Shown: piece after piece, positions 1 through 64,000 of the stretch
Layout: every line of letters starts with the position of its first letter
Position numbering within the stretch: position 1 is the stretch's first letter
NCBI RefSeq assembly: GCF_014696315.1
Contig: NZ_JACJPX010000013.1
Location: 1-64,000 of the forward strand
Length of the DNA stretch: 64,000 nt
Origin: Calothrix membranacea FACHB-236
GTDB taxonomy: Bacteria > Cyanobacteriota > Cyanobacteriia > Cyanobacteriales > Nostocaceae
Direction of reading: 5' to 3'
The notes under the pieces: model-generated
Seen by the model: only the letters and a program-made list of their open reading frames with translations
Database searches by the model: none
Told to the model about the DNA's origin: nothing
Position numbers and translations under genes: made by a program

Positions 1-261
1 GGGTTTCCTGTTCGCGCTCTTGCTTTTCTACTCATGATGTATCACTTAGAACATCAGAATTGATATTCTAAGATTACATCTTATGCTTCCTTTTAGCTTA
101 AGTTGACACCAATGGGCATTGCCTTGCCCCTACAATTTGTCGCCTTCTTTTTTAAAATTGGTATAACTAGAGATACTACCCTACAAAAATACTGTTTTTA
201 TTCATAAATTAGTGTTCTAATCGCAGAGAAAATAGAGGTAATAGCGGAAAGGAAGACGAAA

Positions 262-2928
262 ATGCAAAAACTGAATTATCGTTTTTATCCTAGGTTGAAG
301 AGATATAAATTAATAAACTTAGTAATTTTTATTACTTTAGTAACAAGCTTCTTACCTTTAAACCCAAGTTTTACAACTGTTTCTGCGGTATTAATTGCCC
401 AAACTGTTACTAGCCAGGAAGCCGATCGCATTTTTAAACAAGGTGTAGCCCAGTATCAAGCCAAGCAATTACAATCTGCTATTGGGTCTTGGCAGCAAGC
501 ACTGACAGCTTATCGTAGCCTGAAAGACCTTGTGGGTGAAGCAACAACCCTGAAAAACCTGAGTGCGGTTTATATAGAACTCACCGACTATCCCCAAGCG
601 ATCGCACATTTACAACAATACCTGAATCTGACGCGAGAGTTGCGCGATCGTCAAGGTGAACAAGCAGCTTTAGTCACACTCGCAGATATCTATGCTAGCC
701 AAGAAAATTATGCCAAAGCACTAGAATTCTATCAACAAGGTTTAAAAAATCTTCCACAATCGCAGCCAAATTTGGCAGCCGCAATTATTCTCGGTAATTT
801 AGCCAAGGCTTACCGAATATTAGGTCAATATAATAGTGCGATTGAATTAAATCAAAAAGCTTTGCAAATCTCGCGCACATTGAAAGACCGCAAAATAGAA
901 GCAAAGTTATTAATTAATCTTGGTAATGCTTACAAATCTTTGGGTGATTATGATAGCGCATTTAAAACTTTTCAAGAAAGTTTAAAGATTGTACAGGAAA
1001 TTAAAGATAGCACTGTAGAATCTATTGCTTTAGGCAATTTAGGCGCAGCAGCAGCTGACCAGCAAAAGTATGAACAGGCGATTGCTTTCCATCAACAAAG
1101 CCTGAAAATTAGCGAAGCAATTAATGATGCTACCGGAAAAGCTAGCACTTTAATTAACTTAGGTTCTAATTATTATTCCCTAGGCGATCGCCCAAAAGCC
1201 CTAAGCTATTATCAACAGGCTTTAGAAATTGCCAAAACTGCCAAGAATAATAAACTCGAAGCCGAAGCTTTGGGTAGTTTGGGATTAATTTATGAAGACT
1301 TAAAACAGTATCCCCAGGCGATTCAACATCAACAGCAAAGTTTAGCAATTTTCCAGAAAATTGGCGATCCAGCAGCCCAAGGTATGATTTTTAATAATTT
1401 GGGACACGCTTTTTTTAGTGCTGGCAAATTGAATGATGCTGAATTACAATTGCGTTCTGCAATTAAATTACTTGATAGTCTCCGTTTGGGACTGAGTGAT
1501 ATCTATAAAGTCTCAATTTTTGATACCCAAGTCTTTACTTATAATCTATTACAACAAATTTTAATTACTGCTAAAAAACCGGAAGCAGCTTTGGAAGTTT
1601 CCGAACAAGGACGAGCCCGTGCTTTTGCTGAATTACTAACTAGAAAATTAACTATAAATGCTGCAAAACCTAACGCATCTGTGAAATCAGAGGCTTATAG
1701 TTCATCAGCTAATACTTCACCTAATATTGAGAAAATTCGCCAAATCGCCCGCCAGCAAAACGCCACACTCGTAGAATATACTATTATTCCAGACGATGAT
1801 TTTAAATTTCGTGGCAAGCAACGGGGTAGAGAACAGGAATTATTTATTTGGGTAGTGCAACCAAATGGTAAAGTTAGCTTCCGCCGCCGTGATTTAAAAT
1901 TTTTGTGGCAAACAGAATACAAGTCTTTAGAAACCCTGGTCAAAAATAGCCGGGAATTCATGGGTATTGACGATGGCCGTGGCCTTTTTTCTACAGAAGT
2001 GATTGTCAATCAATCAAGTCAGAAAAAGCAGTTACAACAACTCCATGAAATTTTAATTTCACCCATTGCTGATTTACTACCATCAGATCCCAATAGTAAC
2101 CTTGTTTTTATTCCTCAAGAGTCTTTATTTCTAGTTCCCTTCCCAGCACTGCAAGATAAAAATGGTAAATACTTAATTGAACAACATACTATCCTGACTG
2201 CGCCTTCAATTCAGGTGCTAGATTTAACAAGAGGACTGAGAGAAAGAAGAAATAAAAATAGAGGAAACAATGCCTCAATCAGAAGGTTTCAATCATCAGC
2301 TTTGATTGCCGGCAATCCCGCACCCATGCCGATATTACTTAAAACTCAGTTAAAAGCACTACCCAACGCCGAGAAGGAAGCAAACGCGATCGCTAATCTA
2401 TTGCAGACAACTGCAATGACTGGCGAAAAAGCCACTGAAACGAACATACTGCAAGAATTACCAAAGGCTAGACTCATACATTTAGCTACCCACGGCTTAT
2501 TAGAATACGGTAGTCAAGGTGGTAAAAGTTATGGGCAAGATTTAGGCATACCAGGTGCGATCGCTCTGGCTCCGACTTCGGCAACAAATAATGGTTTATT
2601 GACAGCCGATGAAATTATCAATCTCCCCCTCAACGCAGAGTTAGTTGTTCTCAGTGCTTGCAGTACTGGACAAGGTAGAATTTCTGGTGATGGTGTCATC
2701 GGGCTATCTCGTTCCTTCATTTCTGCAGGAACAGAAAGTGTATTAGTTTCTTTGTGGTCAGTTCCCGATAAAGCCACAGCCGATTTAATGACCGAATTTT
2801 ATAGTCAGCTACAGCAAAATAATCATAAAGCCCAATCTTTGCGAAATGCCATGCTCAAGCTGGTGAAGGAATATCCTGAAACTCCTAAGAACTGGGCGGC
2901 GTTTACTCTCATTGGGGAAGCAAGGTAA
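262..2928 (+). CDS. TPR-CHAT domain protein (caspase-like)
   Basis: 888 residues. A hydrophobic N-terminal stretch (about 18-45) looks like a signal peptide or anchor, so the protein is probably exported or membrane tethered. Residues about 50-410 are a run of tetratricopeptide repeats with the recurring A-x-x-L-x-N-L-G-x-x-Y pattern, a protein-interaction array. Residues about 600-888 are a CHAT domain (caspase HetF associated with TPRs) with the expected catalytic pair: His744 in LATHG and Cys800 in LSACSTG. The family contains cyanobacterial regulators and proteases such as HetF and the TPR-CHAT protease of type III-E CRISPR, but nothing nearby ties this copy to either. The ATG follows a purine-rich GGAAAGGAAG stretch. 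No operon partner is evident; the downstream gene is convergent. Confidence 0.9.
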   Translation: MQKLNYRFYPRLKRYKLINLVIFITLVTSFLPLNPSFTTVSAVLIAQTVTSQEADRIFKQGVAQYQAKQLQSAIGSWQQALTAYRSLKDLVGEATTLKNLSAVYIELTDYPQAIAHLQQYLNLTRELRDRQGEQAALVTLADIYASQENYAKALEFYQQGLKNLPQSQPNLAAAIILGNLAKAYRILGQYNSAIELNQKALQISRTLKDRKIEAKLLINLGNAYKSLGDYDSAFKTFQESLKIVQEIKDSTVESIALGNLGAAAADQQKYEQAIAFHQQSLKISEAINDATGKASTLINLGSNYYSLGDRPKALSYYQQALEIAKTAKNNKLEAEALGSLGLIYEDLKQYPQAIQHQQQSLAIFQKIGDPAAQGMIFNNLGHAFFSAGKLNDAELQLRSAIKLLDSLRLGLSDIYKVSIFDTQVFTYNLLQQILITAKKPEAALEVSEQGRARAFAELLTRKLTINAAKPNASVKSEAYSSSANTSPNIEKIRQIARQQNATLVEYTIIPDDDFKFRGKQRGREQELFIWVVQPNGKVSFRRRDLKFLWQTEYKSLETLVKNSREFMGIDDGRGLFSTEVIVNQSSQKKQLQQLHEILISPIADLLPSDPNSNLVFIPQESLFLVPFPALQDKNGKYLIEQHTILTAPSIQVLDLTRGLRERRNKNRGNNASIRRFQSSALIAGNPAPMPILLKTQLKALPNAEKEANAIANLLQTTAMTGEKATETNILQELPKARLIHLATHGLLEYGSQGGKSYGQDLGIPGAIALAPTSATNNGLLTADEIINLPLNAELVVLSACSTGQGRISGDGVIGLSRSFISAGTESVLVSLWSVPDKATADLMTEFYSQLQQNNHKAQSLRNAMLKLVKEYPETPKNWAAFTLIGEAR

Positions 2929-2990
2929 TCAATTTTAAATTTTAGATTGCTCCGTGTCCCCTTCCCCTTGTCCCCTTATCCCCCTACCTC

Positions 2991-4568
2991 TTACGCTGCC
3001 ATCACTTCAGACTTCACCTTGGCTTCTGCTGCTAAAAATTCAGCAACTTGAGCTTCAATTTCATCCCGGACTATTTCGCGATACTCCACAAAATGCTCAA
3101 TTTGGGCGCAAACCGATAAATAGCTACTCACTCCACCAGGATTATACCGATACATATTCCATAAGTTGCGCCAGAACTGCCAGCGTGTGTTGCGTAACAC
3201 GCCTTGACGGTAGCAGATGGTTAACAATGCCCGAATTACCTTCCACTTCAACGCTTTTTTTGCACCTTTGCCTTTTTTGGGGTAAGTTGCTTCGCCTAAA
3301 ATTCGATAGTGGCGGTAAGCACGATCCAAAAATCGTGATGGCTCATATAATTCCCAGAAGGCTTCTACATATTCACGAGCGATATCTTCCAAGGGTCGAG
3401 TTGGTATAAAGTTCATCAACGTAGTTTGGTTGATATTGGCAGATTTACTGCGAAGTCGTCCTTCCTTAGCTAAGCGATGCCACAAAGCTGTATCTGGCAG
3501 TGCTTGCAGCATACTAAATAAAGCTGTGGGAATCGCTGTTTGCTCCACAAACTTGACAATTCTGGCTCCAGCACCAGGCTTTTCGCCATCAAAGCCAATA
3601 ATAAAGCCAGCCATAACTCGCAACCCCGAACGAGTAATTTTGTGTACTGCTTCACTGAGAGAATCTCTCGTATTTTGGAATTTATGAGTCAAGGTGAGAC
3701 TTTCTTCATCAGGGGTTTCAATTCCCAGAAAAACTGCTCCAAAATTACACGCCACCATCGAATCCATCAGTTCTTGATCATTAGCTAAATCAACTGAAGC
3801 TTCCGTGGCAAAGGAAAATGGATAGTTATGTGCCACCATCCAAGGCTGGAGTTCCTTTAAAAATAATTTCACATTGCGCTTATTGCCGATGAAGTTGTCA
3901 TCCACCATAAAAATGCTGCGCCGCCAACCCAATTCGTAGAGATAATCTAGTTCCGCTAGCAGCTGCGCTGGGGTTTTAGTGCGGGGTTTACGACCATAAA
4001 GGACAATAATGTCGCAGAATTCGCACTGGAAGGGACATCCACGGGAAAATTGCACTGACATTTCGGCATAAGCTTCAAATTCCAGCAAATCAAAGCGGGG
4101 AATTGGAGTTTGGGTAACATCAGGCCTCTCACCACCAGCGCGAAATACACCTGTAGATTTGCCTTGTGCGATCGCTTCGACAAATAACGGTAGAGTGATT
4201 TCCCCTTCATCTAAAATTAAGTAGTCTGTACCTACATCTTTGACTTCATCGGGTAAAGCTGTAGCATAAGGGCCACCCACCGCAACACGCTTACCTCGAC
4301 GTTTAGCTTCTTTAATCTGATCTAGTAAATCCTCTTTCTGCACAATCATCGCCGACAGAATCACCAAATCAGCCCAAGCCCATTCTGCTTCTGTGACTTG
4401 ACGCACGTTCCGATCTACTAGCTTGAAGTTCCATTCTTGAGGCAAAATCGCAGCCACAGTTACCAAACCCAAAGGCGGTATCATTGCCTTACGGTCTAAC
4501 AAAGCTAGGGTTTTTTCAAAAGACCAAAAACTTTTAGGAAAGCGTGGATATAAAAGTAAAACGTTCAT
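2991..4568 (-). CDS. B12-binding domain radical SAM protein
   Basis: 525 residues. Residues about 1-140 form a Rossmann-like cobalamin-binding domain of the type found in B12-dependent radical SAM methylases. The radical SAM core follows, with the [4Fe-4S] motif C178-x3-C182-x2-C185 in RGCPFQCEFC. The C-terminal third (about 370-525) is the helical extension shared with HpnP-like and DUF4070 proteins. It probably performs a radical methylation or rearrangement of a lipid or small molecule. It resembles the hopanoid C-2 methylase HpnP in layout, but sequence reading alone does not justify that name, and no hopanoid gene is adjacent. It stands alone, convergent with the CHAT gene and separated from the helicase by a repeat-filled gap. 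Confidence 0.85.
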   Translation of the reverse strand: MNVLLLYPRFPKSFWSFEKTLALLDRKAMIPPLGLVTVAAILPQEWNFKLVDRNVRQVTEAEWAWADLVILSAMIVQKEDLLDQIKEAKRRGKRVAVGGPYATALPDEVKDVGTDYLILDEGEITLPLFVEAIAQGKSTGVFRAGGERPDVTQTPIPRFDLLEFEAYAEMSVQFSRGCPFQCEFCDIIVLYGRKPRTKTPAQLLAELDYLYELGWRRSIFMVDDNFIGNKRNVKLFLKELQPWMVAHNYPFSFATEASVDLANDQELMDSMVACNFGAVFLGIETPDEESLTLTHKFQNTRDSLSEAVHKITRSGLRVMAGFIIGFDGEKPGAGARIVKFVEQTAIPTALFSMLQALPDTALWHRLAKEGRLRSKSANINQTTLMNFIPTRPLEDIAREYVEAFWELYEPSRFLDRAYRHYRILGEATYPKKGKGAKKALKWKVIRALLTICYRQGVLRNTRWQFWRNLWNMYRYNPGGVSSYLSVCAQIEHFVEYREIVRDEIEAQVAEFLAAEAKVKSEVMAA

Positions 4569-4849
4569 GGAGATGATTGTTAAGCTTGAGTTTTGATTGC
4601 TGATTGTGTTTTTACGGCTGCAACTGTGGAGGATTATTTATAATTTTTAGAAGCAGCTAAATTGCTGGCATTGTTTGGTCAATTACGAAACCATAGCAGA
4701 ATAATGGTAGCACTTATTACTAGATGCCATGTATCAATTTTGAGTTCCCATACACGCACTTAGTTGTGGGAATATCTTACTTTTGATAGGTTTAACGAAA
4801 TAGGATTAACTCTCAAGAAATAAGGAAACAGGGAAAACATTTGACTGTT

Positions 4850-4884
4850 GGCTGTTGACTGTCAACGCTTAACAGTTAACAGCC
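4850..4884. repeat. Imperfect inverted repeat (13-bp arms)
   Basis: Arms at 4850-4862 and 4872-4884 read GGCTGTTGACTGT and ACAGTTAACAGCC; they pair with one mismatch around a 9-base loop. It lies in the 472-bp gap between the radical SAM gene start (4568) and the helicase stop (5041). It could act as an attenuator or just be a dispersed intergenic repeat. No gene was seen in this gap. Confidence 0.6.
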
Positions 4885-4912
4885 ACAACGGATATTTTTC
4901 ACAACTCAAATA

Positions 4913-5012
4913 AGGGACTTCCAGAAAATAAATTATCCAAAATATACCCCCCTGCTCCCTGCTCCCTGCCCCTCTGCCAAGAAAGCGATAGTATATTTAG
5001 TTGGAAGTCCCT
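4913..5012. mobile_element. MITE-like element with 11-bp terminal inverted repeats
   Basis: A 100-bp segment is bounded by perfect 11-bp inverted ends, AGGGACTTCCA at 4913-4923 and TGGAAGTCCCT at 5002-5012. The interior holds a CTCCCTG microsatellite and the string AAGCGATAGTATATT. Nearly the same interior string recurs at about 6629-6657 on the far side of the helicase gene. It has no coding capacity. The structure fits a non-autonomous element; no target duplication was recognised. Confidence 0.6.
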
Positions 5013-5040
5013 AAAATTGCTATAGCCCTGTTCAGGATGA

Positions 5041-6405
5041 TTACTTACTACCGATGGATCTGCGTGAGCGTTTTGCCGAACGACGTGATGCGGAGGAACT
5101 ACCACCGGATTTTTTACCACCAGCTACAGTTCGTGGTGTCCCTTGTTTAACCGATGTCTCTGGTGAAGATTTAGGTGTAGAACGAGCCGGACGCTTACCA
5201 CCTTTAGGGCTGGGTTTGTGATTGCGTCCATCTGGAACTGTTTGGGACTGAGTGTGGGGGTTGGCTCCAAAGCCAGCAACTACTTCAAAGGGCAAACGTT
5301 GTTCAATTAGTTTTTCAATATCTGCTAACAGATGGTACTCATCAACGCAAACCAGGGATACTGCTTCACCTGACGCACCAGCGCGACCAGTACGACCAAT
5401 GCGATGAACATAATCTTCTGGGACGAATGGCAAATCGAAGTTGACCACATGGGGCAGTTCGCTGATGTCAAGACCTCGCGCTGCAATGTCGGTTGCTACC
5501 AATACCTGTAAGTTGCCGTTCTTGAATTTCTCTAGAGCATGGGTACGGGCCGATTGGCTCTTATTACCGTGGATGGCTAGTGCTTGAATCCGCTCATCGC
5601 CCAACTGCTTCACTAGGCGATCAGCACCATATTTAGTGCGCGTGAATACTAGAACTTGGTACCAATTACCTTGGCGTATGAGGTTAGCAAGTAATTGCCG
5701 CTTCCTATCACGTTCTACTTTATATACTTTTTGGATCACTGTTTCGGCGGTAACGTTGCGGCGTGCTACCTCGATCATCTTCGGGCGATTGAGTAGCCCG
5801 GCGGCGAGTTCCTTAATTTTTTCCGAGAAGGTGGCAAAAAATAGTAAATTCTGTCTTTGTTTGGGCAAAAGCGCGATAATGCGGCGAATATCCCGAATGA
5901 AACCCATATCAAGCATCCGGTCTGCTTCATCCAGTACTAACACCTCAATCTGCGACAGGTTCACCGTACCCTGCTGCACATGGTCTAGTAGTCTTCCTGG
6001 GGTAGCAACCAGAATATCCACGTGGCTGTTTAAACGCCGTTTTTGCTGACTAATACTGACTCCACCGAACATTACCATTGAGTTCAGTTTCAGGTACTTG
6101 CCGTAGTCGCGCACGCTCTCCTCCACTTGTGCAGCGAGTTCGCGAGTTGGCGTAAGAATCAGCGCTCGAATTGGCGATCGCCCATTAGCTGTACTTCTCA
6201 GGCTCTTATCGGACGACAACCGATGCAGCAGCGGTAGGGTGAAGCTGGCAGTTTTTCCCGTCCCTGTTTGGGCACCAGCTAGTAAATCGCTACCCGATAA
6301 CACCGCAGGGATAGCCTGCATCTGGATAGGCGTGGGTTTGGTGTACCCAAGCTCCGTGACAGCACGAATAATTTCATTGGACAAGCCGAGAGTAGAAAAA
6401 GACAT
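5041..6405 (-). CDS. crhC: DEAD-box RNA helicase, CrhC/RhlE-like
   Basis: 454 residues. Motif Q precedes motif I (AQTGTGKT, Lys51), with DEAD at 159-162, PTREL at about 86-90 and the [10 protein letters not shown] motif VI in the second RecA domain. Motif III reads F-A-T instead of S-A-T; the codon is a clear TTT. As I recall, the FAT variant is a trait of the cold-shock helicase CrhC of Anabaena, hence the symbol. The last roughly 70 residues are rich in Lys, Arg, Ser and Pro and should be a disordered RNA-binding tail. Such helicases unwind structured RNA at low temperature and act in ribosome assembly and mRNA decay. The leader contains a long inverted repeat (6447-6508) compatible with mRNA-level control. 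The gene appears monocistronic. Confidence 0.88.
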
Positions 6406-6446
6406 AGAACTCCATAATTAACATCGGCCTGTCGCTTGTGGCAGCG

Positions 6447-6508
6447 TCAGTCTTAGGCTCCCGAATAAAGGTTTGAAGGGCTTTTTGGGCAGTAAACGCT
6501 AAGACTGA
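6447..6508 (-). promoter_or_regulatory. Inverted repeat in the helicase 5' leader
   Basis: Perfect 10-bp arms TCAGTCTTAG (6447-6456) and CTAAGACTGA (6499-6508) flank 42 bases and lie 42-103 bases upstream of the helicase ATG. If transcribed, they would form a long-range stem in the 5' UTR. Cyanobacterial cold-shock helicase genes are known to have long regulated leaders, so this is a candidate thermoregulatory or autoregulatory structure. That function is inferred; only the repeat is seen. Confidence 0.45.
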
Positions 6509-6659
6509 AAGCGAATGCCGCAGCTCTGAATTGTAACAGACTGTAGTTTGTTGTGCCGTGATGTTTTCTAACTTTACCCAAACAAGATGTAGGTGCAATT
6601 TAGATGTGCATCAGCTTATTTTCTTTTTCCCCCTGCCAAAAAAGCGATAGTATATTGTT

Positions 6660-7274
6660 TTAGTTGATATGTACCTTCTGGTTAGGATAAAGGTTTGTAG
6701 CTATAGCTAGGAATGTACCATCTCCAATGACTACACCAGCTGAGAGAGTAGATCCAGCCCCCACAAACACATCATTACCAATTTTGACTTTCTTGACATA
6801 CAACATTAAATTTTGCTTGCGGGGCTTGATTATATGGGAAGACATAGTGACACGATGTCCCATAATTACGCGATCGCCTATTTCTATTAAACCGCGATCG
6901 GCAATCTCTAATCCTGGTGTCCAATAAACATCTCGCCCTACTTTAGCTCCCCACAATCGCAACCATAACGAAAAAGCACCGGGAATCAATCGCAATATTG
7001 CTTCCAATACAGGAATTGCAATATAAATTACCTGAATTTGATGACTACCCCACCAAGGACTATATGAGTTACCACGTAAATAACTAATACCTTCCTGCAC
7101 AGGATACACCCATTGATGTAAGCGGTAAACTAGCACAGGTAATCCATAAATAGAAACGAATACTGCCATAATGCTAAAGATGCTGGGTGAATAAGCGAGG
7201 TAGAATATTGCAGCCCCAGTTAGTATTAATATCAGGGTAGGAAAAAATAAAAGAATTGTACTTAAAAATGTCAT
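6660..7274 (-). CDS. Hexapeptide-repeat (left-handed beta-helix) acyltransferase
   Basis: About 204 residues from the chosen ATG at 7274. The N-terminal 60 residues carry hydrophobic segments (LLFFPTLILIL and following). The C-terminal half has the repeated I-G-D/N-x-V/I pattern of LbH acyltransferases (IGDRVIMGHRV, IGNDVFVGAGS, VIGDGTFLA). A membrane-associated O- or N-acyltransferase is likely. The reading frame stays open to an ATG at 7433 that overlaps the upstream stop as ATGA. That 53-residue extension, however, is encoded by repeat-like DNA (tandem GGGCATT and a palindrome at 7369-7389) and looks non-coding, so 7274 is preferred. It follows the hydroxylase gene at 7430 and may share its transcript, making it a candidate tailoring enzyme of the oxygenase region. 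Confidence 0.75.
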   Translation of the reverse strand: MTFLSTILLFFPTLILILTGAAIFYLAYSPSIFSIMAVFVSIYGLPVLVYRLHQWVYPVQEGISYLRGNSYSPWWGSHQIQVIYIAIPVLEAILRLIPGAFSLWLRLWGAKVGRDVYWTPGLEIADRGLIEIGDRVIMGHRVTMSSHIIKPRKQNLMLYVKKVKIGNDVFVGAGSTLSAGVVIGDGTFLAIATNLYPNQKVHIN

Positions 7275-7368
7275 ATAAATAGGGCATTGGGCATTGGGCA
7301 TAGAAAGAGATATGCTCATGCCTTTTTTGTAAATACAGCAATTTCGGATAAATGAGGTAAGCAGGTAG

Positions 7369-7389
7369 GGGCAAGGCAGTGCCTTGCCC
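7369..7389. repeat. GC-rich palindrome (REP-like)
   Basis: GGGCAAGGCA and TGCCTTGCCC are perfectly complementary 10-base arms around a single base. A related string, GGGCATTGCCTTGCCCC, occurs near 114-130. It lies between the acyltransferase and hydroxylase genes and argues against the longer acyltransferase reading frame. Confidence 0.6.
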
Positions 7390-7429
7390 TTAGAATTATC
7401 TGTACCTGAGCAACTTGTAATCTGCTGAA

Positions 7430-8176
7430 TCATGAAAATGGAAATAAAAGTTTTTGCCTTAAGGTTAAAGAAGTAGAAATTCCGATTACTGATGGTAAAT
7501 CTTTACTTTCATAATAAGTTCTGTGTAACTTATCCCACAATTTTAAGTTAGCACCATAATTGCAATTAAAAACTTCGCTGCAATGATGCCATGCATGATC
7601 CTGGGGTAATATTAACCAGGAAAAGACAAATCGATATAGCCAGCTATTTTCATCAATCATCAAGCGGCTATGTCGCCATAAATCTAAGGCAGAAGTCAGG
7701 CTAACCCCTAGCAAATAAGCCGTTGGCTCGGATAGAAAATACAAAAATAAAGTGTGTATCCATAAATAAATTATTAACAAACTTGTCCACAGCGTATTGC
7801 GAGAAGTACCTAATACATCCATCTGCGTCACTGTATGATGCACTTGATGTACTTGCCACAAAAATTTACTATGTAATAAACGATGATTCCAATAATATAG
7901 ATAATCAACTACAATAAAACTGATAATAAAGGACAAAATAGGTGAGATTTGTAATATCCCCTTTGAATGTGGTAATAAATAATGGTAAAGCTCATAAACT
8001 AAAGTAGCCTGTAATAAAGGAATAATAACTCCTTGAATCGTTAAGCCTACACCATCTAAAAGCCAATCTTCACGACTTTTGATTTGAAATTGAGTTCTGC
8101 CAAATTGATTATTAATTGTCGAGCCAACTAAGCCAATAGAAGCAATAAAAATGATAATTTGTGCCAAATTATGCAT
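7430..8176 (-). CDS. Fatty acid hydroxylase / sterol desaturase family protein
   Basis: 248 residues with several membrane helices. The family histidine clusters are present: H98-x3-H102 (NHRLLH), H110-x2-H113-H114 (HQVHH), and H194-x2-H197-H198 (HAWHH), with an additional His169. These bind a diiron centre in membrane C-H hydroxylases and desaturases acting on lipids, sterols or carotenoids. The substrate cannot be read from sequence. The gene ends 4 bases into a possible upstream-type ATG of the acyltransferase, and a Rieske oxygenase gene starts the series at 9251, so 9251 to 6660 may be one transcript. Confidence 0.85.
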   Translation of the reverse strand: MHNLAQIIIFIASIGLVGSTINNQFGRTQFQIKSREDWLLDGVGLTIQGVIIPLLQATLVYELYHYLLPHSKGILQISPILSFIISFIVVDYLYYWNHRLLHSKFLWQVHQVHHTVTQMDVLGTSRNTLWTSLLIIYLWIHTLFLYFLSEPTAYLLGVSLTSALDLWRHSRLMIDENSWLYRFVFSWLILPQDHAWHHCSEVFNCNYGANLKLWDKLHRTYYESKDLPSVIGISTSLTLRQKLLFPFS

Positions 8177-8228
8177 AATTAATAATTTAAAAAAAATTAT
8201 AAAAAATATAGCTTGATACGAATTAGTC

Positions 8229-9251
8229 TCAAACCCAAAATGTTACCTTGAGCGATTGATTGGGCAAAAGTCGCGGATCTTCACCACGAGAAATTGCTGT
8301 TCTAATTGACTCTACAAATACATGAATTGTGTCCGCAGGAGTGTTAGAAAATTGTGTACCGTATTTAGCGATCGCTTCTCCCTGAATACCCAAAATTTCA
8401 ATGTCCTGGCGGATAATATGTTGAGCAGTCCACCACACCAAAGGACGTGCTAGTTTGTTCCAGATGCCATAGTTGTAGGTGACATCTGTATAAACCAGAG
8501 TGGAATTATCGCTTTCTGGGATAGATTGACTGGTAATGAACAGATGGCGATCGCGTCCCATTTTATATTCCACAGAAGTAATATTAGGCATATAAAAGCG
8601 ATCGCAATGTTTAATCTCTGCACCTTCACCATTAAGAAATCGGCTATACCAGCCTAAATTACTGGTTTCGTGACGATACTCTACTAAAACTGCGCCATTT
8701 TCCCGTTCCACAGTCATTTCTAACTTTTGTTGGCGGGAGGTACGGAATACACCAGGATGTACAAAAGCTGTGTGGGGAATATCAATAAAATTCTCTGCAC
8801 AATTGGTAACGTTGTTAGCAAAACGGTTAATTACCCGCACCGTTTCCCAACCAGCTTCTCCATAATTTGGCATAGAAAATGGCTGAAACTCTTTGCTGGG
8901 AGTCTCCGTTAACCGCACATATATATATCCATCTTGTTCTTTAGTGGCGTACCGCTTGGCTTGACGCTGCTGGGAAGGTTTGAAATCCTCTCCCTCAGCC
9001 GGAACTGCAATTACCTTGCCATTTTCATCGTATACCCAACCATGATAAGGACATTGCAAAGCCCCTGCACAGACTTTACCAGTTGATAGACGACTACTGC
9101 GATGCAAACAGCGATCGCGCAACGCTACAGGTTGTCCATCTTCGCCACGAAATATCGCTAACCACTCGCCTAAAACGGTTCTTGCTAATACCTTGTTAGG
9201 TTGTAGTTGCTTGCTGAGTGCGACAATATACCAAAAATCTGCAAATTGCAT
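8229..9251 (-). CDS. Rieske [2Fe-2S] ring-hydroxylating-type oxygenase (first of three)
   Basis: 340 residues. The N-terminal Rieske domain has C48-x-H50 and C67-x2-H70 (CPYH). The catalytic domain carries the D/E-x2-H-x4-H iron motif near 157-165 (Asp157, His160, His165). Length and layout fit the single-component alpha-subunit group (vanillate demethylase, PaO-like, KshA-like). It needs electrons from a ferredoxin; a [2Fe-2S] ferredoxin gene lies at 10589-10879 on the same strand, now separated by the two-gene mCpol unit. It differs clearly from the other two Rieske proteins (20312-21334 and 16284-17333), so they are not recent duplicates. Confidence 0.9.
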   Translation of the reverse strand: MQFADFWYIVALSKQLQPNKVLARTVLGEWLAIFRGEDGQPVALRDRCLHRSSRLSTGKVCAGALQCPYHGWVYDENGKVIAVPAEGEDFKPSQQRQAKRYATKEQDGYIYVRLTETPSKEFQPFSMPNYGEAGWETVRVINRFANNVTNCAENFIDIPHTAFVHPGVFRTSRQQKLEMTVERENGAVLVEYRHETSNLGWYSRFLNGEGAEIKHCDRFYMPNITSVEYKMGRDRHLFITSQSIPESDNSTLVYTDVTYNYGIWNKLARPLVWWTAQHIIRQDIEILGIQGEAIAKYGTQFSNTPADTIHVFVESIRTAISRGEDPRLLPNQSLKVTFWV

Positions 9252-9377
9252 AGTTGATAGTGGGGATTGCTGAGAGCGATGGTATTTAAATTATGGCAAT
9301 CTCTCAAGCAGAATCTCACTGTTGTATATTATTGTCAGGCAATTGATGAGCTTGACATAAGGGGTTTCATAAATTAA

Positions 9378-9758
9378 GTGTATAAAAAATCACTAATTTG
9401 TATAGGTGATGGCGATAACATAGGTGATGTAATTGATTTTTATCTACTTTCGGAAAATATTGAAGAAGCTAGCGAGTTTTCATCCAAAGTTAAAGCAACT
9501 CTTGAACAGATAGCGGTATTAGCAGAAAAAGAAATTGATGCTTCTTTAGTGTACGTTGCTGGTGACGATATATGTTTTATTGTTTCAGCAGATTTAAATA
9601 TAAGTGAAATTTTGGCTTCATATTCACATTTGTTTTTTGAAGAAACTGGAAAAACAATGTCATTTGGTGTTGGTAAGACATCAGTAGAGGCTTTAATTTC
9701 ATTAAGAAAAGCAAAAGTCTCAGGAAAAGGGTGCGTAATTATTTTTGGAGGAGTCTAG
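9378..9758 (+). CDS. optS: mCpol (minimal CRISPR polymerase) cyclic-nucleotide synthase, Panoptes OptS-like
   Basis: 126 residues from a GTG start. It is a stand-alone palm domain related to Cas10 and GGDEF enzymes. The metal-binding motif D11-G-D13-N-I-G16 follows the first strand. The A-G-D63-D64 turn matches the GGDD motif, and the closing SFGVGKTSVEA...AK block (95-113) matches the G-x-G and Ala-Lys helix of Cas10 palms. Length equals the family minimum, with no HD or effector domain. Known mCpol proteins of Panoptes systems make 2',3'-cyclic di-adenylate constitutively (from memory of recent literature). The start is placed by the family, whose first strand begins at once; only a weak AAGGGG lies upstream. 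The stop is 2 bases before the effector start, so the two are co-translated. The gene is AT-rich and has no HIP1 site. Confidence 0.82.
   Translation: MYKKSLICIGDGDNIGDVIDFYLLSENIEEASEFSSKVKATLEQIAVLAEKEIDASLVYVAGDDICFIVSADLNISEILASYSHLFFEETGKTMSFGVGKTSVEALISLRKAKVSGKGCVIIFGGV
9747..9753 (+). promoter_or_regulatory. Strong ribosome binding site deciding a TTG start
   Basis: GGAGGAG, inside the last codons of the mCpol gene, is 7 bases upstream of TTG at 9761. It selects TTG at 9761 over the GTG at 9731, which lies within the upstream gene. The arrangement implies tight translational coupling of effector to synthase, as expected where the synthase product silences the effector. Confidence 0.75.
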
Positions 9759-9760
9759 GA

Positions 9761-10558
9761 TTGAAAACATTACATATTTTCGTAACTACAGATAGACCAG
9801 ATCAATATGTAAATCCAATTGTTTACTGTATTGAACAAGGTACAAAGCAGATCATATTTGTTCAGCTTGAAGATAGTGAAACTGAACAAATTAACCTCAA
9901 TTCATTGAAAACAAATGTTTATAAATTAATTCAGGATCTTTCAACAGGGTATTACAAGTACTACACTGGTGATCTCAAAGATACTGTTGTCTCCCTTGAT
10001 ACTGTATATAATAATGCCGATAAATTAGCTATGTTAAAAGCAAAGTATAGCTTTTGTTTATCAGATAATATTGATTGGGATGTTAAACGAATTAGCAAAT
10101 TAAGGAAATACATTTCATCACTTAGAAAAAATAAAGAAGCAATCATTGATGTCACAGCAGTATCTAAAGTGTATATAGGAGATATCTTTGCGTGTTGTTT
10201 ACTTGAGAATATTGAGAGGTTATATACTTTTGAATTATTAGTAAAACCTAATTTTGATCAACCTTGGGAAACACTTATTCATAATTTAGAAATTACTGAT
10301 GAAAAAGGTAAAACATATAAATATAAATATCCTAATTTAGCCGTTAGAAATATATTTCAAGAGTGTACTAAATCAGTATTGTTTAGAACAACTCCTTTAT
10401 TTGTTTCAATAGTTGGTACTGTTTTATTTATAGCATTAGCACTAGCAGCAACTTCTATTTTTGGGTTCAGCAGTAATTTTGCACAAGCTATGAGTACTGT
10501 TGGCACTGTACTAGGTATTATTTCATTTTTCCTAATATATTTTCCTATACGTAATTAA
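9761..10558 (+). CDS. optE: CARF-like sensor with two C-terminal membrane helices, Panoptes effector
   Basis: 265 residues from TTG. Residues about 1-165 look like a CARF-type Rossmann domain: strand LHIFVTT, then IIFVQLED, then the D130-V-T-A-V-S-K136 segment that parallels the CARF D-x-T-G-G-x-K loop binding cyclic oligonucleotides. Residues about 165-205 are beta/linker. Two hydrophobic helices, about 212-234 and 243-262, end the protein, with only three to four residues after them. It should sit in the inner membrane with the sensor in the cytoplasm and disrupt the membrane when released from ligand inhibition. Published Panoptes effectors are two-TM proteins (2TM-beta); the CARF-plus-C-terminal-2TM order here may be a variant. 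Convergent with the ferredoxin gene; AT-rich. The symbol is by analogy. Confidence 0.72.
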   Translation: MKTLHIFVTTDRPDQYVNPIVYCIEQGTKQIIFVQLEDSETEQINLNSLKTNVYKLIQDLSTGYYKYYTGDLKDTVVSLDTVYNNADKLAMLKAKYSFCLSDNIDWDVKRISKLRKYISSLRKNKEAIIDVTAVSKVYIGDIFACCLLENIERLYTFELLVKPNFDQPWETLIHNLEITDEKGKTYKYKYPNLAVRNIFQECTKSVLFRTTPLFVSIVGTVLFIALALAATSIFGFSSNFAQAMSTVGTVLGIISFFLIYFPIRN

Positions 10559-10588
10559 CATCAGCCGTTAAATTCAGTGTAAACAACC

Positions 10589-10879
10589 TCACTGTTCTAT
10601 TTTACGAATTTCGACATCATCTGTGATGTCAAGCTGACAAGCTAACCGTGCATTGTGATTGCCGGGAGCTAATGTATCTAACATTTCTTGTTCATCGCTT
10701 CTAGGTGGAGGAATTTCACCAATCACCTCAACTAAGCAAGTTCCGCAAATACCAGTACGACAACCAAACAATACAGGTGAATTTTGAATTGTCAAATGCT
10801 CAGATAAATGTTGATGAGGTTGCAGATTTATGGGGGGATAGTTAGTTCCTGGAAAGGATATTTTACAGAGTTCAGACAT
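10589..10879 (-). CDS. Plant-type [2Fe-2S] ferredoxin
   Basis: 96 residues. Ligands are C-x4-C-x2-C (CRTGICGTC) and a fourth Cys in LACQL. The spacing and the surrounding E-x-G-E-I-P-P-P insert resemble adrenodoxin/xylene-monooxygenase type or bacterial oxygenase-associated ferredoxins rather than photosynthetic PetF. It probably carries electrons to one or more of the three Rieske oxygenases of this region. Its start is 6 bases from the adenine deaminase stop (10886), so the two are co-transcribed. The Rieske gene at 8229-9251 is the next gene on this strand. Confidence 0.85.
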   Translation of the reverse strand: MSELCKISFPGTNYPPINLQPHQHLSEHLTIQNSPVLFGCRTGICGTCLVEVIGEIPPPRSDEQEMLDTLAPGNHNARLACQLDITDDVEIRKIEQ

Positions 10880-10885
10880 ATTTCA

Positions 10886-12520
10886 TCAATTAACCCATAG
10901 GGGCACAAACTTAAAATCTTTACCACTAAACAAGCCGCGATCGCTTAATTTTAAATCGGGAATTACTAGCAATGCCATGAACGCAAGCGTCATAAATGGT
11001 GCTACAAGAGTAGTACCAAGCTGTTTTGCCTTAGCATCCAACTGGGCGTATTGTTGTGCAACTTTGTAGCCATCTTCTGTACTCATCAATCCAGCTACAG
11101 GTAAAGCTAGCACTTGCACAGTATTTCCATCAGCTACAGCAATACCTCCTTGAGTGCGAATTATGGCATTTACCGCCGCACAAATTTCTTGATCGCTTGT
11201 CCCCACTGCCACAATGTTATGGGAATCGTGAGCCACGCTAGAAGCGATCGCACCTCGTTTAAGTCCAAAGTTATGTATTAATGCAATTGCTGGTGAAGTA
11301 TTTTGGTAACGATTAACAACAGTAATTTTGAGTACATCATGTTCAATATCTGCGGTAACCTCGTTATTTTGAATATGGGCAGGTAAGTGATTTTCTTCTG
11401 TTATTAACTGCCCGTCAATTGCTGTAATTACACGTACAATTGAACCATTTTTAGGAATGCGAAAATCTCCTTCCGCTTTTGGATTAGTGAGGAAATAATT
11501 TATCGGTGTTACTGGCACAGATTTCAGAATAGCTTGCCCTTCTTTCGCTGCTAAAATTCCCTTACAATAGGTAGAAATTACGGTAAATTCTTGTAAGTTG
11601 TTCACTACAATAAAATCGGCAGCATCTCCAACTTGCAGCAATCCTACATTTATTTTGTAGTGCCATACAGGATTGATACAGGCAATTTGCAGTACATTCA
11701 TCAAATTATGCCCTAAGGCTACAGCACGCTGTACCAGTACGTTAATATGTCCTTTAACTAAATCATGGGGATGCTTATCATCACTACAAAACATACATTG
11801 ATTTGGGTGAGAATCAATCAAGCTGTGTAGTGCATCAAAATTTTTGGCTGCTGAACCCTCACGAATCAGAATTTGCATTCCGAATGCAAGTTTATCTAGG
11901 GCTTCTGCTAAGGTGCTGCATTCGTGGTCTGTAGTAATTTTAGCATTAGCATAGCTACGTGCTTGCTCTCCACATAGCCCCGGTGCGTGTCCATCAATTG
12001 GATATCCTAATCTTTGGGCAATAGAAATTTTATCCATCACCTCGGCTGTGCGATTTAAAACCCCAGGAACGTTCATCACTTCGCTGAGGTAAGTGATACC
12101 ATCCTGCTCAAAAAGTTCGTGAATTTCTGTGGCTGTCAGTTTTGCGCCTGCTGTTTCAAACTCAGTTGCGGGTACGCAGGAAGGCGCACCAAAAACAATT
12201 GTAAATGGTGTTTGGGCAGCATTGGCAAGCATAAAACGAATACCTGCTAACCCCAAGACATTGGCAATTTCATGTGGATCACAAACGGCTGCAACTGTAC
12301 CATGTACCGTTGCGAGACGAGAAAATTCTGTGGGTACAAGCATTGAACTTTCGATATGAACGTGGGCATCAATAAAACCAGGAAGGATATATTGATTGTA
12401 AATTTGCCCATATTCAGGTGTTATGGCTTGAATATGCCCGTTATTGATGAAGACTGTTCCCGGAAATATGGTTTTGTGGAGAACGTCTACGATGTTTCCT
12501 GAAAGGCTAAACTTTTCCAT
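10886..12520 (-). CDS. ade: Adenine deaminase
   Basis: 544 residues, normal for the Ade family. The amidohydrolase metal motif H53-x-H55 lies in DAHVHIESSM, followed by VCDPHEIANV, a hallmark of adenine deaminase. A C-terminal domain carries the EDGYKVA...P-F-M-T-L-A-F block. It converts adenine to hypoxanthine and ammonia in purine salvage, in the cytoplasm. Ferredoxin follows after 6 bases. It is a housekeeping-type gene inside the oxygenase region, so the cluster boundary may run around it. Confidence 0.92.
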   Translation of the reverse strand: MEKFSLSGNIVDVLHKTIFPGTVFINNGHIQAITPEYGQIYNQYILPGFIDAHVHIESSMLVPTEFSRLATVHGTVAAVCDPHEIANVLGLAGIRFMLANAAQTPFTIVFGAPSCVPATEFETAGAKLTATEIHELFEQDGITYLSEVMNVPGVLNRTAEVMDKISIAQRLGYPIDGHAPGLCGEQARSYANAKITTDHECSTLAEALDKLAFGMQILIREGSAAKNFDALHSLIDSHPNQCMFCSDDKHPHDLVKGHINVLVQRAVALGHNLMNVLQIACINPVWHYKINVGLLQVGDAADFIVVNNLQEFTVISTYCKGILAAKEGQAILKSVPVTPINYFLTNPKAEGDFRIPKNGSIVRVITAIDGQLITEENHLPAHIQNNEVTADIEHDVLKITVVNRYQNTSPAIALIHNFGLKRGAIASSVAHDSHNIVAVGTSDQEICAAVNAIIRTQGGIAVADGNTVQVLALPVAGLMSTEDGYKVAQQYAQLDAKAKQLGTTLVAPFMTLAFMALLVIPDLKLSDRGLFSGKDFKFVPLWVN

Positions 12521-12672
12521 AACCCACCTTCTGGCGCTATCACGAGTGATGAAGAGTTGCCCATCTATCTTAAGTATAAAATGATTTGCTTTCCGCGAAA
12601 ATTGAGCAGTAAAAACCGTAAAAATACTTAAACAAAAATCTGCTAAAAGTAATCAAGGGTAGGATAGACACT

Positions 12673-12796
12673 AATACTGCTCGGTTAAGGATTTTCAACT
12701 CGGAATTTGGTTTGGGGAAAAGGTGAAAGGGTAAGGGTTAAAGGTTTTTTCTTGCCTTTTTCCCCTTCCCCTTTTGCCCTTAACCGACAAGTATTG
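12673..12796. mobile_element. MITE with 18-bp inverted ends and flanking direct repeat
   Basis: The ends AATACTGCTCGGTTAAGG (12673-12690) and CCTTAACCGACAAGTATT (12778-12795) are inverted copies with 16 of 18 matches. The sequence GGATAGACACTAAT occurs just outside or overlapping the left end (12662-12675) and again right after the right end (12797-12810), consistent with an 11- to 14-bp target duplication. The interior is poly-purine/pyrimidine (AAGGTGAAAGGGTAAGGG and TTTTTCCCCTTCCCC), able to form a long imperfect hairpin. It has no coding capacity. It fills most of the 367-bp gap between ade and the small gene at 12888; nothing else was recognised there. Confidence 0.75.
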
Positions 12797-12887
12797 GGAT
12801 AGACACTAATGATCGTAATGCCCACCCTACAAATAATTTTGCTAAACTCTCAAATCCAAAGTTGATTACTCTGGCTTTATTGATACA

Positions 12888-13079
12888 TCAAACATCAACA
12901 TTTATCTGTTCTATCTGTCTAGCAGCTTTCTCCCAAAGCTTTGCTGAATGTTCGTCTTGCCAATGAGTTCTCAAATTTTCTGCTTTTTTGTGGCATAGGC
13001 GCTCTAACATTTCTAGAATTGCAGATAATGTCAATTTATCAAGTAATGTTTCTAAAATTTCCATATATTCTTTGTGCAT
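12888..13079 (-). CDS. Small hypothetical protein (63 aa)
   Basis: Not a family I recognise. A soluble, mostly helical protein, with M-L-E-R-L-C-H-K-K-A-E-N in the middle and a C-terminal acidic/amphipathic helix ending QINVDV. The start at ATG 13079 is preferred over the ATG at 13103 because AAGAGG sits 8 bases upstream of it. It lies between the MITE and the AurF-like gene, same strand. It could be a small regulatory or adaptor protein; no function is assigned. Confidence 0.5.
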   Translation of the reverse strand: MHKEYMEILETLLDKLTLSAILEMLERLCHKKAENLRTHWQDEHSAKLWEKAARQIEQINVDV

Positions 13080-13258
13080 GATATTTACCTCTTGCATGTC
13101 CATTGATATATTCTGACAAAAGCTATAGAAATAACTTTTGTTTTATCAAATATATAGATTAAGATTTATTTCAAGCGCTATAAATACTTAACTAGCTGAT
13201 TCAGAGATTTTTGCTTTTTATAAATAGTCTATTGATGTACAGCAAATCTCTGTAAATG

Positions 13259-14434
13259 TTAATCTTGAGATTTGTTAAACCTTTGAAAAGCATTTTTTTG
13301 AGTTGCCAAATAACGAGGGAGTGAATTAGCAGCCATGATTGACATTTCTCGATTCTGTTGCCAAAGGTAATCGAGCTTTTCTACATATACTTTATAAGAT
13401 GCCATCGCTTCTTGATGGGTGGAAAAACTACGATGTAATCCTTCAGACTCTTCTGTAAAACAGCGACGCATCATTTCTTTAGCATCACTATCGCTCATAG
13501 AAAAAATTGGCGATCGCAACACTTGATAAATTTTGCTATATAGTGCTGGATCGTACCAGAAAATACCGTTAATCGCTGCTGAAAAGTGAAAGTGATCGCG
13601 CTGACATCCCAGCAATCCTAAATTAGCAACTAGGCTCTCAAATGCTGTTGGTGCTGGAAGAAAGGTAACGACATCGTGAGATATAATTGTCGAACTATTA
13701 AAGTGAAAGCTTTCATCAAGAAAGTGGTAGTAAGAAATTTTTGCAGGAATAGGCGCAGTTTCAGGATGAGGATGTTTTTGATAATAATTGCTGAGTTTAT
13801 GCTGGACTAATTTACCATTCAGCGTCCGCACTCCTCGGACTGTAAAATATTGACAGGCTAAAAAGGTATTATTTGCAGAAATTAAACCAAAGTATTGCAG
13901 TTGAAGTTTTTTCCACCAACTTTTCAGTGCGTTTGTGTCAGCATAAACCATCGTTTCGGTAAACGGGCCGCGCATGGGATAAGTAAAGATTAGTTCCCCA
14001 AATAATGCTTGTTCAACCTGTTTAGCAATTGTCCGAAAAGCATTAATATGCGCTCTTTCTTGGGATGATTCTAAATCTAAAGTATCGCAGATTAAGCGGA
14101 AATCTTCTTGGGCGTAAAGTCCGGCTGCGCTAGTTTGATTAAAATATATAGTAGCAATTTCGGCGGAAACAATTTGCGAGTAGTATGCTACCCAGTAAAG
14201 TTGATTTAAAATAACACGCTGATGTTGGCTGGATTGTTCCCATAAAGGTGTACCGTAGAGTAGGGAAAATTCTTCGGGATTCCAATATTCGTTTTGGCAA
14301 TCTTCATAGCGAAAGTTGGCGGTTGCTTCATCCATTAAAGCAGTATGATCCTGCTGCTTATTGCGGGTGTGGTTAATTTGTAATTTCCGATAAGTTGTTA
14401 GATTTTCTGTTAACTGGTGAATAGTATTTGTCAT
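13259..14434 (-). CDS. AurF-like diiron oxygenase
   Basis: 391 residues. The ligand spacing closely follows AurF (p-aminobenzoate N-oxygenase): E92, then E126-R-A-H129, then H237-x3-E241-x2-H244. AurF uses E101, E136, H139, E196, H223, E227 and H230. The helix-3 carboxylate (AurF E196) has no obvious counterpart; the region 193-216 has Gln195 but no Glu or Asp, so the second iron site may differ. Family members oxidise aryl-amines to nitro compounds or hydroxylate amino acids. It probably modifies the product of the surrounding Rieske enzymes. Neighbours are the divergent hydrolase (14634) and the small gene (12888). Confidence 0.7.
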   Translation of the reverse strand: MTNTIHQLTENLTTYRKLQINHTRNKQQDHTALMDEATANFRYEDCQNEYWNPEEFSLLYGTPLWEQSSQHQRVILNQLYWVAYYSQIVSAEIATIYFNQTSAAGLYAQEDFRLICDTLDLESSQERAHINAFRTIAKQVEQALFGELIFTYPMRGPFTETMVYADTNALKSWWKKLQLQYFGLISANNTFLACQYFTVRGVRTLNGKLVQHKLSNYYQKHPHPETAPIPAKISYYHFLDESFHFNSSTIISHDVVTFLPAPTAFESLVANLGLLGCQRDHFHFSAAINGIFWYDPALYSKIYQVLRSPIFSMSDSDAKEMMRRCFTEESEGLHRSFSTHQEAMASYKVYVEKLDYLWQQNREMSIMAANSLPRYLATQKNAFQRFNKSQD

Positions 14435-14633
14435 AAAAAAATTTATAGATATGATTCTTTAAATATGAGGTAAAAGGCAAGGCTAAAAAGGTAATAAGGG
14501 CTTAAATTACTGTATTTATTTCATTTGTAGCCTGTAGCTTGGCGTTTTTTAAGCTAGCAGTAAGGCTTCTTGATCATTGTGCAAGATGTAAAGTAGAAGA
14601 TAAGCACAAGTCATAAAACTTACTACAATCGCT

Positions 14634-15383
14634 ATGAGCCTTTTTTGTCTAGTTCACGGTGCGTTTCAAGGCGCTTGGTGTTGGGATTTGTTAATTCCTT
14701 ATTTAGAAGCCCAAGGTCACAAAACAATAGCAATGGATTTGCCAATTGAAGATGCATCTGCAAGTTTATCGCAATTTGCTGATGTAGTACTTCAAGCCCT
14801 ACCCAAAACTGATGATGATATCGTCTTAGTTGGTCATTCAATGGCTGGTACCTTTATTCCTCTTGTGGCTGAAGCGCATCAAGTACGTCAATTGGTATTC
14901 CTGAATGCCCTGATTCCATACCCTGGAATTAGTACAATTGATCAATTTTCTCATAACCTTGATGAGGATAGTCTTAAATCATTAAATTACGAGCCAAAAG
15001 ATTTAAGTCAAATCGCACAATTTAATGATGAACCTGATATGTTTCAGCCGGATTCTGTTGGTAGAGACTATTCAGATGAAGCAGTATTGATTGAACTTTT
15101 CTATCACGATTGTGAACCAAATCTAATGCACTGGGCGCTTGCAAAAAGTCGTTCACAGCAATCAATGGCATATATTTTTGAGTCTAATCCTTTGAAATAT
15201 TTACCAAAAATAGAGTGTAGATATATTGTTTGTACTGATGACCGAATAATTTCTCCAGCATGGTCACGCTACGCTGCACGTAAGCGTTTGGGCATTGATG
15301 TTCTTGAAATGTCTGGAGGACATTGTCCTCATTTGTCTCGTCCTGATCACCTTGCCTCCATATTGACTAATTTTAATTATTAA
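14634..15383 (+). CDS. Alpha/beta hydrolase (esterase / hydroxynitrile lyase-like group)
   Basis: 249 residues. The family opening F-C-L-V-H-G-A-x-Q-G-A-W (5-16) and nucleophile elbow G-H-S69-M-A-G are clear, and the C-terminal G-G-H-C-P-H supplies the catalytic His. This compact cap-bearing type resembles plant methyl esterases (SABP2/MES) and hydroxynitrile lyases. A small-molecule ester or C-C bond is the likely substrate. It is the only plus-strand gene of the oxidative region apart from the mCpol unit. It is convergent with the ferritin-like gene, overlapping it by 4 bases, and divergent from the AurF-like gene. Confidence 0.85.
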   Translation: MSLFCLVHGAFQGAWCWDLLIPYLEAQGHKTIAMDLPIEDASASLSQFADVVLQALPKTDDDIVLVGHSMAGTFIPLVAEAHQVRQLVFLNALIPYPGISTIDQFSHNLDEDSLKSLNYEPKDLSQIAQFNDEPDMFQPDSVGRDYSDEAVLIELFYHDCEPNLMHWALAKSRSQQSMAYIFESNPLKYLPKIECRYIVCTDDRIISPAWSRYAARKRLGIDVLEMSGGHCPHLSRPDHLASILTNFNY

Positions 15384-16297
15384 TACACACATTTATCAGG
15401 TGGGAGTGGTTGAAATGCGCCTCGTTCGTCTAAAGCTTGTACAATGGCTTCTGCGGATGCGCCGCGCATGAGCGATCGCAATATCTCTAATCGGTTTCCA
15501 CTGTGGGTTTGTGTATCCAGTTCTTCGAGGATTTGGATTTTTTGCGATCGCGAAAGATGTCCTTTTACCTGCTCGATTGCTGATAGAACACTTTGTGGCC
15601 CCACTTGTACCATAGAGAGAAAGCTGGCTAATACCTCGATTGCAGCTGCTTTACTTGTTGCCAAAACAGGATTGCGGTTAAATAGCATTGTTCCTGTACC
15701 ATGATGGCGAGATTCTGCCTGGAGAAAACTGGAGAAAAGTTCCCTTAAAATTGGATGATGACACTCTTTAGACAAGCGGCGGTAATGGCTTAATCCCCAT
15801 CCTTCTAAAACTACTTGCAGCACAAACAACAATACTGTTTTATCTGCACTTTCAACTACTTCTGTTAATAAATTCAGAAATGGATCGTTGCTACTAGTTG
15901 ATGCAATTACTGGTAAAAAATTAATGATTTGGCTGAGGTGAGTAGCCTCATCAGCACTAAAGAGTGCATAAAGCATTCGCTCTTCAACTGATTCTGCTAA
16001 CAATACCATTTTTGCCATATAACCAACACCTGCTTTCTCAATGAAGTAAGATTCTTCTAATAAACTGCAATTGGTAAGTTGAAGTATGGCAGACTTTTCG
16101 TCTATACTCGCTTGTTGGAAAATTTTTACCTGATGTAAATTAAAAAATTCTGCATCCCAATAATCTGATTGCTGCTGTGCAGTCTTATCGCTTTTATTAG
16201 GTAATGCTGCTGTTAATATTCGCCGCAGTTTATCATCAGAATTGATATGCGGTAAATCGAGTCCAGCAATTTTATATGACAAATCAATGTTTTTCAT
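15380..16297 (-). CDS. Ferritin-like diiron-type protein
   Basis: 305 residues from ATG 16297; the frame is open to a TTG at 16333, but ATG is preferred. It reads as a mostly helical ferritin-like fold with carboxylate/His pairs: E-E-S-Y-F-I-E-K, E-A-T-H, and Q-A-E-S-R-H-H, the ExxH-like pairs of non-haem diiron proteins. A C-terminal helical tail (about 230-305) follows. Such proteins act as oxygenases or oxidases, so it is a plausible partner of the Rieske gene just upstream: it starts 14 bases inside the Rieske 3' end, a strong sign of co-translation. The substrate is unknown. Confidence 0.68.
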   Translation of the reverse strand: MKNIDLSYKIAGLDLPHINSDDKLRRILTAALPNKSDKTAQQQSDYWDAEFFNLHQVKIFQQASIDEKSAILQLTNCSLLEESYFIEKAGVGYMAKMVLLAESVEERMLYALFSADEATHLSQIINFLPVIASTSSNDPFLNLLTEVVESADKTVLLFVLQVVLEGWGLSHYRRLSKECHHPILRELFSSFLQAESRHHGTGTMLFNRNPVLATSKAAAIEVLASFLSMVQVGPQSVLSAIEQVKGHLSRSQKIQILEELDTQTHSGNRLEILRSLMRGASAEAIVQALDERGAFQPLPPDKCVY

Positions 16298-17333
16298 GTT
16301 CAAATAAGGATGCAGACGAAATAGGAGAATCAACAGTTTCCCAAGTTCCCCAGCTTAAAGCTTTTTGCTGGTTGACGTGTTGGATAAATTGCAGAATTGA
16401 CTGATCTGCTTTAGTAGGAGTTTTTAAATCAAATTGAATTGTTTGAAAGACTTGGGTATCACCTTTAGCAAAGTAATTACCAACCTGCTGCGTTAACCAC
16501 AATAATGCACGATTTATACTCCATCCTAAACATCCATTTCGCTTAGGAGTTACGAGAATTGTTTGCCCTTCAGTTTTGCCATCTTCTAACATTCGCAACG
16601 TAAATATAATATAGAAATGCAGAAAATCTGGGCCTAGTGTTACAGTACCAGTGCTGCCATACCAATAGCACATACTATAAGTCACCTCATTGCGATATAG
16701 AGGACGAATTAAGCGAATTAACCAAGAATCATCACCTCCTCTTGTAGCATTGCTGAAGGTAATAGCATTAGAGTTGAGGTTTTGAGCATCAAAGACAATC
16801 TCTAAAGGGAGATTGTGTACTGTATTGAAATGATGAGCATCAATTGCATTAATTAATAACACATTGGGATGGCAATTTTTGACAAACCGAGTCCCTAATA
16901 TATAGTCGCAATCTACGTTTTCTAGTTCCGGTACAAAAGGTAATTTACTTGGCTTGTCTTCTCCCGCCCAAACCCAAATCATGCCATATTTTTCTGCTGT
17001 TGACCAAGTTTTGATACATACAGGTAAGGGTTTTCCTAGAGAAGGAATTTCTACACAAATTCCGCGCTCATCATATTTCCAATTATGAAAAAAGCAGCGA
17101 ATTCCTTCACCTTCTACTTTACCTTCCGCTAAATGTGCGCCCATGTGTGGACAATAAGCATCTACTGCTACTACTTGTCCACTAGCTCCGCGATAAATTG
17201 CGAGATTTCTACCTAGTAGGGTTATAGCTTTTACTTTGCCAACTTTTAACTGTTTTGATGGTAGTGCCCAATACCATCCCTCAACAAATAGTTTGGGATT
17301 GTTAAAAATAGAGGTTGGGCTAGTAGAATGCAT
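16284..17333 (-). CDS. Rieske [2Fe-2S] oxygenase (second)
   Basis: 349 residues. Rieske ligands are C61-P-H63 and C80-F-F-H83. The N-terminal opening G-W-Y-W-A-L-P-S and the H-F-N-T-V-H segment (catalytic iron histidines) match the single-component group close to KshA, DAF-36 and Neverland cholesterol 7-desaturase-like proteins. It closely resembles the third Rieske protein (20312-21334) in layout: both have A-Y-C-P-H-x-G and an I-D-A-x-H-x-x-T-x-H-x-L iron site. It overlaps the ferritin-like gene by 14 bases. A sterol-, hopanoid- or polyaromatic-like substrate is possible but not shown. Confidence 0.9.
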   Translation of the reverse strand: MHSTSPTSIFNNPKLFVEGWYWALPSKQLKVGKVKAITLLGRNLAIYRGASGQVVAVDAYCPHMGAHLAEGKVEGEGIRCFFHNWKYDERGICVEIPSLGKPLPVCIKTWSTAEKYGMIWVWAGEDKPSKLPFVPELENVDCDYILGTRFVKNCHPNVLLINAIDAHHFNTVHNLPLEIVFDAQNLNSNAITFSNATRGGDDSWLIRLIRPLYRNEVTYSMCYWYGSTGTVTLGPDFLHFYIIFTLRMLEDGKTEGQTILVTPKRNGCLGWSINRALLWLTQQVGNYFAKGDTQVFQTIQFDLKTPTKADQSILQFIQHVNQQKALSWGTWETVDSPISSASLFEHEKH

Positions 17334-17382
17334 ATAATAATTGGAATTAGAAAATATTAATTATTTAAAATAATTTATTGGT

Positions 17383-17410
17383 GGTGCGTTAGGCTTCGCC
17401 GTAACGCACC
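17383..17410. repeat. Palindromic repeat GGTGCGTTA...TAACGCACC
   Basis: 9-bp perfect arms at 17383-17391 and 17402-17410 with an inner GGC/GCC pairing. It is one of a family of related palindromes in this window: 20263-20290 (one mismatch), near 36412-36440, near 36652-36680, and 46079-46108. This is a typical dispersed cyanobacterial palindrome; it lies between the Rieske gene and the SulP gene. Confidence 0.65.
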
Positions 17411-17567
17411 CTACTGGACTGACACGCCTAAAATGATGCAATAGATTTTTGATGAAGTTGATTAAATCAATGCTTTCTCGTTTTTCCTAATGCACTATTT
17501 TAGCTGTGTCAATCCACTACGATTTAACTATCTACACCCAATGAATCGGTGTTTATCGGCGGTTAAT

Positions 17568-19268
17568 TCAATCATTTAACTCTAACAACTCTGAAGATTT
17601 TAAATTAGCCGCTACAGGTTGAGAAGATTGAGGAGTAATAGAGTAAATAGCATCTGTAGTTGTTTCAAAACAATTAGATAATCCAATTGTTTGTAACAAT
17701 CCCGAACGTTCTAATAACTGTTTAACCTGTGGCTGCAAACCTGTGAGAATTAAACGACAATTATGCCTTGCCAAATCGTGATAAATATCCTCTAAAGCTA
17801 CTAATCCAGTTGTGTCCATATTCGGTACAAACCGCAACCGCAAAATTAAATACTTCACTTCTGGTTGCTCTCTGAGGAAAGTAACAAACCTTTCCGCAGC
17901 ACCAAAAAATACAGGGCCATCTACACGATAAACAGCAATTTCTTTGCCTAATTCTAAAGGAATACCAGGGGGAAATACTTCGGTTTCTGGGATTTTCGCT
18001 AAGCTTAAATCGCTCATGCGTTTAATAAATAATGCGCCGGCTGCAATTAATCCCACTTCCACAGCGAGAACTAAGTCAAATAATATTGTGACTAACCAGG
18101 TGAGAATCATCACCGCAAAGTCAGAGTAGGTAGCGCGTAGCAGTAAGCCAATGGCTTCCCACTCAATCATCCGCAGACTAACTACCATCAAAATCCCCGC
18201 CAATGCTGCTAAGGGAATCTGCGCTGCAAGGGGTGCTAAAGTCAATACAATCAGCGCTAAAGCAATGCCGTGAATTACTCCAGACAAGCGGGTTTTACCA
18301 CCAGAACGGACATTCACAGCAGTCCGCGCGATCGCACCTGTGGCGGGAATGCCACCGAAAAATGGAATAATGATATTGGCTAAGCCTTGACCAATTAATT
18401 CGCGATCGCTGTTGTGTTTTTCGCTCACAGTCATACCATCAGCCACGACTGCTGACAGCAAGGATTCAATACTTCCCAGTGCGGCTAAAGCTAAAGCTGG
18501 ATTAATCAATTCCCGAATTAAGCCAAAATTATTCCAGTGGGGAATACCTTGTAGCATTGGTAAAGCTTGCGGGATAGCTCCAATGGTGGGAACATCGAGA
18601 TGCAAATAAGATGCGATCGCAGTTGCTAAAACCAACCCCATCAACGAACCGGGTATTGTAGTATTAATCTTGGGCCATAGAATATTAGTTGCAATTACCA
18701 ACATTGCTAATAAAACTGCTGCCCAATTTAACGCTTCTACATGAGTTAGAGTTTGCCAAAGTCCTGGCAAAAAATGTTCTTGACGCGGTAGTTGTAAGCC
18801 AAAGAAATTATTTAATTGACCACAAAAAATAATAACGGCAATCCCATTAGTAAAACCAGCCGTTACCGGATAGGGAATAAATTTAACTAATTGTCCCAGT
18901 TTGGCGATTCCTAAAGCAATCTGGATAATTCCAGCCATTACCCCAGCAATCCAAACTTTTTCTAGTCCGTACTTGGCAACAATTCCCACCAAAATTACAG
19001 CCATTGCACCTGTAGGGCCTGTAATTTGGACTGGCGAACCACCAAAAATTGCTGCGACAATTCCTGCCACGATAGCAGTATACAGTCCCGCCTTTGGTTC
19101 CACACCACTAGCCACCGCAAAAGCTAATGCTAAAGGTAAGGCTACCACAGCAGCCGTCAGTCCTCCCGCGAAATCACCGCGCAGGTTAGTAAACAAGCGA
19201 TTGACACCAAAAAACTGCGGTGCTTCTACAGTCTTAGTTATTACTATCTCTTCACTTTTAACTTTCAT
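17568..19268 (-). CDS. SulP-family anion transporter with STAS domain
   Basis: 566 residues from ATG 19268; a TTG two codons upstream is not preferred. About 12 membrane segments span residues 20-430, with the SulP signature G-L-Y-T-A-I-V-A-G and A-G-F-T-N-G-I-A. A cytoplasmic STAS domain (about 440-545) contains the N-M-D-T-T-G-L-x-A-L-E signature. SulP proteins import sulfate, bicarbonate or other anions in cyanobacteria; the length equals that of the bicarbonate carrier BicA, but substrate cannot be read off. It sits in the oxygenase region, next to a Rieske gene, so export or import linked to the pathway is possible. Confidence 0.88.
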   Translation of the reverse strand: MKVKSEEIVITKTVEAPQFFGVNRLFTNLRGDFAGGLTAAVVALPLALAFAVASGVEPKAGLYTAIVAGIVAAIFGGSPVQITGPTGAMAVILVGIVAKYGLEKVWIAGVMAGIIQIALGIAKLGQLVKFIPYPVTAGFTNGIAVIIFCGQLNNFFGLQLPRQEHFLPGLWQTLTHVEALNWAAVLLAMLVIATNILWPKINTTIPGSLMGLVLATAIASYLHLDVPTIGAIPQALPMLQGIPHWNNFGLIRELINPALALAALGSIESLLSAVVADGMTVSEKHNSDRELIGQGLANIIIPFFGGIPATGAIARTAVNVRSGGKTRLSGVIHGIALALIVLTLAPLAAQIPLAALAGILMVVSLRMIEWEAIGLLLRATYSDFAVMILTWLVTILFDLVLAVEVGLIAAGALFIKRMSDLSLAKIPETEVFPPGIPLELGKEIAVYRVDGPVFFGAAERFVTFLREQPEVKYLILRLRFVPNMDTTGLVALEDIYHDLARHNCRLILTGLQPQVKQLLERSGLLQTIGLSNCFETTTDAIYSITPQSSQPVAANLKSSELLELND

Positions 19269-19293
19269 ACACAAATTGATAGACGCGTAGGTT

Positions 19294-20034
19294 TTAAATC
19301 AGAACCGAATCTTGCACAAATTCTAACAGCGATTCTGAATGCCACATTCTTTGTCCAGCACGTGTAAGATTGTCATAAGTGATTTCAGTTAAACACACCA
19401 ATTCATCCCCTTGGCGATAATCTGGGTTTTTTTGTTCAAAAAACTGGATATGGGGGTTAGTCTGTCTTCCTGTAGGAATTTCAATTAAATTCTCGCGCAG
19501 AATCTGCGGATTTTGGAAGCGAACAATACCACTGGCTTGTTGATAGGAATCACCATAATATTGCTGTCCCAAACTCGCTATCAGGTTGGTGATATGGGTA
19601 GGTGTAATGGTATTGTGGCGGGGGTAAAACTCTTGCCAAAAAGTCGGGAGAAAGCGGTAAGTACGAAAGCCAGAACAAATTAGCAGCCAGTATAACTTAT
19701 TTTCTACATAGTGTTGGCGCAGAAAATTCACAGCATTAATCCAGGAACGCGGTAGCGTTGTACTCGACCAAGCACTAGGATCAACAATCGTATCGCCGGA
19801 ATAAATTACACTAATTCGCTCTCCTGCAAAAGTCGTCTGGCTCAACATCAGAGTCGAAAAGCCTTTCAGGGTATGGGTGATGTCATCCCGCAACAACAAC
19901 ACCCAGTTTTTACGCTCTAAATCAGCCTGAAAGCCATCCCAGGTTACACCTTTAAAATGATTATCTAGCAGCGCATACATAGCAATGCGATCGCTTGGGT
20001 GCAAATTTTGAACAGGAACCAGCGAACTCTTCAT
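19294..20034 (-). CDS. Hypothetical protein, possibly GNAT-like
   Basis: 246 residues, no membrane segments. The N-terminal half shows alternating strands and a segment L-K-G-F-S-T-L-M-L followed by I-S-V-I-Y-S-G-D-T that is reminiscent of GNAT beta-3/beta-4. The classical acetyl-CoA loop is not clear, so the fold is only suggested. It lies 25 bases upstream of SulP on the same strand, probably one operon. It may be a tailoring transferase of the cluster. Confidence 0.55.
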   Translation of the reverse strand: MKSSLVPVQNLHPSDRIAMYALLDNHFKGVTWDGFQADLERKNWVLLLRDDITHTLKGFSTLMLSQTTFAGERISVIYSGDTIVDPSAWSSTTLPRSWINAVNFLRQHYVENKLYWLLICSGFRTYRFLPTFWQEFYPRHNTITPTHITNLIASLGQQYYGDSYQQASGIVRFQNPQILRENLIEIPTGRQTNPHIQFFEQKNPDYRQGDELVCLTEITYDNLTRAGQRMWHSESLLEFVQDSVLI

Positions 20035-20262
20035 TATCGGTAATTACTTAAAAATAATTAGATACAAGCTATCAATTAACACTTTAACGAGTTGGTTGCT
20101 AAAGTTACAGACTAATGTGACAGATTTTCAAATGGTTATTGAGTAGATTATGAATTATGAATTAAAATCAGAAGTATAAGTAATATGTGTTAAATGTATA
20201 TTTTCGATATAATTTATCACTAAAAACATTATTAAAGCCTTTTATACAACACCATAAAAAAT

Positions 20263-20290
20263 GGTGCGTTAGCCTACGGCATAACACACC
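20263..20290. repeat. Palindromic repeat copy (GGTGCGTTA family)
   Basis: Arms GGTGCGTTA (20263-20271) and TAACACACC (20282-20290) pair with one mismatch. It matches the element at 17383-17410 and lies in the 277-bp gap upstream of the GNAT-like gene. Confidence 0.6.
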
Positions 20291-20311
20291 CTACGATTTA
20301 ATTTTATTAAC

Positions 20312-21334
20312 TTAATTTTGAATTTTAAATTTTGAATTTGCCCCAGCTTTTGACCAACGAGAAGGTTCTAGTTGGTTAACATACTCCATATATTGAGCCA
20401 ATGGCTGATCGATACTCAAAAGTAATTTAGGATTAAAGCGAATATTATCGTAAATCTTGCCATCTTCATCTCTGAGCATATAGTAAGCCAAGCGAGTACA
20501 AAATAACAAAAATTTACTCAGCAGATATCCCACAATTCCTTTACGTTTTGCAGTTACATAAATAGGTTGAATGCGCGTTCTTCCTGGTGCTATGGGAGTG
20601 TAAGCATATATCATGTGCAATGGCGGAAACAGCCGCACATTTTTCATCATTGTTAACAACCCAATGCACCCATTAGCATAGCGCATTGAATATTCATAGG
20701 TAGAACCTAGAAATCTTTGTCCTAACCGTTCTCGCCAAGTGCTTTGAGGGAAATTTCCCCGCATCGTAAAGTCAATTTGTGTACCTAATTCGCTACGATG
20801 TAGCGACAAATCCATTTTGATATCTAAATGATGAATTGTTTTTAAATGTTGAGCATCAATCCCATTCATCATACAAATATGGTGATGGCAGCTTCTTTCA
20901 AATGCAGTATCCGGTTGTGCAACAATTTCTTTACCTTTCAATTCATCAAAATTAGGCACACCTTCTGGCGCGACAGCATCAGGATAAACCCAGATAAAAC
21001 CATACTTTTCTTCTGTTGCATAAGCCTCTACTTTCGCTTGATTCGGAATCGCTGATTGACAGGGAATATTTTGACAAATTCCTGTTTCATCAAACGCCCA
21101 ATGATGAAAAGCACAGCGAATCCAATTACCGTGAACTTGTCCAATTCCTAAATCTGTTCCCAAATGAGGACAGTAAGCATCTAAAGCCCTTACTCGCCCA
21201 TCTTCACCACGAAATATAGTAATTTTTTGACCACAAATTTCTACAGATTTAGCTTGTTTTTGAGGTAATTCTTTACTGAAACCAGCAATATACCAACCCT
21301 TAGCAACTATATTCCAGTTGTTAAATATTTGCAT
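20312..21334 (-). CDS. Rieske [2Fe-2S] oxygenase (third)
   Basis: 340 residues. Rieske ligands are C55-P-H57 and C74-A-F-H77. The iron site is I-D-A-Q-H-L-K-T-I-H-H-L, with the family His pair. A hydrophobic C-terminal segment (about 270-295) contains L-L-S-K-F-L-L-F-C-T and may attach it to the membrane, consistent with a lipophilic substrate. Closest in layout to the second Rieske protein. It lies 19 bases downstream of the DUF962 gene start side (21354), so the pair is likely co-transcribed. Confidence 0.9.
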   Translation of the reverse strand: MQIFNNWNIVAKGWYIAGFSKELPQKQAKSVEICGQKITIFRGEDGRVRALDAYCPHLGTDLGIGQVHGNWIRCAFHHWAFDETGICQNIPCQSAIPNQAKVEAYATEEKYGFIWVYPDAVAPEGVPNFDELKGKEIVAQPDTAFERSCHHHICMMNGIDAQHLKTIHHLDIKMDLSLHRSELGTQIDFTMRGNFPQSTWRERLGQRFLGSTYEYSMRYANGCIGLLTMMKNVRLFPPLHMIYAYTPIAPGRTRIQPIYVTAKRKGIVGYLLSKFLLFCTRLAYYMLRDEDGKIYDNIRFNPKLLLSIDQPLAQYMEYVNQLEPSRWSKAGANSKFKIQN

Positions 21335-21353
21335 AATTATTTAAATTTTTACG

Positions 21354-21764
21354 TCAGCCTTTAGATGATTGATAATTCTTCAATATTTCTTGTCTTTGGC
21401 GAATATCATCTTGATACTTACCCATGAGTACTCTGAATAGCATTTTACCTAAACAGTAAGAAGCCCGCCAAGAAAACACAGCATCTTGTAAATCTATATG
21501 GCTACGCTCAAATAAGAAATGTCCGGTTAATCCAATTAGCTGAGTTAATGGTAAGCCTAAAAGTAACCAGAAGTTTTGCAGCTTCCAAGCAGAGAAAAGC
21601 AATCCGTAAAAAAAGAATATCCCTACAATATGCAGAGCAATATTAATAGGATGCTGATGTTTAAGAACAAAAATATCCCAGTAATCTGTAAAAGGATGTT
21701 CCAGAATTTGATTATTGATTTTATTTCTCAAATTTTGTTGAAAACTATAGTTAACTTGATTCAT
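21354..21764 (-). CDS. Mpo1-like / DUF962 membrane protein
   Basis: 136 residues with two to four membrane helices. The family His cluster is present: H36, H38 and H45 around H-P-I-N-I-A-L-H, and H82-F-L-F-E86-R-S-H89. Yeast Mpo1 is an iron-dependent dioxygenase of 2-hydroxy fatty acid alpha-oxidation, and bacterial members are uncharacterised. Its position directly before a Rieske gene supports a lipid-oxidation role in the cluster. ATG 21764. Confidence 0.75.
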   Translation of the reverse strand: MNQVNYSFQQNLRNKINNQILEHPFTDYWDIFVLKHQHPINIALHIVGIFFFYGLLFSAWKLQNFWLLLGLPLTQLIGLTGHFLFERSHIDLQDAVFSWRASYCLGKMLFRVLMGKYQDDIRQRQEILKNYQSSKG

Positions 21765-21967
21765 AAATAATATAGATTACTTTTGCAGAAAGTAGATCCA
21801 GGCGGTGCTATCTACTTAGCAACTAGCCATACTCTTTATTACCTGCGAGCAGAATAAGTATACTGCTTTTGATCAGTTTCTTCGGGATGCGATCGCCAAC
21901 AACCTTTCCAAGACCTCAAGCGGCAATGAGGTAATATAGGTAAAAGCTAAACCCTAACTCTAGACTC

Positions 21968-22210
21968 ATGAGTTCTCATCCCCTTTTGAAAATTGATATT
22001 TCTGAACTCAGCGTTGCAGAACGTATCCAACTTGCTGAAGATTTATGGGATAGCATTTTAGAACAGCAAGAGCAACTTCCCTTGAGTGAAGCGCAACAAC
22101 AAGAATTAGATCAACGCTTAGAAAGTTACCAGAAAAACCCCGCAAATGGTTCTAGTTGGGAAGAAGTTAAAAAACGATTAGGCTTCTCCAATTTTTGTAC
22201 TTGCTTTTAG
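21968..22210 (+). CDS. Orphan addiction-module antitoxin (CHP02574-like)
   Basis: 80 residues. The N-terminal block I-S-E-L-S-V-A-E-R-I-Q-L-A-E-D-L-W-D-S-I is the signature of the RelE/ParE-associated addiction-module component. The usual end of the family is V-K-K-R-L followed by a short basic tail; here it ends with an unrelated-looking GFSNFCTCF. No RelE/ParE toxin follows. Its 3' end overlaps the convergent antitoxin gene by 44 bases, suggesting the toxin was lost in a deletion that joined two loci. Confidence 0.7.
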   Translation: MSSHPLLKIDISELSVAERIQLAEDLWDSILEQQEQLPLSEAQQQELDQRLESYQKNPANGSSWEEVKKRLGFSNFCTCF

Positions 22211-22442
22211 GGGTAGCTTGATTTTGCTTAACTCGCTCTAACAATCCAGAAATTGCCAAAAGTTCTTGGGTTGCTGCTTCGCTTTCAGCATTTGCTAAGT
22301 AAGCTGCAAAATCAGCAAGTACCTGTAATCTTTCTGGCGATAGTTGCTTGAGTAAGTCATTAAGTTGGCGCTGTAGTTCTGTCACAGATACTAAAACCGT
22401 TGACTCTTTATCCTCAATAGGGGAATTATCTGTACTATCCAT
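22167..22442 (-). CDS. Orphan antitoxin-like protein (WR-tail type)
   Basis: 91 residues. It has a leading coil, then L-S-P-E-R-L-Q-V-L-A-D-F-A-A-Y-L, a block typical of cyanobacterial type II antitoxins encoded before small toxins. The usual tail of this group is W-R-x-I-R-S-D-V; here it is W-R-S-L-I-V-F. No toxin gene follows on the minus strand; instead the frame runs into the convergent antitoxin. Probably a remnant or a free-standing antitoxin. Confidence 0.6.
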   Translation of the reverse strand: MDSTDNSPIEDKESTVLVSVTELQRQLNDLLKQLSPERLQVLADFAAYLANAESEAATQELLAISGLLERVKQNQATPKSKYKNWRSLIVF

Positions 22443-22602
22443 CGCCTGCTAGAGCAAATTCAAAGTTTAGTGTCTATTGTAAGACAACCAATCTTTGGAA
22501 AATATTATTTGCTTGCCTCATGACGCGATCGCCAACAACCTTCCACAACCTCAAGCCGCTATTCTGAAATAGAAAACTTCTCTGTGCGTGATCTACCCTC
22601 TG

Positions 22603-24306
22603 TCAACACTGAGACAAAACGCTTCCCAATCTTTCACGCCCTAAGCGATCGCTTACCTTACCCCCAAAAACAACCCGGACTCCATTAATATAAACCGCTT
22701 CCATAATCTCATCTGAACCACGCTTCACCATCCGAGGTTCACCATCCAACACAGGATCTAATATTTCCACTTGGGGACTGATTGGCTGATTGAGTGCATT
22801 GGGGTTGAGTAAAACGATATCCGCTTTCGCGCCAACTCTCAGCACCCCTGTATCCAGACGAAACCAAGTAGCGGGTTCTCCTGTAATACGAAAAATCGCC
22901 GCTTCCGGTGTCAGAAAATTTGTTGTCACCGCTTGTTTCAACAAAGACAAAGCGCCATCATAGTAACCAAGGTTACGCACATGAGCGCCAGCATCAGTAA
23001 ATCCAGGGAAAATATGCGGGTGCTGCATCATCGCCAAACGGGGTTTTAAGCGATCATTAGCTCCTGTTGCTACCCAGCGCAAATCTGTATCATATTCCTG
23101 CAACGCCTGCATAAAAAAATCCACAGGTTCCTGTTGCTTTTTACTGGCAATTTCTGCAAAACTCAACCCTTGCCAACTTGCTTCAGGACAGTCAACAACT
23201 TCCATTAAATCTAACCGACGATGGAATGATGTCCGCCATTTACTGAGCCATTCTTGACGAAATTGACGACAAAAACTTTCAGATTGCCATAATTTCTCTC
23301 GTTCTTGGCGTGACTCACAACCATTTAATTGTGCGCCTGTCGCAAATTCTTCAAATAAAGGAGTAACAGGGCCATCAGAATAAATTGTGAATGGTTCTGT
23401 TAGCGTTTGAAAGCGTACATTACCATTAAGCAGCCGATTCCAGATAAATAGAAGAGGGGAAAATATTCGCCAGAGTTTGCGATTATGTACAGCATCCAAA
23501 GCTGAGAGGACAGTTAGCCGCAGCCGCTTGCCAAACCCCGAACCCATACGCAGAATCTCTACAAAGGAAGCCAGCTTTTGTAAATTGGGAGTGACTTGAA
23601 AAACGCGATCGCTTTTCCGACACAAATTAGCCAGCATCGCATATTCTTTAAATTTCGCGTGTTGGGACGGAATTGTATAACCTTGCCATTCGCCACTCAT
23701 GCGATGCCAAGGAAACATATCAATAGAAATACCCACAAATCCAGCTTCTAAAGCATCTGCTGCGATTCTCTGCATCAGTTTTAGCTCAAATTTGCTCGGC
23801 TGAACGGTTAAGCTGCGTTCTAATCCCATCACATGAGCGCGTAAAGCACTATGTCCAAACAAAGGCGCAACATTTGGCCCTAGCGGTAACTGTTGTAAAT
23901 GCTGTAAATATTCTCCTGGTGTTTGCCAAGATATTGACTTGTTCAGCCATTTGCCAATTAACCGATGAGATAGCGTTTCGACTCGCTGAAAAATATCTGC
24001 CAGCATTTGAGCTTCACCAATGGCAACAGATAAACTGCAATTGCCAATTACAACGCTGGTAACACCATGACGCACCGATTCACTCAATCCTGGTGCAATT
24101 TCTAATTCTAAATCATAGTGGGTGTGAATATCGATAAATCCTGGCGTAACCCACAACCCAGCAGCATCAACCACTTCACTCGCTGGGGTAGATAAGTTGG
24201 GAGCAATACCTACAATCCGGCCATTTTGAATCCCAACATCCCCACGAATAGGTGCAGATCCTAAACCATCGAAAATTAACCCGTTTTGAATCAGCAAGTC
24301 CAACAT
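22603..24306 (-). CDS. Amidohydrolase, N-acyl-D-amino-acid deacylase-like
   Basis: 567 residues from ATG 24306; the frame continues to a TTG at 24384, but the family begins with D-L-L-I-x-N-G. The metal motif H-T-H-Y-D lies in the first sixth of the protein (PGFIDIHTHYD), and the distal F-T-D-A-G-A-H block supplies the catalytic Asp. This is the D-aminoacylase/dihydroorotase-like group; exact substrate uncertain. It is separated from the antitoxin remnants by the second direct repeat, and is transcribed away from the small membrane gene. Confidence 0.85.
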   Translation of the reverse strand: MLDLLIQNGLIFDGLGSAPIRGDVGIQNGRIVGIAPNLSTPASEVVDAAGLWVTPGFIDIHTHYDLELEIAPGLSESVRHGVTSVVIGNCSLSVAIGEAQMLADIFQRVETLSHRLIGKWLNKSISWQTPGEYLQHLQQLPLGPNVAPLFGHSALRAHVMGLERSLTVQPSKFELKLMQRIAADALEAGFVGISIDMFPWHRMSGEWQGYTIPSQHAKFKEYAMLANLCRKSDRVFQVTPNLQKLASFVEILRMGSGFGKRLRLTVLSALDAVHNRKLWRIFSPLLFIWNRLLNGNVRFQTLTEPFTIYSDGPVTPLFEEFATGAQLNGCESRQEREKLWQSESFCRQFRQEWLSKWRTSFHRRLDLMEVVDCPEASWQGLSFAEIASKKQQEPVDFFMQALQEYDTDLRWVATGANDRLKPRLAMMQHPHIFPGFTDAGAHVRNLGYYDGALSLLKQAVTTNFLTPEAAIFRITGEPATWFRLDTGVLRVGAKADIVLLNPNALNQPISPQVEILDPVLDGEPRMVKRGSDEIMEAVYINGVRVVFGGKVSDRLGRERLGSVLSQC

Positions 24307-24445
24307 ATAGTGACTGGTAACAATTATCTTCCCTGTTCCTTGATATCTTGCACCAATAATCACCTCAGTGTAGATACTGAGCAAATTAACAAAATTACTT
24401 AACGCAAATGTATGCGATCGCTAACCCCACAGACTACAAAATGTA

Positions 24446-24475
24446 AAAGCTCCTCTCATTTTTCAGAGGAGCTTT
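24446..24475 (-). terminator. Hairpin terminator after the 34-aa gene
   Basis: Perfect 11-bp arms AAAGCTCCTCT (24446-24456) and AGAGGAGCTTT (24465-24475) around an 8-base loop. On the minus strand the stem is followed by TTTT. It lies 34 bases after the stop of the gene at 24510-24614, marking that short gene as a separate transcript. Confidence 0.75.
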
Positions 24476-24509
24476 GTAAAGTTTCGTTGCTAAAATTTAT
24501 TTTATTATC

Positions 24510-24614
24510 TTAAAATGCACTCATGATGGTGATGATGCTCACACTGGTTAACATGATGAGAGCGCCCATAACTATAGATTCACCAAAAGATCCAGGAGTT
24601 CTTGAGTTATTCAT
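24510..24614 (-). CDS. 34-residue single-helix membrane protein
   Basis: ATG 24614 to TAA 24510. The N-terminal part is polar (NNSRTPGSFGES) and residues about 14-33 form one hydrophobic helix (IVMGALIMLTSVSIITIM). Size and form are those of photosystem or NDH accessory subunits, but it is not one I recognise. A strong hairpin terminator follows it. The SD is weak (TTCTAAGAAA). Confidence 0.5.
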   Translation of the reverse strand: MNNSRTPGSFGESIVMGALIMLTSVSIITIMSAF

Positions 24615-24793
24615 TTTCTTAGAATCCACATTAAAGTTAAGGATTCATTAACAATATCAGTCTCAGCATTTAATATCTATATAAATGCGGTAAAAGTTCA
24701 TCTAACGCAAACTATCTTAGTAAAAGCTGTGGTATTTACTTACAAATGGGTAATGGGTAATTGGTAATTGGTAATGGAAATTTCTCCCCTTGT

Positions 24794-24850
24794 CCCCTCA
24801 TCCCCCTCATCCCCCTCATCCCCTTCATCCCCTTCATCCCCCTCATCCCC
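24794..24850. repeat. Tandem 9-base repeat (CCCCCTCAT / CCCCTTCAT)
   Basis: About six consecutive units with single C/T changes. It is a slippage-prone low-complexity tract in the 391-bp gap between the 34-aa gene and cysH. The rest of the gap is AT-rich and holds the cysH upstream region; no other feature recognised. Confidence 0.7.
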
Positions 24851-25005
24851 AATCCCTAATATATTTGCCAATATAGGTATAAATGCTACAAGCTATAAGT
24901 TTTACAAATAACTTATACCCTAGCGGTTTATGTGCCTTTGCATTACCTATTTGGGGTAAAATAAATTTTGTTGAAGTATAAAGACCCATTTACCTAAAAA
25001 TTATC

Positions 25006-25731
25006 ATGACAGTTTCCACGGTATCGAGAAACCAAACCAAAGAGTTTGATTTAGAACAGTTAAATCAACAATTTGAAACTGCCACCCCGAAAGACGTACT
25101 GGCATGGTCTGTAGAAAATATCCCCACGGGACTGGTGCAAACTAGCGCCTTTAACGTGGATGACATGATAATTACCCATATTCTTTATAGTGAACTGAAG
25201 CACCCAGCCCCCGTTATATTTCTCGATACCCTATTCCACTTCCCCCAAACCTTAGAACTAGTCGCAAAAACTAAAGAAACTTATAACCTCGATCTGAAAA
25301 CTTATAAGACTCCAGACGTAGATAGCCGTGAAGCTTTTAACGCTAAATACGGCGATGCACTCTGGGACAAAGATATTACCCAATTCCACCACGTTACCAA
25401 AATTGAACCTTTGCAAAGAGGTTTGGACGACCTCAACACAGTTGCGTGGATTACTGGTCGTCGTCGTGACCAGGCTGTTACCCGTGCTAATATGCCTATC
25501 TTTGAATTAGATGGTCAAGGACGCTTGAAAGTTAATCCTTTAGCGACCTGGACACGCAAAGAAAGCTGGGTTTATGTAGCTGAACATGGCGTAATTTACA
25601 ACCCATTACACGACCAAGGCTATCCCAGCATTGGTGATGAACCAATCACCACCAAAGTAGGCGATGGTGAAGACGAACGCGCTGGACGCTGGCGTGGAAC
25701 TGGCAAAACTGAATGTGGAATTCACATTTAA
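25006..25731 (+). CDS. cysH: Phosphoadenylyl-sulfate (PAPS) reductase
   Basis: 241 residues. Catalytic Cys237 lies in the C-terminal E-C-G-I-H motif. The iron-sulfur Cys-Cys...Cys-x2-Cys signature of APS reductases is absent, so this is the thioredoxin-dependent PAPS type. The FAD-less ATP-pyrophosphatase-like fold starts with T-S-A-F-N-V-D-D. It reduces PAPS to sulfite in assimilatory sulfate reduction, in the cytoplasm. It has its own two-tier hairpin terminator (25746-25794) and no operon partner. Confidence 0.93.
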   Translation: MTVSTVSRNQTKEFDLEQLNQQFETATPKDVLAWSVENIPTGLVQTSAFNVDDMIITHILYSELKHPAPVIFLDTLFHFPQTLELVAKTKETYNLDLKTYKTPDVDSREAFNAKYGDALWDKDITQFHHVTKIEPLQRGLDDLNTVAWITGRRRDQAVTRANMPIFELDGQGRLKVNPLATWTRKESWVYVAEHGVIYNPLHDQGYPSIGDEPITTKVGDGEDERAGRWRGTGKTECGIHI

Positions 25732-25745
25732 TGAATTCTAGAAAC

Positions 25746-25794
25746 TAGGAAATGGGCAATGGAGGAAAGCGAAAAATCCTCCACTCATTTCCTA
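25746..25794 (+). terminator. Two-tier hairpin after cysH
   Basis: Outer arms TAGGAAATG (25746-25754) and CATTTCCTA (25786-25794) are perfect 9-bp complements; inner arms TGGAGGA (25760-25766) and TCCTCCA (25777-25783) are perfect 7-bp complements. A short T-containing run follows. It starts 15 bases after the cysH stop. The remaining 25795-26219 is AT-rich with no gene seen; it includes the psb34 upstream region. Confidence 0.65.
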
Positions 25795-26219
25795 TTAATA
25801 TTTTGCTCTAAAATCTGATACCTGCATTTCTTACAAACAGCATATCTAGCAAATGTTAGGTTGGGAGCAACTCAACCCAGCATGGACTTGAAAAATTAAC
25901 TGATACTTCGGTGTTGGATTTCCTTACGTCAACCTTACCTTGTATCTTAAAAAAAGTAGTAGACCGTCCTAAGCTAGCTGAAAACATTTTTCGTTCTCAT
26001 TCCTAAGAAAAAATTCTCGTCTGTAGTATCTATCCTTAGTTCCCTTTTCATCTGTCTTCTTGCACATCGTTGATGATGGATAAGTAAGTTGGGGATAAAT
26101 AATTTTTGACTATTGAATTTTGAATCTCAACCAATGTAACGATTTATTTATTTTGATAAAAGCGTTATATAAAGTTTATGTAACAATTAAACAAACGCTA
26201 AGAACAAGGAATTTAGTTC

Positions 26220-26390
26220 ATGCCCTATACAACTGAAGAAGGCGGCCTTCTCAATAATTTTGCTCGTGAACCAAAGGTTTATGCAGCAGAACCTCCCAAT
26301 GCAGGGCAAAAGCGAACCTACCTTTTTGTAGGTATCGCTGCTGTTTTATTGGTTGGTGGCTTGATTTTTGTCGCCTTCTCTGTTTCGTAG
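26220..26390 (+). CDS. psb34: Photosystem II assembly protein Psb34
   Basis: 56 residues, ATG 26220 to TAG 26390. The N-terminal P-Y-T-T-E-E-G-G-x-L-N-N-F-A-x-E-P-x-V-Y is the Psb34 (Ssl1498) signature. One membrane helix (about 34-54) follows. Psb34 is a HliP-like accessory factor that binds PSII assembly intermediates in the thylakoid. A hairpin terminator (26438-26471) ends the transcript, convergent with amt. Confidence 0.9.
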   Translation: MPYTTEEGGLLNNFAREPKVYAAEPPNAGQKRTYLFVGIAAVLLVGGLIFVAFSVS

Positions 26391-26437
26391 CCTCTGTTGA
26401 ACGCAAAGAATTTTAATAAAATTTGATTTTTTGTTGT

Positions 26438-26471
26438 ATCAGGTTGCCTATTCATTAGGAACCTGATTTTG
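26438..26471 (+). terminator. Terminator between psb34 and amt
   Basis: ATCAGGTT (26438-26445) pairs with AACCTGAT (26460-26467), with an inner CCT/AGG step, and then TTTG. It is placed between two convergent genes and could end transcription from both sides. Confidence 0.6.
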
Positions 26472-26536
26472 TATGTGCATCCTTTGGTAAATACAGCGTA
26501 CCCCATTTACCTGAAATACGCTGTATCTATTCACTT

Positions 26537-28114
26537 TTAGTCACGAATATTATATTTTTGCTCCCAGGAGCGTCTTTGCCTCTGAGCCTGGATGTATTCT
26601 CGTTTTAAGCGTTTGATATTATTACCTTCAGCAAACAAACTATCGAGACCTACAACTTCTTCTTGAGGCAAAACTCTTATAGATTTGGAAACATTAAAAT
26701 CAGAGCCAGAGGTATCGGAAACCTTATATATCAAATAACCGATCGCAATCCAGGCGATCGCACTGAATACAACGGTGAAGGTACCCACTAGTAAAATCCC
26801 AAATAATTGAGTAAATAAGAGATTTGTCCCACCTCCAAAGAATAAACCACCTTTCTCAAGACCAAAAAACTGTTTAGACCAACTGTAACTGCTCGGATCT
26901 TGGCTAAACAGCCCAACTGCTAAGGTTCCCCAGGTTCCACAAACAAGGTGAACAGGAACAGCACCAACGGGATCGTCAATCTGAGATTTATTTAAGAAAA
27001 TAGCCGCATATACAACCAGTACACCACCACAAAAACCAATAAAAGCGGCACTGGGAATATTCACAAACGCACAAGAAGCTGTGATACTGACGCAACCAGC
27101 TAAGATGCCATTCACCATGAATGAGAGACTAGGTTTCTCATAAAACTGCCAAGCCCAAAAAGTGGCACCGATGGCACCCATTGCGCCGCCGATGAGAGTT
27201 ACCAACAGAACATGAGCGATCGCTTGAGAATTGGCTGTCAGTGTCGAGCCTGTGTTAAAACCAAACCAACCCAACCACAGAATAAAACAACCAAGAGTAG
27301 CACTGCTGAGGTTATGTGCTGGCATGGAAATGATTTTTTTGCCGTAAAAAGTTGTGTCTCTCCAAGTGCGTTTGTCATCTGGGCTAAATCTTCTATATTT
27401 TCCCAAACGTGGCTGTAATAGTAAAATGCCCATCAAAGCGCCCCAACCACCAACTGAGTGAACTACAGTGGAACCAGCAAAATCCCTAAAACCCAGCTTG
27501 TAGAGAAAACCTCCCCCCCATATCCAGTGACCGGTGATGGAATAACTCAAAACCAATAAAAAACTAAAAGTTATAAATGCCGAAAACTTTATCCTTTCAG
27601 CAACAGCGCCAGAAACAATTGTTGCAGTGGTACCAGCAAAGGTTAATTGAAAGAAAAATTTAGCAGCGAGTGGAATAGCTGCCCATTTTAAAGAACTGAA
27701 AACTCCTTGGTAATCTTTTCCTGTGAGGGGACTCAAGTCTGGCGGTAATAAAAAACCACTCAGACCAATGAAATCATTCCCGTCACCAAACATGAACCCA
27801 AAACCTAAAACCCAATAGGCTACGGTTGCAATGGCAAACACAATCAGGTTTTTAGCTAACACAGTGATTGCATTAGCGCTGCGGCAAAAGCCAGACTCTA
27901 CCATAGCAAAGCCAGCGTTCATGAAGAACACTAAGCAACCTGTTAATAGTACCCACTGAGTATTTTCGGCAACTGCTGGAGTCTCTGCAAAGGGAGTAGC
28001 TGCAGTAGCACTAGATATCCAGAACACCAGGCTCAAGGCTAGTAAAGGTAAACAAGCATATTTAAAAAGCAGACTTTTTTTTCGCCTTGCTTTCTGGTTT
28101 TCAGTGTTAGGCAT
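26537..28114 (-). CDS. amt: Ammonium transporter (Amt family)
   Basis: 525 residues from ATG 28114 (frame open to TTG 28126). A signal-like N-terminus (K-Y-A-C-L-P-L-L-A-L...SATA) precedes 11 membrane helices with family motifs: the pore region D-F-A-G-S-T-V-V-H-S, the twin-His region, and the conserved A-G-T-T-A-T-I-V-S-G-A-V-A-E-R block. A C-terminal cytoplasmic tail of about 50 residues is longer than usual and ends in a basic R-Q-R-R-S-W-E-Q-K-Y. It transports ammonium across the cytoplasmic membrane. A GTA-N8-TAC site (28293-28306) lies 180 bases upstream and suggests NtcA control. Confidence 0.92.
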   Translation of the reverse strand: MPNTENQKARRKKSLLFKYACLPLLALSLVFWISSATAATPFAETPAVAENTQWVLLTGCLVFFMNAGFAMVESGFCRSANAITVLAKNLIVFAIATVAYWVLGFGFMFGDGNDFIGLSGFLLPPDLSPLTGKDYQGVFSSLKWAAIPLAAKFFFQLTFAGTTATIVSGAVAERIKFSAFITFSFLLVLSYSITGHWIWGGGFLYKLGFRDFAGSTVVHSVGGWGALMGILLLQPRLGKYRRFSPDDKRTWRDTTFYGKKIISMPAHNLSSATLGCFILWLGWFGFNTGSTLTANSQAIAHVLLVTLIGGAMGAIGATFWAWQFYEKPSLSFMVNGILAGCVSITASCAFVNIPSAAFIGFCGGVLVVYAAIFLNKSQIDDPVGAVPVHLVCGTWGTLAVGLFSQDPSSYSWSKQFFGLEKGGLFFGGGTNLLFTQLFGILLVGTFTVVFSAIAWIAIGYLIYKVSDTSGSDFNVSKSIRVLPQEEVVGLDSLFAEGNNIKRLKREYIQAQRQRRSWEQKYNIRD

Positions 28115-28292
28115 AGAAAATAGCAAGAGTTTGATAGATAAACTTTACTGTTTAAGCTGTTAATTATTTATACCGCTTTGAAAATTACTTTTAATGTAAA
28201 AATTTCGACAATATTTTCCAGAATTAGAGTGATAATATATAATTTACGATGCAGAATAGCCAAGCGTTGGTGTGTAAATTCATTAAATATCT

Positions 28293-28306
28293 GTATTAGA
28301 GGTTAC
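28293..28306 (-). promoter_or_regulatory. Candidate NtcA site (GTAN8TAC)
   Basis: GTA-TTAGAGGT-TAC, a perfect consensus in the 483-bp divergent region between amt and the protein kinase. NtcA activates nitrogen-scavenging genes such as amt in cyanobacteria. A TAN3T box at the usual 22-base spacing is not clean on either strand, so the assignment is tentative. The rest of the region is very AT-rich with no gene seen. Confidence 0.4.
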
Positions 28307-28597
28307 ATTTACTAACCAAAATTTTAAGTATTGATGAAACTTTACAATTTTATTACTTTGTCGCAGAGATATAAAGCAATCTTATTATTTAATAATTAGA
28401 TTCTGCTAAAATTGAATATCAATAAAATTTGTGGTGCATTTTTAAAGCAAATTAGTCTATTCAATAAACTTTAAATTATATTTAATTGTGAATATATTAA
28501 GCTATATTTAGCAAAATTTTACGTGATTGTACCAGAGATAAAATAGCTAGCTACACAGTATTTTTTTAAATATATCTACCACTTTATTCCCAGCATA

Positions 28598-29995
28598 ATG
28601 GCAAGCTTAAACTCATTTGGCGACCCAGAACCGCAGAACTTTAACGACAAAGAATATTGCCTATGTATCAACCCAAACTGCCCAAGTCCTAAAAGAAATA
28701 AAGATGAGAATCGTTGTCAAGCTTGTGGTGCTGCTTTATTGCTGAATGAAAAATATCGGGTAATTGATGTATTAAAGGAAAGTAAAAATAAAGCTTGTCA
28801 GCTATATAATGCTGTAGATATTACCAATAGCAATAAATCGAAAGTTCTAAAATTTTTGTATACCCATAATCCTGAAGCACTCACTCGCTTTAACAGAGGG
28901 GCTGATTTCTTAATCAACCACAGATTTGCAGGACTGCCAAAAGTCCAGAAAGGTGGATATTTTCATATTGATTTTCCGAAAAATTTAACACCAGCATATG
29001 CCTTGGTGATGGAAAAAATTGATGGTAAAAATTTACAAGAGTGGTTGGCTAATAAAACTAATTTACCTTTGTCTCCCCAGAAAGCAATTCAATGGTTAGA
29101 ACAACTTGTCACGATTTTAAGTAAACTCCATCAACAACAGTTTTATCACCAAGATATCAAGCCCTCAAATATTATGCTGAGAAATCAACCTGAAGAACTA
29201 ATTTTAATTGATTTAGATAGTGTAACAGCAATCGCCCAAGCAGCAGAGGGAAAAGATTTAACCATAATCGGTACTAGCGGTTACCAAGCACCAGAGCAAG
29301 TAGATGGCAACGCTGTACCACAGTCAGATTTTTACGCTTTAGGTAGTACATTTGTGCATCTACTAACTGGCACACATCCTCATAACTTCTCTAGAGATGA
29401 TTTAGGGGTATTACATTGGAGAAATAGTGCTAAACAGGTATCAAAAACTTTTGCAGATTTAATTGATAAACTCATGGAATGGGATTACCAGAAACGCCCA
29501 CAAAATACAGCAGAAATTTTGCGGATTATAGAAGAAGTCAAACAAGATTTAGAACGCCAAAAGCAAGTTAAACAGTGGTTAAGCTTTAAAAAAGCTGTTG
29601 GGATAATAGTGATTTTATCAGTTGCCGTTCTGGGCTATATAGCTATCAAATCACCAAATCGTCCTCCTACTCCGGGCAATGTGCCTTCACCTGTAGCCAC
29701 TAGTACAGCAAATCCAAAATGTAAAATCCGTAAGGAGACAGGTACAGCCGATAACAGCGCCCTAGCCTGGGATGCACGTCAAATTTTGCAAGATTACAAA
29801 GTAGTGAATACCCAAGATTTAGAATTTCAGCAAATTCAAGATTTAAAAGTAACGCAGTTTAATTGCGACTTAAATATATATATTAGATTGGTAAATAATA
29901 ATGTAATCAATCCCAGCCTCAGAAATAAAATTACCGAAATTGTGAAGAAGAATTTTGATTATGTGGGAACGATAAGAGTAATCCCAGCTCAATAA
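28598..29995 (+). CDS. Membrane-anchored Ser/Thr protein kinase with zinc-ribbon N-terminus
   Basis: 465 residues. A Cys-rich N-terminus (C21, C23, C28, C40, C43) looks like the zinc-ribbon placed before many cyanobacterial STKs. In the kinase domain (about 53-310) the catalytic loop H-Q-D186-I-K-P-S-N191 is intact and E-K-I-D-G follows the hinge. The Gly-rich loop is missing (ESKNKACQ) and the DFG motif is D-L-D (205-207). A membrane helix at about 333-350 is followed by a proline/Ser linker and an extracytoplasmic domain of about 95 residues. It is probably a signalling kinase, with atypical nucleotide binding. Confidence 0.85.
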   Translation: MASLNSFGDPEPQNFNDKEYCLCINPNCPSPKRNKDENRCQACGAALLLNEKYRVIDVLKESKNKACQLYNAVDITNSNKSKVLKFLYTHNPEALTRFNRGADFLINHRFAGLPKVQKGGYFHIDFPKNLTPAYALVMEKIDGKNLQEWLANKTNLPLSPQKAIQWLEQLVTILSKLHQQQFYHQDIKPSNIMLRNQPEELILIDLDSVTAIAQAAEGKDLTIIGTSGYQAPEQVDGNAVPQSDFYALGSTFVHLLTGTHPHNFSRDDLGVLHWRNSAKQVSKTFADLIDKLMEWDYQKRPQNTAEILRIIEEVKQDLERQKQVKQWLSFKKAVGIIVILSVAVLGYIAIKSPNRPPTPGNVPSPVATSTANPKCKIRKETGTADNSALAWDARQILQDYKVVNTQDLEFQQIQDLKVTQFNCDLNIYIRLVNNNVINPSLRNKITEIVKKNFDYVGTIRVIPAQ

Positions 29996-30147
29996 GAATA
30001 ATATTTTTTGAATTGTAAATATTTTTACAAGAGATTACACATACATGAGCTAAAAAAATTATCATATAACTCTTGTAGAGTGGGCAAGATGCCCGCTACT
30101 AGTGATACCTGAAAGCGTTACCCTAGGTATATACAAAAAAATTACCT

Positions 30148-30717
30148 ATGAAACCTGAAGAAATAGCGGGGACGCTAGCAGAATTATTTGATACAGAAGC
30201 AGTTAATGCGATCGCACCTGGATCTTGGCAAGTAGAAACTGCGAATTTTCGCCTTTTGGTGCTACTTGCCGAAGATCATACCTGGCTGCGGGTTTTATTG
30301 CCGATTGTACCAATGGAAGCAGCCGAACAATTCTTAGAACAATTTCTAGAAGCCAATTTTGATGACACTCAGGAAGTTCGCTACGCTTTGTATGAAGGTG
30401 TAGTGTGGGGAGTGTTTCAGCATAATAGCAACACTTTGGTAAAAGAGGATTTGTCTAGTGCGATCGCTAAACTCACATCTCTCTATGAAACTGGATTAAA
30501 TGATGTTTTTAATCGACTGATTGAAAGCCGCATCCGACAAATTATCTTGGCTGCAAAACAGCAAGGACAATCCCTGCACTCGACAATGCAAAATCTGGAA
30601 CGTTTCTATACAGAAGGATTGTTAGGAGAAATCGAGCAAACCCCAGAAGCGCGGGAACAAGTACTAGCTGTATGGCAATATCAATTAGAACGCTGGTGGA
30701 ATCAAATAGAAGCATAG
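30148..30717 (+). CDS. Conserved hypothetical protein (189 aa)
   Basis: Not a family I can name. A soluble, mostly acidic protein with an alpha/beta N-terminal half (the L-R-V-L-L-P-I-V-P-M-E-A-A-E-Q-F segment suggests a small globular domain) and a long amphipathic helical C-terminal half (about 105-189). A HIP1 site and codon use like its neighbours indicate a long-resident gene. It stands between the kinase and DUF2358 genes on the same strand; no operon relation is clear. Confidence 0.6.
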   Translation: MKPEEIAGTLAELFDTEAVNAIAPGSWQVETANFRLLVLLAEDHTWLRVLLPIVPMEAAEQFLEQFLEANFDDTQEVRYALYEGVVWGVFQHNSNTLVKEDLSSAIAKLTSLYETGLNDVFNRLIESRIRQIILAAKQQGQSLHSTMQNLERFYTEGLLGEIEQTPEAREQVLAVWQYQLERWWNQIEA

Positions 30718-30833
30718 AAAAAATTCAAAATTCAAAATTCAAAATGAATAATTGGTGATAATCCTGACTTTTGAATTTAGTTTATTTTTTTCATTTTCAG
30801 ACTCCATACTTCATACTTCAGCCTTTTAAATCT

Positions 30834-31223
30834 ATGGACATAATTCAAATTCTTAAAGAGGACTATCAAAGATTTCCAGTTAATCAAACTTACAGCATTT
30901 ATGCTTCAGATGTTTATTTTCAAGATGCTGTTTTTAAATTTCGTGGTGTTGAACGCTATAAGCTGATGATTAATTTCATTAAGACTGCGTTTTTAAATGC
31001 AAAAATGGATTTGCATAATATTCAATCTTTGGGCGACACCATTAAAACTGAGTGGACACTTAGTTGGAATAGTCCCCTACCGTGGAAACCCAGAATATCT
31101 ATTTCCGGCTGGAGTGAATTACGTCTTAACGCTGAAGGTTTGATTGTTTCCCATATTGATTATTGGAACTGTTCCCCTTTGGATGTACTTAAGCAACATT
31201 TCTTTTCTTCAAACAGTCGCTAA
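30834..31223 (+). CDS. DUF2358 family protein
   Basis: 129 residues from ATG 30834. The frame is open to an in-frame upstream start at 30771, but that 21-residue stretch is repeat-like DNA. The I-L-K-E-D-Y-Q-R-F-P start and the Y-x-x-D-V-Y-F-x-D...F-R-G pattern match DUF2358, a small nuclear-transport-factor-2-like fold found in cyanobacteria and chloroplasts. Function unknown. The last 15 codons are echoed in a decayed copy downstream (31335-31382). Confidence 0.8.
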   Translation: MDIIQILKEDYQRFPVNQTYSIYASDVYFQDAVFKFRGVERYKLMINFIKTAFLNAKMDLHNIQSLGDTIKTEWTLSWNSPLPWKPRISISGWSELRLNAEGLIVSHIDYWNCSPLDVLKQHFFSSNSR

Positions 31224-31334
31224 TTAAGCTGCTAATTACAATTTTGTGTGCATTGTGCAAATCTACAGATGAGCGATCGCAGCCAGTATGTCAACCAAGC
31301 TGGGTCTGGTAAACCAGTATTTCACAACTTTAGG

Positions 31335-31382
31335 CCCCTGGATGTGGCGCAACAGCATTTATTCCCTGCAAACAGTCGATAA
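31335..31382 (+). pseudogene. Decayed tail copy of the DUF2358 gene
   Basis: These 16 codons read PLDVAQQHLFPANSR and a TAA stop. They align with the DUF2358 C-terminus PLDVLKQHFFSSNSR and its TAA with 10 of 15 residues identical, and differ mostly at third positions and a few codons. Upstream the frame resembles the parent only weakly. It lies in the gap between DUF2358 and arsA, so the likely origin is a tandem duplication, now mostly eroded. Confidence 0.7.
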
Positions 31383-31433
31383 TAGAGATAGGTAAATAAA
31401 TGTAAACAATTCTCAGGCAGGAAAAAATCATTC

Positions 31434-32606
31434 ATGCGGGTAATTTTAATGACAGGCAAGGGTGGCGTTGGCAAAACCTCTGTAGCAGCAGCCACTGGAC
31501 TCCGCTGTGCAGAATTGGGCTATCGCACACTTGTGTTGAGTACAGATCCCGCCCACTCCCTAGCGGATAGCTTTGATCTGGAATTGGGACACGCACCAAA
31601 AGCAATTCGCCCAAATTTGTGGGGTGCGGAACTAGATGCATTACAAGAACTAGAAGGAAACTGGGGTTCTGTGAAGCGTTACATTACCCAAGTTTTACAA
31701 GCTAGGGGTTTAGAAGGGGTACAAGCAGAAGAATTAGCCATTTTACCAGGCATGGATGAGATTTTTGGCTTGGTAAGAATGAAACGCCATTATGATGAAG
31801 GCGATTTTGAAGTTTTGATTATCGATTCTGCACCTACTGGTACAGCATTGCGCCTGCTGAGTTTACCAGAAGTCGGTGGTTGGTATATGCGCCGTTTTTA
31901 CAAACCATTCCAAAACATCTCTGTTGCACTTCGACCTTTAGTTGAACCGCTGTTTCGACCAATTGCTGGTTTTTCTCTGCCAGATAAAGAAGTGATGGAT
32001 GCGCCTTATGAGTTTTATGAACAAATTGAGGCTCTGGAAAAAGTATTAACGGATAACACTCAAACCTCAGTGCGCCTAGTCACCAACCCAGAAAAGATGG
32101 TGATTAAAGAATCTCTGCGCGCTCATGCTTATTTGAGTTTATATAATGTTGCCACCGATTTAGTAGTAGCTAATCGCATCATTCCCCCCGAAGTCCAAGA
32201 CCCGTTCTTCCAACGTTGGAAAGAAAATCAGCAGCAATATCGTCAGGAAATTCATGACGACTTTCATCCTCTACCTGTGAAGGAAGTTCCACTCTTTTCA
32301 GAAGAAATGTGTGGGCTAGCAGCCTTAGAAAGATTGAAAGATACTCTTTATAAGGATGAAGACCCCACCCAGGTTTATCACAAAGAAACAACTATTAGAG
32401 TTGTGCAGGATAACAACCAATACAGTTTAGAACTGTATTTACCGGGTATTCCCAAAAATCAAGTTCAACTAAGTAAAACTGGTGATGAATTAAATATTAC
32501 CATTGGCAACCATCGGCGTAATTTAGTATTGCCGCAAGCACTGGCAGCACTCCAACCCTCAGGAGCCAAAATGGATGAAGACTATCTAAAAATCCGTTTT
32601 GCTTAA
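31434..32606 (+). CDS. ArsA/GET3-family ATPase with HSP20-like C-terminus
   Basis: 390 residues. A P-loop G8-K-G-G-V-G-K14-T starts the protein, followed by [14 protein letters not shown] (Switch I) and the L-I-I-D-S-A-P-T-G Switch II. Residues about 320-390 form the HSP20-like (ArsA_HSP20) domain with L-Y-L-P-G-I-P. This is the cyanobacterial ArsA-like group. It may chaperone tail-anchored or other membrane proteins, or serve anion homeostasis; there is no arsenic-resistance neighbour, so a chaperone role is likelier. A perfect 14-bp hairpin follows. Confidence 0.88.
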
Positions 32607-32615
32607 TATGTAAAA

Positions 32616-32650
32616 GTTTAATTCTGCTGGCTTTATCAGCAGAATTAAAC
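32616..32650 (+). terminator. Hairpin after the ArsA-type gene
   Basis: GTTTAATTCTGCTG (32616-32629) and CAGCAGAATTAAAC (32637-32650) are perfect 14-bp arms with a 7-base loop. There is no long T run after it, so it is a hairpin barrier or a weak terminator. The rest of 32651-33051 is AT-rich leader of the histidine kinase with no gene seen. Confidence 0.6.
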
Positions 32651-33051
32651 CTCTTAAATACTTTTAAGCGCATTATACTCGCTTCCGCCTTCACTAAGTA
32701 ATATAAATGTATTTAGTTACACTAAAAAAATACGTATACTTTTAAGTAAAGCCTTAATATACAAGGATTGCGAAGGATATTTATTGCCTATAGTTTTTAA
32801 TATTTTTCCTTAGAACAACACTTTATTCAATCAAAGATAATAGCAATAAATTTAGTAATTATAAAGAAACAAATAATATTTTTCCTATAAAAAACATAAT
32901 GATTTTTTAAATTTAAATCTAATTTATCAACAATTATTAGCCAGTAGTTTTACTGAAGACACGTGAAACAATAAATTTAATAATATTTTTAGATATAGAA
33001 ATTTTTAATTTTTAGTTTTTTTCTGACGGAAAAATTATTTAAGTACAAGCA

Positions 33052-36000
33052 ATGACCCCGATCGCCAAACCAGAATCATGGGTAAACCTGGAGCAAGAAG
33101 GTTTATTAAGCCGTATTACAGACCGTATTCGTCGCACGTTGGATTTGGAAGATATTCTCACAACGACAACGACGGAGGTGCGATCGCTGCTGGATACTGA
33201 TAGGGTAATGATTTACAAGTTTCATAGCGATGGTAGTGGTCAGGTCATTGCTGAATCAATTTATAACCACAGGCTACCATCACTGTTAGGGCTAAATTTT
33301 CCGGCGGATGATATACCCCTTTATGCTAGAGAACTGTTTGTGAAGTCACGAGTGCGTTCAATTGTTGATGTAGATAAACAGCAAATTGGCCACAGTTTCC
33401 TTAACAGTTTGGAAACAGGAGAAAACATTGCAGAGGAAATATATTATCGCAATGTAGACCCTTGCCATATTAAATATTTAACAGCGATGGGAGTTCAGTC
33501 TTCTCTAGTAGCACCAATTTTGCATCAAGATCAACTTTGGGGTTTGCTAGTGTCACATCACTCCGAAAGCTTTGTGGTTGGCGACCAGGAACTAGAAGCT
33601 GTACAGATGGTAGTAGATCAATTATCAGTAGCGATCGCTCAAAGTAATCTCCTCACCCAAGCCCATAACAAAGCCGAACGAGAAGCTACTATTAACCGCA
33701 TTGCAACTTTACTGCATTCATTGCCCACAATTGTACTGCAACCCGCTTTAGAAGCTACTGTTGCTGCCTTTGGTGGCTCTGGTGGGAGGCTTTGTATTAG
33801 ACATCATGCTTTTAATTTCCAGAATAGTAGCTTTAAGCCCTTAAGAGAATGTTTAATCCCAGGAAGTGACTGTATCAGGCTTTATATTTGCGGAAACCAA
33901 CCTGTGATGCCAGAACCAAATGTGTATCCACTCATAGAGCAATATAATGTCTGGCAAGAACATTATGCATCTGGAAAATATGATGTCTGGGCAATTTCAG
34001 ACATATACCAAACGCCTCATCTACTAACTGTACAAGCTGCTTTTCAGCCTACAAAAGTTCGCAGTATTTTGATGATTCCACTAGAGTATCGTCAAGAATT
34101 AGTAGGTTATTTGAGTATTTTTCGCGATGAAATAGATACAGAAACCTTATGGGCGGGAAGATTCGATCCCGATCAAAGACAAATTTATCCTCGTTTATCT
34201 TTTGATGTCTGGCGCGAAACTAAAACAGCACAAGTAAAAAAATGGACTGTTGAAGAAATAGAAATGGCCAGAGAGATTGGTAAACATTTTGCTTCAGCAA
34301 TTCAGCAGTATGAACTATACCAGCAGGTAGAAGCTTTCAATAGTAGCTTAGAAAAACAAGTTAGAAAGCGCACAGTTGAACTGAAAAAAGCATCGGAACA
34401 ACAACAGACCGTATTTGGTGTGATTGCCAAAATTCGCGAGTCTCTTGATACTAAAACTATTTTTCAAATTACTACTAAAGAAGTTTGCCAATTAATTAAA
34501 GCAGATCGTGTTTCTATTTATCGCTTTGATGCTGATTGGGGTGGTGAATTTGTTGGTGATTTTGAAGTTTATAGTCCACACTGGTCAAATACTTCCAAAC
34601 TGGGAGTAAATACAATTTGGAATGATACTTACTTACAAGATACCCAGGGAGGACGCTACCGCTTCAACGAAACATTTGCGGTAGATAACATTTACCAACG
34701 GGGTTTTACTCAGTGTCATGTTGACAATTTAGAAGAGTATCAAATTCAAGCTTTTGTACTTGCACCTATCTTTTTAGGACAAAAACTTTGGGGTTTACTA
34801 GCGACTTATCAACATTCTGGCCCTCGTCAATGGCTGGACTCGGAAGTGAACTTTCTCAGTCAGATTGCAGCTCAACTAGGGGTAGCACTCCAACAAGCTG
34901 AGTTACTTACACAAACCCAGCAACAAGCAATAGTTTTGCGACAAGCCGCAGAGCAACAACGGGTATTGTTTGAAGTTGTCACAAAAATCCGCGAATCTCT
35001 TGACTTAAATGCCATTTTCCAAACGGCGACTCAAGAGATTTGTCAATCGCTGCAAACAGATCGGGTAGCTGTTTACCAATTTCTCCCAGATTGGAGTGGT
35101 GAGTTTATTGCTGAGTTTGTTGTTGCAGGTTGGGAAAAGCTGGTAGGTGGAACAATCAACTCATTTTGGCAAGATACTTATTTGCAAGAAACCGAAGGTG
35201 GACGATATCGCCACAATGAAACCTTTGCAGTCAATGACATCTATCAGGTAGGGCATAGTGAATGTCATATTGAGTGTTTAGAGCGATATCAAGTTAAAGC
35301 CTATGCGATCGCACCTATCTTTATTGGGCAAAAACTTTGGGGTTTGCTAGCGGCTTATCAAAACTCTGCACCGCGCCGTTGGGAAATCTCAGAAATTCAA
35401 TTTTTAGCTCAAATTGCTAATCAGCTTGGGGTAGCACTGCAACAAGTTGATTTACTCTTGCAAACTCAGCAGCAAACAGAACAGCTAACTCAAGCCCTTC
35501 ACGAGTTACAAGAAACCCAAACCCAACTCATTCAAACTGAGAAGATGTCCTCACTAGGACAACTAGTTGCAGGTATTGCCCATGAAATTAATAATCCTGT
35601 CAACTTTATTTCTGGTAACCTGCTCCACGTCAGCCAATATGCTGAAGATTTACTCAGTATGTTGCAACTCTATCAACAGCAAGTCTCAAATCTTAGCCCT
35701 GATATGCAGGAGATGGCAGAACAGATTGATTTAGAATTTATCACAGCAGATTTGCCTAAAACTCTCTCTTCTATGAAAGTAGGGATTGATCGCATCCGGC
35801 AAATTGTCTTAGGTTTAAGGAATTTCTCTCGTCTCGATGAGGCGGAAATGAAAGCGGTTAATATTCATGAGGGTATTGATAATACCCTGCTAATTTTGCA
35901 ACATCGCCTGAAAGCAAAACCAGATAGCCCCAGTATTGAGATAGTAAAGGATTACGGCGATCTGCCTTTAGTAGAGTGTTACGCCGGACAATTGAATCAA

Positions 36001-36393
36001 GTATTTATGAATGTCTTGAGCAATGCGATCGATGCTCTAGAGGATCAAAGTGAGCCTAAGTCTATATCTAAACCTGATAAGGGTCTAATTACACTCCACA
36101 CTTCTATGGGAGAAATGAAGGGCAATATTAAGAGTGTGGTAATTCGCATTGTGGACAATGGCCCTGGAATCCCAGAAGCTTTGCGATCGCGAATCTGTGA
36201 TCCATTTTTTACTACTAAGCCAGTTGGTAAGGGTACTGGTTTAGGCTTATCAATTAGTTACAAAATTATTGTAGATAAACATGGTGGAATATTTAATTGT
36301 GAATCTCAGCCAGGGTTAGGTACAGAATTTTGGATAGAGATTCCTATTTATCAAAATAGACATCAGTCTAAAATACTAATTACTGATAATTAG
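33052..36393 (+). CDS. Multi-GAF photoreceptor-type histidine kinase
   Basis: 1113 residues, no receiver. Four GAF-like domains are seen: about 20-205, 215-425, 450-625 and 635-805. Three of them contain a Cys-His pair at the position of cyanobacteriochrome bilin attachment: C138-H139, C555-H556 and C738-H739, in the C-H-[IV]-x-x-L-x-x-[YM] context. The second GAF is divergent and has no such pair. Dimerisation helix and HisKA follow (His844 in A-H-E-I-N-N-P), then an HATPase domain with N-box Asn991, D1035-N-G-P-G and G-K-G-T-G-L-G-L. It probably binds phycocyanobilin and reads light. No signal peptide or membrane segment, so cytoplasmic. Confidence 0.9.
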
Positions 36394-36452
36394 TTAAATG
36401 TATTTTTGTAGGGTGTTTTATGCCGTAGACTAACACACCTTTTATTATTAAC

Positions 36453-36635
36453 AGGAATTACGCAACTGGCACAGTGATCTTCTGGCATAAGAGTCAAGAG
36501 TCAAGGGTCAAAAATTTAGTTTTTTTGGACTCTTGAAATTTGAACGCCAGTTCACTCAACGGAGGGAACCTCCGCACGTGACTGGCTCCCCTGGACAAAA
36601 CTAAACGAAAAAAATATGACACTTGCGTAAGTCCT
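36453..36635. mobile_element. MITE-like element with 19-bp inverted ends
   Basis: Ends AGGAATTACGCAACTGGCA (36453-36471) and TGACACTTGCGTAAGTCCT (36617-36635) are inverted copies with 16 of 19 matches. The interior contains the hairpin CGGAGGGAACCTCCG and CCAGT/ACTGG arms seen in dispersed cyanobacterial repeats. It has no coding capacity. Left and right of it lie GGTGTGTT/AACACACC palindromes near 36412-36440 and 36652-36680. It accounts for most of the 316-bp gap. Confidence 0.6.
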
Positions 36636-36709
36636 AATTAATAATGATTTGGTGCGTTGCACTGCGTGACAACACACCCTACTAGATTTGAATTTTTTGA
36701 AAATACCTG

Positions 36710-37867
36710 TTAATTTCTCAACTGCACAGGCATGGCTAAATAGGTCATTTTCAAACCACCCAGTGGTGTAAAAATTACTGGGGTTAAGCTTTGATTGAGA
36801 TGCATTTGCACTTCGGAAGCAGGTAATTCTTTCAAGCCTTCCATGAGATATTTGATATTAAAGGCAATATCTATATTTTCGCCGGATATCTGTGCTGGCA
36901 TTGATTCTCTACCGCTACCTACATCTTGAGCTTCACAAGATAAAGTAATTTCTTGCTGAGAGCTATCAATGCTAACTTTGACAATATTATTCTTTTGATC
37001 GGCTAATACAGCAATTCGCTCTAATGTACTCAAGAATTGTCGCCGATCAATAGTGACTTGTCGCTCAAATTGCCGCGGTATTAGTTGACGATAAGCTGGA
37101 TATTGGCCTTCTAAAGTGCGGCTAGTGAGGCGTTGATTTTTCCAAGCAAACACCACCTGACCCTGATCCAAATATAAAGCCACAGGCTCATCCTCAGAGG
37201 AACTATGAGGTAACATCCGCTGGAGTTCGCGTAAGGCTCTAGCTGGTACTGTGACTTCTAGCTGACTACTACCTTCAATTGGACGTTCATTAGTAGTTTC
37301 TACTACAGCTAAACGGTGTCCATCAGTGGCAGCGAATTCTAAGGTATCTTGTTTAACTGTCAGATGAACTCCGGTGAGTACTTGCTTAGTTTCATCTCCA
37401 CTGGTAGCAAACAATGAACCTTTTAATCCCTCAATTAATGCCGCAGCAGTTAATTGCAGTGGTTCAGCATCTTCAATTATCGGTAATTCGGGAAACTCTT
37501 CCGCCCCCATTGCCCGTACTTGGTAATGTCCACTCTTGGGTGTGAGTGTCATAATTAAACCTTCTCCGCCAGCGGTTGCGGTTGCTGACTCATCGTCTAG
37601 AGTAATTTCTCCTTCTGGAAGACGAGAGGTGATGTCTACCAAGATTTTGGCAGGAAGTGCGATCGCTCCCCCTTCCCATACCTCAGCATTAAAGCTAGTG
37701 CGGATACCCAAGCTGAGATCGAAGGCGGTTAAGCTTACTTGGTTAGTTTGTGCATCTGCTTGTAGCAGTACATTAGCAAGTATGGGATGTGTCGGACGTG
37801 ACGGTACAGCACGGCTGACAAGTGAAAGATTTGTACTAAGGTCGCTTTGGGCGCAAACTAATTTCAT
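36710..37867 (-). CDS. dnaN: DNA polymerase III beta sliding clamp
   Basis: 385 residues, normal length. Typical clamp features: the N-terminal M-K-L-V-C-x-Q-x-x-L start, the segment A-T-D-G-H-R-L-A-V in the middle, and the C-terminal M-P-V-Q-L. It forms the ring-shaped homodimer that holds polymerase III on DNA. It stands alone here, away from dnaA and oriC features; no DnaA boxes were recognised in the flanks. Confidence 0.94.
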   Translation of the reverse strand: MKLVCAQSDLSTNLSLVSRAVPSRPTHPILANVLLQADAQTNQVSLTAFDLSLGIRTSFNAEVWEGGAIALPAKILVDITSRLPEGEITLDDESATATAGGEGLIMTLTPKSGHYQVRAMGAEEFPELPIIEDAEPLQLTAAALIEGLKGSLFATSGDETKQVLTGVHLTVKQDTLEFAATDGHRLAVVETTNERPIEGSSQLEVTVPARALRELQRMLPHSSSEDEPVALYLDQGQVVFAWKNQRLTSRTLEGQYPAYRQLIPRQFERQVTIDRRQFLSTLERIAVLADQKNNIVKVSIDSSQQEITLSCEAQDVGSGRESMPAQISGENIDIAFNIKYLMEGLKELPASEVQMHLNQSLTPVIFTPLGGLKMTYLAMPVQLRN

Positions 37868-38104
37868 GGTCAGATTCAGCTTGTGAGTGTCTATAGTAGC
37901 ACTCTAGAAATATTTTTAGTACATTGTTACCAAGCAACTTTGATTGCCAAGCTTCAAGATTCCCCAGCCACGGCAGTCAACCTATTTGCTTTCTAGTAGA
38001 TGTGGAGAAACAACTTAAAACCGTCCCTGACTGGCAAGAACGGCAAGCGATAAATTATTTATCAGTTAATCAAATAATTAGACAAATACTACAGCGCGGG
38101 TAGT

Positions 38105-38596
38105 TTACGCAGGAATAACTTGAGCAATCAGCGAACGTTTATCGAGTGATTGAACTTTACCTACTTCGCTCAAATCGCTAACAATGCGTTCTAGTAGTTC
38201 TCCCGCCTTGTCACGATATTGATTTTCTCGGCCTCGTAAACGAATGGCAAACTTCACTGAATCGCCTTTACTCAACCACAAAAGTGCTTGTTGAATGCGT
38301 AAGTTGTAGTCAGCTACACCAACGTTTGGCCGTAGCCGGACTTCCTTTACTGTCGGTCTAGCACTCTGTCCCTGACGCTTTTTCTTTTGATACTGAAGCT
38401 TGCCATAGTTAAGAATTTTTGCAACTGGAGCGTCTTTGCCTTCTGAAACTAGAACTAGGTCAAGCTCTACGCTCTGCGCTAATTGTAGAGCTTCGTAGGT
38501 ATCTGTTAAACCACGATTGTTATTTTCATGGTCAATCAAGAAGACTTGAGGTGCCTTGATTTGGGAGTTAATTAGTTGTTTTTGGACTACGATAAT
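38105..38596 (-). CDS. infC: Translation initiation factor IF-3 paralogue, AUU start
   Basis: 163 residues if initiated at ATT 38596. The start is 4 bases after a GAGAGGA Shine-Dalgarno, in frame, and the first residues (IVVQKQLINSQIKAPQVFLI) match the IF-3 N-terminal helix and domain. The usual annotated start at TTG 38539 would lose that domain. AUU at infC is the classic autoregulated rare start. The protein is divergent from the standard cyanobacterial IF-3, and the body (LNYGKLQYQKKK, R-P-T-V-K-E-V-R-L-R) is clearly IF-3, so it is probably a second copy. It checks initiator tRNA and separates ribosomal subunits. Confidence 0.85.
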   Translation of the reverse strand: MIVVQKQLINSQIKAPQVFLIDHENNNRGLTDTYEALQLAQSVELDLVLVSEGKDAPVAKILNYGKLQYQKKKRQGQSARPTVKEVRLRPNVGVADYNLRIQQALLWLSKGDSVKFAIRLRGRENQYRDKAGELLERIVSDLSEVGKVQSLDKRSLIAQVIPA

Positions 38597-38767
38597 GATT
38601 TCCTCTCAATTGTTCAATACTTTGCAAGTGCAAGTACTGCTAATGTAACACAACCTCGATAGGAACTAAGATGTGGTAAACCCATACTTTATTACTTGGT
38701 TACATAACCACACATATCAATGTGTAGATTTTCTCTCAGTTTACACAAAACTTCACCTATAGCCCGT

Positions 38768-40261
38768 TCAAGGTAACCAATGTGGATCAAATCCGTTGAG
38801 GGGAAGCTTTTCTGGCTTGATATCAGCAGTAGTAGTGTCAGCGATTGGCAATAACGGCATTAACCACAAGTCACTAGTTGCGATCGCTTCGCCATCATCT
38901 GTTTTTAAAGTATTGCCTGATAATGGTGCATTAACTTCCTGTGCTACTACTTGGTCAAATAATAACCCTAAACCATCAGGTGATAAATTCATGTGCACAT
39001 TTCGCTGGGCGATGGGCAACACTAATAAGGGTTTTTGTTGTGCAGTTTTTAGATCTATTGCTACTACATAAGGTTGTTCTATGTATTCTTCTTTTGACAC
39101 TAACTGTGTTAGTAAGCAATAGAGGGTTGGGGAAGAGGGATCAAATTGGCAATTGAGGATTGAACCTGTGGTTTTCAACAAGGGTTTTTGAGTACCTTGG
39201 TTCGTTACTAAAAATAAATCTCTGGTGTAATCTGTATTGAATTTGACCATTGCTGCTTGCGAGCCATCTTTCGAGAAAGCCTGAACTAACCCAAACTGGG
39301 GTAAAAAATCTAAAGGTTTGCTGGCATCCCCCTCTAGAGGTAAAATTGCGGCTCCTGCTCCTTGAGCAACGGCGACAGCTTTACTATCAGGGGTAATCAT
39401 AAAGTCTCCCCCAGGCTGGCTTTTTAGGGGTTTAGCAATGGGTTTTTCACCAGATTCGCTGCTTGTTGGCATTACCCACAGCCCAAATTCGCCGGGATTA
39501 GATTTGTTTCCACGCTGGATGACAATGGTTTCTCCATCTGGAGACAAGTCAAATTTGAGGTTTTGATAAGTTTTATTATCTAAAACTAAGTCAACTCGGC
39601 CTGGGGATTGTGCTTCTTGATCGGTTTGGCTAGCAATTCCCGTTGTAACTGTGTAAAGTTGAGCCGAAAGTAAATCTTGGTCATTGGTAGTGCGAGCCGA
39701 AAAGACAATTTTCTCCCCATTGGGAAATGGCTCAAAGTCCATGACAACTAAATCTTGGGGTGTCAGTATCTTTTTTTGCTCTTGGGTTAAGTTGTAGAGA
39801 ACTAACCGGCCTTTTTCTTCAGGATTAACTCCTATATAAAGAATGGCGCGATCGCGGGTACGAAAGCTGCCTGTAAATGGTTGGACTAATCTGGTTGTAC
39901 TTTCTAGTGGCGCAAATTTATCTTTTGCTCCTTGCAATTGGACTTTATAATTTGTGCCATAGGGCGCTGGTGTTAAAAGTGTATAAACCATCCGTCGCCC
40001 AGCCCAGCTTACTTTCCCAGCTAGAGGCGGCTCAATTTTTAAGTTATCCTCTACAGTTTTAGCATCCATTGGGCGGCTAAATGTGAGGGTAAAGGATACA
40101 TCTTCTGACCCAATTTGCTGATTCTGCCAAGTAAAATTTCTGACTCTTGGCTTTACGGCATCACCTTGCCAGATGATTAACCCAATTAGCAAACTCAGCA
40201 GCAGTATCAATGCGATCGCTACCCGATCAAGTGGTTGAATGAATGCTTTGGATGTATTCAT
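38768..40261 (-). CDS. Membrane-anchored Ig-like / beta-propeller protein
   Basis: 497 residues. An N-terminal anchor (about 13-30) is followed by a domain starting S-F-T-L-T-F-S-R-P-M-D, the mark of SbsA_Ig-like (bacterial Ig) domains. The rest shows repeated strands of the type L-S-P-D-G-x-x-I/L typical of TolB/WD40-like PD40 propellers. The protein should face the periplasm. Function unknown. Runs antiparallel to dnaN's left neighbours; the same-strand gene at 40361 lies 100 bases upstream of it, so co-transcription is possible. Confidence 0.75.
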   Translation of the reverse strand: MNTSKAFIQPLDRVAIALILLLSLLIGLIIWQGDAVKPRVRNFTWQNQQIGSEDVSFTLTFSRPMDAKTVEDNLKIEPPLAGKVSWAGRRMVYTLLTPAPYGTNYKVQLQGAKDKFAPLESTTRLVQPFTGSFRTRDRAILYIGVNPEEKGRLVLYNLTQEQKKILTPQDLVVMDFEPFPNGEKIVFSARTTNDQDLLSAQLYTVTTGIASQTDQEAQSPGRVDLVLDNKTYQNLKFDLSPDGETIVIQRGNKSNPGEFGLWVMPTSSESGEKPIAKPLKSQPGGDFMITPDSKAVAVAQGAGAAILPLEGDASKPLDFLPQFGLVQAFSKDGSQAAMVKFNTDYTRDLFLVTNQGTQKPLLKTTGSILNCQFDPSSPTLYCLLTQLVSKEEYIEQPYVVAIDLKTAQQKPLLVLPIAQRNVHMNLSPDGLGLLFDQVVAQEVNAPLSGNTLKTDDGEAIATSDLWLMPLLPIADTTTADIKPEKLPLNGFDPHWLP

Positions 40262-40360
40262 GTTTCAGGTCAAGGGTCAAATGTCAAAGGTCATTGGGGT
40301 GATCTATTTTGAATTTTGAATTTTGAATTTTTAATTACCCCTGAGAGGTTTGACTCTTGC

Positions 40361-41137
40361 CTAATAATCATAAGGATTTTTAGGTTGGGGAATCTTTTTC
40401 AAAGAGCTAGCGGCGATAGTCAGCTGACGTTTACCTGAGAGGGTTTCTGTGATCATTTGCCCTTCTACTTCTAACCAGGTATCGGCTGGGTACTGATTGC
40501 TAGCGTCACTAAGTTTCACTGGTAATCCGGTTGGATAGGCATCAGCAGCGCAGCAGGTAAGGACAAATCTTGCTAAGAAAAAATATTCTTTCCCCAGATC
40601 TGGTGGGCGAATTACAAAGCCTTGAACTTTGACTTTTTGTCCATTATATGCATCAGGCTCAGGGTAAACGTTGAGGGTGCGTACCCAATCTATAAGCGAT
40701 CGCTCTTCTGGGCGAACAGTGGCCCGAAATGCTTGGGGTTTCACACGTGTAGTTCCCAAAGAATCAAGGGTTACGCCCCGTTGCAGTGCTTTGTCACTAG
40801 CAAAGACTTGCGGTGTAATGATGAAACCCAAAATGGCTGCTGTCAATAGCAAACCACTTCCCCATCCTGTGGGAAATATATTCAAATGCATGGGATTAGC
40901 AACATTATCTCGCCGTCGTCGCCGCAAAAGTTGCCCAGCTTTTAAAAAACCGACAATTTGCAATGCGATACCACCGGCAATTGCTAACCAGAAGTAATCA
41001 GGGTGAATTAATAAGTTCAGTTTGCCTGTAGCCCAGTATTTGAGAATTAAAATTCCCCAAGCTGTAATTGCTAAAACATCCAGCCAAGGCATTAACAAAT
41101 TTTGGAGTTTAATTTGAGGATTTTTTTTGGAATTCAT
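40361..41137 (-). CDS. TIGR03943-type membrane protein (permease partner)
   Basis: 258 residues with three to four membrane helices in the first 130 residues and a soluble C-terminal half. The latter contains G-F-V-I-R-P-P and R-F-V-L-T-C-C-A-A-D-A-Y-P, a signature of the TIGR03943 family. Such genes occur next to COG0701 permeases, as here (41216-42271), and the pair probably forms one transport unit. The substrate is unknown; a zinc or metal role is suggested by the family's usual neighbours, not by this sequence. Confidence 0.8.
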   Translation of the reverse strand: MNSKKNPQIKLQNLLMPWLDVLAITAWGILILKYWATGKLNLLIHPDYFWLAIAGGIALQIVGFLKAGQLLRRRRRDNVANPMHLNIFPTGWGSGLLLTAAILGFIITPQVFASDKALQRGVTLDSLGTTRVKPQAFRATVRPEERSLIDWVRTLNVYPEPDAYNGQKVKVQGFVIRPPDLGKEYFFLARFVLTCCAADAYPTGLPVKLSDASNQYPADTWLEVEGQMITETLSGKRQLTIAASSLKKIPQPKNPYDY

Positions 41138-41215
41138 GAGAATTGGTCAATAGTCAAGAGTCAAATGTCAAGACTCAAGGGTGATGATAATTTTGGCATT
41201 GGACTCTTAAGTTAT

Positions 41216-42271
41216 TTACATGACGTGCAAATTCAAAAACAAGGTGAACAGAAATGTTAATAGTGCTGCCAGGGCAAATAGATAAAATAGAGCCTTAGCC
41301 TTGAAGATTGATAACATTAACCCTACACCTTTGATGTCAATCATCGGGCCAAAGACTAGAAAAGCTAGCAGGGAACCACTGGTAAAGGTAGAGGCAAAAG
41401 ATAGGGCAAAGAAAGAATCAACTGTGGAACAAATAGACACAGCTGCTGCTAATACCAACATTGCCACAATCGAGGTAATAGGGCCAGCACCCAGACCAAG
41501 GATAATTTCTCGTGGTGCTAGTACTTGAATAGCCGCTGCGATCGCACTCCCTAACACCATGACTGCGCCTAACTCGCGTAATTCTTGAACAATGTTATCC
41601 AATAACAATCGCAGTTTATCTGGCAGGGGTTTATTGCTAGTAGATGATGCCGCGATTTCTGGCATTAAATTACTATCAATGCGGGTAGTTAACCCCGCTT
41701 TTCCGCCTAATAAATAGGTTCCAGATTTTAACAAACTAGAACCTGTGGTGTCTTGTTGTGGCTGAGAACGTCTGCCACGCCTTTTGACTTCAGGTTGTGC
41801 TGGAGGATTAAACTTGAGGTAACGAGCGATCGCTGGTTGTACAATTGGACTCAAGTCTTTTTGAAAGCTGAATACAAAACCGATAATTGTCGCGATCAGC
41901 AAAGAAAATACGACTCGTAACACCACGATTTCCGGCTGATCGCGAAATGCTGTCCAAGTTGACCAAATAACTATCGGGTTAATTGTCGGTGCTGCTAAGA
42001 GAAAACCAACTGCCACTGGTGTCGGAACTCCCTGCATTAGTAATCGCCTTGCTACAGGCACATTACCGCATTCACATACCGGAAATAAAAAGCCGATTGT
42101 GCTACCAACTAACGCTCCCAGTAGTGGATTTTTGGGCATTTTTTCTACCAGTTTGCGCTCGTCTACAAAAAATAGCAGCAAGCTAGAGAATAAAACTCCC
42201 AGAAGCAAAAAAGGAATCGCCTCGACTAGCAGACTCAGAAAAATAGTGAAACCATTGTTCAGTTGATTCAT
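41216..42271 (-). CDS. Permease (COG0701 / DUF318 type)
   Basis: 351 residues from ATG 42271, with TTG 42286 rejected. About eight membrane helices are visible, with the E-x-x-P-F-L-L-L-G-V-L-F-S-S N-terminal block and the P-V-C-E-C-G-N-V-P-V-A-R-R motif of the family. The C-terminal half contains a second copy-like set of helices. Partner gene at 40361. The family includes ArsP/YraQ-type exporters; metal or arsenical transport is conceivable. Confidence 0.82.
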   Translation of the reverse strand: MNQLNNGFTIFLSLLVEAIPFLLLGVLFSSLLLFFVDERKLVEKMPKNPLLGALVGSTIGFLFPVCECGNVPVARRLLMQGVPTPVAVGFLLAAPTINPIVIWSTWTAFRDQPEIVVLRVVFSLLIATIIGFVFSFQKDLSPIVQPAIARYLKFNPPAQPEVKRRGRRSQPQQDTTGSSLLKSGTYLLGGKAGLTTRIDSNLMPEIAASSTSNKPLPDKLRLLLDNIVQELRELGAVMVLGSAIAAAIQVLAPREIILGLGAGPITSIVAMLVLAAAVSICSTVDSFFALSFASTFTSGSLLAFLVFGPMIDIKGVGLMLSIFKAKALFYLFALAALLTFLFTLFLNLHVM

Positions 42272-42583
42272 GGGCCTCGCAGTCAAAAGCGCTTTGGAGT
42301 TTTTAGGTTATGCCTAGTCATTCTATCGGAATGGGGATCAAAAGCAGATCGGGACAATTTAAGCTCATTTCAGTCAAAAGTTGATATGGGATTTATATTA
42401 ACGCTTCAGCGTTAGAAAGCAACTGTTACTCTGAAGTTACTTATGTTTACTTGAGTGGATTTACGGATGCTAACTACTCTTAAGAATATCAAAACTTATA
42501 AATGGTTCCAATATTCTAGAGTAATCACTTAATGTACTACATTTAATTGGCTATGTTTATAGTTACTGCAATTTAGCAGTTTG

Positions 42584-42712
42584 GTGTGTTGTCTTGGGCA
42601 GATTTTTATCAAGAGTTTACAGTATTTAAACAATTGGGGATCGCTATTACTAGTAATTGCTTCAGGTTTTTGTTTAGGTCTGGCAACACTTCTAACAGTC
42701 AGGCAAGCTTGA
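42584..42712 (+). CDS. Possible small membrane protein (42 aa)
   Basis: GTG 42584 to TGA 42712. The middle (SLLLVIASGFCLGLATLLTV) is a plausible membrane helix; the N-terminus is CCLGQIFIKSL. No good SD and no recognised family. It lies in the 586-bp gap between the permease and the degenerate kinase. The rest of that gap holds only AT-rich sequence. Low confidence; may be chance. Confidence 0.2.
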   Translation: MCCLGQIFIKSLQYLNNWGSLLLVIASGFCLGLATLLTVRQA

Positions 42713-42857
42713 ATATCTTAAGTTAAATAGTACTAAGCCAAGATTGCTGAGTAATAAGTTGTAAATCATAGCTAAAGCTAGGGTATTGAGTAAAGACGGG
42801 TAAAGGCTAAAATGTTAGCGTATTCATTGCCAGTTTTTATACCAATTAGAGTGTCAA

Positions 42858-44216
42858 GTGCCACAAAATTTCAATAGCCAAATCTCAGCACCATTTGTAA
42901 CTCAAGGTAGCGATCGCGATCTCGATTTAGAGTCTACCCTCAAGGATCTGTCAATGTATGACTTCCAAGTGGATATTAGCTGTATGTCTGTGGAAGTTGC
43001 TCAGTTTTTTGAAAAAAACCCTTTGCTCCCAGGAGCTATCTTACTAGAAGCAGGAAAGTTCATCGGGATGATTTCGCGGCGGCGACTGCTGGAATTTTGG
43101 ATTCATCCCCAAGCACAAGAATTGTTTTTGCAGCAACCGTTAAGTATTCTCTACAGTTATGCCCGTACCACAATTTTACAATTGCCTGATACAACGCCGA
43201 TTTTAACAGCGATGCAACTTACTTTAAGGCGATCGCCTGATCTCTTGGCAGAACCATTGGTGGTACAAATCGCACCTGATACTTATAAATTATTAGATGT
43301 ACATGAATTAAATCTGGCTGCTTGGCAAATTCGCGGTATAGAAACTCAAGTACGCTATGAACGTAGCCAAACTCAAATGATTCAAATTGATAAAATGGCG
43401 AGTTTGGGGCGTTTAGTTGATGGTGTAGCCCACGAAATTTTAGACCCTGTCAGTTTTATTTGGGGTAACTTAACTTATGTTTCTAATTATAGTCAAGATT
43501 TGCTTAAACTCATAGCCGCTTATGACCAAGAATTATCTCCTACTCCCAATTATATTAATCATCTCAAAGAAGAAATTGAATTTGATTTTTTAGAAGAAGA
43601 TTTATCTAAATCACTGGCTAGTATACGCACTGGAGCCGAAAGATTAAAGAAACTAGTTACTAGCTTACAAAACTTCTGCCATATTGATGAAGTTTATCCT
43701 AAGCCAGGGGATTTACACGCCTGTTTAGATAGTATTGTTTTATTAATTAATAGCCGGATTCATGGCGAAATCCAAATAGTGAAAAACTATGGACATTTGC
43801 CGCCAGTTTATTGCTTTATGGGGCAATTAAGTCAAGTATTTATGAATATTTTTAGTGAATCTATAGATACCTTACTCAATGAAACAGTGCGGCAGCAGTT
43901 TCATCCCGAAACAACTAAAAGTAATGACAAACCACAGATAGAAATTACTACCAAGGTGATCACACAGGAAGCAACTAAACCAGGCTGTCCGGATTCTCGT
44001 TGGGTTTCAATTTCTATTGCGGATAATGGCCCTGGGATGTCTCCCAAATTGCAACAGCAAATAATTGATTCTTTTTCAATAGAAAAACGCGCTGATAAAG
44101 CCACTAGTTTAGCTGTCAGCTATCGAATTATTACTTCTAAACATGGAGGAAAATTAAATTTTCATTCCCAAATCGGACAGGGTACAGAATTTCAAGTATT
44201 GCTACCCTTACTTTAA
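42858..44216 (+). CDS. Degenerate histidine kinase-like protein
   Basis: 452 residues from GTG. The N-terminal half (1-165) includes a CBS-like segment (L-L-P-G-A-I-L-L-E-A-G-K-F-I-G-M-I-S). The DHp helix has the phospho-accepting His192 (A-H-E-I-L-D-P). In the ATPase domain the N-box Asn is replaced by Glu334 (F-S-E-S-I-D), the G2 box G-K-G-T-G-L-G-L is reduced to A-D-K-A-T-S-L-A-V (412-420), and the F-box is D-S-F-S-I-E-K. Only D389-N-G-P-G remains. ATP binding is therefore doubtful; it may work as a scaffold or phosphatase-like partner. The domain layout resembles the histidine kinase at 33052. Confidence 0.8.
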   Translation: MPQNFNSQISAPFVTQGSDRDLDLESTLKDLSMYDFQVDISCMSVEVAQFFEKNPLLPGAILLEAGKFIGMISRRRLLEFWIHPQAQELFLQQPLSILYSYARTTILQLPDTTPILTAMQLTLRRSPDLLAEPLVVQIAPDTYKLLDVHELNLAAWQIRGIETQVRYERSQTQMIQIDKMASLGRLVDGVAHEILDPVSFIWGNLTYVSNYSQDLLKLIAAYDQELSPTPNYINHLKEEIEFDFLEEDLSKSLASIRTGAERLKKLVTSLQNFCHIDEVYPKPGDLHACLDSIVLLINSRIHGEIQIVKNYGHLPPVYCFMGQLSQVFMNIFSESIDTLLNETVRQQFHPETTKSNDKPQIEITTKVITQEATKPGCPDSRWVSISIADNGPGMSPKLQQQIIDSFSIEKRADKATSLAVSYRIITSKHGGKLNFHSQIGQGTEFQVLLPLL

Positions 44217-44315
44217 TAAAAATCATCTTGATGATATCTACAATCAGCGATTCTAGGTGTATTATTCTCCATCATAATGCACCCTATACATATCTTGAAA
44301 TTCATCGTTCATAAT

Positions 44316-45845
44316 TTAGTTACGCCGATAAAAATGTAACCTGCCAAAACCCAAAAATTGACTATGAGATTTTTCCCCTTTGGGAAATGCGGTAACTCCA
44401 AAAAGATAAACTCCATCAGATTGGGGATTTTGCATTGCTTTTAAACCAACCGTAATTTTTTTACCTGGAGATATGGGGGGGTTAAAAGCAATTGATACTG
44501 TTTGAGTTTTTTGATCGCTGCTAATATCTGTTAACTCGATTTTTTGCCCCTCTTGAGATTCTGTTCCTTCAAAAGCGACACTTTTATCTAGCTGAAAGCG
44601 AATGTATTCTAAACCCTCACGCTGTTGGATGGTAATTTTTTGTAATGGTTCGCCAGCATTTTCTGGCAGGTTAATAGTAAAGTAATAAACTGCGCCTGGT
44701 TCACTAACTCGATTGTATGTAGTCGTGGCTTTCAGCAAGCTTGGTGGTTTACTAAAATATGCTGTTCTGGTTGCAGAAGTAGGCGATAAAGTTGCTGGTG
44801 GGGTAATAACAAGTGATGTAATTGGCGAAGCTGAAGGAGTTGTTACTGGCGTTGTAATTGTGGGTACTGGTGAAGGCTTAACTACTGAAGTTGCCACATT
44901 ATTACTATTACCACCAACAGCATTAAAGGCAAAAGAACCAACTAAAGAAGAGGATTCCCAAGGAGTTTGTTTACCACGAGTTTCTTTGAGGACATCTGCT
45001 CTGACTTGCTTAAACATTTGCTCCACATCTAAATTGGGAGTTTTCATGTGTTGCAACAAAGCTGTAGTATAGGGACTGTTCCGACCTTCACCATCTAAGG
45101 CAGTTTTCCCTGGTGAGGTGGCGTAAGCAATTAATGTGCCTTTAACTGTCTGTGTGGGTGGCGCTAAACCGCGCTGAAAAGAACGCCATTTGCGTCCAAA
45201 GGGATTATTACGACAGGCATCTAAGATAATGATATTGACATCATTAGATGCATCTTCCATGACATTTAGTAATTTACCCACAGGTAGAGATTCATAGCGC
45301 ACATCTTGTTCTCGTTCTAGACGCGCATCTATGGGTATTAAATAATTCTCTCCATCTACTTGAGTTCCATGTCCAGCAAAGTAAAATAATCCTGTTCCAC
45401 CTTGACGTAAGTTGCGATTAAAATTTTCAATCGCCTGTTCCATTTGCCGCAAGTCTGCATCTTTAAGCAGAGTCACCTCAAATCCTAATTTACGTAAGGA
45501 ATTAGCAATATCTGTAGCATCATTGATGGGATTGGCTAATTCTGCAGCTAGTTTGTACTGAGAATTACCAATTACCAGCGCCGTGCGGTATTGTTTTTGC
45601 ATTGCTAAACGATTTTGGGCAATTAACTCTCCCATGACGTTCTTGAGCCTATCGTCCATCAATGAATTATCGCTAGCAACTGGCAAGTTATTAGCAACTT
45701 TGATAATTTTCTCTTCAGTCGTAGCTATCCATTCGTCAGAAGCGAACTCGGGAATTTTCCAGATTTTTTTTACTATTAAAATCAATGCTAGCGGTAACAG
45801 CAGTGCTGTCATTGTTAAGAAAAGTAGCCATTTGTGCCGTAACAT
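44316..45845 (-). CDS. Caspase-family (C14) protein
   Basis: 509 residues. An N-terminal membrane helix (about 7-25) is followed by a caspase-fold domain (about 85-310) with the dyad His159 (F-A-G-H-G) and Cys211 (L-D-A-C-R). A Ser/Thr/Pro-rich linker (about 315-370) precedes a C-terminal beta-rich domain of about 130 residues. Metacaspase-like proteases of cyanobacteria are arginine/lysine-specific and are associated with stress or cell death; role of this one unknown. It is preceded by two palindromes. Like the CHAT protein at the left end, it is a caspase-fold protein. Confidence 0.87.
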   Translation of the reverse strand: MLRHKWLLFLTMTALLLPLALILIVKKIWKIPEFASDEWIATTEEKIIKVANNLPVASDNSLMDDRLKNVMGELIAQNRLAMQKQYRTALVIGNSQYKLAAELANPINDATDIANSLRKLGFEVTLLKDADLRQMEQAIENFNRNLRQGGTGLFYFAGHGTQVDGENYLIPIDARLEREQDVRYESLPVGKLLNVMEDASNDVNIIILDACRNNPFGRKWRSFQRGLAPPTQTVKGTLIAYATSPGKTALDGEGRNSPYTTALLQHMKTPNLDVEQMFKQVRADVLKETRGKQTPWESSSLVGSFAFNAVGGNSNNVATSVVKPSPVPTITTPVTTPSASPITSLVITPPATLSPTSATRTAYFSKPPSLLKATTTYNRVSEPGAVYYFTINLPENAGEPLQKITIQQREGLEYIRFQLDKSVAFEGTESQEGQKIELTDISSDQKTQTVSIAFNPPISPGKKITVGLKAMQNPQSDGVYLFGVTAFPKGEKSHSQFLGFGRLHFYRRN

Positions 45846-45957
45846 TTTGTTACTTCTTTCTTAAGAGTGAGATTAAATTAAAAAATTGACTATTAATTAT
45901 ATCAGGGTAATTCTAGGTCATACCACTTTTAAAAAGGAATGTGACAAATACATGAGG

Positions 45958-45983
45958 TAGGGGTGCAAAGCTTTGCACCCCTA
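45958..45983. repeat. Perfect 26-base palindrome
   Basis: TAGGGGTGCAAAG at 45958-45970 followed immediately by its exact complement to 45983. Perfect symmetry without a loop. It is upstream of the caspase gene and downstream of GH57 on the same strand. It could be a regulator-binding site, a terminator or a dispersed palindrome. Confidence 0.7.
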
Positions 45984-46078
45984 TAAATGATTCTTGCTGT
46001 GCAAAGATTTTGTGAATTGCTATCAGCTATACAATTAATCTTTGCTTTTTGAAATATGGGTATAGGAGCTACTGGGCT

Positions 46079-46108
46079 GTAGGATGCGTTTGGCGTAACG
46101 CATCCTAC
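46079..46108. repeat. 12-bp-arm palindrome (GTAGGATGCGTT family)
   Basis: GTAGGATGCGTT (46079-46090) and AACGCATCCTAC (46097-46108) with a 6-base loop, in the 284-bp gap between caspase and GH57. It is related to the GGTGCGTTA palindromes elsewhere in the window. It lies 21 bases beyond the GH57 stop and may also terminate that transcript. Confidence 0.7.
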
Positions 46109-46129
46109 ATTTACCGGAATTAGCAATTA

Positions 46130-47629
46130 CTAATTTTTGGCTTGCACCAACTTTTCTCCACGTTGAAAAATTTCACGGGCATAGTCAGTCCATAGACCTT
46201 GTCCCCAATAACGAAAACAGCTAGTTTGCAGCAATAAGTTATGTAAGAGAAGATGACGATAATTCTCTTGTTTAGTCAGAGATTTTACTGATTGTGTTGC
46301 TAATAGTTCATTGACCTTTTCATGGAATGAACTACTTAATTTGTACATCGGAGATAAAACGTTTTCATATCCTTTTATCCAACTGATATGATTTGTCCAT
46401 GATGCTCCATCGAGATGAAAATTTGGGTTAGTTTGCTTTAATTCTAAAATGGCATTCTCTACAGCTTCGGGTTGAAAATTATCTGGCGAAACTCGTTCCC
46501 AAATATAATGTTGTCCCACTGGTTGACAAGTTGGATAGTCTTCTGGTCGACATCCAGCAGCCTCAATTAATTCTAAATATTCTGTGCCACACATCCCCAC
46601 TGTGCCTGTTTTCCCTGCACCATGATTGATCATATCCCACCAAGCTTGGTTGAAGGCGCTGGGAAATTCATTCATCATCACACCACCATTTTCACCATCT
46701 CCAATTTGGCTAACGATGGGTGGTATTAAGACATTCCCTAATTGTTGTTTAGATAAAGTTTTGGCTTCATAGTAAGGTTGCATTTGACCTACTAATTTCG
46801 TATCCGAACCTTGGGTTTTAATTAAAGCAGTAATACTAATTGTTTCGCCTTGGGAATTGCGAGCAATAAGACGATGTGGTAAATGTTTGTGGATGAGAGA
46901 TTGACCGTTAATTGTTTCTACACTGTGTTCTTGAACAAGTAACCAACGATAACCACATTCTTTAAGTGCTTTGACAAAAGCAAAGAAAGTATCAGGATGA
47001 TTTGGCAGATGCATTTCTGGCGGAGAAAATCCTTTAACTCGTCCTAGTGCTTCCCAACCAAAAATTGCAGCAAAATGCTGTTGCCATGCCAACATCTGCA
47101 ATTTAATATCTGCTATGGGCGTGGAAGGAATCACCGCATGACTCCACATCGTACCTAACCACTCTACATAGGGTTGATAAGTGCGATCGCAGGTTATACG
47201 CTTGAGGTTGTCAAGAATATCGCTGCGTCCCATTTGCCTCAGTCCCCACAAAAGATTACCAGAGTAATCCAACATCACGCGGGGATTGCAACCTTGGCTG
47301 ACGAGTTCGGGAATAAAATCTCCCATGCGGCTGTAACAATAGGCAAAAGGCCCGGCATTATGATTATCTCCTTCGCCAGGATGTTCAAACATATATTGCA
47401 GATTACTGATCAGTCCGCCATCATAGCCAGCCGGGATAGTTGGCTGGTGCATATGTAAGGCGATCGCAAATCCGGCGTTAATATCTTCTAAACGGAGATT
47501 CGTTGTGGGTAAGAAAACAGGTGCATCATGGTTCACTACTGAGAGAACTTCTGTTTCCCAACCACAAATATTTGGTAAACCATCTATAATTTCGGGCAAA
47601 GCGGGGAGAGTCTCAGGCAAAGTCTGCAT
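46130..47629 (-). CDS. Glycoside hydrolase family 57 protein
   Basis: 499 residues. The GH57 start motif H59-M-H61-Q-P lies at the N-terminus, and the sequence has family blocks such as V-M-L-D-Y-S-G-N-L-L-W-G-L and S-P-P-E-M-H-L-P. Family members are alpha-amylases, 4-alpha-glucanotransferases and branching enzymes active on glycogen-like glucans. Which activity applies cannot be told. Cytoplasmic. No operon partner. Confidence 0.88.
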   Translation of the reverse strand: MQTLPETLPALPEIIDGLPNICGWETEVLSVVNHDAPVFLPTTNLRLEDINAGFAIALHMHQPTIPAGYDGGLISNLQYMFEHPGEGDNHNAGPFAYCYSRMGDFIPELVSQGCNPRVMLDYSGNLLWGLRQMGRSDILDNLKRITCDRTYQPYVEWLGTMWSHAVIPSTPIADIKLQMLAWQQHFAAIFGWEALGRVKGFSPPEMHLPNHPDTFFAFVKALKECGYRWLLVQEHSVETINGQSLIHKHLPHRLIARNSQGETISITALIKTQGSDTKLVGQMQPYYEAKTLSKQQLGNVLIPPIVSQIGDGENGGVMMNEFPSAFNQAWWDMINHGAGKTGTVGMCGTEYLELIEAAGCRPEDYPTCQPVGQHYIWERVSPDNFQPEAVENAILELKQTNPNFHLDGASWTNHISWIKGYENVLSPMYKLSSSFHEKVNELLATQSVKSLTKQENYRHLLLHNLLLQTSCFRYWGQGLWTDYAREIFQRGEKLVQAKN

Positions 47630-47931
47630 TTCTGGTTGCTCCGAAATAAGGTAATAGGTTGTGATGCTAAACTTGCATAATTACTGGTGAGGCGATCGCG
47701 AGTCAAGAGTCCAGAGTCAAAAGTCAAACTTACTCAACACTCAGTAATGTTTCCACTCAAGTATTAAACAAATTCGTAATTCGTAATTCGTAATTAGTTA
47801 GGTAGTTATTAAGCAAATTCACTCAGCACTTTCTGCGCTCAGGTATTAGCTTGCTTATTTGGAGCGTTGGAATTATATCTTGCCTGACTGGTTATTATTC
47901 CTATGCTCGGTATAACTATGAATATTTTGAA

Positions 47932-47995
47932 GCTCTGCCTCATGGGGTTGAGGCAGAGCGTCCTGTAGGGCGTTACCAGGTGGGGCCTGGTAACG
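47932..47995. repeat. Tandem perfect hairpins
   Basis: First hairpin: GCTCTGCCTCA (47932-47942) and TGAGGCAGAGC (47949-47959), loop 6. Second: CGTTACCAGG (47971-47980) and CCTGGTAACG (47986-47995), loop 5. They sit in the 408-bp gap between the GH57 start and the SDR stop, which also contains runs such as GTAATTCGTAATTCG and GAGTCAA repeats near 47700-47800. This double hairpin is typical of dispersed REP/MITE-like sequences in Nostocales. No gene seen in the gap. Confidence 0.7.
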
Positions 47996-48037
47996 AGGGG
48001 AACAGGGGGTAGAGATTTTTATTGTACCAAAAAATTT

Positions 48038-48868
48038 CTATTGTTCCAATGTACTGGGAATAAGTTTTCTAAGTTGTTTGTATGGCTGTTTGATTGTTGG
48101 TGCTGAGGGGGTAGTCACATTTAAAATTATCTCTAGCAACCAAGGTGCAAGGCGTTGACACCATACTGCTAGATGACTTTGCCATCCTACTAAGATTTCT
48201 GGTGCATCTCTTTGCAATCCTGCAACAAGCGTTTGTGCTACTTTTTGGGGAGTTGTGGGAATTACCCAGCGAAATAATTGAAAGTCCCGTACCATGTCTG
48301 TATCCGTGAGGGAAGGAAGTAACGCTTTTACCTGAATATTGTATGGCGCTAGTTCATGGCGCAAAGCTTGGGTAAATCCTAAGATGGCGAATTTGGTAGC
48401 CGAATAAGTCGCCATTGTGGGTGCAGCGATTTTACCCATCAAGCTGGATACATTCACAATTGTTCCTTGTCTTTGGCTAGCCATGCGTCGCGCCACAAGA
48501 CTAGTGAGGTTGTACATTCCCATTAAATTCACAGAGATTTCCTCTTGAACTTGGGGAAGTTTAGATTGCAAAAACGAATTTTGGTAGGCGACTCCGGCAC
48601 AATTCACTAGTAGATGTATGGGGCCATAATTACGCCAAAGTTGAGCAACAGCAATATTTACCTCTACTGTTTGCGTCAAATCGATTGCTAAAGTTGAAAC
48701 TTCTGTACCTAGCGCTGAGATTTCCTCTGCAACCTCAGCTAATTTTTGGCGATCGCGCGCTATGAGTATGACTCGCTTGATGCCTTGCTGTGCTAATTCT
48801 AGAGCGATCGCACGTCCAATACCACGGGAAGCCCCAGTAATTAAGGCAACCTTACCTTGAATCTTCAT
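48038..48868 (-). CDS. Short-chain dehydrogenase/reductase
   Basis: 276 residues. Cofactor motif T-G-A-S-R-G-I-G (11-18), N-A-G segment (N89-C-A-G92), and the catalytic Y155-x3-K159 with Ser142 nearby. Classical SDR acting on NAD(P)(H); the basic residues after strand 2 (A-R-D-R) suggest NADP. Substrate unknown. The C-terminal helical extension (about 240-276) is membrane-affine (LAPWLLEIILNV). Its product could be a lipid-modifying reductase. Confidence 0.85.
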   Translation of the reverse strand: MKIQGKVALITGASRGIGRAIALELAQQGIKRVILIARDRQKLAEVAEEISALGTEVSTLAIDLTQTVEVNIAVAQLWRNYGPIHLLVNCAGVAYQNSFLQSKLPQVQEEISVNLMGMYNLTSLVARRMASQRQGTIVNVSSLMGKIAAPTMATYSATKFAILGFTQALRHELAPYNIQVKALLPSLTDTDMVRDFQLFRWVIPTTPQKVAQTLVAGLQRDAPEILVGWQSHLAVWCQRLAPWLLEIILNVTTPSAPTIKQPYKQLRKLIPSTLEQ

Positions 48869-49433
48869 AAATTTTTACCTCCAAAATGTCAGTCCTACTG
48901 CGTTATGTGTTGCATCCGCAGTGCAGACAAATTAGCAATTGTTATTGAAATCAAAACTAAGCCTGTAAGTAGGAGATATTTCTGAGTTAATCTACAACCC
49001 TTGATCGTCAGTCCCTAAACAACAGAAATTTCTCGCTTTGCATCAAATCATCAGCACTTCCTAATATTCTCTGCATGGATATAGCTCATAGGTTTTGACA
49101 TTTCCTCAATTTGAGTGTTCACCGGAGCGTTTCCATACACACGTTAACAACTAAATCAAGTTATAGCAACATTTTTTAATAAGTATTTCTTAATAGTTGT
49201 TTACAACAAGTATATATATGAGTAATTTTTTGGCAAATAAGTTTTTATAAATACTGCAGGTCTAATATAAAAATTTCTTGACAATCGGACTAATTTACCA
49301 AAATAAATTTAATAAAATCCGCAATATGGCTGAATTATGACAAAATTTGTCATCCCTAAGACAACAGAAATACATATAGTTGAGGAAACTAGATCGGATA
49401 AATTTCCGTCAATATACTGATTACATTTAGATT
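48869..49433. other. Intergenic region, no gene seen
   Basis: 565 bp between divergent genes (SDR and the membrane protein at 49434). AT-rich, with short A/T runs such as TATATATATG. I see no hairpin of note, no HIP1 and no open frame with a good start. It probably holds both promoters. Confidence 0.5.
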
Positions 49434-50012
49434 ATGAATACTCCTAGCCATGCGATTCTCAATCTGGTTGTTTTTAATCAACAAGTGCGAGATCAGGCAA
49501 GTCATGCAATATTTATTGGTGCAATCTTGCCCGATGTACCGATATTCTTGTTTTACTTTTTGATGAAATTTGTCTATCGTTTACCATCACGCGAAATTTG
49601 GTCAGAAGCTTACTACCAGCCAGTTTGGCAAGGCATAATCAGTACTTTTCACTCCATCCCTTTAGCATTAATTGGGCTAATAATTGCCCATTTTTTAAAT
49701 TGGAAACTTATAGAAGTTGGGTTTAGCAGTATGGTGCTGCACTCACTTTTAGATTTACCAGTTCACAACAATGATGCCCATCGGCACTTTTTCCCCTTTA
49801 GTAATTACCGTTTTATTAGTCCGATTTCCTATTGGGATCGCAAGCATTACGGAGGGATCATCGCTTTTATAGAGATTTCCTTAGTATTAGTAGCTAGTAT
49901 TTATTTGTTTCCCACAATGCGATCGCCCTTCAGCAAAGGACTACTAATAGTAATAAATCTATTTTATTGGGGCGCATATTTAAGGTTTTATCTCAAAGAC
50001 GCAATACCATAA
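49434..50012 (+). CDS. Membrane protein, metal-dependent hydrolase-like (YdjM-like)
   Basis: 192 residues with about four membrane helices. The start M-N-T-P-S-H-A-I-L-N, the G-A-I-L-P-D-V-P segment and the later H-S-L-L-D-L-P-V-H-N-N-D and D-A-H-R-H-F-F-P blocks match the membrane-bound metal-dependent hydrolase group (LexA-binding YdjM family). His and Asp residues could bind metal. Function unknown. It is preceded by a 565-bp gap and followed by low-complexity repeats and the convergent DUF1400 gene. Confidence 0.7.
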   Translation: MNTPSHAILNLVVFNQQVRDQASHAIFIGAILPDVPIFLFYFLMKFVYRLPSREIWSEAYYQPVWQGIISTFHSIPLALIGLIIAHFLNWKLIEVGFSSMVLHSLLDLPVHNNDAHRHFFPFSNYRFISPISYWDRKHYGGIIAFIEISLVLVASIYLFPTMRSPFSKGLLIVINLFYWGAYLRFYLKDAIP

Positions 50013-50096
50013 ATTGATTTTAGTGTTGGGTGTTTGGGGTTGAGTGTTTGGGGTTGGGTGTTTGGTGTTTGTTCAATTACCAATTCCTCATTCCCC

Positions 50097-50135
50097 ATTA
50101 CTCATTACTCATTACTCATTACTCATTACTCATTC
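50097..50135. repeat. Tandem 7-8-base repeat (ATTACTC)
   Basis: Five near-perfect units CATTACTC between the YdjM-like gene and the DUF1400 gene stop. Immediately before it there are GTGTTTGGGG repeats. Slippage-prone sequence, not CRISPR. Confidence 0.7.
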
Positions 50136-50145
50136 CCCATTCCCC

Positions 50146-51810
50146 TCATGGCGCAGCCGGAGTTGGCTGTGGTGCTGGTACTTTGGGTTGCGGATCTACG
50201 CCATTTAATGCTTGTTTTAACTGCTCTGTCGTTAAAGACTCGACAATACTGAGATTGAGAGGAGCTTGATTAATATATTGAGCATAACCAGGCTGTAGGT
50301 AGGGACGATATTCTGTACGGTTTAAAAGATGGGTGTCAAAGAAAGCGACGCTTAAAGCTCTTAAGTAGGAATAAGCAGGCGCACGGTTTGGCCCTAGTAA
50401 AGCTTCTGGTACAGGTAAAACATTATTTTCCGCCGTGGGTTCTGCGATCGCGCTAAAGTGGGTTGCGTTTTCAATGAGTACAAGATATTTGTTGGGGTTT
50501 GGAAGCCAAGTAAAGGGGTAAATCTGTTCAGATAGAGGGGGGGCAAAAATATCTTGGCTACCTGCGATTAACATTGTGGGTAATTTTATTTGATTTATGC
50601 CACTTTCGCCCAAAACAGAACTATCAATGGGATTAACCGCCATCACAGCTTTAATGCGATCATCTTGCAGCTGATAATCTTGGGCAGGTAACTCGTAGGC
50701 GCGACACTGCAAAAAGACTGAAACATTCAAGGTACGATTGGGCGCACAGTCGCGGCGCAGTTGTTCAAAGTTTAGCTTTCCTCCCCCTAAAGCTAAAACA
50801 GTGTAACCTCCAAAGGAATGGCCAATCGCCCCAATTTGTTGAAAATTGATTTTACCTTGGAGATTGCGATCGCTCTTGTCTCGCTGCTGGAGTTGATCGA
50901 GAACAAACTTGACATCTAAAGGACGATTAATAAATTCTTGTGCTTCTGGAGGCCCAGCCAAGCCAGAAAAGTATAGCTGAAAGCGTTCGGCATTACTACC
51001 AGGATGTTCTAAGACAGCTACCGCAAACCCATAAGATGCTAAATGTTCCGCTAGATAGACGAAAGCGTAGCGATCGGAAGCGACACCATGAGAAATTACA
51101 ATTAAAGGACTTGGTGCTGAGGCTTGCGGTAAATACAAATCTACAGGGAGATTGCGATTGCGTGCAGTATCGTTAAATTGGAAGCTGGTTTTCTGCCAAG
51201 GTAATTTTCCAGGCGATCGCAAATCTGGCAATTTAGCATAGTTAACTGTAGCATTATTAGTTTGGGCGATCGCCTGTTGTTTAATCAAAGCTACAATTTG
51301 ATCCTTGGCTTTCACCAAATCTGACAAGCTATTAACTATCTGTAGTCCCTCAGAGAAATTTAACCGCAAACTTTCACTTGGGTACTTACGCAGTAAGTTC
51401 ACAACCGTTAACCCTTGAGGATCGGCAGCAGATAAAATTAAAGCTGCACGAATAGCATAAAAACCATTCTGTCGCGAGTCTGTCTGTAACAATTCCCCCA
51501 ACCGTTTTAGTACTTCTTCACCAAGAGGCGAATAGGTAAACTGAGAAACCAAAACAGGCGTAATCTCAAATTTCTGTTGTAAAAGCTGCCTTAATTGAGC
51601 AAGTTGCTCTGGAGTAGCGCGGCTGGCATAAAATGATAATTCGCTGTCGATTTTGCCTTCTTTAGCAAATTTCTCTAAAGATTCAGCCGATAAAGAAAAT
51701 TCCCCAAATGGCGGGTAAAAAAAACTGATGCGCTCGGCTCCTAGTCCCGGCGTTGCGGTCAAAATTGTAGATAGTAGACCTAAGCTCAGATATTTTAGAA
51801 ATTTTTTCAT
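50146..51810 (-). CDS. DUF1400 + alpha/beta hydrolase, exported
   Basis: 554 residues from ATG 51810; the frame is open to a TTG at 51843. An N-terminal signal peptide of about 24 residues ends T-P-G-L-G-A-E. The DUF1400 domain (about 25-160) and an alpha/beta-hydrolase domain follow (about 200-520) with G-H-S332-F-G-G. It has a proline-rich tail (P-Q-P-K-V-P-A-P-Q-P-T-P). It probably hydrolyses a lipid or ester in the periplasm or outside. The C-terminus is low complexity. Confidence 0.85.
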   Translation of the reverse strand: MKKFLKYLSLGLLSTILTATPGLGAERISFFYPPFGEFSLSAESLEKFAKEGKIDSELSFYASRATPEQLAQLRQLLQQKFEITPVLVSQFTYSPLGEEVLKRLGELLQTDSRQNGFYAIRAALILSAADPQGLTVVNLLRKYPSESLRLNFSEGLQIVNSLSDLVKAKDQIVALIKQQAIAQTNNATVNYAKLPDLRSPGKLPWQKTSFQFNDTARNRNLPVDLYLPQASAPSPLIVISHGVASDRYAFVYLAEHLASYGFAVAVLEHPGSNAERFQLYFSGLAGPPEAQEFINRPLDVKFVLDQLQQRDKSDRNLQGKINFQQIGAIGHSFGGYTVLALGGGKLNFEQLRRDCAPNRTLNVSVFLQCRAYELPAQDYQLQDDRIKAVMAVNPIDSSVLGESGINQIKLPTMLIAGSQDIFAPPLSEQIYPFTWLPNPNKYLVLIENATHFSAIAEPTAENNVLPVPEALLGPNRAPAYSYLRALSVAFFDTHLLNRTEYRPYLQPGYAQYINQAPLNLSIVESLTTEQLKQALNGVDPQPKVPAPQPTPAAP

Positions 51811-52061
51811 AAGCAAAACCCGCTTTTTACCGCTTATATACAAATTTAGGCGGCGAAGAAAGCGGGGCGGGATTAATACCGCTTTCCTATTGATTTACTT
51901 TTAGATATACCAAATACCTCATTAATGCACATATATCCCAGAGGTTAGGCGTTAATACTTCTTTACTGTTGCTCTGCATCCCTATAGGCTGTATTAAGCC
52001 AAATTGTTTCACTTAAAGCTCTAATTAGCACGATAATTAATTTAGAGGTCAAAATTTTTAT

Positions 52062-52256
52062 ATGTCATCAACACCATGCTCTGGTTGTGTGGTTACTCTA
52101 ACTCAACAACAAGAGAAAAATATTTCTCACCAAAAGCATTGTCAAGATGAGCAGGTTAACTACTGCAATGTCCCTGTCAAAAATTGCACTGTGGTTGAAA
52201 ATGGTCGAGTAGTAGTTAAACCATTACAAACACCAGCTCTCAAAGAGATTGATTAG
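52062..52256 (+). CDS. Small Cys-rich hypothetical protein (64 aa)
   Basis: Five Cys residues (C-S-G-C at 6-9, C27, C35, C42) and several His suggest metal binding or disulfides. No recognisable family; a signal peptide is not seen. ATG 52062 with AGAGGT about 14 bases upstream. It sits between the DUF1400 and Kir genes, divergent from the former. It could be a small regulator or metallothionein-like; low certainty it is real. Confidence 0.45.
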   Translation: MSSTPCSGCVVTLTQQQEKNISHQKHCQDEQVNYCNVPVKNCTVVENGRVVVKPLQTPALKEID

Positions 52257-52317
52257 CTTTTAATGCATCGAAACTATACTTCAATAAATTAACAACTATT
52301 CTGGTTTTACTCAGAAC

Positions 52318-53253
52318 TCAGGACTCGTCATGGCTGATCTCATCTAAACTGACTACGTCGTGGAAATACTGGTAATCAATGTAGCGATGTCCATCTTCTG
52401 TCTCATGCATAATGTTGACAAACTGATAGTTCCACAGTAAGTCAGTGGCGCTATAAGTATGACGAGCATGAAGGACTTGAGCTACGGTTTCATCAATACC
52501 ACTGAGTGAGATCACAATAGAGCTATTTGTCTTGAGTAAAGATTCTGTAGTCATTCCATAGATCTGGCTAGACTCATCAATAATATGCATTGCTAACCAG
52601 CTTAATGTAAAGCTAGGTGATAGATTCCTCACTAGTTTGAGTTCGTGAATGCGTCGTATATAATGCCCCTCTGCGGTAACTTCGTCTCGCATCAGGTACA
52701 CCCGCATCTGTGCTTCCAAAATCAAGTTACGGCGCTTATTAGCAGTGCGAAACATCAGCGTCGGCTGTCCTTCATGGGGTGTAATCACTGCAACTCGGCT
52801 AAAAACAACACGTGCAGTAGGACGCGAGAAACGAGCAAAGGCCAATCCTGTCATCACTGCAATTCCCATCAAACCTACCATCGCTTCAATAGTCACAATG
52901 GTATTGGCATAAGGTGTTTTAGGATACATAGCACCATAGCCGATGGATGCCAGGGTTTGCACACTAAAAAAGAAGACATCTAAGAAAGAGCCGGGTCTAG
53001 CATTTTCTACACAATCTCCTCCAGCTAAGAAAGCTAAAGCAAACACGGCGTTAGTAGCTAAATACGCCACAGCAATCAGTAGGAAAAACCCAGGCCAGGA
53101 AATGGTTAACAGCAGATGGTAGGGGTCACGCCAGTAAGAATACCAAACACCCATCCCGACAATCTGGAATTGTCCATCCCTGATTTTAATGTGAACACGC
53201 GATCGCCTGTGTGTCCCTTGCTTGCGAAAAAGTTTCTTGAGTGGAAATCTCAT
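52318..53253 (-). CDS. Inward-rectifier potassium channel (KirBac-type)
   Basis: 311 residues. Two membrane helices (about 50-75 and 118-142) flank the pore helix and the selectivity filter T-L-A-S-I-G-Y-G (100-107), and the outer helix carries the G-x-x-G gating glycines. The cytoplasmic beta-rich Kir domain (about 150-300) is complete. This is a prokaryotic Kir channel for potassium across the inner membrane. It lies alone on the minus strand. Confidence 0.9.
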   Translation of the reverse strand: MRFPLKKLFRKQGTHRRSRVHIKIRDGQFQIVGMGVWYSYWRDPYHLLLTISWPGFFLLIAVAYLATNAVFALAFLAGGDCVENARPGSFLDVFFFSVQTLASIGYGAMYPKTPYANTIVTIEAMVGLMGIAVMTGLAFARFSRPTARVVFSRVAVITPHEGQPTLMFRTANKRRNLILEAQMRVYLMRDEVTAEGHYIRRIHELKLVRNLSPSFTLSWLAMHIIDESSQIYGMTTESLLKTNSSIVISLSGIDETVAQVLHARHTYSATDLLWNYQFVNIMHETEDGHRYIDYQYFHDVVSLDEISHDES

Positions 53254-53400
53254 TAGGAGTAGCCAAAATCACTGCTAATCAGTAGGATAACTAGTGCCGC
53301 TACACGGAATTTACATCTATCCAATGTGCAATTATCCTTATTAACCCACATTCTGCAGAGGAATGGGAAAATCATTTGATTTCCTGTAACCTATGTATAA

Positions 53401-53691
53401 CAAAGTTTTCACGACTTCAAACCCAGATGCGTTAAGTGCGATGGCCACCGTGAGCGATATAAAAATTGCTATAGTGTCAGCTTAAATACTTCTATCACAC
53501 CTTATACAGCAGACAAAGTCTCAAAATTGCTCAACGATTTTTATGCAATCAATGAAGACTTACTCGCCATCCGACAGGAGTATAAAATTTTTGCTAATTT
53601 TATAGCTATAGGAGTAGAAAAAATATCATTTTCTCTGCTATATCTAAGTGTGTGTGCGTTATTCATGCTGCTGAGCATAATATGCATTTGA
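53401..53691 (+). pseudogene. Open frame without start codon, possible gene remnant
   Basis: 96 codons run without stop from 53401 to TGA at 53689-53691. There is no ATG or GTG at the start; the only in-frame start codon near is TTG 53527, giving 54 residues. The C-terminal stretch (F-S-L-L-Y-L-S-V-C-A-L-F-M-L-L-S-I-I-C-I) is a good membrane helix and the middle is amphipathic. It may be a 5'-truncated gene or chance. The rest of the 528-bp gap (53254-53781) shows no other feature. Confidence 0.25.
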
Positions 53692-53781
53692 GTAATTTAA
53701 TTGATTACTCGACTTATGTAGAATAACGCGAAAGAAAATGCTAAGATTTAGGCGCAGTCGTTAATTATTACTTATTATTTT

Positions 53782-53976
53782 GTGGCAAGAGCGAGTACAG
53801 CGATAGGTGTTAGTCCAATCATTAAGGAGATTGTGCAAAAACAAGCACATTCGACACGGTTAACTTTGAAAGAGGTTATTCTCATGGGTATGATAGCAAT
53901 TGACAAAATGGATGAACAAAGCCGTCAAGAGCTAGCAGACGAAGTGCATAAAATGCAGGTTAATGGTGAAATCTAA
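53782..53976 (+). CDS. Small ORF, ribbon-helix-helix-like (64 aa)
   Basis: GTG start at 53782. The N-terminal I-G-V-S-P-I-I-K-E-I-V-Q-K-Q-A and later L-T-L-K-E-V-I-L-M-G-M-I-A-I-D resemble the strand-helix-helix of MetJ/Arc-type antitoxin repressors, without a clear family. The helical end is acidic. It lies beside the orphan DNA methyltransferase; no toxin partner is present. The reality of this gene is moderate. Confidence 0.45.
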   Translation: MARASTAIGVSPIIKEIVQKQAHSTRLTLKEVILMGMIAIDKMDEQSRQELADEVHKMQVNGEI

Positions 53977-54162
53977 ATTTACTGGTAGGAGTCAAAAGTT
54001 TACAATCTAAAGTAAAAATCTTACTTAAATAACTATTAAAACAGTTAGTGGGTTCAATGTTAGAATTGGCGATTTAGTTTTCACAAAAGCTTAGTAGTTA
54101 TTACAGTGAATAATTCAGTATTCTCCAGAAAAAACTGCTCACTGTTCCCTTTTTACTGATTG

Positions 54163-55065
54163 TTAACTAAACCGATAACGACTTCCAGTAACATAATCTT
54201 CATTAATTTCAAAAGCAATCCATTGACGTTGCAAATATTCCGCAACGAATCCCGTAGTGTTAGATCCAGCAAATGGATCTAATACTAGATCGCCTTCATC
54301 AGTCAAGAATTTAATAAAGAACTCTGCAAAGGCTTGAGGAAATCTGGCTGGATGAGGTTTAATACCTGCTTCTTTACAACGACGCAAATAAGCACTATTA
54401 GATTCTGTATTGGCAATTTCTAGCAGATTGGGTGGAATTGCGCCTTGATTATCTTTTTGGAATTTGTCAGAAATATCATGTCCGCTAGGACGTATTTTTG
54501 CTTTATAGCCATTCTTGAGTAATTGCTGCATACTCTGGCTATATGGTTTTAAAACTTTTCGATTATCTGCTTTAGGGTTTGGATTTTTGGATAACCACCA
54601 AACCACATTGACTGAATCTTTAACGCGGACTCTCCTAATTGTTACCCATTCAGCAGGGGTAGGTAATCTTGCCGGATTATAGTGGTAAAATTCTTGTGCA
54701 AGAAAAAAGCCGATTTCCTTACACAATATTACTAAAAGCTCATATTGATAGATACTCCGCACGGGATTTCCCGGAAGATAAGCGCCACCTAAATCTAATA
54801 CAAATGAGCCATTCTCAGCTAGTACTCTTTTAAATTCTGCAGCGAAGGGTAAAAACCATTCAATATATTTTTCTGAACTTTCATTACCGTATTCTTTTTT
54901 GCGTGTCAGCGCAAATGGTGGTGAAGTGAGAATTAAATTAATAGTGTTGTCATCAATGTATTTGATCAGTTCTAGACTGTCACCTAAATATAATGCTCCA
55001 TTATTTTGAGTATAATAAGGGTGAAAATTACTCGATTTCTGTGATTTTTTGGCTTTTGGTGTCAA
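54163..55065 (-). CDS. Orphan DNA methyltransferase (N4-cytosine / N6-adenine, beta class)
   Basis: 300 residues. Motif IV T-S-P-P-F (47-51) near the N-terminus and motif I D-P-F-A-G-S-N-T-T-G (263-272) at the C-terminus give the beta order. T-S-P-P-F is typical of N4-cytosine enzymes. No restriction endonuclease gene is adjacent, so it is an orphan. Starts at TTG 55065; an in-frame TAA lies just upstream so no longer start exists. Known cyanobacterial orphans of this type methylate GGCC (M.Ssp6803II/DmtB-like), and this is a possible homologue. Confidence 0.85.
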   Translation of the reverse strand: MTPKAKKSQKSSNFHPYYTQNNGALYLGDSLELIKYIDDNTINLILTSPPFALTRKKEYGNESSEKYIEWFLPFAAEFKRVLAENGSFVLDLGGAYLPGNPVRSIYQYELLVILCKEIGFFLAQEFYHYNPARLPTPAEWVTIRRVRVKDSVNVVWWLSKNPNPKADNRKVLKPYSQSMQQLLKNGYKAKIRPSGHDISDKFQKDNQGAIPPNLLEIANTESNSAYLRRCKEAGIKPHPARFPQAFAEFFIKFLTDEGDLVLDPFAGSNTTGFVAEYLQRQWIAFEINEDYVTGSRYRFS

Positions 55066-55157
55066 GAGTAGTTAATTTTTTGAACTTAGCTAGTTAAAGC
55101 AATAATAATTATCCTTATAAGGATAGGAATGAGTTTATCCTATCCAGAGCTAAAATC

Positions 55158-55598
55158 CTACCATTTTTTGTATGGGAGAAATTTTCCAGACATAATAATT
55201 TTCACGCGATCGCCTTTGGGATCTTCTTGTTTTTCAATATCCAAAGTAAAATCGATTGCGCTCATAATCCCATCGCCAAATTTTTCCTGAATTACATCTT
55301 TAATGGGAAAACCATACACCTGCATAATCTCGTAAAAGCGATAAATCAGGGGATCGGTTGGTACTATTGGGCCTAATCCTTTTACAGGGCATTCAGTTAG
55401 CTCTTTAATATATATAGGCCCTAACTCTAATGCCTCTACCAACAACTTCGCCTCTTCCTCAGAAGCGCTGGCTTGACGATAGAATACAGCAGCAATCCAG
55501 ACTTCATCTCGTCCCAGAATTTTTTCTAAATCAGCAAAGGTCAAACCTTTCTCTTTCTTAGCTTTGAATAGTGTTTGCGTAATTTCTGGGATAGACAT
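55158..55598 (-). CDS. cynS: Cyanase (cyanate hydratase)
   Basis: 146 residues from ATG 55598; the frame is open to a TTG at 55622, but the family begins M-S-I-P-E-I-T. Clear family blocks: [17 protein letters not shown], then [10 protein letters not shown] (catalytic Arg and Glu) and D-G-I-M-S-A-I-D-F (catalytic Ser). Converts cyanate with bicarbonate to ammonia and carbon dioxide in the cytoplasm, a nitrogen source and detoxification step. No CynA/B/D transporter beside it. Confidence 0.95.
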
Positions 55599-55690
55599 CT
55601 GATAAATTTTCTCAGCGATCAATTTTATAAGAAGAAGATTTTATCATGATTATCAGAAATAGGCGATCATGCTCTTATTAATCTGATAAG

Positions 55691-56164
55691 TTAAATTGCT
55701 CTTTTTCTTTTCATAATGCAGGCAACTTCACCGTATCCAGGCTGTCCCGTTAATCCTTGTAAATTATTATGTTCTATATCTTCATCTTGACCAAGCTTAC
55801 TTGTCCATTTACCGCTAGGAACCTGTCTTGCAACATGTGTTGGTATTTTGTTTGAATTAGCATATATTGCTATTTTTTGAAATCCTTCTTCTAATGCATC
55901 ATCTTCACAGATTTCATAACCAAGTGTCCTAAAAGCCTGTTGAAAAGCTTCAATCGTCTCTTCCCTAGGAACACCTGGAGGCCAGTAGTGTAAACTTTGA
56001 GCATCTAGCCACCACCATTTTTGATCATCTTCTGCTGCCCAAGCAACACAGTTATAGTCAGGTGTATCTGGACTTGTGAGTTGATAGCCATGCGTAATTA
56101 AGTTTGGATAATCACGTTCAATCCATGATTTTACACTCCTTATCCAAAAATTATTACCTAACAC
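55691..56164 (-). CDS. DUF7689-like protein with Cys-His pair (157 aa)
   Basis: GTG start at 56164, overlapping the upstream gene by 7 bases (GTGTTAG). Contains Y-N-C39-V-A-W-A and P-T-H110-V-A-R-Q followed by G-K-W-T-S-K-L-G-Q-D-E-D-I-E-H, a layout of Cys-His peptidase-like (NlpC/P60-type) folds. The family name is from memory. The last gene of a three-gene operon (57416 to 55691); it may be an effector or enzyme acting with the two upstream proteins. No known system contains these three together as far as I know. Confidence 0.6.
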   Translation of the reverse strand: MLGNNFWIRSVKSWIERDYPNLITHGYQLTSPDTPDYNCVAWAAEDDQKWWWLDAQSLHYWPPGVPREETIEAFQQAFRTLGYEICEDDALEEGFQKIAIYANSNKIPTHVARQVPSGKWTSKLGQDEDIEHNNLQGLTGQPGYGEVACIMKRKRAI

Positions 56165-56721
56165 TTATAGCCCTTTCTCCTACCCCACTCAAGCCAAGCC
56201 TGTGTCATCTTTTTTGTATTTCCTCTATGCTCTGGAGGTACAGGATATTCTCTAGTAATAGATTTTAGTGCCCAGAACCATTGTCCAGATTTCTTCTCAA
56301 GCTCTCTTAATAGTAGGGGTATTACAGCTTCACCCATTCCAATAATTTGTTGGTATGCAGGATGCATTGATATTTGATTAGTAGATGACACCCCTCGGTT
56401 TTCTTCACGCCATTGTTTAACAAGTGCTATAAAAGTTTTTTCTATCTCAACTTGTTGTGGGACAGGGTAGTATTGAGAGCGATTAACTCGTCCATATTTA
56501 CGACTTTTAGTTTTTTTTAAGGAGAGTAAAGTAGCATAGTTATTCTCTTCGCCTATTCTTCGTTTATCCTCTGCATAATTCCAGCCGAAGTTATTTTTCA
56601 ACTTATTTTTATTAAACTCAAGTCCATACTTGCTTACTGAATAAGCCAACTGAGATCGCTTAACAGTCTCTTGAGGTTCCTGAATCCAAGGATTAAGTTT
56701 TTGTTTTTCTACTACTGCCAT
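56158..56721 (-). CDS. Hypothetical protein (187 aa), middle gene of three-gene operon
   Basis: The N-terminal 100 residues are basic and poorly structured (K-K-T-K-S-R-K-Y-G-R). The C-terminal 75 residues contain H-P-A-Y-Q-Q-I-I-G-M-G-E-A-V-I-P-L-L-L-R-E-L and W-F-W-A-L-K-S-I-T, a compact helical block that is found in other bacterial proteins but without function known to me. The end R-K-G-Y-K-C overlaps the next start. It lies 11 bases downstream of the 227-aa gene. Possible partner or inhibitor of the Cys-His protein. Confidence 0.55.
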   Translation of the reverse strand: MAVVEKQKLNPWIQEPQETVKRSQLAYSVSKYGLEFNKNKLKNNFGWNYAEDKRRIGEENNYATLLSLKKTKSRKYGRVNRSQYYPVPQQVEIEKTFIALVKQWREENRGVSSTNQISMHPAYQQIIGMGEAVIPLLLRELEKKSGQWFWALKSITREYPVPPEHRGNTKKMTQAWLEWGRRKGYKC

Positions 56722-56732
56722 TTTGATAACTT

Positions 56733-57416
56733 TTACTCCACATCTAAGTAATTCAAATATGGGATATTTACTCTGTCTAACATCAACTCTATAGCTTTTG
56801 CTTTTCTACCTGCTCGATCTAATTGTTCGCGTAATTGTTCTAAATCTATTGAATCTAAAGCTACAAAAAACTCATGTGTACCATTTAAATCTGCATACTC
56901 AATTTTTAGCATATGAACTATTGCGATCCCTGCTGGGCCTTTTTCTATTTCCGACTCAAATATGGGACGCATATCTGTTAAAACACGAGAGCGTGTAAAC
57001 AAACGCTCATGATCGCGCACGACGTTTATTGCTTTGGATGTAACACTAAGTACACCATCAAACTCTAGGAAAGCTGTTAATTTTCGCTGAAATTCTTGTT
57101 TTTGTTCGTCGGAAATATTTGGAAGTTCTTTATCATCTTGAACAGACTGACTTATTCTCTCTGCAAGCCTCTCTATAGATTCACCAGAGTAGTCTCGAAA
57201 ATTATATAAAGAAATTAAAGCTTCTACTACATCTATTATTTCTTCTTCAGTCAAAGTTTGAACTTTTGAAGCTACTACTAAAGCTAAATCATCAATCAGA
57301 AGAGATGGGGGTGTTTCCTTCAAAGCCTCAATTAATTCGTCAACAGTTACGTTATTAATGCTTAATAGTTTCTCGAACCCAGGCTTATATCTGTCTGGGA
57401 TTTCTAGTTCTTCCAT
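56733..57416 (-). CDS. Hypothetical protein (227 aa), first gene of three-gene operon
   Basis: Acidic protein. Residues about 1-110 are helical, with L-L-S-I-N-N-V-T-V-D-E-L-I-E-A-L and E-E-E-I-I-D-V-V-E-A-L. Residues about 110-227 contain V-L-T-D-M-R-P-I-F and E-F-F-V-A-L-D-S-I-D-L-E-Q-L-R-E-Q-L, a beta-rich sheet plus long helix arrangement that recurs in hypothetical proteins next to nucleic-acid-related genes. No signal or membrane segment. Starts the operon; ATG 57416. Confidence 0.55.
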   Translation of the reverse strand: MEELEIPDRYKPGFEKLLSINNVTVDELIEALKETPPSLLIDDLALVVASKVQTLTEEEIIDVVEALISLYNFRDYSGESIERLAERISQSVQDDKELPNISDEQKQEFQRKLTAFLEFDGVLSVTSKAINVVRDHERLFTRSRVLTDMRPIFESEIEKGPAGIAIVHMLKIEYADLNGTHEFFVALDSIDLEQLREQLDRAGRKAKAIELMLDRVNIPYLNYLDVE

Positions 57417-57584
57417 ATTGTTCTTACCACATTACAACAAGCTAAAACTTTAAATGGATGCAAATTTTTGTAAGATTGGTCAATAGTTTTTTACGAAACT
57501 TTATTTTAAAAATTACTAAAATTTTAGCAAATATATTACTTTAACTTCTAGCGGTTATTTACAAACAACAATTTTATACAAGCG

Positions 57585-57612
57585 AAATCCCCCACCTTGC
57601 GGCAGGGGATTT
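57585..57612 (-). terminator. Hairpin after psaB
   Basis: AAATCCCC (57585-57592) and GGGGATTT (57605-57612) are 8-bp arms around a GC-rich 12-base loop, 33 bases from the psaB stop. A T run follows on the plus side (TTTTTTATT), so it may end transcripts from both directions. The rest of the 228-bp gap to 57416 has no gene. Confidence 0.6.
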
Positions 57613-57644
57613 TTTATTAATTACCTACAAAACTAGTAGCCAGA

Positions 57645-59870
57645 TTAACCGAACTTACCAGCAGTAGAAGCAATTAGGAACGCTGCGTAGGTTACGAAGT
57701 AGCCAACAGTGAAGTGAGCTAGACCAACCAAACGAGCTTGAACGATGGAGAGTGCAACGGGCTTGTCTTTCCAGCGAACTAGGTTAGCTAGAGGAGTACG
57801 CTCGTGTGCCCAGACAATAGTTTCAATCAACTCTTGCCAGTAACCTCTCCAGGAGATGAGGAACATGAAGCCTGTTGCCCATACTAAGTGTCCGAATAGG
57901 AACATCCAAGCCCAAACAGACAGGTTATTCACTCCGTAGGGGTTATAACCGTTGATCAACTGAGCAGAGTTAGCCCATAGGTAGTCACGGAACCAACCCA
58001 TTAGGTAGGTGGAGTTTTCGTTGAACTGAGCAACGTTACCTTGCCAAATACCCAGGTGTTTCCAGTGCCAGTAGAAGGTCAACCAACCTACTGTGTTCAA
58101 TGCCCAGAACAAAGCTAGATAGAAAGCGTCCCAAGCAGAGATGTCGCAAGTACCGCCACGACCAGGGCCGTCGCAAGGGAATGCATAACCGAAGTCCTTT
58201 TTATCGGGCATCAGCTTGGAGCCACGAGCATCCAAAGCACCCTTAACGAGAATCAAGGTGGTGGTGTGCAGACCTAAGGCGATCGCATGGTGTACCAAGA
58301 AGTCGCCAGGGCCAATTGTTAAGAAGAGAGAGTTAGTGCCAGAGTTAATGGCATCCAACCAGCCGCTCAACCATACGTTGCCGTAGTTGGGGTAGGCTGT
58401 GTAAGCAACGCTATCGGGGTTAGACAGCAAGGTGTCTAAGCCGTAGAGTACTTTACCGTGAGCAGCTTGAATGAACTGAGCAAATACAGGTTCAATCAAG
58501 ATTTGCTTTTCAGGAGTACCGAAAGCAACTACTACGTCGTTGTGAACGTACAAGCTGAGGGTGTGGAAACCTAAGAAGAGAGATACCCAGCTGAGGTGGG
58601 AGATGATCGCTTCTTTGTGCTGTAGCACACGCTCGAGTACGTTACCTTTGTTTTGCTCGGGGTCGTAGTCACGAACCCAGAAGATGGCACCGTGAGCAAA
58701 GGCACCAACCATTAAGAAGATAGCAATGTACTGGTGGTGGGTGTACAGCGCTGCCTGTGTTGTATAGTCCTTAGCGATAAACGCATAGGGAGGCAGGGAG
58801 TACATGTGTTGTGCCACCAAGGAGGTGATTACACCCAAACAAGCTAGGTGCCAACCCAATTGGAAGTGAAGGGAGTTGTTGTAGGTGTCATAAATGCCTT
58901 GGTGAGGCATGTTGAATGGACCTTCAACAGGTTTGCCAAAGAAGGTTTTGGCATTCATCATCTCTTTGATACTGTGACCAATACCAAAGTTGGTACGGTA
59001 CATGTGACCAGCGACGATGAACAGAACAGCGATCGCCAAGTGGTGATGAGCCATGTCAGTCAACCACAGGGATTCGGTTTGGGGATGGAAACCACCTAAA
59101 AAGGTGAGAATTGCAGTCCCTGCACCTTGGGAGGTACCGAACAAATGACCTGCTGTGTCTGGGTTTTGAGCGTAAACGCCCCAGTTACCAGTAAAGAAGG
59201 GTTGCAAGCCTGCTGGGTGAGGTGGGGTAGTTAGGAAGTTATCCCAACCTACGTGCTGTCCGCGAGATTCGGGGATAGCAACGTGAATCAAGTGACCGGC
59301 CCAAGCTAGAGAGCTAACGCCAAACAAACCTGCCAAGTGGTGGTTGAGGCGAGATTCAGCACTCTTAAACCAAGCGAGGCTGGGACGGAACTTGGGTTGC
59401 AAATGCAACCAACCAGCAAACAATAGCACTGATGCGAACAACAGCAGGAAGATTGAACCTGCATAGAGGTCAGCATTTGTCCGCATCCCCTGGGTATACC
59501 ACCAGTGGTATACACCAGAGTAAGCAATATTTACAGGATTGCTAGCACCAGCTTGGGTAAAAGCTTCAATCGCTGGTTTACCAAAGTGGGGGTCCCAAAT
59601 CGCATGGGCGATGGGGCGGATGTGAATTGGATCTGTGATCCACTGTTCAAAGTTACCTTGCCAGGCCACGTGGAACAGGAGGCTGGAAGCCCACAGGAAG
59701 ATGATTGCCAGGTGACCGAAGTGCGTTGCGAAAATCTTTTGGTAAAGATTTTCTTCCGTCATGCCATCATGGCTTTCAAAGTCGTTGCCTGTAGCGATCG
59801 CATACCATATCCGACGCGTAGTCGGGTCCTGTGCGAGATCCTGGCTAAATTTTGGAAATTTTGTTGCCAT
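57645..59870 (-). CDS. psaB: Photosystem I P700 apoprotein A2
   Basis: 741 residues, the family length. Contains the [12 protein letters not shown] motif whose two Cys ligate the F_X cluster with those of PsaA, the conserved His-rich chlorophyll-binding helices and W-R-D-Y-D-P. Eleven membrane helices. Forms the PSI core heterodimer with PsaA in the thylakoid. It follows psaA by 135 bp on the same strand, the standard psaAB operon; the intergene holds GAGTTCTGAGT-type repeats. Confidence 0.97.
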
Positions 59871-60005
59871 AGGTTTGATAATTCCTCTGACCTTTAGCCA
59901 TCATGTTTCAGCTTTCGGAGTTCTGAGTTTTGAGTTCTGATTTCTAAGTTTTTACTTGCTCTCAGCACTCAGAACTCATTACTCAGCACTCTGTATAGCT
60001 GATTG

Positions 60006-62264
60006 CTACCCTACTGAAAGAATATGTGCGTGGAAGAATGCCCAGGTGGTAGCAATTCCTCCTAAGAGGTAGTGAGCTACACCTACTGCCCGACCTTGAG
60101 TGATGCTCAAAGCGCGAGGTTGAATTGCTGGTGCTACCTTCAGTTTATTATGAGCCCAAACGATAGACTCAATTAGTTCTTGCCAGTAGCCACGACCACT
60201 GAACAGGAACATCAAGCTGAATGCCCAAACAAAGTGAGCGCCCAAGAACATCAATCCATAACCAGACAGCGCACTTCCGTAGGAGTTGATTACCTGTGAG
60301 GCTTGCGCCCACAAGAAGTCACGCAACCAACCGTTGATTGTGATGGCACTTTGGGCAAAGTTACCACCAGTAATGTGAGTCACATTACCTGCTGCGTCTA
60401 CAGTTCCCCAAACATCAGACTGCATCTTCCAGCTAAAGTGGAAAATTACAATTGACAGGGAGTTGTACATCCAGAATAGTCCGAGGAATACATGATCCCA
60501 ACCGGATACTTGGCAGGTACCACCACGACCAGGACCATCGCAAGGGAAGCGGAAGCCCAAGTTTGCCTTGTCTGGAATCAGACGAGAACTACGAGCGTAC
60601 AGCACACCCTTAAGCAGGATGAGAACGGTTACGTGAATGGTAAAGGCATGAATGTGGTGAATTAAGAAGTCTGCTGTTCCCAAAGCAATGGGTGCAGCTG
60701 CTACTTTACCGCCTACAGCCAAAATACCGCCGCCAAAGGCATAGCTAACTGGTTCTAAGGCGTTGGGTGCAGTTGTACCAGGAGCTAAAGCATGGATATT
60801 TTGTACCCATTGAGCAAATACTGGCTGCAACTGAATTGCGGTATCGGAGAACATGTCTTGGGGACGGCCCAAGGCACGCATTGTGTCGTTGTGGATGTAC
60901 AGTCCAAAGCTGTGGAAGCCAAGGAAGATACAAACCCAGTTTAAGTGAGAGATAATCGCATCTCTGTGACGAATCACCCGATCCAGTACGTTGTTTTGAT
61001 TCACAACTGGATCGTAATCACGCACCATGAAAATTGCAGCGTGAGCAGCACCACCAACAATCAGGAAACCACCGATCCAAATATGGTGAGTAAAAATACA
61101 CAACTGCGTAGCGTAATCAGTTGCCAAATATGGATAGGGGGGCATCGCGTACATGTGATGCGCGATGATGATTGTCAATGAACCCAAGAAGGCAAGGTTA
61201 GTACCTAATTGAGCGTGCCAAGATGTTGTCAGGTTTTCGTAAAGACCTTTGTGACCTTCACCAGTGAAAGGACCTTTGTGGTTTTCGAGGATCTCTTTAA
61301 TGCTGTGACCGATACCCCAGTTGGTGCGGTATTGGTGACCAGCAATGATGAACAGTACAGCGATCGCCAAGTGGTGATGAGAAATATCAGTCATCCACAA
61401 GCCGCCCGTTACTGGGTTGAGACCACCCTTGAAGGTGAGGAAATCAGCGTACTGACCCCAGTTCAAGGTAAAGAAAGGTGCCAAACCACTAGCAAAGCCA
61501 GGGAATAGGTCGATCAGCAAGCTCTTGTTCAGGATGAACTCGTGGGGCAAGGGGATATCTTTAATAGCTACCCCTGCATCCAATAGCTTGTTGGTCGGCG
61601 CGGACACGTGAATTAAGTGTCCAGCCCATCCCAAAGAACCACAACCCAGTAATACTTGCAGGTGGTGATTCAGCATGGACTCCACATTCTGGAACCATTC
61701 CAGTTTGGGAGCACGCTTGTGGTAATGGAACCAACCAGCAAACAGGAACAAGCCTGCTAATACTAAACCGCCAATGGCAGTGCAGTAGAGCTGGAATGAG
61801 TTGGTGATACCCCAGCCGCGCCATACTTGGAACAAGCCAGAGGTGATTTGAATACCGTGGAAGCCACCGCCAACATCACCATTTAAGATGTCTTGCCCAA
61901 CAATAGGCCAAACGACTTGAGCACTAGGCTTAACGTTTAGTGGGTCACTGAGCCAAGCTTCGTAGTTAGAAAACTTAGCACCGTGGAATATCATCCCGCT
62001 CAGCCAAATCGTCACTACAGCTAAGTGACCGAAGTGAGCTGCGAATATCTTGCGGGAGATATCTTGTAGATCGCTTGTATGTGTATCAAAATCGTGGGCG
62101 AGGGCGTGCAGGTTCCAAATCCATGTGGTGGTTTTGGGACCTCTGGCTAGAGTTCTGTCGAAGTGTCCAGGTTGTGCCCATCTCTCGAAAGAGGTAGGTA
62201 CTGGATCGTTATCGACTATTACTTTTGCCTTTTTTTCCTCTCGCTCCGGAGGACTAATCGTCAT
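60006..62264 (-). CDS. psaA: Photosystem I P700 apoprotein A1
   Basis: 752 residues, the family length, from ATG 62264, which follows AGGAGG at 62269-62274 with a 4-base spacer. The frame is open to 62309 but the 15 extra residues are not family. F_X ligands are in [12 protein letters not shown]; the N-terminus T-I-S-P-P-E-R-E is typical. Partner of PsaB. A long leader with a candidate HLR1 element is upstream, fitting high-light repression of psaAB. Confidence 0.97.
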
Positions 62265-62512
62265 TCGACCTCCTCTCAAGATAAGGAATGAGGAATCAGG
62301 AAACCACAAAGTTAACCGTTATCGCATCCGCCAGATTTTCTGGGGGGGCGATGAAGACCCGATGTGGAAGTTTGTTTCTGTTGAATTATAAAGTCTTGAG
62401 TTGTACATTGTTGGAGAGAATTTAACAATAATTCAAAATCACTGGAATAATTGTCTAATCTGCCTTTGAAGTTCAAACTAATTGACAAAAAGTCAATAGA
62501 TTATCCATTTTA

Positions 62513-62530
62513 TTTACAAACGATAACAAT
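62513..62530. promoter_or_regulatory. Candidate HLR1-like element upstream of psaA
   Basis: TTTACAAA-CG-ATAACAAT: the first half is a perfect HLR1 octamer (K-TTACA-W-W) and the second has 6 of 8. RpaB binds such sites at PSI genes of cyanobacteria. It lies 249 bases upstream of the psaA start. Tentative. The gap 62265-63043 (779 bp) is otherwise AT-rich, with a GGTAATTGGTAATTGGTA-like short repeat near 62800; no gene seen. Confidence 0.3.
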
Positions 62531-63043
62531 TCGTAAAACTTATGGTTTACTAGCGCACAGCAAGGGTTTCAGCGGTTGTGGTTGCTGTTGTGGTCTGCAA
62601 ATTTGCTATCGGTAAAAAAAACTGTCAAGAAGAAGACATATTGCAGTAGTTATTAAAAAAACACAAAGTAAAGATTATTTGCTTTTCATAAACTGTATAA
62701 ATTAACAAGGTATGAAGAAGGAACCAGGGCCTAGGTATTAGTATTTTTTATTCATATAGTTAGAAATTTTTTAGGTAATGCGCTCTGGGGGATTGGGCAT
62801 TGGTAATGGGTAATTGGTAATTGGTATGGGGATGAGGAATTTCCCCTGTTTCCTTTGCTCGTTATACTCCCCTGCTCTCTTGTCCTCTTGTCACCCGCGC
62901 CCATACTTTTGGGCTATAGTTCCCTATGGACACTTTGAGCCAAAATAATTTGTCAGTTGTTGGAAACTATACGCTGGGTGGAAGGCATGAACTCGTGGCA
63001 CAAAGCAGTGTTAGAGAATCTCCTCTCTAGGAGGTTTGCTGTT

Positions 63044-64000
63044 GTGAGATGGTTAATAACATTTTTACTAGTCTTGAGTTTGGCAAGCTGTGGTGATAAA
63101 GCTGTCAGCCAAGATGTAGCTGTGGGTAATCGATCAACCCCACAACAAAGTTTTAAGGAATTTGCGGAAGTTTCTCCACCAGCAACAATTGAAGAACTGC
63201 GCTCCACATTGGATATCTACCAGCCACAGGTTGCTATAGTTACACCTCAAGCTGATGAAGTTTTGTCTGATAATCAGGTAACAGTCCGCTTTCAAGTTAA
63301 GGATCTGCCTATATTTAAAGATCCAAAATGGGAATTGGGGCCTCATCTCCATGTAATTTTGGATAATCAGCCATATATAGCTGTTTACGACTTAGATAAG
63401 CCATTAGTTTTCTCGGAATTATCTCCAGGAACTCACAGCTTGCGTGTGTTCGCGTCGCGCCCTTGGCATGAAAGTTTTAAAAATGAAGGTGCTTACGCCC
63501 AGATAAAATTTCACATCTTAGCCAGAACGGATGATAATAATCCCGATCCAGCACTACCTGTGCTAACCTACAGCCGTCCTAAAGGTGACTACGGTGCAGA
63601 ACCAATACTATTGGACTTTTATTTAACTAACGCTCCTCTGCACCTTGTTTCTCAAGAAAATTCCAACAGCGGAATCAGTGATTGGCGGATTCGTTGCACG
63701 ATTAATGGTGAAAGCTTTGTTCTCGATCGCTGGCAAGCAGTTTACCTCACAGGTTTCAAACCTGGTAAAAACTGGGTAAAGCTGGAATTTCTTGATAACC
63801 AGGGTAATCCTGTAAAAAATGTCTTTAATACTACAGTTGGGTTGATTAACTACCAGCCTAAAGGTAAAGATACCCTTTCACGAATTGTCAGCGGCGAACT
63901 CAAAGCTGATGATGTGCGTGGGATTGTTGATCCAAACTATACTCCGAAGCCACTACCTGCTGAACCTGCACCTAGCCCTGAACCCACACCTGAAACTAAG
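63044..64000 (+). CDS. Lipoprotein, partial (cut by the window end)
   Basis: 319 codons to the window edge, no stop. The start GTG at 63044 is chosen because AGGAGG (63029-63034) is 9 bases upstream and the protein then starts with a compact lipoprotein signal: W-L-I-T-F-L-L-V-L-S-L-A-S-C, lipobox Cys at residue 16. An ATG at 62987 would add 19 residues before the signal. The mature part is beta-rich, with an Ig-like segment V-T-V-R-F-Q-V-K-D-L and a repeated domain near 150-290, then a Pro-rich tail (PAPSPEPTPETK). Outer- or inner-membrane lipoprotein of unknown function. Confidence 0.75.
   Translation, partial: MRWLITFLLVLSLASCGDKAVSQDVAVGNRSTPQQSFKEFAEVSPPATIEELRSTLDIYQPQVAIVTPQADEVLSDNQVTVRFQVKDLPIFKDPKWELGPHLHVILDNQPYIAVYDLDKPLVFSELSPGTHSLRVFASRPWHESFKNEGAYAQIKFHILARTDDNNPDPALPVLTYSRPKGDYGAEPILLDFYLTNAPLHLVSQENSNSGISDWRIRCTINGESFVLDRWQAVYLTGFKPGKNWVKLEFLDNQGNPVKNVFNTTVGLINYQPKGKDTLSRIVSGELKADDVRGIVDPNYTPKPLPAEPAPSPEPTPETK

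Follow-up and report, generated by a model that had tools for sequence, protein, structure and literature searches.

A second, diverged translation initiation factor IF3 of cyanobacteria with a conserved AUC, AUU or AUA start codon

The window analyzed here, a stretch of 64,000 nucleotides from Calothrix membranacea FACHB-236, encodes on its minus strand a second translation initiation factor IF3, which we call IF3b. Its reading frame starts at AUC, and an AUC, AUU or AUA codon (AUH) occupies the same place in every relative compared from across the class (Table 1). We consider it probable, at roughly 65%, that the IF3b mRNA is started at AUH, repressed by IF3 proofreading and made when IF3 is scarce, and that its product serves as an extra or alternative IF3.

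In a profile search, the minus-strand frame ending at 38105 proved to be a complete IF3, matching TIGR00168 with 131.6 bits against a curated cut-off of 60. Both PF05198 (IF3_N) and PF00707 (IF3_C) scored above their cut-offs in the protein, and the two domains and the linker were all found, in keeping with its TIGR00168 membership. The canonical infC of the same genome has an ATG start and lies on another contig (G000:C13); its product shares 42.4% identity with IF3b over 151 aa. An earlier note on this DNA had taken the frame for a second, diverged IF3, and this was borne out, the presence of the other infC excluding a genome that has none besides the window gene. Two IF3 matches were also found in all eight genomes of the genus that were examined, the source genome among them. 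An AlphaFold model of IF3b was weak (mean pLDDT 67.9, pTM 0.48), with a confident C-terminal half and an N-terminal half that was not.

Table 1. Positions of IF3b and neighboring features in the window (members, non-identical IF3b sequences)
Feature	Position	Strand	Evidence or remark
IF3b coding sequence, 162 aa from AUC to stop	38105..38593	-	TIGR00168; both Pfam domains; start from 207 relatives and 9 more
IF3 N-terminal domain, PF05198	38372..38572	-	R25 to F, Q33 to N, R66 to K (E. coli numbering)
IF3 C-terminal domain, PF00707	38144..38353	-	R131, R133, E134, R147 and R168 equivalents kept; R112 and R116 replaced
Start codon ATC (AUC), 8 nt after the GG of GAGAGG	38591..38593	-	ATC, ATT or ATA in 207/207 non-identical members
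U at -1 before the start codon	38594	-	T 186, C 14, A 7, G 0 (207 members)
ATT proposed earlier as start; not conserved	38594..38596	-	AUN in 88/207
Shine-Dalgarno (SD) GAGAGGA	38601..38607	-	GAG at codon -4 in 83/92 Nostocales-like members
TTG, first standard start codon, read as internal Leu	38537..38539	-	no SD before it
Conserved upstream block TTGTGTTACATTAG	38640..38653	-	largely conserved in 20 Nostocales loci aligned
Terminator-like hairpin and T-run behind the gene	38020..38044	-	consensus match only

The first ATG, GTG or TTG of the frame is TTG 38539, as had been stated before, and the protein does continue upstream of it: the IF3_N match scored 77.9 bits and began at profile position 1 when the upstream residues were included, versus 59.6 bits and position 13 from TTG 38539. 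The earlier note had placed the start at ATT 38596, four bases behind GAGAGGA at 38607-38601. Although the SD lies exactly there, the ATT codon varied (ATT, GTT, CTT, ACT or CTC) in 80 loci from named genomes, out of the 135 relatives found, while the next codon, at 38593-38591, was conserved as ATC in 79 and ATA in one. Thus, the idea stands that an SD precedes a non-AUG start of the AUH kind, which is sensitive to IF3, but the codon is AUC 38593 and not AUU.

We then compared 207 non-identical members, the window's included; for this set, 88 further places with divergent relatives were fetched, two partial sequences were excluded and seven identical members were removed. The start column held ATC in 171 members, ATT in 29 and ATA in seven, and ATG, GTG or TTG in none of the 207; among the 92 Nostocales-like members, ATC was found in 91 and ATA in one. 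Because AGGA can pair in two registers, the tally was based on the aligned SD. A mechanical rule, by which the start was the codon in frame at 6-10 nt from the aligned SD, gave AUH in 200 of 207, and the final 207/207 was reached after 10 picks had been moved by hand upon reading. Among 25 later loci, 15 had already been counted, one was a canonical-like infC and the other nine were new IF3b genes, all with ATC. Locus L302, a canonical-like second infC, was excluded from the IF3b counts.

In 142 of the 207 members, the stretch from the upstream stop to the conserved N-terminal domain (NTD) contains no ATG, GTG or TTG, and the stop is at most four codons from AUH in 106. Some such codon is present in the remaining 65, which counts against the AUH start; close to AUH, L029 has an ATG two codons before it, L107 and L200 have a GTG three codons before it, and L221 has ATGs eight and nine codons after it. 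In the 92 Nostocales-like members, codons 5, 6, 9, 10 and 11 vary at position 3 only, whereas codons -2 and -5 vary at all positions, and the coding pattern therefore begins at the start. In a FastTree phylogeny of all 207 proteins, built without the first 12 residues, the assigned start codon required 10 changes among ATC, ATT and ATA, compared with 27, 29, 33 and 49 for four nearly invariant Ile columns; a column-based count gave 13 changes instead, since the N-termini are not aligned in one column. Judged from these alignments, AUH conservation is greater than chance would give.

A start at AUU 38596 in this species would agree with the AUU of E. coli infC, and the codon is in frame, 5 nt after GAGAGG. 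However, an AUH start is impossible at this position in 119 of the 207 members, where the codon is otherwise CTT, GTT, CCT, GCT, ACT, ACA or others, and the base before AUU 38596 is C, whereas ATC 38593 has U at -1; we regard this start as very unlikely. Since ATC 38599, ATT 38596 and ATC 38593 share the frame of the window gene, dual starts are possible in this species.

Translation from TTG 38539 would yield the annotated 144-aa protein, in which the NTD lacks its first strand. This form is indeed given in three (two RefSeq and one DDBJ) of the four annotated Nostoc plasmid records that we looked at, the fourth having its start eight codons upstream of AUC. Nevertheless, it is hardly credible as the true start: the window sequence has no SD ahead of TTG 38539, the upstream INxxI residues fit the IF3 profile, and the upstream codons vary synonymously. 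Furthermore, the column holds TTG in 84 of the 92 Nostocales-like members but in just 17 of the 115 divergent ones, with mostly other Leu codons elsewhere. The expectation that annotation misses the N-terminus was thus right for most of the annotated plasmid copies that we looked at, although the loss amounts to 18 residues counted from ATC and not 19.

An SD match of four bases or longer precedes the start in 194 of the 207 members; it is missing in 13, of which 12 have a GAGAG-like sequence. G follows the start codon directly in 173. A U at -1 reportedly pairs with A37 of the initiator tRNA and thereby assists weak starts. One could suppose that AUH is merely a weak start that fixes a low, constant level of the protein with no feedback from IF3, and the AUU of E. 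coli pcnB shows that a non-AUG start can limit expression (cited in PMC1780047, in the excerpt available). GTG, TTG or a poor SD would serve such a purpose equally well, yet AUH alone occurs in the 207 members, the SD and the U at -1 are widely kept, and the gene product is itself an IF3; we find this explanation improbable.

The conserved block about 50 nt before the start is possibly a promoter or leader element. In divergent members (e.g. L144, L151 and L172), a TGTYGARTTY-like stretch was seen by eye to recur just ahead of the SD. The region holds two terminator-like hairpins, against a mean of 0.6 in shuffled sequences, and the one behind IF3b suggests a one-gene transcript. Rfam gave no match in 37800-39000, and no RNA structure hiding the start was seen in 38570-38625 (z 1.11) or 38540-38680 (z -0.04); a small hairpin is present upstream of the IF3b start in the window. 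Synteny was rejected as a clue to function: among loci with enough flank, dnaN adjoins in 3 of 116 and the upstream 497-aa gene in 3 of 117. The gene is flanked in the window by histidine-kinase-like proteins with similar kinase segments (33052-36393 and 42858-44216, both on the plus strand).

Of 388 genomes sampled across the class, 105 carry IF3b, as do 48 of 160 genera (E <= 1e-45). In a tree of 60 representative IF3b and 16 canonical rows, whose root is not fixed and whose split carries a long-branch warning, a branch supported at 100/100, with a stem length of 2.2 changes per column, separated all 60 IF3b rows from the canonical cyanobacterial infC clade. Some genomes have two or three IF3b copies (L035, L039 and L067), with three loci in Nostoc sp. 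FACHB-152, and many genomes of one family (f26) carry a second, more diverged copy. Locus L302 (G665:C356) is a second infC of the canonical type, scoring 206.7 bits with TIGR00168 and 100 bits with the IF3b profile, in a genome that also has an ordinary infC. Six Nostoc plasmid records matched IF3b with 75-84% identity over 44-100% of the protein, while 69 pattern matches on viral contigs included no relative. Several Nostoc plasmids carry IF3b (L234, L235, L236 and L277), one of them typed as conjugative (pNsp_b). AUC was kept in all three plasmid copies that were read and also in copies with unrelated neighborhoods. Taken together, the lack of a fixed neighborhood, the terminator-like hairpin and the AUC of the plasmid copies fit a gene that stands alone and is controlled through its own start codon.

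The start of IF3b is not shared with the canonical infC of the class: ATG, GTG or TTG is available before the NTD in all 33 canonical genes read (11 plus L109 and L110, then 14, then six), versus AUH in 207/207 for IF3b. In other lineages of the phylum, where infC was the only match, 13 of 23 loci have no standard codon before the NTD, and in most of the 23 an AUA, AUC or AUU was seen by eye a few bases after an AGGAG-like SD. In these sister lineages (family f31 and others), the codon is often followed by GCT or GCA, and starts reading ATA-GCT-AAC are frequent (L258, L263-L276 and L112). Their infC encodes the canonical IF3 and is the sole match in those genomes, whereas IF3b is a second copy. 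Since the sister-lineage infC is apparently AUH-started, the AUH start may, with the root of the tree not fixed, have belonged to the single ancestral infC.

An AUH start with an SD across relatives is a feature expected of an autoregulated infC, and the same combination was found in IF3b (207/207 and 9/9 starts; SD in 194/207). E. coli infC, which is autoregulated, likewise has an AUH start, AUU, behind an SD on an IF3 gene; however, it is single and essential, whereas IF3b is a diverged second copy beside an ATG-started canonical gene. Dsg/InfC of Myxococcus xanthus has an AUC start. It can be compared to IF3b as an IF3 with a specialized role but, unlike IF3b, is essential and has a 66-residue C-terminal extension (PMC2129111, in excerpt). 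The infC start codon is ATT in E. coli but ATC in Streptomyces, where the GTC-started sigR is under repression by IF3 (PMC5472188, in part). Streptomyces thus has AUC on an IF3 gene, as IF3b does, with IF3 repression of a non-canonical start demonstrated for sigR (PMC5472188); that gene is the canonical infC, whereas IF3b is a paralog and need not be essential. In Staphylococcus aureus, infC starts at AUA by Ribo-Ret, cvfC1 at AUU and ccpN at AUA, and these AUH starts have an extended SD, like IF3b (PMC13009471, partial text); they belong to the canonical infC and other genes, none of them a second IF3. Two infC copies are tabulated for two cyanobacteria (PMC4971617, from the portion available), and our search of literature titles and abstracts found no description of a non-AUG start on a second IF3 gene of cyanobacteria.

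The data show the two-copy state, the start codon and its conservation across the class, the SD and the U at -1; from them, we infer repression of IF3b by IF3 and binding of IF3b to the 30S subunit. The IF3b mRNA would initiate at AUC 38593 (AUC, AUU or AUA in relatives), and start-codon proofreading, chiefly by the ATG-started canonical IF3, would reject most initiation there, while the SD and the U at -1 would keep the weak AUH codon usable. Initiation is destabilized by IF3 unless the codon is AUG, GUG or UUG (excerpt of PMC5472188); by analogy, IF3b would be expected at low IF3 activity. Translation of IF3b would rise as the free IF3 activity available to each 30S subunit declines, and the product would then bind to these subunits as an additional or alternative IF3.

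The earlier note had pictured IF3b as self-limiting, which needs IF3b itself to discriminate against AUC. We tabulated the 30S-binding and fidelity residues in E. coli numbering, checked by C65. Mutants of R25, Q33 and R66 reportedly lose fidelity. In the 207 IF3b members, R25 is replaced with F or L in 197, Q33 with N in 201 and R66 with K in 204, R116 is kept in only four, and R112 is mostly replaced. In contrast, 11 canonical proteins compared keep R25 in 11, Q33 in 11, R66 in 10 and R116 in nine. The linker is also shortened, with 16 residues in 148 of 152 IF3b members in which it could be measured (55 further members were unmeasurable), versus 20 in all 16 canonical-type rows and E. coli. 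On the other hand, Y75, R131, R133 and E134 are present in all 207 members and R147 in 202; position 99 has R in 181 members and G in the other 26, and the R168 equivalent is either R (180) or K (24) in nearly all. With R25, Q33, R66 and R116 mostly lost and the linker shortened, repression by canonical IF3 is the more likely control, over self-limitation by IF3b.

IF3b may proofread poorly, given its replaced residues and short linker. It could then bind 30S subunits, displace canonical IF3 and relax start selection, a self-amplifying switch in favor of its own AUC and other non-AUG starts. The near-universal replacement of the four residues that canonical proteins mostly keep would fit this, as would the 16-residue linker. 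Against it, the invariant Y75, R131, R133 and E134 mean that discrimination may persist, and we consider such amplification unlikely. The IF3 NTD moves with the tRNA elbow and a Tyr75 mutation lowers fidelity (PMC5037330, in part), and a shortened linker leads to incorrect start decoding, as stated in the available section of PMC8266586, which cites Roy 2018 and Ayyub 2017. Whether the circuit gives homeostasis or an amplifying switch depends on proofreading by IF3b, for which the residues point both ways.

A wider scheme is quite doubtful. It would make IF3b a switch of start-codon stringency, silent while canonical IF3 is ample and made when it is limiting; IF3b would take 30S subunits with an NTD blind to the tRNA elbow and a short linker and open a non-AUG program that includes its own mRNA, its AUH start having passed to it from canonical infC. 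We favor IF3b as a reserve or alternative factor under repression by canonical IF3.

The AUH start on a second IF3 suggests restraint of its synthesis by IF3 activity itself. A second IF3 whose start IF3 judges is a natural test of regulated start-codon stringency in bacteria, and cyanobacteria with two IF3s lend themselves to comparison with close relatives that carry a single IF3. The gene also illustrates that annotation can drop 18 residues from proteins of a family spread across the class, and that comparative means can recognize non-AUG starts.
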